Virus record (IMG/VR): IMGVR_UViG_3300042398_000778
Location: 1 to 27,581 of that record
Strand: one strand, 5' to 3'
From: a virus
Length of the DNA stretch: 27,581 bases
Made by a program: the position numbers and the translations under genes. Shown one piece after another: positions 1 through 27,581 of the stretch. The notes below the pieces were generated by a model, which searched no databases, was not told where the DNA came from, and was given only the letters and a program-made list of their open reading frames with translations. Position 1 is the stretch's first letter. Each line of letters opens with the position of its first letter.

Positions 1-170
1 TGATCACCTATTGCAAAATTTGCTTTGATAATATTATCATGTGATGGAATATTATCAAGATAAAATTTTAATGGTTCGACCAACAACACTTTTGCAGATG
101 GATTAATTTCTAAATCATCTGCGCTTGTGTAGAAGTCACATGTCCCTATGTCTACGTAATCAAATTTCAT
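1..170 (-). CDS. FkbM-like methyltransferase, N-terminal part (runs off window)
   Basis: An open frame begins at the ATG at 170-168 and stays open to the window edge, giving about 56 residues. The N-terminus contains VDIGTCDFYTSADDL and, further on, VEPLKFYLDNIP. This pattern (an acidic D/E-IGT-x-DF segment followed by VEP-h-KFYLD) is how FkbM-type SAM-dependent methyltransferase genes of marine phages usually start; the first segment would hold the SAM-binding loop. The start lies six bases after the stop of the preceding gene, so it continues the same minus-strand unit; no strong Shine-Dalgarno is visible. The C-terminal catalytic part is outside the window, so completeness and substrate (glycan or other small molecule) cannot be judged. 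The family call comes from motif resemblance only. Confidence 0.6.
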   Translation of the reverse strand, partial: MKFDYVDIGTCDFYTSADDLEINPSAKVLLVEPLKFYLDNIPSHDNIIKANFAIGD

Positions 171-176
171 GATTTT

Positions 177-356
177 TTATAATTTTATTTCTAGCACTTT
201 ATCATAACCGGTACTGTTGTAAGTTATAGATGAGGCTGCATTATCCAAATCAGGCAACATATGTGCCAGCTTTAATTGTATATCTTCTAAATCTTCTGAT
301 GATCCAGAAAATTGTGAAAGGAATTCTGATGAGAATGTAATGTTATGTGTTTTCAT
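177..356 (-). CDS. Small conserved phage protein, unknown function
   Basis: A 59-residue protein starting MKTHNITF. I place the start at 356 rather than at a possible upstream start at 380. The ATG at 356 overlaps the stop of the gene before it in an ATGA junction and has AAAGGAA a few bases upstream. There is no membrane segment or cysteine motif. The middle is acidic and probably helical (EDLEDIQLKLAHML). It is translationally coupled to the upstream gene, so it is probably expressed with it. I do not recognise the family. Confidence 0.6.
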   Translation of the reverse strand: MKTHNITFSSEFLSQFSGSSEDLEDIQLKLAHMLPDLDNAASSITYNSTGYDKVLEIKL

Positions 357-706
357 GATGATTCCTTTATGGTTTCCCAAGTTTTAATCGCTTCTAATGT
401 TTCGTTATATTCTTGCCAAAGTGTTTTAAGCTTTTCGTATTTCTGTTCCATTATAACATCTCTTTGTGGTATATGCAACATGTCTTCAATTCTTGCTAAT
501 CTTTCACATATGTCTTCACCATTTATTACTAATTTACCGGTTACTTTCACTGATTCTTCAATCTCCAATACTGAATTACCATTATTATCTTTAAATGTTG
601 TTGATGGTTTTAAACTAGCACTTGAAATAGTACCACCTGCAGATACCCAAGTGAACGCAGCTGGATTGCCTAAATTTGTTGAGTATCCTGGACTAACCAT
701 TGTCAT
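353..706 (-). CDS. Conserved T4-like marine phage protein, possibly structural
   Basis: A 117-residue protein. The N-terminal half is rich in Gly, Ser and Thr and looks like beta structure (MVSPGYSTNLGNPAAFTW). The C-terminal half has the pattern VTGKLVINGEDICERLARIE followed by a helical stretch ending near IKTWETIKE. The segment with ING-x-D-h-x-E-R-L-x-x-I-E and a following IP-x-R-D recurs in small proteins of cyanophages and pelagiphages, and I recognise it from there. Its role is not known to me; a virion or assembly role is inferred from composition only. I chose the ATG at 706. A GTG at 742 is also in frame, but it would place the terminator hairpin at 718-742 inside the coding region, while AAGGAA sits directly upstream of 706. 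The stop overlaps the next gene (ATGA). Confidence 0.65.
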   Translation of the reverse strand: MTMVSPGYSTNLGNPAAFTWVSAGGTISSASLKPSTTFKDNNGNSVLEIEESVKVTGKLVINGEDICERLARIEDMLHIPQRDVIMEQKYEKLKTLWQEYNETLEAIKTWETIKESS

Positions 707-717
707 GTATTTTCCTT

Positions 718-742
718 GAAAAAAGTGGGGATTTCTCCCCAC
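718..742 (-). terminator. Rho-independent terminator
   Basis: On the minus strand GTGGGGA and TCCCCAC form a 7-bp GC-rich stem around a short GAAA-type loop, followed at once by six T residues. It lies just after the stop of the gene at 752-994 and before the Shine-Dalgarno of the gene at 353-706. It is the cleanest intrinsic terminator on this strand, but the next gene follows within 15 bases, so termination may be partial. Confidence 0.8.
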
Positions 743-751
743 TGTAATTAA

Positions 752-994
752 TTACTTTTTAACAAATTTAGCTTTGTTTTTATCCCAAGGTTTATTACCT
801 TGATATGGTTTCTTTGGACGTTTACTCGCCATATAAGCACCATATGATTTAGAATCTTTTCGATATAATTCTGATGGATCAAATTTACGGAGTTCGAATC
901 TGCAGAAATCATGAAATGCTTCTAAATCTTCAAAGATTTTTACAACATCTGGGCGGGATTCAAAGTATGAAAATGTTTTGTAGTTTTTTGCCAT
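752..994 (-). CDS. Small basic conserved T4-like phage protein
   Basis: An 80-residue protein, rich in Lys, Arg, Phe and Tyr, with a core FCRFELRKFDPSELYRKDS followed by SYGAYMASKRPKKP. This R-x-E-L-R-K-F-D-P-x-x-L-Y-R-K-D-S and Y-G-A-Y-x-A-S-K-R-P pattern is shared by small proteins in cyanophage genomes, where the function is unknown. The basic, lysine-rich tail would suit nucleic-acid binding, but that is inference. The start at 994 has AAAGGA about nine bases upstream. The gene ends at a clear intrinsic terminator. Confidence 0.65.
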   Translation of the reverse strand: MAKNYKTFSYFESRPDVVKIFEDLEAFHDFCRFELRKFDPSELYRKDSKSYGAYMASKRPKKPYQGNKPWDKNKAKFVKK

Positions 995-1022
995 AATAGC
1001 GTCCTTTCTTTTGTGGTTAAAT

Positions 1023-1036
1023 GCTACATATGTAGC
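1023..1036. repeat. 14-bp perfect palindrome in an intergenic gap
   Basis: GCTACATATGTAGC reads the same on both strands and lies between the stop at 1045 and the Shine-Dalgarno of the gene starting at 994. In RNA it gives only a 5-bp stem with a 4-base loop and no T run follows, so as a terminator it would be weak. A protein-binding operator or a short processing hairpin is also possible. Confidence 0.4.
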
Positions 1037-1044
1037 GGGTAAAA

Positions 1045-1377
1045 TTATTTAAATGTATACGTACTTGATGCACCAGAAAATGGTGGAACATAACCGTGTC
1101 CAGTAGTTGTCCACGTGTAATCGTGAATATACGGATTTCTTTTCGAGTGGGTTTCTGATTCAATTCTGTATACTCGTTGTTGCAATTCCCGTACTTCAGT
1201 TACTAATTTACGCAATGGCCCAATAGATGGAGTTTTATCTTCAGCATGTACCAATGCGACTACTAGCATTAAATTATTGAAACATTTTTGAACTGCTGGA
1301 TTTTCAGAATTCATCGCAGTATCAAATAATTCAACAAATCTTTCTAAATCTATTTCGTCTTTAATTATATTACTCAT
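1045..1377 (-). CDS. Hypothetical protein downstream of the sliding clamp gene
   Basis: A 110-residue protein. The N-terminal two thirds look helical (IDLERFVELFDTAMNSENPA, then LVTEVRELQQRVYRIESE), with a short coiled-coil-like stretch around residues 60-78. The C-terminal 30 residues are aromatic and Gly/Ser-rich. There is no signal peptide or recognisable catalytic motif. It starts 10 bases after the stop of the clamp gene and is probably co-transcribed with it from the promoter at 2137-2165. I do not recognise the family. Confidence 0.55.
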   Translation of the reverse strand: MSNIIKDEIDLERFVELFDTAMNSENPAVQKCFNNLMLVVALVHAEDKTPSIGPLRKLVTEVRELQQRVYRIESETHSKRNPYIHDYTWTTTGHGYVPPFSGASSTYTFK

Positions 1378-1387
1378 GAAAATATCC

Positions 1388-2116
1388 TTATTGTCCTGGG
1401 AATATATATTGGTATTCTGCTATTCCGCTATCTATATTGATTTGAAATGCGCCTTGGTCTGAAATTTTAATAGTTTTATCACCATCTAAATTCAATACAC
1501 TGAGAATTAATCCTTTCTGCCATGTCCAGTTATTTCGTATAGACCCAGAGATGCCGGAATGAAAAACACAACTACCGGCATGTGTTGCAGCCTCATCACC
1601 AAATGTAAATACTAATGAATCACCAGTTGTTGATACTGTAAATAGTTTATCATCACTATTCACAGAAGCCTGGTATTTAAACCGTTGGATATTGGCCTGT
1701 TGAGGGGTGAATTCAACATCCCATTTCTTGCATTCGAAGTCACAGAATTTCATTTTAGCATTAACTAGTTTGATAAACATGAATCTAAAATCATTTTGAA
1801 AATCCCCAGTTTGATTTTGAAAGTGTATACCAGTTGGTATTTCTATACCATCTTTAACGGTTGATGTTACAGTGATCTTAGCATTATCTTGGTATTCTGG
1901 ACATCTTAAATGCATATCTAATTTGTTTAGATATTGCATTCCAAACTCCCCGGATATGTTTGGCACAGGGGTATGCGTTTTTGCTCTGAATATTAGCTTT
2001 CTATCTTCCGATACTGCATCCATTGTAGTTTCGGAGTCTGATGCATTAACCCTAATTAGGGGTATTACCCCTAATGTATGAGTATGTGCTACTAAATCTT
2101 GTAAAAAATCTTTCAT
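1388..2116 (-). CDS. 45: Sliding clamp (gp45-like DNA polymerase processivity factor), probable
   Basis: A 242-residue protein; T4 gp45 is 228. It begins MKDFLQDLVAHTHTLG and contains GEFGMQYLNKLDMHLRCPEY, a run of alternating beta strands, KWDVEFTPQQANIQRFKYQA near the middle, and ends in a strand-rich IKISDQGAFQINIDSGIAEY. Length, beta-rich two-domain look and similarity to proteins annotated as clamps in marine T4-type phages support the call. The clamp would ring the DNA and tether gp43 and, with sigma-like gp55/gp33, activate late promoters. The gene lies directly downstream of gp43, which has a clamp-binding tail. AAGGAAA precedes the ATG, and a perfect promoter lies 21 bases upstream. 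T4 gp45 is very divergent in sequence, so a structure comparison would be needed to settle it. Confidence 0.65.
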   Translation of the reverse strand: MKDFLQDLVAHTHTLGVIPLIRVNASDSETTMDAVSEDRKLIFRAKTHTPVPNISGEFGMQYLNKLDMHLRCPEYQDNAKITVTSTVKDGIEIPTGIHFQNQTGDFQNDFRFMFIKLVNAKMKFCDFECKKWDVEFTPQQANIQRFKYQASVNSDDKLFTVSTTGDSLVFTFGDEAATHAGSCVFHSGISGSIRNNWTWQKGLILSVLNLDGDKTIKISDQGAFQINIDSGIAEYQYIFPGQ

Positions 2117-2136
2117 ATATTTCCTTAATTATGTGT

Positions 2137-2165
2137 ATTATACTATAGCTTGTTCCATTTGTCAA
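2137..2165 (-). promoter_or_regulatory. Consensus sigma70-type promoter for the clamp gene
   Basis: On the minus strand TTGACA (2165-2160) and TATAAT (2142-2137) are separated by exactly 17 bases. Both hexamers are perfect consensus. The -10 box lies about 20 bases from the ATG at 2116, leaving room for a short leader with AAGGAAA. A host-polymerase early or middle promoter is the natural reading. Confidence 0.85.
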
Positions 2166-2169
2166 CATC

Positions 2170-4839
2170 TTAATAAAAATTAAACATACTATTGACTGAT
2201 GTTTTTTCATGTGTGCTTAATAGATCCCAGTTTAATACGCCAATTAAGTTTGAAACTTTTTTATCGATAATTACTGCTTCCATTTCAGCATGATCAAATG
2301 GTAATTCTTTAAACCATGTTGGCAACCGTAATTCATCAACTGGATATGCTACACTTGTCAACCCTAATGGGTTTTGTTTTAATTTACAAACTATAACTTT
2401 TGCACCATCTGTGATATTCATTGAATATCTATCACCAAATATGTTTTTTAAGGTATTCCAATTGATACTCGCTCTCACGTGCCCTGGCATATTTGCTTTT
2501 CCTAAATCTTCCTCTTTATGATGATACGAGGTGATTTTATTTGCACGTTTTGGAGACCCTTTTTCCCAGCCTGGTCTTTTTTTGAATGCAATTCTAAAAT
2601 CAGCAATTTTATCCAATACATCACGTTCTTCAACCCCAGTTAATACCATTTCTAATATTTCACTCAAGAAATTTTGTACAAATTCGGGGGTATCTGATCG
2701 TTTAAGATCGAGACCCATTGCCTTGATTTCTCCAGGTTTGCCATCTTTATCTTTCCGTTTGCCTTCTTTATCGTATACTAATACAGCATAACGCTTTTTA
2801 GTAATAAATAACCCTTTGACACCAACAATTTCTCGTCCAGCTTTAATGACTTCTCCTCTTGATAACGGGCAATTAAATGAATTTAACATAAAATCAGCAA
2901 ATGTAGTATTAACTTCATCGCCTATTTGATCATATAATGATGAAATAGCTTCTTTAGACCATGGAATATTACCAGCATCTATTTCTTTTTTCAGTGTTGA
3001 ATATGCAGAGAAGTAACAAGAATCAGTATCACCATAAATAATAGATTTACCAATATGATTATACTCGCCTGTAATAATTTCATTAACTTTTGCCGCCATA
3101 TGTTTAGCAATCTGTCTTCCAGTTAATGTAGTTGATTGTCCGATACGTTTATCAAAGAATCGGCATCCTTGGTTTAGAATCGCTCCGTATAAACTATTCA
3201 AATTAATCTTTTTAACTAATTGACGTTTATCCCAATATTCTTCTTGTTCTTTATCACCAGCTGCAATTGCTTCTTTGAGCTTTTTCTGCATTTCTTTACG
3301 TTCAGCATACCATCGTTTGAGTAATCCAGGTATGATTCCTTCTCGCGCATGTGTGAAAATAGTACCATTCGCACTAAGCATCCAAGGATGTTTTGAATCA
3401 TAAATCAATCTGTATATGGTGTCACCACTTGCTTCATCACTAGTACCATCTTCCCAGTCAATTATAAGCTGCTTATCATACGATTTATTCATGACTGCAT
3501 CATATTCTAAGGTACCAAATTTACCCTCCCATGCTGCCGTGATTTTTTTACCATTTGACAATTCACCGTGTAAATACTGATCGGTCATTACTGGGCGAAG
3601 TTGTCCAACGATAGTTTCAGGACCCATATTCAATGCACGAATAACCGATGGATATAGTGAATTAATGTCAAGTGAGCCAACCCAATCATGAATTCCTTCT
3701 TTCGGATGGGCAACATAAGCACCAGCCGCCATTTCACTTTCTTTAGAGTCAGATTTGTTTCGATTTGGAACAACAAACCCTCTAACGTGCGCTTCATTGA
3801 TAATTGCTTGTTCGGTAACTGCAACCGCACCCATTGTTGTTTGTAACAATACGGTATTTTCATGCGCCAGTGTGTTAGCAAGGTCTAGAAACTTTAATTT
3901 TCTGTCTAACTTTTCAAGAAGAAGTGTATCTTGTCTATTGTATTCAATGAATTTTTTAAAATCATTATTATACAATTGATCAAGGGTTCCTTCATATGCG
4001 ACTTTGTGTTCACCCAATTCATATTCTGCAATTGCATCTAACCGGTAGCTATGGCGTTCTTCATAAGTATATTTTCTATAAAGTTCTAAACTATCTAAGT
4101 GAACACGACCAACGAGATCGTATGTTACTGCATCTTTACCATACTTTTCATATTCCCTACGTTTTGGGAATTGATTGAATAAGCAAAATCTTCGGGTATC
4201 ATCTTTACTCAATACTTTGGTTACACGATTTACGATATATGGTATATCAAACCCCTCACTATTCCACCCACTTATAACATCTGCATCTTGTATTAGATCC
4301 AAAAACGAATCTAACATCTCGGCTTCTGTTTTAAATAGATAGGTATTAGGGAAATCTTTAACCTGTTCTTGAGCTTCCTCCATTGTTAATGTTTTTGGAG
4401 GAATAGCCAAACAAACTAGTGAATCTAACCATTGCAGGTGGACCGCGATTGCAGTAATTGGCATAAATGCATCATCGGGTGCAGCATAGCCACGTTCTGG
4501 ATCGAAATCCACCTCAATATCGAACCAAGCTACGTTAAGTTTTGGTGCATCTTGGTTTTGGTAGTTTTCACTAAGGCAAACAAATACTGGATTTAAGTCT
4601 GCTTCAAACAGTTTTTTATTATTGTGAACCGATAGTTCTTTGCGGAGTTGTTTTGTATTTTTACAAATAACTCTTGATACAGGTGTGCCGTATATCGATT
4701 GAAATCTACCACGTGGATCAGCGTAATAAAAAGTATGTTTTACAGGGAAATCACGATATTCCCGTTTTCCACTTTTATTTCTTTCCACTACTTGAATAGT
4801 GTCACTATTTTTATCAAATAACGCATCTACATAGCTCAT
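2170..4839 (-). CDS. 43: Family B DNA polymerase, T4 gp43 type
   Basis: An 889-residue replicative polymerase with 3'-5' proofreading; T4 gp43 is 898. Numbering from the ATG at 4839: exonuclease I FDIEVDFD (Asp107, Glu109), exonuclease II GWNSEGFDIP (Asp198), exonuclease III EYNRQDTLLL (Asp304). Polymerase motif A is DINSLYPSVI (Asp391), motif B KKINLNSLYGAI near 543-554, motif C YGDTDSCYF (Asp604, Asp606), then KKRYAVL. All catalytic residues are present. The C-terminus SMFNFY resembles the hydrophobic clamp-binding tail of gp43. I chose 4839 because it overlaps the upstream stop as ATGA and gives the usual MSYVDALFDK start; an in-frame ATG at 4854 would add five residues. The upstream gene is coupled; the clamp gene follows 53 bases downstream. 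Confidence 0.97.
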   Translation of the reverse strand: MSYVDALFDKNSDTIQVVERNKSGKREYRDFPVKHTFYYADPRGRFQSIYGTPVSRVICKNTKQLRKELSVHNNKKLFEADLNPVFVCLSENYQNQDAPKLNVAWFDIEVDFDPERGYAAPDDAFMPITAIAVHLQWLDSLVCLAIPPKTLTMEEAQEQVKDFPNTYLFKTEAEMLDSFLDLIQDADVISGWNSEGFDIPYIVNRVTKVLSKDDTRRFCLFNQFPKRREYEKYGKDAVTYDLVGRVHLDSLELYRKYTYEERHSYRLDAIAEYELGEHKVAYEGTLDQLYNNDFKKFIEYNRQDTLLLEKLDRKLKFLDLANTLAHENTVLLQTTMGAVAVTEQAIINEAHVRGFVVPNRNKSDSKESEMAAGAYVAHPKEGIHDWVGSLDINSLYPSVIRALNMGPETIVGQLRPVMTDQYLHGELSNGKKITAAWEGKFGTLEYDAVMNKSYDKQLIIDWEDGTSDEASGDTIYRLIYDSKHPWMLSANGTIFTHAREGIIPGLLKRWYAERKEMQKKLKEAIAAGDKEQEEYWDKRQLVKKINLNSLYGAILNQGCRFFDKRIGQSTTLTGRQIAKHMAAKVNEIITGEYNHIGKSIIYGDTDSCYFSAYSTLKKEIDAGNIPWSKEAISSLYDQIGDEVNTTFADFMLNSFNCPLSRGEVIKAGREIVGVKGLFITKKRYAVLVYDKEGKRKDKDGKPGEIKAMGLDLKRSDTPEFVQNFLSEILEMVLTGVEERDVLDKIADFRIAFKKRPGWEKGSPKRANKITSYHHKEEDLGKANMPGHVRASINWNTLKNIFGDRYSMNITDGAKVIVCKLKQNPLGLTSVAYPVDELRLPTWFKELPFDHAEMEAVIIDKKVSNLIGVLNWDLLSTHEKTSVNSMFNFY

Positions 4840-4997
4840 TCTGAACCCCCCCATAAAGAGGATTCGTCTTCACCACGCTGTTTTGCTACATCTTCTAATA
4901 GCATTTCTTCAATTTTGCATGAACATCTAGCTTCACAATCGTGAAGCGATATACATGTTTCACATGCTTCGAATTCGAAGTCTTCATTAATATCCAT
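4836..4997 (-). CDS. Small acidic Cys-rich protein coupled to DNA polymerase
   Basis: A 53-residue protein from the ATG at 4997, which has GGAG eight bases upstream; in-frame starts at 5009 and 5036 would give longer forms. It has five cysteines and a histidine in a short stretch (CETCISLHDCEARCSC), spaced C-x2-C-x6-C-x3-C-x-C, suggesting a small metal-binding knuckle. The rest is strongly acidic. Its stop overlaps the gp43 start codon in an ATGA junction, so the two are translationally coupled. No known family is recognised; a small Zn- or Fe-binding accessory protein is a guess. Confidence 0.55.
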   Translation of the reverse strand: MDINEDFEFEACETCISLHDCEARCSCKIEEMLLEDVAKQRGEDESSLWGGSE

Positions 4998-5083
4998 ATT
5001 ATTCTCCATATGTGATTTCCGGCTCACAAATACCATTCCGTGCGGTTTATTGGCCCAGCCTACCTTAATAATGCCGTTTTAGA

Positions 5084-5338
5084 TTAAATCTGTTTAGTAA
5101 TATCTAAAATAGCTTCAACTTCTTGCCAATCTTCGTTATGATCGACCCAGTTACCTTTGTATGCAATTTTTATGGCTTTATTGATAATCGCAGGTTTCAC
5201 ATCAAGTTCTTCTGCAATTGATTTGACTGTATCTTTTAAACTTTCTTTTAAATCATCAATTTCACGAAGTACAGTACCACCTTCATTGATCAATTTTTCA
5301 AGTTTAGCTTTTTCTTCTGGACCGTATGCTCTACTCAT
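5084..5338 (-). CDS. dsbA: DsbA-like dsDNA-binding protein of T4-type phages
   Basis: An 84-residue, mostly helical, charged protein starting MSRAYGPEEKAKLEKLI and containing LKDTVKSIAEELDVKPAIIN followed by KAIKIAYKGN. This pattern (helix, then h-K-x-I-A-E-E-L-x-V-K-P-x-h-h-x-K-A-I) matches the small double-stranded DNA-binding proteins annotated as DsbA homologues in cyanophages. T4 DsbA has the same size and binds DNA near late promoters. The name here means the T4 DNA-binding protein, not the disulfide oxidoreductase. AAGGAAA precedes the ATG and a perfect promoter lies 35 bases upstream, so it heads the transcription unit leading into gp43. Confidence 0.7.
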   Translation of the reverse strand: MSRAYGPEEKAKLEKLINEGGTVLREIDDLKESLKDTVKSIAEELDVKPAIINKAIKIAYKGNWVDHNEDWQEVEAILDITKQI

Positions 5339-5372
5339 ATTATTTCCTTATATTGAGTTGTTTAAAAATTCT

Positions 5373-5401
5373 ATTATACTATAGTTGTGGTAGGTTGTCA
5401 A
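5373..5401 (-). promoter_or_regulatory. Consensus sigma70-type promoter for the dsbA/gp43 unit
   Basis: On the minus strand TTGACA (5401-5396) and TATAAT (5378-5373) are separated by exactly 17 bases. The bases upstream of the -35 (AATAAAGA) are the same as at the dnaJ promoter, and the spacer ends CTATAG as at the clamp promoter. The -35 also lies in a 6-bp hairpin (GTCAAT at 5397-5402 with ATTGAC at 5407-5412). Confidence 0.85.
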
Positions 5402-5419
5402 TCTTTATTGACGAAAGAA

Positions 5420-5438
5420 TTGGCGGGATCACCGCCAA
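5420..5438 (-). terminator. Probable intrinsic terminator after the 5443-6687 gene
   Basis: TTGGCGG and CCGCCAA form a 7-bp perfect stem with a 5-base loop, four bases after the stop at 5443. On the minus strand a T-rich stretch (TTCTTTC) follows, shorter than in a strong terminator. It separates the six-gene block above from the dsbA/gp43 unit below, and the new promoter begins 19 bases further on. This terminator-plus-promoter arrangement marks a unit boundary. Confidence 0.65.
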
Positions 5439-5442
5439 TGTG

Positions 5443-6687
5443 TTATTTATAATATGCCCAAGTTGCTTTTAGGGCATCCAATTGTTGTTGAATAGCAGGT
5501 GAAACTGCGGTTGTAAAGTGTCTTAATGCAAAATCAATTTGATAAGCCAATTGATCTAACTGTGGATTATTAGTAGTTGCCGAGTTAGCAGTGGTGTTTG
5601 CATTAGCTGGTTCAGCTGGCTTTCCACCTTGGTTTATCGTAGATGTCTGCGCTGGTTCCTCGGGTGATCCGTTATTAACATATGATGAGATCAGATTCCC
5701 CATATCATCAAACATAATACCATACACTGCTAGACTTGCAATGATTCCACTAATAATTGGATGATTTAACAAGAATGACATTCCACCACGCAATACACGT
5801 TTAGCTATACCAGGTTTTGGAGCAGTAGGTTTAGTTCTTCTTGGTAATCTTGGAGTTTTTAATCTTGCTTCATCTAATAATGATAATGCATATTTCATTT
5901 TATCATTATCTGACAACGTATTATAATCAGTAGATTCAGACATTTCGCCATCAGGATCAATCCCAACTAAATATGCAATTGCTTTGATATCATTTTCAAA
6001 CCCATTATCTGTACTAAATTTCTGAATTGCAGCAGCAGTATTAGGTCCTATTTTTCCATCAACGCCGGTTGGTCCAATATCATATCCAGAATTAACTAAA
6101 TTTGTTTGCAATTCTGATGGTGCATTCTCTTCGCTAGGTTGTGCATCCGGTACCGCATTTTGTGGCGCATTTTGTGGAACTGTTTGTTGAGGAGCGGGTT
6201 CAGTAGTTGGTGATATAATATCGGATGGACTAACGCCTGCATCTTTAAGCGCATTAGTTGCCTCTAAACCACCACCAATAGCCCACCCAAATGGACCTGG
6301 AATTAAGTACCCAATTCCTGACAATGCGGAAATGACAGCGCCGCTTCGATCACCTTGCTGCCATCTATCATATGCGTCTTTGATGCTCAATACTGATCCA
6401 ACACCAGGTAAAAGCTTACCCAAAATGCCTTCATTTGTAGTGTAGCCAAAGCTTTCAATTAGTTCTTTTGAAATACTTATAGATTCAGTGGCAACGCCTT
6501 TTAATTTAGCATATTGATCAATCAATTGTTTGATTTTTTCAATTTCCGATTGATGTTGAGTATCACGATCAGCTGCCCACTGTTTATACTCGGCCTGTGC
6601 TTGGACATTTTTTGCTGCAACTTCATCATTATCGAATATACCTTCTGATAAATGGTCTATTGTATTTAAAATATCTCTAATATCCAT
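5443..6687 (-). CDS. Large unknown protein with peptidoglycan-binding-like and membrane segments
   Basis: A 414-residue protein from the ATG at 6687, preceded by AAAGGGGAA and sharing one base with the upstream TAA stop. Residues 1-65 form a charged helical region with LIDQYAK (55-61), also present in the upstream protein. Residues about 86-150 are Gly-rich and hydrophobic (LLPGVGSVLSIKDAY, IGYLIPGPFGWAIGGGL), membrane-active in look. A Pro/Gln/Ala linker follows at 160-190. Residues 192-230 resemble a peptidoglycan-binding repeat, with VDGKIGPNTAAAIQKF. A basic stretch and a transmembrane helix (305-326) come next, then an Asn/Thr-rich linker and a helical end. This layout would suit a virion protein that meets the cell envelope at entry, or a membrane-tethered factor; that is inference. 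No enzyme motif is seen. Confidence 0.7.
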   Translation of the reverse strand: MDIRDILNTIDHLSEGIFDNDEVAAKNVQAQAEYKQWAADRDTQHQSEIEKIKQLIDQYAKLKGVATESISISKELIESFGYTTNEGILGKLLPGVGSVLSIKDAYDRWQQGDRSGAVISALSGIGYLIPGPFGWAIGGGLEATNALKDAGVSPSDIISPTTEPAPQQTVPQNAPQNAVPDAQPSEENAPSELQTNLVNSGYDIGPTGVDGKIGPNTAAAIQKFSTDNGFENDIKAIAYLVGIDPDGEMSESTDYNTLSDNDKMKYALSLLDEARLKTPRLPRRTKPTAPKPGIAKRVLRGGMSFLLNHPIISGIIASLAVYGIMFDDMGNLISSYVNNGSPEEPAQTSTINQGGKPAEPANANTTANSATTNNPQLDQLAYQIDFALRHFTTAVSPAIQQQLDALKATWAYYK

Positions 6688-7367
6688 TATTTCCCCTTTG
6701 GAACACAATTAGGAACGTTTTTTCCGCTCTTCTTTTTCATTCCAATTGCTTGATATCCTTTCCAACAATCTTCGTTTGTTTGATCTGGTAGTAATTTTTG
6801 TTCACCAACAATCGCATCATAATGATCCATTGTTAAAGTATCACCTTCTTCACTAAATTGAATTAGTTTCTCAGTGACATTATGTAAATCCATATCAGTT
6901 TTTGCATCTTCACGAGCGTATTCTAATAAACGAATTAGTAATGGAATATCCATTTTAACTACATCTTTTGGATTCTCAAGGTCTTCCATTGGTTCATTAC
7001 TTTGTAATCCTGGACCAACTCCCCCGGTAAATCCAGCAGAATGTCCAGGTATGGTAGATTCTTTCATTTGAACACGTTCGGCAATGATTTTAGCATATTG
7101 GTTAATTAATTGCCGTTTTTCAACTTTTTCTTGTTGAAATGAGTCTTCTGCTTCATGAAAGTATTTTTTAATTAATGATTCTTTTTCAGGTGTAGGAACT
7201 TTAGGGTTGTCTGCGTAATGTTGCATAGCCATTTGAACGGGAAGACTAACCTTGTGTGGATTAGCCCCCTCATTAATAATACCCATGAATTTTTTCATGT
7301 CAGTTGAACCTTCTACTGGTTTAGCGGCAGTACCATCTAGTGCCTGTAGAATTTTTTTCATATCCAT
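6687..7367 (-). CDS. Conserved phage protein with C-terminal Cys-Trp-Lys-Gly-Tyr motif
   Basis: A 226-residue protein, mostly helical and charged. The N-terminus MDMKKILQAL resembles that of the next gene's product, and LINQYAK (87-93) matches its LIDQYAK, suggesting a shared N-terminal module. The C-terminus holds EDCWKGYQAIGMKKKSGK followed by VPNCVPKGK. This DCW-x-G-Y-x-x-x-G-M-K-K-K-x-G-K-x-V-P-N-C-V-P pattern recurs as a short tail module on many marine phage proteins of unknown role. The start shares a base with the upstream stop (TAATG), and the same is true at its own end, so the gene is tightly coupled on both sides. Function unknown; part of a six-gene block that may encode virion or assembly proteins. 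Confidence 0.65.
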   Translation of the reverse strand: MDMKKILQALDGTAAKPVEGSTDMKKFMGIINEGANPHKVSLPVQMAMQHYADNPKVPTPEKESLIKKYFHEAEDSFQQEKVEKRQLINQYAKIIAERVQMKESTIPGHSAGFTGGVGPGLQSNEPMEDLENPKDVVKMDIPLLIRLLEYAREDAKTDMDLHNVTEKLIQFSEEGDTLTMDHYDAIVGEQKLLPDQTNEDCWKGYQAIGMKKKSGKNVPNCVPKGK

Positions 7368-8824
7368 TACTTCAATCCGCTCAACATTTTGATAGCAGCC
7401 AAGTCTGCCGATTCATTAATAGATTCTTTTTTAGCTAAATTAGCTTTTCTTTCAGCTTTTTCTTTAGTTTCTTTAGCCTTTTTCCAATCTTGTCCAGCTT
7501 TCTTAATCCCTGCATTATCACCTTTTTCATCAGATATCTCGGTAGCATCCTCAGCATCTTTCATTTTAGTTTTTTGACGAGTTGCAACACCTTCATAACC
7601 TTTTTTAGAAAATGGACTTTTCTTTTCCCATGGTTTTAAATCTAATTCATCCAACTGAACATCTTCAAACGTTGGTTGATATTTTGGGTTTGTTAAAAGG
7701 TCTAACATCAAAGATGGATTGGCTTTAACTTTATTAACTAATTGTGGGTTTTGTTTAAACGCAGCATATAGTTTAGGGTGTGATTTTTGAAGATCAGCAA
7801 TTGATTGTTCAACTGATTTACCTTGAATATTTGCACCAGCTGAATATTCATCTGGATCTGGTGGAATAACATTACCAGTTGGTCTTGCACCTTTAATATT
7901 TTGTGGGGTTACTGGTGCAAATTTTTCTGGTTTATTTAACGCAGCGATGTCTGTAGAAACATCTTCTATCTGGGTTTCATCACTCGAATAAACGCCTTCA
8001 CCGAATGCATGTTCAACACCTTCTTTAATGTTTCTCCACATTGCAGCTGCCGCTACATTATCACCAGCTTTTTTAGAACCGTATTTTTTAGCAGCTTTTG
8101 CTGATACTTTTTTAAAATTTTTACCTGGTTTACCAATATCCTTACCAGCAACTGCTTTTTCAACTTCTAATGATTTCTTAGCTTTAGTTAATCCAGCACT
8201 AGGTGCCGCTTCTTCCATTCTATCAACCGCGTTTGCAATTCCACGGGTGCGGTTCACTACTTTACGGCCTAGTTCATCTTGTTTTTTAGATGAATCTGTT
8301 TTAGCTAGTTTAGTAGATTTATCTACTAAATCTTGTGAAGCAGCTTTGGTATACGATTTCAAGGTATTTAGATGAAGTCCAGTTGGTTTACCTTCGGCTA
8401 ATTTTTGTGCTTGTGCAATTTTTAGATCTTTGATTTTAGCTCTAGCTTCATTCAATTTGCCTCTAATAACCTGTTTTTCGCTTTCTGAAAGAACATCACT
8501 ATTGTCTAGTTGATGGCCATATTCATTGAATTTCATTTCATATTCTAAGTAGTGGTATACACTAGCAATATAATCAGCAGCTTTAGTGATTTTAGCTTGT
8601 ACCCAAGATTCTAATTGGGTATCATCTTCTAATTTTTTAAATAGTTTATAGCTGTATTGACCTAATTTAAATAGGTCAGCCTTTGCCATCGCGCCTTCAT
8701 GATCTATTTCACCATTTGGTAATGTTCCTTGGGTAGGCATTTGGCTTGTATTATTCATTTCAGCACCAGGCAATTGGAATTCATCCAATTGGGTTTGCTG
8801 AGTAATGTTTGATTCCGGTTTCAT
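7367..8824 (-). CDS. Large Lys/Ala-rich unknown protein of the six-gene block
   Basis: A 485-residue protein from the ATG at 8824, which has GGAG seven bases upstream; an ATG at 8836 with AAAGG is a second candidate and would add four residues. It is rich in Lys, Ala, Gln and Asp, with several helical, possibly coiled stretches (for example QVIRGKLNEARAKIKDLKIA), a basic region around AKKSLEVEKAVAGKDIGKP, and a Pro-rich linker near the middle. A compact helical segment begins SVEQSIADLQKSHPKLYAAF. It ends DLAAIKMLSGLK, a short amphipathic tail like those on other marine phage proteins. No catalytic motif or membrane helix is seen. Composition suits an internal or scaffolding protein, but this is inference. 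Confidence 0.6.
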   Translation of the reverse strand: MKPESNITQQTQLDEFQLPGAEMNNTSQMPTQGTLPNGEIDHEGAMAKADLFKLGQYSYKLFKKLEDDTQLESWVQAKITKAADYIASVYHYLEYEMKFNEYGHQLDNSDVLSESEKQVIRGKLNEARAKIKDLKIAQAQKLAEGKPTGLHLNTLKSYTKAASQDLVDKSTKLAKTDSSKKQDELGRKVVNRTRGIANAVDRMEEAAPSAGLTKAKKSLEVEKAVAGKDIGKPGKNFKKVSAKAAKKYGSKKAGDNVAAAAMWRNIKEGVEHAFGEGVYSSDETQIEDVSTDIAALNKPEKFAPVTPQNIKGARPTGNVIPPDPDEYSAGANIQGKSVEQSIADLQKSHPKLYAAFKQNPQLVNKVKANPSLMLDLLTNPKYQPTFEDVQLDELDLKPWEKKSPFSKKGYEGVATRQKTKMKDAEDATEISDEKGDNAGIKKAGQDWKKAKETKEKAERKANLAKKESINESADLAAIKMLSGLK

Positions 8825-8846
8825 ATTTAACTCCATTATCCTTTAT

Positions 8847-9101
8847 TTATCTTCTTTTTATGGTTGAACCACCAAATAAACTGGTTCCTTTCATATCTAA
8901 GGCATTATCAGTGGGTGATTGTGAAATAGGCTTCGGTTGTGGCGGAGCTTTTGTCCCACTACCAGTTTCTACACTACCGGTATAGCTTTTTTTTCCACAT
9001 GCTTTACCAGGGCTGATATGTGGGTTTACTACTGTTCCAATGCTGGCCGCATTTGTAGCACCGGCAGTTGCGGTTTCACTTATAATTTCCGATATTTTCA
9101 T
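8847..9101 (-). CDS. Small conserved T4-like marine phage protein
   Basis: An 84-residue, low-complexity protein beginning MKISEIISETATAGATNAAS, then VVNPHISPGKACGKKSYTGS, a Pro/Gln-rich linker and DMKGTSLFGGSTIKRR. This exact layout (SETATAGAT, NPxxSPGKAxGKKSY, TKAPPQPK, LDMKGTSLFGG) is familiar from cyanophage and pelagiphage genomes, where the function is not known. It is likely disordered. ATGA overlap with the upstream gene shows coupling. It may be a virion or packaging component, judged only from its constant presence in such genomes. Confidence 0.7.
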   Translation of the reverse strand: MKISEIISETATAGATNAASIGTVVNPHISPGKACGKKSYTGSVETGSGTKAPPQPKPISQSPTDNALDMKGTSLFGGSTIKRR

Positions 9102-9361
9102 TGGTCATTCCTTCCAAACCAGTGTTTGAACCATTCCTCGGTTCCTGGTTTAATTCCTTGTTCTCTTGCTATTCTACCTTTATCACTACCAGCAATAGTA
9201 GGAAGTTGTGAATTCATATAGTTAGCTAATGCCTGTTCGCTACCTAATCCACCCATCATTGATACTTTTTTAAATTCATGAATTGGGTCATCTGGTGATA
9301 GATAGCAATCATTGTCACTTGGTGGGCATAAATCAGCAGTTGTAATTCGAATCTGTCTCAT
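9098..9361 (-). CDS. Small conserved T4-like marine phage protein
   Basis: An 87-residue protein beginning MRQIRITTADLCPPSDNDCY, then LSPDDPIHEFKKVSMMGGLG and ending in a Trp-rich REQGIKPGTEEWFKHWFGR. The ADLCPPSDNDCYLSPDDPI segment, with its two cysteines, is characteristic of a small family in marine T4-type phages; I know of no assigned function. Its ATG shares a base with the upstream stop (TAATG), and its stop overlaps the next start (ATGA), so it sits in the middle of a coupled run. Confidence 0.7.
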   Translation of the reverse strand: MRQIRITTADLCPPSDNDCYLSPDDPIHEFKKVSMMGGLGSEQALANYMNSQLPTIAGSDKGRIAREQGIKPGTEEWFKHWFGRNDQ

Positions 9362-10182
9362 TACACACCGTACTTATTTCGTTTAATCTTTGCTACTGCA
9401 CTAAGTTTATTTGTATCTTCCTTTTCAACACTACGGTTTGATGATACACGTTTAATTGGCCCAACATCTGATTGCTTTGCCGCATATTGAATCATATCCC
9501 ATTCTTCATCAGTATATGTTGTTAGTAATGGATCTCCACCAATTTCATTGACGGCTTTGGTAGGATATTCAGGTGCACCGGCCAATGCTAATCCAAATCT
9601 CCATGATTTATATGCATCACCTGCATTATTATTAGCAGCGGGTGTGGTTACTGCCCCTTTAATACTAGATTTTGCTGATTTTGATAATTTTTTCACACTG
9701 GCTTCATTTAACATATCAGCGTATATATTGTCAAATTGTTCTTCTAAATTAAATGCTTCAAGACTCATTTGTAATGTTGATTCATCAGCAGATTCTTTTT
9801 TGTGGGTACGTTGTTTAAATTTTCTTCCAGTACTTTTCATGTGCTGCCATGGATTATCTAACTCACGTCTACCACTGGTTGATCGTTTTGATTTTAAATA
9901 ATCTTTCCAATCTTCATCAGCTATAATCATGTCTTCTTTTTTAATTTTATTTGGAAGACCTTTGTGTTTGGTTTTAGCAAAATCTTTAGCATCTTTCTTT
10001 TTCATAGATTTAGCAACCTTTGCTATTTTTGGACTAGCTGGGGTTTCACCTTTTTGGGCAGCATGAACCATACCCATAAATTTTTGTTGGGATTTGCTAA
10101 CGGCTTTCTCATCTAACCGAACGCCATCATTTTTTAAAAGACTATATAATCCTTCAAACATGTTCTTTTTATTGTCTTGCAT
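9361..10182 (-). CDS. DUF3008-domain protein with C-terminal conserved module
   Basis: A 273-residue protein. Residues about 22-70 carry the DUF3008 pattern: VSKSQQKFMGMVHAAQKGE, then SPKIAKVAKSMKKKDAKDF and TKHKGLPNK. In other genomes this is a stand-alone domain of unknown function found in phages and bacteria. A basic, linker-like middle follows, then a C-terminal module with AGDAYKSWRFGLALAGAPEY, a YTDEEWDMIQYAAK helix and VGPIKRVSSNRS. The latter resembles a second module common in cyanophage proteins. The start at 10182 has AAAAGGA upstream. It is the first gene of the coupled block running down to 5443. Role unknown; it may be structural. Confidence 0.75.
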   Translation of the reverse strand: MQDNKKNMFEGLYSLLKNDGVRLDEKAVSKSQQKFMGMVHAAQKGETPASPKIAKVAKSMKKKDAKDFAKTKHKGLPNKIKKEDMIIADEDWKDYLKSKRSTSGRRELDNPWQHMKSTGRKFKQRTHKKESADESTLQMSLEAFNLEEQFDNIYADMLNEASVKKLSKSAKSSIKGAVTTPAANNNAGDAYKSWRFGLALAGAPEYPTKAVNEIGGDPLLTTYTDEEWDMIQYAAKQSDVGPIKRVSSNRSVEKEDTNKLSAVAKIKRNKYGV

Positions 10183-10195
10183 AGTGTTATCCTTT

Positions 10196-10729
10196 TCATT
10201 TTATTAGATATTCTTCAACAATATCAAAAAATTTAAATACTCTATTATTTATCGTTATTTCAGTATCTTCTGGTATTCCTGAAATATTATAAAATGAATA
10301 TCGATCACTATTTTTTACTGCATTACGCAACTCGGTAGATGAACTAATTCTTGGGGTTTCAACATGTTTTATAGAATTAAAATTATAATATCCATGTGAA
10401 CTTTTAACTCCATTGTATTTTTTTAATGAAGTGGTCAACCATAACTCATCGGTACAAACAAGTAATTCATTATTTGTACCGTGTTTGTTATAAACAGTAG
10501 TTGCTAATGTGAATAAATTATGTTCTTTAACAATATGTCCATGAATTTCAGGGAATAATGTTTCCATCAATTTTAATTTAATATCAAACGGCAATGGATC
10601 GTTTTTTCCAGAAGTTGTGCCATTAGTACCAATATAAAAGTTGGTACATTTTGAAGTACGTTCCCAAACTGCTTTGTGACCTTTATGAGGAGGATTGAAT
10701 CTGCCGTATGATATGCCTATGGTGTCCAT
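10196..10729 (-). CDS. HxGH-type nucleotidylyltransferase (NMNAT/cytidylyltransferase-like)
   Basis: A 177-residue protein of the HIGH-type nucleotidylyltransferase superfamily. The N-terminus has GRFNPPHKGHKAVWE, with the HxGH nucleotide-binding motif at residues 15-18, and the second signature ISSSTELR is at 128-135. These enzymes join a nucleotide from ATP or CTP to a phosphate-bearing substrate such as NMN, pantetheine phosphate or a sugar/alcohol phosphate. The size and GRFNPPHKGH start fit the NMN adenylyltransferase group, and cyanophages carry similar genes labelled cytidylyltransferase; the substrate cannot be fixed from sequence. It overlaps the ligase-like gene by 13 bases, with GAGG before the start. 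A role in NAD regeneration or in a pathway shared with its two nucleotidyl-transfer neighbours is plausible. Confidence 0.85.
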   Translation of the reverse strand: MDTIGISYGRFNPPHKGHKAVWERTSKCTNFYIGTNGTTSGKNDPLPFDIKLKLMETLFPEIHGHIVKEHNLFTLATTVYNKHGTNNELLVCTDELWLTTSLKKYNGVKSSHGYYNFNSIKHVETPRISSSTELRNAVKNSDRYSFYNISGIPEDTEITINNRVFKFFDIVEEYLIK

Positions 10730-11781
10730 TTATGCCTCGGCACTAATTTAATATTTCCAAATTGTTTATTATCATCAGCATACCGTACCCATCCTTCTGG
10801 ATTATATGCTTTAACATCACAATCATGATTTTCAAGTTCTTCGATAATTTGATTTTTGATGTTCTGTATAAGATATATTAAATCGAATGTATCAGTATAT
10901 GCTGCATAGTTATGCATTCTATTCAAAATTTTAGTCCGTTGAGATTTACTAACATTACTTTGTCCACTACTAATCCAACCATAAAATGATAAAATTGTAT
11001 CATCTTTCATTTTAGCATTAAAATACTTGTAGATATACTCACGAAATGCACTGACACCTGTGATAGGTTTTAAAAATTTATCAAGATGATCACACAATGA
11101 ATTTATTTTATCTATAGTGTCTTCTGTTAATCGATATGGTATATCAACTTTAGAATAATATGGATTAAGAATTATTACTTCATCAGTTGTATTGAAACTA
11201 TCAAAGTTTTCAAGTGGAAGTTGTTGATCATCTTTCAATCCAAATGCATTAAAGTATGCATGTCCTGCTAATAGAATATTAGAGTCTTCGATTCGTTTTC
11301 CTAGTGCAGTATCTTTATTAACTGTATAACCGGTGTGATTAGGACAGAAATTATATTCGTTATTAGCTAACGGTGGTTTATCCCAATATAAAAGATCAGC
11401 ATACACAAATCCAACAAAGTCTGTTGGTGTGGCAGCATCTAATAATGGAAATAACTTACCAAACTTGATAGCATGTTCCTTACGTTGGTCTGATACATTT
11501 ATACGATCTTTACCAGACTGATTAACTATAAAGTCATATAGTTCTTCTGGCGAGGTAGATTTACTACCTCGTGCCCAGCCGTTATGCCCAGTCATAATGA
11601 GTGGACCATTTACAGTTTCTCTTCCCCAATATATTTGTAGGCCACCATCCCATTTCATTCTAACTGAGCTAGAATCATTACAAATTTCTTGGATATGTTG
11701 AATAGCTTCTTTTACACCATCTGACCCATAGAAGAAAACTAAATCTTCTAAGTGGTTAAACGCTCTTCCGAATTTTTTCAT
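10717..11781 (-). CDS. ATP-dependent RNA/DNA ligase-like protein (DUF6267-like)
   Basis: A 354-residue protein that looks like a covalent nucleotidyltransferase. Motif I is MKWDGGLQIYWGRE with the presumed AMP-accepting Lys43. ADLLY (128-132) sits where motif III is expected, with Asp in place of the usual Glu. NPEGWVRY (Glu329) fits motif IV and GNIKLV (Lys345) motif V. The order and spacing match the ligase/capping-enzyme superfamily, and the N-terminus (HLEDLVFFYGSDGVKEAI) resembles the cyanophage family I know as DUF6267. An OB domain is not evident after motif V, as the protein stops nine residues later. If active it would adenylylate itself and perhaps seal nucleic acid ends. It lies between two other nucleotidyl-transfer genes with overlapping ends. 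The family link is good; activity is inferred. Confidence 0.75.
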   Translation of the reverse strand: MKKFGRAFNHLEDLVFFYGSDGVKEAIQHIQEICNDSSSVRMKWDGGLQIYWGRETVNGPLIMTGHNGWARGSKSTSPEELYDFIVNQSGKDRINVSDQRKEHAIKFGKLFPLLDAATPTDFVGFVYADLLYWDKPPLANNEYNFCPNHTGYTVNKDTALGKRIEDSNILLAGHAYFNAFGLKDDQQLPLENFDSFNTTDEVIILNPYYSKVDIPYRLTEDTIDKINSLCDHLDKFLKPITGVSAFREYIYKYFNAKMKDDTILSFYGWISSGQSNVSKSQRTKILNRMHNYAAYTDTFDLIYLIQNIKNQIIEELENHDCDVKAYNPEGWVRYADDNKQFGNIKLVPRHKWTP

Positions 11782-12431
11782 TGGAAATATGTTTGTTTTA
11801 TATGTTGATATTTAATTGGATCATTTCCGACAGCTGCTAACAACCTCGATGGTGAGCGCATATCATGAACAGTGGCATGTGGACCGATAATAATTTTAGC
11901 TATTTTACCTGGGTCCGATTCGATTAACTGATTAGTTTCACGATTTACTAATCCTCTAAATGGACTAATTTTTAATGTCTTTGATGTAATATTGGCTAGG
12001 TCACACCAGATACTAACAACATCCTTGCCTTTCATGTTTTCGTTTTCATAGATATGATCATGTAAGTACATCATGTTATATGCATCATCAACAGTTGTTA
12101 AATCAACTTGCACAAGTTCACCATGCACAGGGATGCCAACAAACACAGAAATACCAGATCTGGATGTCTCTAGTCCTTGGTTAATAAAGTGTTCTTGTAG
12201 TAGTTTTCTACTTTCTGACACATCCGGTACAGGATATTGTGCAGGAAGAATGGACATCAATTCGGCGGTGTCAATGAAAAAATCAACATCGCCACTGATG
12301 TCTTTTTTACCAATACTACCATATGGATATGTGTGCAATCCTTCTGGTAGTACGTTTTTTAGATTGGTGAATAAAGTTGGAAGATCTTCTTTTTTGATTG
12401 GTTTAGAATTTTTAATTGCGTTTCCGCTCAT
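11778..12431 (-). CDS. DNA polymerase beta-superfamily nucleotidyltransferase
   Basis: A 217-residue protein with the pol-beta-type signature: TYPYGSIGKKDISGDVDFFI gives Gly38-Ser39, then Asp48 and Asp50, and a third acidic residue is supplied by ELVQVDLTTVDD (Asp110). All three metal-binding aspartates expected of the fold are present. Members range from CCA-adding enzymes to antibiotic nucleotidyltransferases and toxin-type enzymes; the substrate is unknown here. C-terminal sequence includes DPGKIAKIIIGPHATVHDM and SPSRLLAAVGNDP, probably a helical substrate-binding part. Its ends overlap both neighbours (4 bases each), placing it in one translationally coupled run with the ligase-like and HxGH genes. 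Confidence 0.75.
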   Translation of the reverse strand: MSGNAIKNSKPIKKEDLPTLFTNLKNVLPEGLHTYPYGSIGKKDISGDVDFFIDTAELMSILPAQYPVPDVSESRKLLQEHFINQGLETSRSGISVFVGIPVHGELVQVDLTTVDDAYNMMYLHDHIYENENMKGKDVVSIWCDLANITSKTLKISPFRGLVNRETNQLIESDPGKIAKIIIGPHATVHDMRSPSRLLAAVGNDPIKYQHIKQTYFQ

Positions 12432-12802
12432 TTATATTTGCCATCTTTGATATGTTGACAGACCTCCTCGTGTATTTTTTCACATATTTCTGAAAGAATA
12501 TTTTCATCTAATACATGTGGTAATTCACGAATTGGGTATTCTTTAGCATACATCTTGAAGCATTCATTCACCGCTTTTTCAAAGAAAATTGGCTTTGTTT
12601 TTTTATTCAATTCTTTACGATCAATGCATCTTGATATAGCTGGATGAAAATGACGGCGATAAGCCTCGTCATTGTTATTCATAAAAAATATTAAATCATC
12701 TGGAAGATCATAATTTAATTCTTTTTTTCCAGTATCATCAACGACTTTAACAAAGTCTGACTCATTAAATTTTTTACTTTCTAATAATTCTATAATACGC
12801 AT
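12428..12802 (-). CDS. Conserved small protein heading the nucleotidyl-transfer cassette
   Basis: A 124-residue, helical, charged protein starting MRIIELLESKKFNESDF and containing LNYDLPDDLIFFMNNNDEAY followed by RRHFHPAIS. Similar small proteins (MRxIELxE start, a YDLxxDLxxFMxNDxxxYR segment, and a basic helical end) occur in marine T4-type phages. No catalytic motif is evident. It overlaps the pol-beta-like gene by 4 bases and is the first gene after a boundary containing a late-promoter-like box. It is probably a partner or regulator of the enzymes that follow; this is inferred only from gene order. Confidence 0.65.
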   Translation of the reverse strand: MRIIELLESKKFNESDFVKVVDDTGKKELNYDLPDDLIFFMNNNDEAYRRHFHPAISRCIDRKELNKKTKPIFFEKAVNECFKMYAKEYPIRELPHVLDENILSEICEKIHEEVCQHIKDGKYK

Positions 12803-12805
12803 AAT

Positions 12806-12848
12806 TGTGTCCGGTTATATGATAGTATTTATCGAATAACCGGACACA
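12806..12848. repeat. 13-bp perfect inverted repeat between clpA and the 12802 gene
   Basis: TGTGTCCGGTTAT (12806-12818) and ATAACCGGACACA (12836-12848) are perfectly complementary, with a 17-base spacer. It lies nine bases after the ClpA stop, spans most of the intergenic gap, and holds the late-promoter-like box in the loop. No T run follows on the minus strand, so it is not a classical terminator. A read-through transcript would form a long hairpin here. Confidence 0.85.
12821..12833 (-). promoter_or_regulatory. T4-late-type promoter box in the hairpin loop
   Basis: On the minus strand GATAAATACTATC matches the T4 late pattern TATAAATACTATT at 11 of 13 positions, including the whole ATAAATACTAT core. 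It stands 18 bases before the ATG at 12802. It would drive the nucleotidyl-transfer cassette late in infection if this phage has a gp55-like sigma factor, which is outside the window. Confidence 0.65.
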
Positions 12849-12856
12849 TACACATT

Positions 12857-15148
12857 TTACACTTCTACAACATCAACATCTGGTTCAGTAACCTCTACTG
12901 GTGCAATAATTATTTTAGGTTGTTTTGGTTTAGAAGTTAACACAATTTTATCGTCTTCTAACCCAATTGTCAATATCCCACCATTTTTAAGATCGCCAAA
13001 AAGCATTGATTTTGCTAAATCACGTTTGATTTCTTTATCAATCACTCGTTGCAAAGGTCTAGCACCCATCTTAGGATCGAATCCTTTGTCAATTAACCAA
13101 TTGATTGCATCTTTAGATACTTTGATGCGAATCGCTTTTGATTTAACTTGGTCACGTAATTCATCAATAAATTTGTTGACGACTTTAACCATTGTTTCTT
13201 TACCAAGTTTGTTAAATGTAATAATACCATCTAAGCGATTACGGAATTCTGGTGTGAAGAATTTTTTCAAATCAGCATCAGAATAATCTTTTTCTTGTTT
13301 ACCAAATCCGATATTATTTTTCTCGGCTGACTGGGCACCGGCATTTGTAGTTAAAATCAATACGATATTACGACAGTCTGCTTTTTTACCATTAGATCCG
13401 GTGATAAACCCGTTATCCATCATTTGTAATAACACCGTCATTACATCTGGGTGTGCTTTTTCAACTTCGTCCATTAACAAAATCGCATTAGGCGCTTCTT
13501 GTATCTGTGTGATCAACAATCCAGCATTTTCTTCAAATCCAACATAACCTGGAGGTGAACCGATCAATTTACTGATACTATGTTTCTCTTGATATTCTGA
13601 CATATCAAAACGCAATAATTTTGAATTCAAATGTCTAGCTAGTGCCTTAGCTGTTTCTGTTTTACCACAACCAGTTGGACCCATGAATACAAACGATCCA
13701 ATCGGTTTATTTTCTGGTTTTAACCCAGCTTGTGCAACCATGATTTTATCAACGACATCCGTTAATGCAGCATCTTGACCAAATACTTCTGATTCCAATT
13801 TTTCTTGCAATGTTGCAATACCATTGCTTTCGGTTTCCATGATTTGTTCTTCTGGCAGATTCACCATTCTAGCAATTTCAAATTGGATTTCTTTTTCTGA
13901 TACAATTCTCGCATCAGCCAATTTCAAGTTAAATCGTGAACACGCACAATCAATCAAGTCAATTGCTTTATCTGGTAGTTTCTTATCAGCTTGGTATTTT
14001 ACTGACAATTTAACAGCCGCTTGAATTGCATCATCTTTGATTTTTACATCGTGATGTTTCTCATAGTATTTTTTAATACCTTTCAAAATTTTTAATGTCA
14101 TTTCTTGGGTTGGCTCATCTACAGTAATGCGTTGGAACCTACGCATCAATGCACGATCTTTTTCAAAGTGTTTTCGATATTCTTCCCATGTAGTAGATGC
14201 AATGACTTTGATGTTGCCTTTTGATAATGCTGGTTTCATCATGTTTGCTAAATCATTAGCGCCATTACTACCAGCACCTGCACCGCTGATCATATGTGCC
14301 TCATCGATAAACAATACAGTTTTACCTTTTTTCTCCAACGCACCAATTACGTTTTTGAATCGTTCTTCAAAATCTCCTCGATACTTTGAACCAGCAAGCA
14401 TTGCAGAAATGTCAAGATTATACACGGTGTAATCTTTTAAGAAATCAGGCACTGAATCATTAATGATATTGTATGCCAATCCTTCTGCAACGGCAGTTTT
14501 ACCCACACCTGGGTCACCAACTAATATGACGTTATTTTTACTACGTCTACCTAATGCCAGTGCAATATTTTCAAGTTCTTCAACTCTGCCGATAACTGGG
14601 TCAATTTTACCTTTTTTAACCATATCATTAAGATTGGTAGTATAGGCTTGTAATGCTTTATTAAGACGCGGATTGTCCGCCTCAGTCATTTCCTGAGATT
14701 GTCCATCACTAGATTCAGATGTCATATTGACATAATCGGTGAATTTTTCTTTTGTAATGCCAACTGACGAAATGTAATAAAACGCCCAACCCCGCTGTTC
14801 ATTCATCATTACTTTGAATGCATCAATGATTTCAACCTTTTGGCGGCTATCAAAGATAACTTGCGTGAATGCTTTGTTCAACATGCGTTCAAATGCTGAT
14901 GTTTTTTTCGGAGTGATAACTGTGTCATTGACAGTTATATCTTTACATTTGTTATTCAAATGGTCCGATAGTAATTTTTTCAATTCTTGAGCATCGGCCC
15001 CGTAGCCGGAAATACATTGAAAAAAGTCTTGATTTGCAAGCATAGCATGTAAAACATGTTCAATTGTAATGTATTCGTGATGCAATTTTTTGGCAACGTC
15101 TGATGCTAGAATGAAAACTTCTTCTAAATCTTTACTTGGTTCTACCAT
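12857..15148 (-). CDS. clpA: ClpA-type AAA+ unfoldase
   Basis: A 763-residue protein; E. coli ClpA is 758. Residues 1-140 form a Clp N-domain (VFILASDVAKKLHHEYITIE). The first ATPase has Walker A GDPGVGKT (211-218), Walker B LFIDEAH (279-285) and an Arg-finger region near MRRFQR. The second has GPTGCGKT (490-497), LLMDEVEKAH (557-566) and FTPEFRNRLD. There is no long ClpB-type middle coiled coil between the modules. Residues 613-615 are IGF, in the position of the ClpA IGL loop that docks on ClpP. It should therefore unfold proteins and feed them to a ClpP peptidase. No clpP is in the window, so host ClpP is the likely partner. AGGAAA precedes the start; dnaJ lies 15 bases upstream, probably in the same unit. 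Confidence 0.95.
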   Translation of the reverse strand: MVEPSKDLEEVFILASDVAKKLHHEYITIEHVLHAMLANQDFFQCISGYGADAQELKKLLSDHLNNKCKDITVNDTVITPKKTSAFERMLNKAFTQVIFDSRQKVEIIDAFKVMMNEQRGWAFYYISSVGITKEKFTDYVNMTSESSDGQSQEMTEADNPRLNKALQAYTTNLNDMVKKGKIDPVIGRVEELENIALALGRRSKNNVILVGDPGVGKTAVAEGLAYNIINDSVPDFLKDYTVYNLDISAMLAGSKYRGDFEERFKNVIGALEKKGKTVLFIDEAHMISGAGAGSNGANDLANMMKPALSKGNIKVIASTTWEEYRKHFEKDRALMRRFQRITVDEPTQEMTLKILKGIKKYYEKHHDVKIKDDAIQAAVKLSVKYQADKKLPDKAIDLIDCACSRFNLKLADARIVSEKEIQFEIARMVNLPEEQIMETESNGIATLQEKLESEVFGQDAALTDVVDKIMVAQAGLKPENKPIGSFVFMGPTGCGKTETAKALARHLNSKLLRFDMSEYQEKHSISKLIGSPPGYVGFEENAGLLITQIQEAPNAILLMDEVEKAHPDVMTVLLQMMDNGFITGSNGKKADCRNIVLILTTNAGAQSAEKNNIGFGKQEKDYSDADLKKFFTPEFRNRLDGIITFNKLGKETMVKVVNKFIDELRDQVKSKAIRIKVSKDAINWLIDKGFDPKMGARPLQRVIDKEIKRDLAKSMLFGDLKNGGILTIGLEDDKIVLTSKPKQPKIIIAPVEVTEPDVDVVEV

Positions 15149-15163
15149 TTGTATTTTCCTATC

Positions 15164-16018
15164 TTATTTAAGGTTGTTAATTTCTTCTTGGATTTGTTTC
15201 AGTTTATTAACAATATTATCATCTGTAATCACAGTTGATTTTATTTTTATTACTGTAACAAATCGCCCAATATGTCCACTTCTGACATTTTTAAATCCAG
15301 CTCCTTGTTTTGCAAATTCAACTCCGGTTTCAACACCTGCACGTACATTGACTTGCATAGTTTCACCGGTAACTGATTTAATTTCTTTAATGCATCCTAT
15401 CATTGCTTCGATTGGGGATATATGTAACGTAGCAAATACATCATCACCTCTTCTTTCAAAATCAGGGTGTGAATCGATGACGATAGTAACATGTAAATCA
15501 CCATTCCGCAAGCCTTGGATAGAATCATCACCTAATCCATTGTATTTTATGACATCACCATGGTTGATACCAGGTGGAATATCAATAACTACGGTTTGTG
15601 ATCTACCGCTTGGTAATGTAAACTTTGCTTCCACATTCTTACCAGTAAATGATTCAACAAACGAAATTTGACAAGTTAAGTTTAGATCTCTATTTCGTCT
15701 TTGTTGTCTAAACATGTCCCCAAATGGGTTATTAAATCCATGAGATGCACCAAAAACTGATGAGAAAATATCATTGATATCGACATCATGGTGATATTGA
15801 TCATCATTAAAATGACCGCCCCATGCTGGTTTATGATCATAATGTGCTCGATTAGTAGGATCTCCTAATACTTCATAGGCTTTTGATATATCTTTAAATT
15901 TTTCTTGATCGCCACCTTTATCAGGGTGGTGTTTATTTGCTAGCTTTTTATAAGCTTTTTTGATTTCTTCTTGTGTGGCGTTTTTTCCAACGCCTAATGT
16001 TGTGTAATGGTCAGTCAT
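15164..16018 (-). CDS. dnaJ: DnaJ/CbpA-type J-domain co-chaperone
   Basis: A 284-residue Hsp40. The J domain (1-65) begins [20 protein letters not shown] and carries HPD at 31-33, which stimulates the DnaK ATPase. A Gly/Phe-containing stretch ([18 protein letters not shown]) follows, then the two C-terminal beta domains ([35 protein letters not shown]). The cysteine-rich zinc-finger domain is absent, as in CbpA-type proteins, and the end is a short coiled segment ([15 protein letters not shown]). No DnaK gene is in the window, so host DnaK is the likely partner. It heads a unit with clpA, under its own perfect promoter. No clear Shine-Dalgarno precedes the ATG, and the leader pairs with sequence upstream of the promoter. 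Confidence 0.95.
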
Positions 16019-16026
16019 AATAACAA

Positions 16027-16076
16027 ACAGGTTATGTAAAAATAATATTTATTATACTACATTAAACATAACCTGT
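16027..16076. repeat. 11-bp perfect inverted repeat around the dnaJ promoter
   Basis: ACAGGTTATGT (16027-16037) and ACATAACCTGT (16066-16076) are perfect complements with a 28-base spacer. The -10 box is in the spacer and the -35 box overlaps the upstream arm. Only a transcript reading in from the lysis genes would contain both arms; one starting at the promoter would carry just one. Confidence 0.8.
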
Positions 16077-16079
16077 CAA
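16051..16079 (-). promoter_or_regulatory. Consensus sigma70-type promoter for dnaJ-clpA
   Basis: On the minus strand TTGACA (16079-16074) and TATAAT (16056-16051) are separated by exactly 17 bases, both perfect. AATAAAGA upstream of the -35 is identical to the dsbA promoter. The -10 runs into TATAATAAATA, so a weak late-type box (AATAAATA) overlaps it. Confidence 0.85.
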
Positions 16080-16089
16080 TCTTTATTAC

Positions 16090-16278
16090 TTATTTTTTTG
16101 CTTCTGGTATTTTTGTCCCTTCATATTTTTTGTGTTTCTTTTTGGCGGGTTTTTCATCAGCTTTCTTTTCTTCTACTTTTTTCTCTTCAACTTTCTTTTC
16201 AACAGCAGGTACACATGCATGTTCTGCTAATGCTGGGGTTGCAACACCGAGTGCAATCAATAATACTAAAAATTTCAT
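16090..16278 (-). CDS. Small exported Lys/Glu-rich protein
   Basis: A 62-residue protein with a clear signal peptide: MKFLVLLIALGVATPALA, with a likely cleavage after ALA. The mature part (about 44 residues) has one Cys near its start (EHACVP) and a charged repeat (KKVEEKKVEEKKADEK) before a basic KPAKKKHKKYEG. It should be a highly charged periplasmic peptide. It lies directly after the holin gene, with AAGGAG upstream, so it belongs to the lysis unit. Similar small secreted Lys-rich products are seen in other marine phages without an assigned role. It may act on the envelope during lysis, but nothing in the sequence proves this. Confidence 0.7.
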   Translation of the reverse strand: MKFLVLLIALGVATPALAEHACVPAVEKKVEEKKVEEKKADEKPAKKKHKKYEGTKIPEAKK

Positions 16279-16287
16279 ATTTTCTCC

Positions 16288-16785
16288 TTATAAAATTGGA
16301 TCTTCTGGTTGTGGAACTAATTTACCAAATTTGCTTTCACCAACTGGTTGTGGAGCGAATCCTTGAACAGGTTGTGGTGGAAATCCAGGTGCCATTGGTG
16401 CGCCAAATGCCGGTTGTACTGGTTGAGCGAAAGGTGCCGGTGCTGGTGCTGATTGTTGTGGCATGAAATTGCTCAAACTTGGCAATGATGGTGTTTCCAC
16501 GCCATTGATTTTTTCTTGAGTTCTACCATGTGCTGTAATACCTAATACAACACCCATCGCGATATGATATAAGCCACCGCCTTGAAGGGTCAATGGTTGC
16601 CACATATCTAAATGTTGCCCTGGATTGTAGTATTGTAGCACGTTATACAGAATTGGTCCAACAATGAAATCAAACAAACATGTTAACATGTAAGTCATAG
16701 CCATCATAGGTCTCCAATTTTTTGACATAAAATCTTCACCTGCTCTTTCTGCTGCTGTCATATCGTTGTAATTTTCTTTTGACAT
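16288..16785 (-). CDS. Holin-like membrane protein (GTA 3TM-holin type)
   Basis: A 165-residue protein from the ATG at 16785, with AAGGAG five bases upstream; a GTG at 16791 is in frame but overlaps that Shine-Dalgarno. The N-terminal part has hydrophobic helices in RPMMAMTYMLTCLFDFIVGP and in GGGLYHIAMGVVLGITAHG. This RP-x4-h start and glycine-rich last helix resemble the three-helix holins of gene-transfer agents and phages. The C-terminal 75 residues are an unusual Pro/Ala/Gln/Phe-rich tail (for example PAPAPFAQPVQPAFGAP), ending in a charged GKLVPQPEDPIL. It would form the inner-membrane lesion that times lysis. Position beside endolysin and spanin genes supports the call; pore formation is inferred. 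Confidence 0.75.
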   Translation of the reverse strand: MSKENYNDMTAAERAGEDFMSKNWRPMMAMTYMLTCLFDFIVGPILYNVLQYYNPGQHLDMWQPLTLQGGGLYHIAMGVVLGITAHGRTQEKINGVETPSLPSLSNFMPQQSAPAPAPFAQPVQPAFGAPMAPGFPPQPVQGFAPQPVGESKFGKLVPQPEDPIL

Positions 16786-16794
16786 TATCACTCC

Positions 16795-17058
16795 TTAAAT
16801 TTTGTCATAAATTTCTTTTTGTGCTTTATACCAATATTGCCATGCTTGTAACTTTTCACGAATCTCATAATAAGTCCCATAATTTTCATTGATATTTTCC
16901 AACAAATCACTTAGTTGGTGTTTATCAGCAGCTAATGGTTTCAATGCTGGGGCCGGTATTAATAACACATCTGGTGCTTCTGGGAATTTAACAGTAACTG
17001 GTACTGCTGTAGAACATCCAGATAGCCCTAGTAACAGTATAATCACAAACTTATTCAT
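16795..17058 (-). CDS. Outer spanin-like lipoprotein (Rz1-type)
   Basis: An 87-residue protein from the ATG at 17058, which overlaps the end of the inner-spanin gene by eight bases; GGTGG lies upstream. MNKFVIILLLGLSGC is a lipoprotein signal with a lipobox (GLSGC), so the mature protein would start at Cys15 and be lipid-anchored, probably in the outer membrane. The mature part is Pro-rich at first (FPEAPDVLLIPAPALKPL), then helical (LSDLLENINENYGTYYEI). Rz1-type proteins are short Pro-rich lipoproteins encoded overlapping or next to Rz and disrupt the outer membrane with it. Overlap, lipobox and Pro content together support the call. Confidence 0.8.
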   Translation of the reverse strand: MNKFVIILLLGLSGCSTAVPVTVKFPEAPDVLLIPAPALKPLAADKHQLSDLLENINENYGTYYEIREKLQAWQYWYKAQKEIYDKI

Positions 17059-17497
17059 TAGATCCACCGGTTGCAGCGGTATTATAAACATCAATTGCAA
17101 TATCAGGGATTTTACATTCAGCATTTATAATTTCCTTTTCTTTTTGAATTTTTATTTGATTAACTATTACCTTTTCTTTTACCACTTTAATTTTTTCAAC
17201 TACCTTTTCTTGAATGATGACATTTGCTTCGTGTGATTGAGCTTCTGCTATTGCAAGTTTAGCTTCAACTTCTTTAACCCTAGCTCTCCACACCATTTCA
17301 GTTGAGTAACTACCTTCAAAGTAAATGCCAGAAACTAATAATAAAGTAGATAAAACTTTAATTGGGATACGGTATTGAATTATCCCTGGAATATATTTTA
17401 AAAACATATCTAACACTGTACCAACAATACCCAACAATAGAATGATATGAACAGCCATTGCTAAGAAACTATCTGGTAACAGATGTAAGATAATCAT
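17051..17497 (-). CDS. Inner spanin-like protein (Rz-type) with two membrane helices
   Basis: A 148-residue protein from the ATG at 17497, two bases after the endolysin stop; a GTG three codons upstream is less likely. Two hydrophobic helices are visible: about residues 12-33 (AVHIILLLGIVGTVLDMF) and 46-62 (PIKVLSTLLLVSGIYF). A long charged coiled coil follows (VKEVEAKLAIAEAQSHEANV to KIQKEKEIINAEC). Classical Rz has one N-terminal helix and a periplasmic coiled coil; two helices here imply an N-out arrangement if the coil is to be periplasmic. The lipoprotein gene overlapping its 3' end makes a spanin pair likely. It may instead be a fusion of a small holin-like helix with an Rz domain. Confidence 0.7.
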   Translation of the reverse strand: MIILHLLPDSFLAMAVHIILLLGIVGTVLDMFLKYIPGIIQYRIPIKVLSTLLLVSGIYFEGSYSTEMVWRARVKEVEAKLAIAEAQSHEANVIIQEKVVEKIKVVKEKVIVNQIKIQKEKEIINAECKIPDIAIDVYNTAATGGSNE

Positions 17498-17498
17498 T

Positions 17499-18125
17499 TT
17501 AAGCACCTAACACTTTCAATGCGTGTGCATAGTGTTTTTTACGGTCTTCTAAACCTATAGTTCCACCATTTATACGTTTAGTCAAAGTTAAAATATCACC
17601 TTGATCTGCCCATCTATTAAGGTTATTTTCTTCCCAATACCAACAAGCCGATTGAATAGCACCTTCGAATGTAGAAAGATATTCTGGTATTTCTTCTACC
17701 GGAGTTTCGATTGATTCTGCAAATTTTATATAATTAGATTTACCAGTCAATTGAATCAGACCACGACCACAATATCTAAAACCATCTCCACTTGATTCTG
17801 GGCCATTACCCATTCTATTACCATAAACCCGGTTAGCGATTGCAGCTTGGTTATGGGCATATTTTGCTGCCAATGCATCAGTTGGGAAGTATTTTGGAAA
17901 TACCTTTCTTAACGATGTTGCACGATAATTTAAATTTTCTTTTAAAAATCTATAATTACCACTTTCATGTGCGGTTTGCGCCAAGAATGCAGCTACTCTT
18001 GGAATGGTATCAATATCATAATCTGGTAAAATCATTTCTAATGCATTAAACCAATAATCAATATATGGATTTCCAGGAATTATCTTCGCTAAGTGTTCTT
18101 TTTTAAAATCAAATTTAAATGACAT
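17499..18125 (-). CDS. Endolysin, glycoside hydrolase family 19 type
   Basis: A 208-residue protein from the ATG at 18125, which has GGAG upstream and shares a base with the preceding stop. It carries GH19 lysozyme/chitinase features: RVAAFLAQTAHESGNYRFLK followed by ENLNY, with catalytic Glu54 (in HES) and Glu63 (in ENLNY). YCGRGLIQLTGKSNY, the substrate-binding Q-LTG segment, and RWADQGDILTLTKRINGG are also present. Phage members cut the peptidoglycan sugar backbone. There is no signal peptide, so release to the wall should need the holin encoded nearby. The order endolysin, inner spanin, outer spanin, holin in one coupled run is a compact lysis cassette. Confidence 0.93.
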   Translation of the reverse strand: MSFKFDFKKEHLAKIIPGNPYIDYWFNALEMILPDYDIDTIPRVAAFLAQTAHESGNYRFLKENLNYRATSLRKVFPKYFPTDALAAKYAHNQAAIANRVYGNRMGNGPESSGDGFRYCGRGLIQLTGKSNYIKFAESIETPVEEIPEYLSTFEGAIQSACWYWEENNLNRWADQGDILTLTKRINGGTIGLEDRKKHYAHALKVLGA

Positions 18126-18856
18126 TAATTTTTCTCCAATGCAACAGCCCATCCACTGTTTTCAAATATAAATGTGTTCCCTACTTTAGTAATATTATAA
18201 TTACCAATATATTTGGTATAGAACATGATTTCAGCCATGTCTTTACTTTCCATCATCATTGGTCCACGAATTTTATTGTAAATATCCACTTTAGGACCAC
18301 TATCAAGTATATTAAAGGATACTGGATCAGACCATGGACGTTTGAAATTAATGGTTTCATCCACCACATTAACATCCGCATTACTACCGGAAAAGAATTG
18401 AGAATAATTATCATCTACGTAACGTTTAGTAGCAAGTTCATATGAATCTTTATTACTTGGAATTATTCTTGTCAAATTTTCCATATTAGCATCATTACTT
18501 TTGAAACTTTTGAAATATCTAAATCTCATATCTGGTATACCAGTTAATCGTTCTATTCCATCTAATAACGTTAAAATTTGTTCAGCAGAATGTTTTGATC
18601 GTTCTATTTCGATGAAAACTTTATAAGTTCCATCTTCGGTTTCCCCTGGACTAACATCAGCATCTAGTACAAAGTCATACCCCAGTTCAACAAAGTTTTC
18701 TAAATCTTTAGCTGGATCTTCTCTATCAACGGTAAAACTCAATACAACAACCCCCGCATCATCACCAATTTTGCTTTTATATGCGTCAATCTCGAAAACT
18801 CGATCAACTAAATTATTAAGGTCATTTGCTCTTAAACTTTCATTAATATTTTTCAT
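18125..18856 (-). CDS. Conserved T4-like marine phage protein, unknown function
   Basis: A 243-residue protein beginning MKNINESLRANDLNNLVDRV, then FEIDAYKSKIGDDAGVVVLS and FTVDREDPAKDLENFVELGY. Next come DFVLDADVSPGETEDGTYKV and IEIERSKHSAEQILTLLDGI. The block from FEIDAYKSKIGDD to ILTLLDGI is strongly conserved among cyanophage and pelagiphage proteins, as I recall. The C-terminal half is less familiar and ends in beta-like segments (NYNITKVGNTFIFENSGW). No membrane helix or catalytic motif is seen. It is coupled by TAATG to the endolysin gene and starts two bases after the 18859 gene. Its constant place in such genomes suggests a virion or assembly role; not shown. Confidence 0.7.
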   Translation of the reverse strand: MKNINESLRANDLNNLVDRVFEIDAYKSKIGDDAGVVVLSFTVDREDPAKDLENFVELGYDFVLDADVSPGETEDGTYKVFIEIERSKHSAEQILTLLDGIERLTGIPDMRFRYFKSFKSNDANMENLTRIIPSNKDSYELATKRYVDDNYSQFFSGSNADVNVVDETINFKRPWSDPVSFNILDSGPKVDIYNKIRGPMMMESKDMAEIMFYTKYIGNYNITKVGNTFIFENSGWAVALEKN

Positions 18857-18858
18857 AG

Positions 18859-19431
18859 TTATACCGGTATTGTTGGAGCACCTGCTGGTGCTTGTGGCTG
18901 TGGTGGCATTCCAGCACCTGGTGCAGGTTGTGTTGGCTGTGGAACTGGTGCAGCACCTGGTAATGGAGTACCAGTTTTTGGTGCTTCTGTCCCTTGCCCT
19001 TCTGCCTTCATTTTGTCCATATATCCTCTATAAATATCAAATGCAACTTCTTTGGGCATTTGAATTTCAACAACCCATACTCGTTGTCTATCCAATTTAC
19101 CTTTTTTAGTACCTGGTCTAATATCGTCAGGGTTTTTTATTGGACGTGGCTCCAATAAGTGTGTTTTTTGAAAGGTTAATTTACAACCCAAATCTAATAA
19201 GCGTTTACCACCAACTGGATCTGGCATCTTTTTTATAGGCCACATTAATCCGACCGTAATCCAATGACGATCTACTTTTGGGCCGTATGCTAATTCCCCA
19301 TCAATCCAATTATCATAAACATATAAATCAAGCTCATCCAAGACTCGTTCAAAGTCTTTTAGTATTCCTAAACTTGAGTTATTTTCATATAAATCTTGGA
19401 TATTTTTAATAACATCTAATACATCATGCAT
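18859..19431 (-). CDS. Conserved T4-like marine phage protein with Pro/Gly/Ala-rich tail
   Basis: A 190-residue protein. The core includes LDLYVYDNWIDGELAYGPKV, RHWITVGLMWPIKKMPDPVG, GKRLLDLGCKLTFQKT and KNPDDIRPGTKKGK. It ends RQRVWVVEIQMPKEVAFDIY before a 45-residue tail of Pro, Gly, Ala and Gln. The motif series (YVYDNWxxGELxxGP, MWPxKKMPDPxGGKRLL, DIRPGTK, VWxVEIxMPK) is characteristic of a conserved marine T4-type phage family of unknown function. AGGA lies upstream of the ATG, and a late-type box faces it in the divergent gap shared with phoH. It heads the minus-strand unit that contains the lysis genes. Confidence 0.7.
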   Translation of the reverse strand: MHDVLDVIKNIQDLYENNSSLGILKDFERVLDELDLYVYDNWIDGELAYGPKVDRHWITVGLMWPIKKMPDPVGGKRLLDLGCKLTFQKTHLLEPRPIKNPDDIRPGTKKGKLDRQRVWVVEIQMPKEVAFDIYRGYMDKMKAEGQGTEAPKTGTPLPGAAPVPQPTQPAPGAGMPPQPQAPAGAPTIPV

Positions 19432-19450
19432 AATAAAATCCTAAAAATCT

Positions 19451-19464
19451 ATTGGTATTTATCC
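19451..19464 (-). promoter_or_regulatory. Late-type promoter box for the 19431/lysis unit
   Basis: On the minus strand GGATAAATACCAAT lies 20 bases upstream of the ATG at 19431. ATAAATAC matches the core of the T4 late box TATAAATA-C. It is one half of an imperfect inverted repeat whose other half is the phoH box, so the two divergent units appear to share the same class of promoter. Confidence 0.6.
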
Positions 19465-19501
19465 TTTTAAAACTGTTTATATAATGATTTGATGGTAAAA
19501 A

Positions 19502-19514
19502 GGTAAATACTAAT
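19502..19514 (+). promoter_or_regulatory. Late-type promoter box for phoH
   Basis: GGTAAATACTAAT on the plus strand, with TAAATACTA shared with the T4 late consensus and with the box upstream of the 12802 gene. It lies about 70 bases upstream of the phoH ATG, so its transcript would carry the structured leader at 19515-19557. Confidence 0.55.
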
Positions 19515-19557
19515 GTAGGACCTATGTAGTTATCATGGCGGTTACTACACGTCCTGC
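19515..19557 (+). promoter_or_regulatory. Structured 5' leader of phoH
   Basis: GTAGGAC (19515-19521) pairs with GTCCTGC (19551-19557), allowing one G-U, and TGTAGT (19525-19530) pairs with ACTACA (19544-19549). Together they give a 13-bp two-part stem with a 3-by-1 internal loop and a 13-base apical loop. It lies between the late-type box and the phoH Shine-Dalgarno (AGGAG at 19572-19576), so it would be transcribed but leave the ribosome site free. Confidence 0.6.
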
Positions 19558-19584
19558 TTCTCAATACAAGTAGGAGATTACTGA

Positions 19585-20310
19585 ATGAGTAGAAAACAAA
19601 TGAAAAAACGTTTTACATCAGAAGTTAACATAATAGATTTTCAACCATATATGCCAACAAAGCGTAAACAAGTTACGCTGTCACCAAGAAATAAAAGCCA
19701 AAAAGAATACCTAAGAAAATTACAAGATGAAACTAATAGCATCGTTTTTGCTATCGGTCCAGCTGGCACAGGTAAAACTATGTTGGCAGTTCAAAATGGA
19801 ATTAAATTATTTCAGGAAGGCAAAATTGAAAAAATCGTTGTGACAAGACCCGCCGTTTCTGTAGACGAAGATTTAGGATTTTTACCAGGTACATTGGAGG
19901 AAAAGATGGCACCATGGACTAGACCTATTTTTGATGTCTTTTCAGAATATTATCAAAAAAGAGACATTACAAAATATTTAGAGGAAGGTGTTATTGAGAT
20001 AAGCCCACTAGCGTACATGCGCGGAAGAACTTTTAAGAATGCTTATATTGTTGCTGATGAAGTTCAAGGAACAACCATTAATCAAATGAAAATGCTATTA
20101 ACAAGGGTAGGTGATGGTTCTAAGATGGTTGTCACTGGAGATCTTAACCAAGCAGACCGTCTTGGTGAAAATGGTCTAGATGATTTTATAACTAGACTTT
20201 CCAATCATGATTGTAAACTAATAGACCTTATCAGATTTGACCATACTGATATTGAACGTCACCCAGTAATTAAAGAAGTATTAGCAATATATGGAGATGG
20301 CATAGATTAA
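19585..20310 (+). CDS. phoH: PhoH-family ATPase with a replaced C-terminus
   Basis: A 241-residue PhoH-type P-loop ATPase, common in marine phages; the biochemical role is unsettled, with RNA-related functions suggested for the family. Walker A GPAGTGKT is at 58-65, VTRPAVSVDEDLGFLPG follows, and Walker B is YIVADEVQ (Asp158, Glu159). Next come QMKMLLTR and the sensor segment MVVTGDLNQADRL (TGD at 184-186). The protein is full length. AGGAG stands nine bases before the ATG. Its stop overlaps the convergent stop of the HNH gene in TTAA. Downstream of the HNH gene lies a second phoH C-terminus that reads QNATVSQMKM where this gene reads QGTTINQMKM. I infer that this gene is a hybrid, with codons from about 158 on brought in by the homing element. 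Confidence 0.95.
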   Translation: MSRKQMKKRFTSEVNIIDFQPYMPTKRKQVTLSPRNKSQKEYLRKLQDETNSIVFAIGPAGTGKTMLAVQNGIKLFQEGKIEKIVVTRPAVSVDEDLGFLPGTLEEKMAPWTRPIFDVFSEYYQKRDITKYLEEGVIEISPLAYMRGRTFKNAYIVADEVQGTTINQMKMLLTRVGDGSKMVVTGDLNQADRLGENGLDDFITRLSNHDCKLIDLIRFDHTDIERHPVIKEVLAIYGDGID

Positions 20311-21305
20311 TGTGTACAATTGACCGGGATACCATACGTATTAATTGTGTCCCGGTCAATATATATTTTCTTTTTTGATGTGTTACAATATAATAATATT
20401 TTACCGGTTTTACAAAGTGCTAAATTGTGATATTTGCCAGGTAATAAATCCCCAGTACATTCTTGGTATTCATTGGTTATTAAATTTATGATTTTAAAGA
20501 TAATTTTTGGATTTATGAATGACCAACCAGGTGGCGGAATCGGTATTTCTGATGATACTCTCCTATAATCGCCGAATGAATTCCATACTTGTCTACCAGA
20601 AGTGAATACTTTTATAAAATTAACAGGTACCAATATTGGATCTGCTTCTATAAATATCATGTTATATGGGTCAAAATATAATACACTTTGTATTTTATTG
20701 GTGCGTCTGGCTATCCGTTCTTGAATAGACCTAGGACCATATTTTTTACCCGTTAACGCCTCACTAGTTCTATTTCTGGATAATTGATCACGTTCTTTAT
20801 ATTTTCTACCTGCACTACTCGATATAAGTTCTCCTGATATTACACGTGAATCATCTGTTTTACAACGTATCGAGTTACCGTGTATGTCTTTATATACAGC
20901 ATACCCTTTATTTTGAATACTCAACATCTCGCTTGTTTGTTTCCTGGCTAGTTCGTATGCCCGACTAGATTTTAATTTAATATTCCCACGTTTACTTACT
21001 TGATTACACATACCAACAAATGCGTAAATCTGTGATCCTTTATATGCTTTTGATAGAATCCAATGTGCTATTAAGTGTTCTCGGTAAGTAAGTTTCACAG
21101 AGTTCCATGTATGAATTTTTATATTAGAATACTCTGGAAATAAATCAGCTGCTTTAGGGCATATATGATGAATTTCAGTTCCAATATTATTTGTTTTTAA
21201 CTGACAAGACACAATGAAATTGTAATACCGAGTTAAGAAATGTGGGTTGTTAGGCTTGGATTGTAATATCGTTTGTATGTTCATTTAGTATTTAGCTGAA
21301 TAACA
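20059..21305. mobile_element. Putative homing element: HNH gene plus replacement phoH C-terminus
   Basis: The unit inferred to have inserted runs from about the Walker B codons of phoH through the HNH gene to just before the displaced phoH end at 21306. It consists of about 250 bases of phoH 3' coding sequence followed by the convergent endonuclease gene, whose stop codons interlock. Because the incoming 3' end restores the reading frame, phoH stays complete. The precise borders are not visible without an uninterrupted relative; I place the left one by the first protein difference at the DEVQ/DEAQ region. Confidence 0.65.
20307..21284 (-). CDS. HNH homing endonuclease with NUMOD-like DNA-binding segments
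   Basis: A 325-residue protein. The HNH nuclease fold is seen in TEIHHICPK (His39, His40), Asn61, and VKLTYREHLIAHWILSKA (His70, His74), matching the phage HHI-x-P...N-x-V-x-L-T-x-REHxIAH pattern. A segment GYAVYKDIHGNSIRCKTDD then SRVISGELI (about 128-155) resembles a module frequent in phage HNH enzymes (V-x-KD-x-x-GN...DDxRxxSGEL). SRNRTSEALTGKKYGPRSIQ (169-188) looks like a NUMOD3 DNA-binding repeat. Such enzymes cut a phage gene and copy themselves in by recombination. It runs against phoH, their stops interlocking. No Shine-Dalgarno precedes the ATG; a late-type TAAATACTA ends two bases before it, so the message may be leaderless. phoH near the Walker B codons is the likely target. Confidence 0.9.
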   Translation of the reverse strand: MNIQTILQSKPNNPHFLTRYYNFIVSCQLKTNNIGTEIHHICPKAADLFPEYSNIKIHTWNSVKLTYREHLIAHWILSKAYKGSQIYAFVGMCNQVSKRGNIKLKSSRAYELARKQTSEMLSIQNKGYAVYKDIHGNSIRCKTDDSRVISGELISSSAGRKYKERDQLSRNRTSEALTGKKYGPRSIQERIARRTNKIQSVLYFDPYNMIFIEADPILVPVNFIKVFTSGRQVWNSFGDYRRVSSEIPIPPPGWSFINPKIIFKIINLITNEYQECTGDLLPGKYHNLALCKTGKILLYCNTSKKKIYIDRDTINTYGIPVNCTH

Positions 21306-21545
21306 CAAAATGCAACAGTAAGTCAAATGAAAATGTTATTAACTAGAATTGGCGAAGGATCACAAATGGTTGTAACAGGAGATTTGGCCCAAGCGGACAG
21401 GTTAAATGATAATGGTTTAATCGACTTTTGTAGATTGCTTGCAGAGAAGCCAGAATTAAAACACATCGATGTTGCTGAATTTACAGCAATGGATATTGAG
21501 AGACATGAAGCCGTTAAGGAGGTGTTATCAATTTACGGTGAATAA
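21306..21545 (+). pseudogene. phoH: Displaced C-terminal fragment of phoH
   Basis: This reads QNATVSQMKMLLTRIGEG, then SQMVVTGDLAQADRL and ends EVLSIYGE, clearly the last third of a PhoH protein from just after Walker B. In frame, a stop lies at 21297-21299 and there is no N-terminal ATPase part. An internal ATG at 21327 could give 72 residues, but no Shine-Dalgarno precedes it. By hand alignment it agrees with the C-terminus of the intact phoH at 47 of about 79 positions, so it is not a fresh copy. QNAT here is the usual family sequence while the intact gene has QGTT, which supports this fragment being the original resident end. It still runs into the terminator that would have served the original gene. 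Confidence 0.85.
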
Positions 21546-21548
21546 CAA

Positions 21549-21570
21549 AAAGGGGGCAACAGCCCCCTTT
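21549..21570. terminator. Bidirectional intrinsic terminator
   Basis: AAAGGGGG (21549-21556) and CCCCCTTT (21563-21570) form an 8-bp stem with a 6-base loop, with A-rich sequence on the left and TTTCTT on the right. It stands between the end of the displaced phoH fragment (plus strand) and the stop of the DUF2061 gene (minus strand), so it can serve both convergent units. Confidence 0.9.
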
Positions 21571-21571
21571 C

Positions 21572-21772
21572 TTATTTACCCCAGTCTATACTAATCCATA
21601 CTCGTTCATGAATATAATATAGGATTGTATGTAGTATTACCTGAATACCTGCAATACTACCAGCAATAATAATATCATCAATTATAAAATATGATATCAT
21701 AAATGATACTACAGTAGCTATTATGCGCCAACTTATAGTTTTAACTAATGTTCGGGTAACAGTATCACTCAT
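21572..21772 (-). CDS. DUF2061-family small membrane protein
   Basis: A 66-residue protein with two hydrophobic helices (IIATVVSFMISYFIIDD and IIAGSIAGIQVILHTILYYI). The family pattern is present: RTLVKTISWRIIATVVSF at the start and YYIHERVWISIDWG at the end, as in DUF2061 membrane proteins of bacteria and marine phages (K-x-h-S-W-R-h-h-x-T, and YY-x-HER-h-W). The biochemical role is unknown. Its ATG overlaps the clamp-loader stop in an ATGA junction, and it is the last gene before the bidirectional terminator. Confidence 0.85.
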   Translation of the reverse strand: MSDTVTRTLVKTISWRIIATVVSFMISYFIIDDIIIAGSIAGIQVILHTILYYIHERVWISIDWGK

Positions 21773-22689
21773 ATATTTGCCAACCTAATTAACGTAGCAG
21801 ACAAATTAATCTCTGGATCTGCAATAATGGTATGATTAACAAGACCATCTTTAATGATAAGTATTGCTTTATCCTGTAATCCATCGTCACCGAATAATTC
21901 AATATTATCATATAACCATCGATAAATGTCTTCAATTTCTTCAGGTCTAGCTTGTTTACATATTAATTTCCGAGCTTCATTGATTCTACCAGCTTTAAAT
22001 AATTGCACCATTTCGATTTTATAATCAGCCGATCCTTCCGATGTATTATCAATAATCAATGTCCCAGACATGCTATTTAATTCAATTTCATTTATACATT
22101 TTCTTAAATCAGGATAGGTTGCTTTCACATAAGTATCCAATGTATCTAAATCAAATTTAATATTTTCTGATATTAAAATAGTTGCAGCACGTGCTGTAAA
22201 CTCATTAATATCAGATTTTTCAATATGAAATCGACCTTGGCATCTACTATGCAACGCTGGTATGATTCTGTTTGGGTAGTTACATGTAAATATGAATCTA
22301 GCAAATTCTTGATATTCATCAATTACTCCCCGAAGTGCAGCTTGTGCATTCAATGATAGGTAATCGGCCTCATCTAAAAATACAACTTTAAAATCGCCTT
22401 GTGGAATAGTTTCAAAAAATCCAACAATTTTTTCACGAACTACATCAACAGAATTATCCCGTGATGCGTTTATTTCTTTAATATCGAATGGATGAATTTT
22501 AAACGTGTTGAATAATATTCTAGCCAGCGTAGTTTTGCCAACACCAGCACCGCCACTTAGTAATATGTGTGGAAAACTGCCGTTATTAACCCAGCGTTGG
22601 ATGATTTGTTTTTGTTTATTATCACTGAATACATATTCATCCAATGTTTGTGGACTATATTTATCAGCCCATTGTTCTTTAACTGCCAT
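21769..22689 (-). CDS. 44: Clamp loader ATPase subunit, T4 gp44 type
   Basis: A 306-residue AAA+ clamp loader; T4 gp44 is 319. It starts EQWADKYSPQTLDEYVF (the W-x-x-KY-x-P-x-x-L-x-E/D pattern), with Walker A GGAGVGKT (46-53), Walker B VVFLDEAD (DEAD 106-109), sensor 1 FIFTCNYPNRI and the SRC motif LHSRCQG (148-150) used in trans to complete the neighbouring ATP site. The C-terminal third is helical, as expected for the collar domain. With a small subunit (gp62-like, not in the window) it would load the clamp for gp43. It is separated from the polymerase and clamp genes by about 17 kb, and coupled to the DUF2061 gene downstream. Confidence 0.95.
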   Translation of the reverse strand: MAVKEQWADKYSPQTLDEYVFSDNKQKQIIQRWVNNGSFPHILLSGGAGVGKTTLARILFNTFKIHPFDIKEINASRDNSVDVVREKIVGFFETIPQGDFKVVFLDEADYLSLNAQAALRGVIDEYQEFARFIFTCNYPNRIIPALHSRCQGRFHIEKSDINEFTARAATILISENIKFDLDTLDTYVKATYPDLRKCINEIELNSMSGTLIIDNTSEGSADYKIEMVQLFKAGRINEARKLICKQARPEEIEDIYRWLYDNIELFGDDGLQDKAILIIKDGLVNHTIIADPEINLSATLIRLANI

Positions 22690-22703
22690 TATATTTTTAA
22701 GTG

Positions 22704-23645
22704 TTATTGTTGAAAAAGATTAATCCAATGTGATATCACATATGACCAATCGTAAGTTCGTGCATGTTCTTGAATTTGTAAACATCTATTATGGTATTCG
22801 TGTGGGTTATTTTTATAGTATGTCAAAATTTCAACAGTTTTTTCTACAAATTCTATTTCAGGAATTGGTACTTCTATACCACCCTTATGTCCAATAGATC
22901 TTTCCCAATGACCGACCTGTGTTCCTATAACTAATTTACCAGCAGCACCAGCTTCCAGTGCTGGTAATCCAGCACCTTCTTCTGTACTAGCTATTATGAC
23001 ACAATCTACTGAATTATAAAATCCACTCATTGTTACAAAATTATTGTGATAGTTACTTGCTATTTTAAATTCTAAACCAGCTTTTTCCGCGCATTCTTTT
23101 ACCAAGTATCCGCGTTTTTTATATCTAGGTTGAGCCAAGAAATCATCTATCATATCTTGTGTAATTGCATCTCTATCATGATATGCACCAGCAAATCCAA
23201 CAGTTCGTAATTCACTACTTGGTTTATTATAAAATGTATTATAGTTTAATGCAACTGGGCAAACATATGGTATTCTAGTTATCCCATGGTTTATACTATG
23301 TTGCTTTAAATAATCACTGACCACCCCGTATGCTTTAAACTTATAGAAGTCATCAGTCCCATGATAATTAATTAATTCGTTAATATCTAATGGAGCATGT
23401 GCTACAACAACACACCGTTCTGGACGGATTGCACCATATACATGGCCCAAAAACCTAAATCCATGATGGGTTGTTACCCAAAAATCAATATGGTTATCGA
23501 GTTCTACTAGCTCTTGAATGGTATATGGTTTATCCCATGGCAGTAATTGGCAATTGTATCCTTCTACCCATAGATATTTGAACATTTCATAATGCACAGT
23601 ACCAAATGCCCATTCTGGTTGTACGAAAAAAACGACTTTTTTCAT
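22704..23645 (-). CDS. GT-B-type glycosyltransferase
   Basis: A 313-residue protein from the ATG at 23645 (MKKVVFFVQPEWAFG), one base after the upstream stop; a longer open frame to 23732 only overlaps the previous gene. The N-terminal domain is Rossmann-like, and the C-terminal nucleotide-sugar domain carries STEEGAGLPALEAGAAGKLV followed by IGTQVGHWERSI. This E-G-x-G-L-P-x-L-E-A-x-A pattern is the donor-binding motif of GT4-type enzymes. VGFAGAYHDRDA marks the start of the second domain. The acceptor is unknown: phage glycosyltransferases modify DNA bases, host surface glycans or virion proteins. No base-hydroxymethylating enzyme is in the window to suggest DNA. It follows the GroES-like gene in a compact run. 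No Shine-Dalgarno is visible. Confidence 0.85.
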   Translation of the reverse strand: MKKVVFFVQPEWAFGTVHYEMFKYLWVEGYNCQLLPWDKPYTIQELVELDNHIDFWVTTHHGFRFLGHVYGAIRPERCVVVAHAPLDINELINYHGTDDFYKFKAYGVVSDYLKQHSINHGITRIPYVCPVALNYNTFYNKPSSELRTVGFAGAYHDRDAITQDMIDDFLAQPRYKKRGYLVKECAEKAGLEFKIASNYHNNFVTMSGFYNSVDCVIIASTEEGAGLPALEAGAAGKLVIGTQVGHWERSIGHKGGIEVPIPEIEFVEKTVEILTYYKNNPHEYHNRCLQIQEHARTYDWSYVISHWINLFQQ

Positions 23646-23646
23646 A

Positions 23647-24036
23647 TTAATACATTGGATTAGAAAAATCAAATGACGCGGTAGTTGATTGTTGTGATTC
23701 ACCAAAATAAACATCAGATGGTTTATGATCACTGATCATCATAATTGATGATGTTTCAACTCGCCTAATGAAATGCTCTTCTCCACTATAATCTCGGATA
23801 GTTAAGCCACGTGTCCATCGCCCATGTTCTACTAAAATCCAATCACCAACTTTAATCGTTGTTTGATCTTTGCCAATCGCACAAACTTGTGCCCATCGTG
23901 GTTTGATACCTTCACTTTTTCCATCATCACTACGAAGGATTAATCCACTTGCAGTAGTTTGTTCTTCAAAATTCATACCTGTTACTAAAACGCCATCATG
24001 TAATGGAGTGATTTCTGTACATTCTATCGTACTCAT
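23647..24036 (-). CDS. groES: GroES-like co-chaperonin (Cpn10; functional counterpart of T4 gp31)
   Basis: A 129-residue protein. ITPLHDGVLVTGMNF resembles the GroES first strand (I-x-PLHD-x-V-h-V). A mobile-loop region follows (EEQTTASGLILRSDDGKSEG, about 24-43) containing the hydrophobic GLIL tripeptide region that docks on GroEL. Then come WAQVCAIGKDQ and IKVGDWILVEHGRWTRG, the conserved GroES barrel strands. It extends about 25 residues beyond the usual GroES end with a Ser/Thr-rich tail. T4 gp31 replaces host GroES to fold the large capsid protein; a like role is probable here with host GroEL. The start shares a base with the upstream stop (TAATG). Confidence 0.88.
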   Translation of the reverse strand: MSTIECTEITPLHDGVLVTGMNFEEQTTASGLILRSDDGKSEGIKPRWAQVCAIGKDQTTIKVGDWILVEHGRWTRGLTIRDYSGEEHFIRRVETSSIMMISDHKPSDVYFGESQQSTTASFDFSNPMY

Positions 24037-24320
24037 TATTCACCGCCTTTTACTAGTTTTTCCTTTGTTTTCAATTGAGCTACTGGTTCTTCAATGAGTT
24101 CCTGTTCTACTGGAACTCTAATTTGAGCAGGTGCCCCACCCACTGTTTGTATTTCTTCAACAGTTTTTACTATTTTTCCACCTGGTCCTAGTTTATCACC
24201 ACGTGCATTCACTTTTACATTTCCAACTGCCATTGTTAATTCGTTTTTGTTAACTAGTTTATTCATATCAATGGTATTTCCCTTTGATGTTTTATAAACT
24301 CCATTTTGATTTACAGCCAT
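24036..24320 (-). CDS. Conserved small T4-like phage protein, unknown function
   Basis: A 94-residue protein with the pattern KGNTIDMNKLVNKNELTMAV, then GNVKVNARGDKLGPGGKIVK and a Pro/Glu-rich end. The segment h-x-x-L-V-N-x-N-E-x-T-x-A-V-G-N-h-x-V-NARGD-x-LGPGGKI is familiar from a small protein family in marine T4-type phages, with no assigned role. AAGGAG lies upstream of the ATG. It is coupled to the GroES-like gene. Likely an assembly or virion protein from its conservation; this is inference. Confidence 0.65.
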   Translation of the reverse strand: MAVNQNGVYKTSKGNTIDMNKLVNKNELTMAVGNVKVNARGDKLGPGGKIVKTVEEIQTVGGAPAQIRVPVEQELIEEPVAQLKTKEKLVKGGE

Positions 24321-24329
24321 ATTATCTCC

Positions 24330-24839
24330 TTATCTTAAAAATTCTTGCCAATTTAAATTGTATTTAATACTATTGATACGATGTATACCAATTAAATATA
24401 ACACATATGATGATACCGAACTTCCACGACCAACACCCCACAGCACATTCTCTGCATTACATGTATCAACAAAATATTTTAACCATCGTAATATATCTAT
24501 CATATTACGCAATTCATATTCTGCTAATTCTTCTGCCACTCTTATTTTTTCATCAAGTGTATTGCATTTTGATTCAATCCATGATTGAATATCGAATGTT
24601 TTATATTCATCTGGCATGAACCATTCTTGTTGCATAGAGATATCGAATTCATTAATTGAGTTGAATTCGATATCTGATGTGGGATTCTGAAAATTTATAT
24701 CAGATATTGTGCGTAGTGATGATATATCATGTGTAGGTATTACTGTTAACTTCGATAACTCTGAAACTTTTCCTTGATACATCATTTTGAAAATATCAGA
24801 GTCTTCGAATATTGGATTACTAAATTTATCTAAATGCAT
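24330..24839 (-). CDS. DnaE (Pol III alpha)-like fragment without catalytic aspartates
   Basis: A 169-residue protein that matches the region of C-family DNA polymerases just before the active site. RVAEELAEYELRNMIDILRW (100-119) corresponds to the helical RLxYEL-x-x-I stretch of DnaE. GVGRGSSVSSYVLYLIGIHR (135-154) corresponds to the GPGRGSAAGSLVAY-x-L-x-IT palm motif, and LNWQEFLR to the LLFERFLN end. The protein stops there, just before the place where DnaE has its PDhDhD catalytic aspartates, so it should not polymerise by itself. Marine T4-type phages carry similar short genes. A possible role is nucleotide or primer-end binding, or a decoy for host Pol III subunits. The phage already has gp43. 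Confidence 0.7.
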   Translation of the reverse strand: MHLDKFSNPIFEDSDIFKMMYQGKVSELSKLTVIPTHDISSLRTISDINFQNPTSDIEFNSINEFDISMQQEWFMPDEYKTFDIQSWIESKCNTLDEKIRVAEELAEYELRNMIDILRWLKYFVDTCNAENVLWGVGRGSSVSSYVLYLIGIHRINSIKYNLNWQEFLR

Positions 24840-24845
24840 GAAAGC

Positions 24846-24874
24846 ATTTTACTCTATGTTGATCAGTTTGTCAA
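24846..24874 (-). promoter_or_regulatory. Possible sigma70-type promoter inside the 24849-25079 gene end
   Basis: On the minus strand TTGACA (24874-24869), 17 bases, then TAAAAT (24851-24846). One mismatch in the -10. It overlaps coding sequence, and the -10 lies only six bases from the ATG at 24839, so the message would be nearly leaderless. This may be chance. Confidence 0.35.
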
Positions 24875-25079
24875 GCTCTTTATTTTTACGTTCTACTAAG
24901 GCTTCCCATGCTTCTCGTTGTACAGTTGCAAGTTGTTCTCTATATGTGTCTAACAACATTGCAATTTGTTCTTTAACTTGTACATTGTTAGTCATAAAAT
25001 ATTTTTTATTTAAATCAGTAATTTTATTACTTAGTTCTGATTCTTTTAATTCAGATACATTATTTGCTAATGGATGCAT
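24849..25079 (-). CDS. Small coiled-coil conserved phage protein
   Basis: A 76-residue, almost wholly helical protein starting MHPLANNVSELKESELSNKI, then TDLNKKYFMTN and a helical EQIAMLLDTYREQLATVQRE. The MHPL-x-N-x-h-S-E-L-x-x-x-EL-x-x-KI-x-DL start is familiar from cyanophage genomes, where the role is unknown. The heptad-like spacing of Leu and Ile suggests a dimeric coiled coil. It sits between the tail-fibre gene and the DnaE-like fragment and starts 11 bases after the fibre stop. Confidence 0.7.
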   Translation of the reverse strand: MHPLANNVSELKESELSNKITDLNKKYFMTNNVQVKEQIAMLLDTYREQLATVQREAWEALVERKNKELDKLINIE

Positions 25080-25090
25080 ATATACTCCTA

Positions 25091-27581
25091 TTAAAGTGCA
25101 GCAATTATAAATGCTAAAAGTTCATCATATCTTATACCATATCTATCACCAGCAGGAATATACGGTCTAATAACATTTCCTTTATCATCCAATACTTCTT
25201 GCTGTTCTTCCCATTCATCATAACAATACAATGCATAATTTTGTGGGTCTAGACCATTTTCAATGAATGCGTTTTTAACATCCTGTGCAATTACTCCAAT
25301 GTGGACTCTAGATCCATCTCCCTTCTCAATGACGGCATCCTTAAATTTAAAAGTTTTTATTAATTTTTTAAGCGCTTTAGCGGTTAATAATTCTGCTTCA
25401 GATAAATCTTGAATTTGTTCTTTAGTTCTTTCATCTGATGTATTAATCGTACCAGTACCAGCGTATATTGTAGACCATCTATAACTAGTATCACCTAATT
25501 TTATAGTATTATCGGTTGCTGGTTTAAATGGTGCATGTGTATAAAAACTTCCCGCTAGTACAGATATATTTCCAGTACCCATTGATGAAGAGCCACCATC
25601 AGTTATTATGCGGGAATCGTAATCGTTATTTAATCCAGATGAATGAAAATCAATATAGTTTGAAAATGCTGTACTTTTTGAACCTAATTCAATAGATCCG
25701 GTATTTTCAATTATAAAATAAGGATTTCCACCAGAATCATTGCAATATATTGGTGATGCAGACCCGGTGTATTTAAATCCAATTGCATCTTTTTGTGCAG
25801 ATGTTCCAGCATATTCAAACGCTATACCAGTTGGGGTTTCGGCGCGAAATGCATTATCCCACCCAGCTCTAGCAATAAACGCAGCACTTCCTTGATATTG
25901 ACCTAAATTAACACTGTCAAATCCCCAAGTTGTTAATCCAGCAGCTTTATAATTGAATGTCCCAAGCTCAAATCCAGTTGAAGAATTGGCTATACTATAA
26001 TTCAATAAAAAAGTATTAGCATTATGCCCCCAAATTTTAGTAATTGGATTGATAATTGCACCAACTCCATCACTCGGTATTTGTCCAACTGAAGTATTTC
26101 CAAATTGAAACCATCCTGATACCGTAATAGATGTACCATCGGTTGCCCAAGATGTAATAAACCCACTATACTTCGTTGAATGTAAAGTATCAATAATCAT
26201 ACCTTTATGTAATTTTAATACCTCTTCAGATGTTAAGGAAGTGTTAGGTATAATTGTTGTACTAGTATAATTTGCAATTGTAACAGTTGCAATTGATGGT
26301 GGTGCAGTATTCTCAACATACATAGATACACTATCACGATCCCAATACTGCGAAAGTCCAGCAGGGGATTTAATTCCAAGAACAGCAGGTTCTGTAGCTA
26401 AACCAGCATTGCTATTGGCATCTAACAACGGATTAGAGTTTGCGTTTGATACAATACTAAATCCCGTTGTGTTTGGTCCGGTACCATAATGATCAGTATT
26501 TATTGAGCGACCTGCTTTGTAAACTGTTCCAGTATTTGCAAGATAAGTTCCGTAATCATTGATATAGGTTGCTTCATCAAATTCCCAATAAATGCGTACA
26601 CCAACAGTGGTTATAATACTAGACAATACATAATTGCCATTTGGGACAAAAACAGAGCAATATGGCGTTGTTTCAACGTTATCAGTATACGATGACTCTA
26701 TCGTAACTCTTGCATTGAGTGATGCAGCGTTTACTGCTAATTGAAAAGCAGCGGTATCATCAGAAATACCATCACCAGCTGCTCCAAAATCTAATACACT
26801 AACAGTTTCTCTAAGTTTAGCACGAGCAGTTCTAATTATAGCACCGGTACCTGCTTGTTGGAATGATATTCCATTACTATCAGATGGTCCAGATGCCCCA
26901 GTTGCACCATCATTTCCTGTTAATCCAGTAGCTCCAGTAGCACCTGAACCGGTTAACCCAGTTGCACCTGTATCACCCTGTGGCCCGGTTGCTCCAGATG
27001 CTCCAATTCCAGTTGCACCAGTAGCACCTGATCCAGTAGCACCAACATCACCGGTTAATCCAGTTGCACCCTGTGGTCCAACTACACCGGTAGAGCCTTG
27101 GTTCCCAGTAATGCCAGGTGTACCAGTTGCGCCCTGTAATCCAGTTGATCCTTGCGGCCCTGTATCACCAGTTGCACCAGTTAATCCACTCAAACCAGTA
27201 GATCCAACAGCACCGGCTGGGCCGGTAGCGCCGATTAATCCCTGCTCTCCAGTGGGACCAGGTAGACCAGTTGCACCGATTGCGCCATTCGGTCCTGTTG
27301 CACCGGTTGACCCATTATTACCATCTAGCCCAGTTGGGCCTTGTACACCGGTTGCACCCTGTGAACCACTTAACCCGGTAGCACCGGTTGCACCGGGACC
27401 ACCAATTCCAGATGCACCAAATATTGCTAAATTTGATACTTCTGCTTGAAGTGAGGAAATTTCAGTTGATGCTTGTTGTAATCCTGCTTGAATAGAAGTA
27501 AAGTTATCTCTAAACCCTTGTGTGGAATTATCTCTACCTGCTATTGGGTAATTAACATCTATTGATGAAAAATTAATGTTA
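25091..27581 (-). CDS. Tail fibre/spike: collagen-like stalk, lyase-type head, S74 chaperone (5' end off window)
   Basis: The frame stays open to the window edge (first full codon at 27580), giving about 829 residues. The N-terminus visible is [19 protein letters not shown] followed by [19 protein letters not shown] and a short coiled coil, as in cyanophage structural proteins. A Gly-X-Y stalk of about 180 residues follows, then [20 protein letters not shown], the start of a pectate-lyase-type beta helix. The last about 120 residues are a peptidase S74 self-cleaving chaperone: [20 protein letters not shown] (Ser-Asp cleavage site), then HIGVIAQDV. The S74 part helps trimer folding and is then removed. 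It would bind or trim a cell-surface polysaccharide. A TTG at 27193 is in frame, but the upstream sequence clearly belongs to the same protein. The true start should lie a few codons beyond the edge. Confidence 0.92.
26883..27420 (-). repeat. Collagen-like Gly-X-Y repeat region of the tail fibre
   Basis: About 180 residues with Gly at every third position, dominated by GATG and GPTG units (G-A-T-G-L-T-G and G-P-Q-G), with two GSGATG and one GIGASG interruption. At DNA level it is a near 9-base repetitive stretch, prone to slippage and recombination. Thr often follows the second position, as in phage collagen-like stalks. Confidence 0.9.

Follow-up and report, generated by a model that had tools for sequence, protein, structure and literature searches.

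Introduction

The late promoters of bacteriophage T4, which lie upstream of virion genes, share the octamer TATAAATA and are served by gp55, gp33 and gp45, and in cyanophage S-PM2 NATAAATA is described as a late-promoter motif (PMC2984593). In T4 e, soc, I-TevI and segB and in Aeh1 mobE, a late promoter is combined with an RNA hairpin near the start codon that hides the ribosome site, and the late messages lack the 5' arm of that hairpin (PMC3014915, PMC2988022). Two further leaders have been described in which a hairpin is found, namely that of seg43 of Aeromonas phage 25 (PMC2988022) and that of psbA of phage S-PM2d (PMC5931967). PhoH has been assigned to the RNA-helicase-type proteins (PMC7824862); its gene is common in phages, and its function is still called unclear (PMC3037559).

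Here, we have analysed the junction between phoH and a divergent unit of virion and lysis genes. The window, i.e. the whole stretch of DNA studied, is an entire IMG/VR record of 27,581 bases. Its source is an uncultured T4-related water phage, of whose genome the window is probably a fragment.

Results

The plus strand carries phoH at 19585-20310 (241 aa; phrog_170, E 2.2e-75). The opposite unit on the minus strand begins with two virion structural genes (18859-19431, phrog_12928, E 4.4e-27; 18125-18856, phrog_13138, E 2.9e-25), followed by the genes of the endolysin (17499-18152; phrog_181, E 2e-75), two small proteins that, by position only, may be spanins, the holin (16288-16791; phrog_3427, E 5.6e-9) and DnaJ and Clp-like proteins. 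The earlier note had called this a lysis unit; the lysis genes are indeed present, but they come after the two virion structural genes. It had also taken the pair at this junction as the only divergent one in the window, which is incorrect, as an HNH gene (20307-21284, minus strand) and a displaced phoH 3' remnant (21327-21545, plus strand) form a second pair. Among cultured phages, the closest DNA polymerases were met in jumbo phages, for instance Phosso (50.9%) and Atu_ph07 (45.8%).

Two outward-facing putative late-promoter elements are located between the divergent units: AAAAGGATAAATACCAAT on the minus strand (19468-19451), facing the virion and lysis genes, with the octamer GATAAATA at 19456-19463, and AAAAAGGTAAATACTAAT on the plus strand (19497-19514), facing phoH, with the octamer GGTAAATA at 19502-19509, in which base 2 is not A. 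Direct reading of both strands confirmed that the two copies match at 15 of 18 positions. Both octamers are the T4-type late octamer or a close variant of it, the plus box departing from TATAAATA at bases 1 and 2. Motif counts inside the window are weak evidence, and the real evidence is conservation in relatives. Allowing up to three mismatches, the 18-base pattern had three matches in the window, i.e. both elements and 1599-1616 (1.46 expected; 20 of 100 shuffles reach three), and TAAATAC had 13 (8.76 expected; 13 of 100 shuffles reach 13). No clear enrichment of TAAATAC was seen in the window; in a large relative, G001, GATAAATA was enriched upstream of genes, as described below. In the window, GATAAATA occurs five times, always on the minus (main coding) strand, and the word read backwards does not occur.

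Relatives were taken as the best 80 of 267 IMG/VR loci fetched with PhoH. Two were dropped, L070 with no upstream DNA and L031, which has a TAAATAC box but does not conform to the leader pattern, leaving 78 loci plus the window and 54 distinct leaders. Among these best 80 of 267, 77 of 78 loci, and all 75 of those with more than 700 bases upstream, have a virion-gene homologue next to phoH in divergent orientation, and TAARTA boxes face outward both ways in all 54 distinct intergenic regions of testable length (55 were scanned, one being too short). By a rough estimate, a minus-strand TAARTA would be met in about one in five random regions of like size and composition. The divergent junction between phoH and the virion genes is old. 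Since the relatives share ancestry, these conservation counts are not independent.

In the same 54 regions from the best 80 of 267 loci, the minus box starts with GA in 41, base 2 of the plus box differs from A in 51 (the remaining three, with A, have GATAAGTA), and the distance from octamer to octamer is exactly 39 bp in 26 and 51-53 bp in 10. The phoH box therefore looks as if it is kept off-consensus at base 2 within this clade. For L055, the script picked the minus box CCTAAGTA, which is weaker than the visible GCTAAATA. In seven loci with 51-53 bp between the octamers (L040, L042, L050, L056, L061, L065 and L066), a motif like TTCANNNCGCACTTTA was seen by eye about 15-35 bases before the phoH octamer.

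Evidence that such boxes are placed upstream of genes came from G001, a 164,710-base record containing the close relative L060, in which genes were called by a simple ORF script. In an unbiased word count, GATAAATA was the top enriched octamer upstream of G001 genes (15 of 79 regions against an expected 0.54), with seven occurrences on the other strand of these regions. Of its 22 copies in G001, 16 lie upstream of genes, compared with 6 of 23 for TATAAATA; the rest are one in another intergenic region and, within genes, two sense and three antisense. Because GATAAATA is the most enriched upstream octamer, the earlier note was right in proposing that the first T of the T4 box is often G in this phage. 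Across six records, GATAAATA has 78 copies and the word read backwards 17.

We compared 18 G001 proteins encoded behind NNTAAATA-type boxes with PHROGs (two of them are pieces of longer proteins), and 10 had a family match and eight had none. Seven of the 10 were head or tail proteins (baseplate wedge and hub, tail fibres, scaffold-like; one match was weak), the others being a clamp loader behind a poor box, an endonuclease and a protein of unknown function. With T4 gp55 as the query, a partial homologue (residues 22-116, 29-34% identity, 25-31 bits, E 2.1e-8 to 1.2e-6) was found in four of five large relatives, and the fifth, G005, gave no match. The gp33 and gp45 families of Pfam had no match in a search in which the controls stayed silent too.

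On the phoH side, the box is followed by a structured leader. Among the best 80 of 267 loci, TAAATA, five bases and then a stem of the G(U/C)AGG type follow one another with this 5-nt spacing in 48 of 54 distinct leaders. Late transcripts of T4 start about 5 nt past TAAATA, and for this reason the predicted phoH mRNA, with +1 at 19515, would start with the hairpin, a conserved two-tier structure predicted at 19515-19557 (plus strand) from folds and pair counts. The window leader (19515-19587) folds with -20.8 kcal/mol and z -2.38, within the range of -1.25 to -3.48 for z across 16 leaders. In the minimum-energy fold, a 5'-terminal stem of at least 5 bp was present in 44 of 54 leaders and in 533 of 2700 shuffles, so that 10 of 54 missed this strict test, and a stem of at least six pairs was possible in 46 of 54 leaders compared with 2291 of 10800 sequences in which the rest was shuffled (all from the best 80 of 267 loci).

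Pairing extends to 97.8% of cells in the 17 closest leaders (0 of 500 shuffles), in which five cells have two-sided changes (1 of 500), while the number of two-sided pairs (three; 45 of 500) and the pair types (186 of 500) are unremarkable. A covariance model of these 17 leaders was searched against 63 loci, 55 of them with phoH, and gave 45 matches at E ≤1 in 911,572 bases. Of these, 42 were phoH leaders, 25 of them outside the 17 of the close group and seven of these 25 below E 0.01; the other three were one endonuclease leader (E 0.021) and two antisense matches on phoH leaders. The model, which was helped by the promoter core and start region included in it, misses 13 of the 55 phoH leaders. 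Alignment A6, built from 42 matches, has 43 cells with two-sided changes, compared with 9.9 in shuffles and no more than 12 with the partners slid; its 40 sources were chosen because they match the model, two antisense matches (L016, L026) are among its rows, and being fitted to structure it leans towards structure. Taken together, the aligned sequences suggest that the phoH hairpin is conserved by compensatory changes.

Leader groups were set by eye-level rules; alignment A2 does not include L046 and L051, the group A2 of four sequences stayed unaligned, and the hairpin loops differ between groups. When RNAalifold was applied to leader groups B and C as aligned by MAFFT, the two-tier hairpin did not come out (A2, 0 pairs; A3, a different 6-pair stem), and single folds and the covariance model were used in its place. 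Rfam 15 at the gathering score gave no match in the window and no leader match in seven of the nine G001 tiles (L092-L098), so that a known structured RNA family was set aside for the stretches scanned. We also discarded an upstream ORF in the leader (19535-19573), whose ATG is absent or whose frame is shifted in some relatives. In the parts of the CC-licensed literature consulted, we recognised no report of the phoH leader or of the late-box-plus-hairpin design; we propose that the phoH leader, located at the predicted late start, is a new candidate for a structured RNA.

An alternative helix could pair CCTGCTT (19553-19559) with AAGTAGG (19568-19574, plus strand), overlapping the Shine-Dalgarno AGGAG (19572-19576). 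Of its cells, 96.6% are paired across the 17 close leaders, with one two-sided change, a value equalled by 36 of 500 shuffles. The two folds differ by -6.3 to +10.2 kcal/mol across these leaders, by less than 3.5 in 12 of 17, and in the window the fold with the outer helix is more stable by 3.3 kcal/mol. Since the predicted chance of an unpaired Shine-Dalgarno is 0.20-0.53 in all 17, neither fold would free it fully. By inspection, leader groups beyond the closest one lack the partner of this helix.

Late-box-plus-hairpin leaders similar to that of phoH precede many homing-endonuclease genes. Six minus-strand late boxes of G001 share a leader, five reading TGTAGTTC(A/G)CGGA and one TGTGGTTCACGGA, and in five of the six a gene begins 59-72 bases on. 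The G001 proteins behind them have weak Pfam matches only, and their reading as endonucleases rests on a wider set, in which the pattern GATAAATANNNNTGTAGTTCRCGGA was found in at least 120 stretches of IMG/VR. The set used, among the matches listed, comprised 83 matches, 74 with an ORF, and 66 distinct leaders, with 61 in A4 and 61 proteins in A5. Among these listed matches, 32 of the 61 downstream proteins match phrog_314 and 26 match phrog_655, both homing endonucleases (one may match both); a 5'-terminal stem, of which the pattern demanded the 5' arm and not the 3' arm, is present in 65 of 66 distinct leaders compared with 200 of 1320 shuffles, and a second hairpin of at least four pairs around the Shine-Dalgarno, with varied stems, is possible in 55 of 66, a count made without a shuffle control. 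RNAalifold recovered the first of these endonuclease-leader hairpins, with no two-sided change in it, but missed the second, and BLAST of one such leader against cultured phages had no match.

Late leaders are ordinarily short: among 79 distinct GATAAATA boxes in upstream positions (89 loci), 61 have about 15-29 bases and nine have at least 50. Eight of these nine begin with a hairpin under a looser test without control, five belonging to endonuclease genes and two to reverse boxes beside them. In this small set, hairpin starts go with endonuclease genes, as with phoH.

Within bases 4-24 of the endonuclease ORFs (L101-L180), TATTTA is present in 62 of 63 among the matches listed, in frames 44/9/9, against 12 of 1710 background windows. 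This is a signal at the DNA level, perhaps a reverse-facing late box (NATAAATA in 52 of 62). Pairing of TATTTA with the late box in read-through messages was considered and rejected: flank pairing was 2.16 for own and 2.08 for cross combinations (permutation p 0.31), and the start codon was more open in the late message in just 29 of 62. The upstream neighbours of the endonuclease ORFs, among the matches listed, were divergent in 26 cases, tandem in 26 and absent in one.

Mobile elements have targeted phoH repeatedly in this clade. In the window, the HNH homing-endonuclease gene lies in phoH beside a swapped 3' end (region 20179-21545), and the original 3' part of phoH is displaced to 21306-21545. 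The locus L008 has an uninterrupted phoH, L004 has a scar from which most of the endonuclease gene is gone, and the alignment of the new 3' end in the window continues with L006. The PhoH proteins of the close relatives L055 and L060 have an in-frame interruption after residue 149 that, read by eye, is intein-like. The HNH gene of the window is without such a hairpin leader; a GCTAAATA box at 21289-21296 lies just four bases before its ATG (21284, minus strand), so that a near-leaderless late message is possible.

Elsewhere in the window, a late box at 12826-12833 (minus strand) lies in the loop of a 12-bp hairpin (12807-12847) that ends four bases before the gene at 12428-12802. At seven homologous loci, which add two further stem sequences, the box is likewise 24 bases upstream and within a largely self-complementary stem. 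The window also encodes a DsbA-like protein (phrog_639, E 8.6e-11; PF11126 at 21.7 bits, under the cut-off of 25), whose gene (5084-5338) is preceded by a TTGACA-17-TATAAT early-type promoter (region 5338-5475), with TATAAATA further up at 5444-5451 (minus strand). In G001, tile L098:10251-10407 matches the Polynucleobacter-1 RNA (61.9 bits) and there are 15 tRNA matches within 10 kb (tiles L092-L098), hinting at a freshwater betaproteobacterial host.

Discussion

We consider it probable that the two elements are back-to-back T4-type late promoters, with a conserved hairpin in the phoH leader, at an old divergent junction. That they are late promoters, as the earlier note had held, is supported by their footprint in relatives, by the enrichment of the word upstream of genes in G001 and by the partial gp55 in four of five large relatives. 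The DsbA-like protein encoded in the window also speaks for this reading. The minus promoter (GATAAATAC, gp55 class) would start the virion-and-lysis transcript with a short leader, and the plus promoter (GGTAAATAC) would start the phoH transcript, the first base of which would open the 43-nt two-tier hairpin. The phoH box is probably the weaker one, because its second base is kept off-consensus in the clade. The start sites, the lateness of phoH, the promoter strengths and the role of the hairpin are what we infer from these features.

If the inverted elements were instead a DNA operator, or were alike by chance, the counts within the window would say little against it, as they are weak when taken alone; the footprint, strand bias and upstream enrichment in relatives make such an explanation extremely improbable. 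The earlier note had also suggested that one promoter may have been inverted or copied as phoH came to lie on the other strand, which would give the mirror arrangement. The likeness of the arms in the window, 15 of 18 positions and 9 of 12 outside the TAAATA core, would agree with such an origin, and nine is reached in the window alone among the phages compared, and by 0.17% of cross pairs. However, as 54 phages were looked at, one value of nine among 54 own pairs is unremarkable and no strong sign of recent conversion. Over the 54 phages (best 80 of 267), the arms outside the core agree at a mean of 3.87 of 12 positions in own pairs and 3.90 in cross pairs; own pairs are no more alike than cross pairs, and the resemblance is therefore not inherited. 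Moreover, the divergence is common to 77 of 78 relatives (best 80 of 267) and to the Pseudomonas jumbo phage Deifobo, and in relatives the arms are unlike beyond the core, which contradicts an ancestral event of this kind. We regard inversion or copying, which nothing outside the window supports, as very improbable; a recent local conversion confined to the lineage of the window may have occurred.

What could be the role of the hairpin at the predicted start of the phoH message? The most likely one, to which we give slightly less than an even chance, is that it shields the 5' end of phoH mRNA from decay. The mRNA of ompA is a message protected by a hairpin. T4 infection is described as speeding the decay of host mRNAs, ompA included (PMC3014915), and we lowered the share of 5' protection for this reason. 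In the closest group, the hairpin might compete with the fold that hides the Shine-Dalgarno and so tune translation, which we hold to be possible but rather unlikely. We are equally doubtful that the leader is a two-state RNA switch, in which the outer and the Shine-Dalgarno-hiding helices would be exclusive and a protein, ligand or temperature would set the balance. Both pairings are kept, at 97.8% and 96.6% of cells, among the 17 close leaders, and the states are less than 3.5 kcal/mol apart in 12 of them. Yet the two states are seen within the closest group while other groups lack the partner by inspection, the alternative helix has its single two-sided change, equalled by 36 of 500 shuffles, the outer-helix fold of the window is ahead by 3.3 kcal/mol, and with an unpaired chance of just 0.20-0.53 for the Shine-Dalgarno the other fold would not leave this site fully open. 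It is improbable, in our estimate, that the leader is a new phage regulatory RNA in which a translational switch with two states is coupled to the late start and read by the phage itself, possibly by PhoH, an RNA-helicase-type ATPase, on its own message, and that homing endonuclease genes acquired the same late-box-plus-5'-hairpin design as a spreading expression cassette. A hairpin acting as in T4 gene e and I-TevI, which blocks read-through messages and lets late messages escape, is a mechanism described for T4 (PMC3014915, PMC2988022), and the box-in-loop hairpin of the window at 12807-12847 fits it. The phoH stem, by contrast, begins at the inferred +1 and its 5' arm does not lie upstream of the late start, so that late messages would keep the whole hairpin, and the gene upstream of phoH is divergent, which leaves little read-through to silence; we find this mechanism distinctly improbable for phoH.

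Through these leaders phoH, a common phage gene, gains a structured-RNA candidate upstream. In addition, GATAAATA is a usable late-promoter consensus for a clade of uncultured T4-related phages, and the late box plus GTAGTTC hairpin provides a sequence handle for finding mobile genes. In the cultured relatives Deifobo and PA5oct, transcript starts could be mapped and hairpin mutants made.

Among known systems, the genes e, soc, I-TevI and segB of T4 and mobE of Aeh1 resemble phoH in having a late promoter together with an RNA hairpin near the start codon, and differ from it in that their hairpin hides the ribosome site and is left without its 5' arm in late messages, whereas the predicted late message of phoH begins with the hairpin (PMC3014915, PMC2988022). 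Closer in layout is seg43 of Aeromonas phage 25, which like phoH has a stable hairpin upstream of the ribosome site and not covering it; unlike phoH it is an endonuclease gene, and a late start at the hairpin is absent from the description of it in that source (PMC2988022). The 5'-UTR hairpin of S-PM2d psbA likewise belongs to the leader of a T4-like phage mRNA and is accompanied by a gp55 site, although the gene is one of photosynthesis and the source describes it in one phage (PMC5931967).

The promoters share with those of T4 the octamer, the site upstream of virion genes and, in relatives, a gp55 homologue; compared with TATAAATA, the first base is mostly G here, and the phoH box has a second base other than A in this clade. 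In Atu_ph07 and Phosso, phoH is preceded by GATAAATAC and TATAAATAC, its neighbours are tandem and no hairpin is obvious by eye. In Deifobo, a phage of the PA5oct/MIJ3 class, PhoH is 55.8% identical, the leader sequence is dissimilar and the plus box is CATAAATA, with A at base 2, and for this reason the off-consensus base 2 is taken as a trait of the clade of the window. Deifobo is nevertheless like the window in the order of its genes, namely ATP-dependent protease, two virion genes, divergent phoH and clamp loader, and also in its GATAAATA minus box, its late-type plus box and an 8-pair hairpin five bases past the phoH box.
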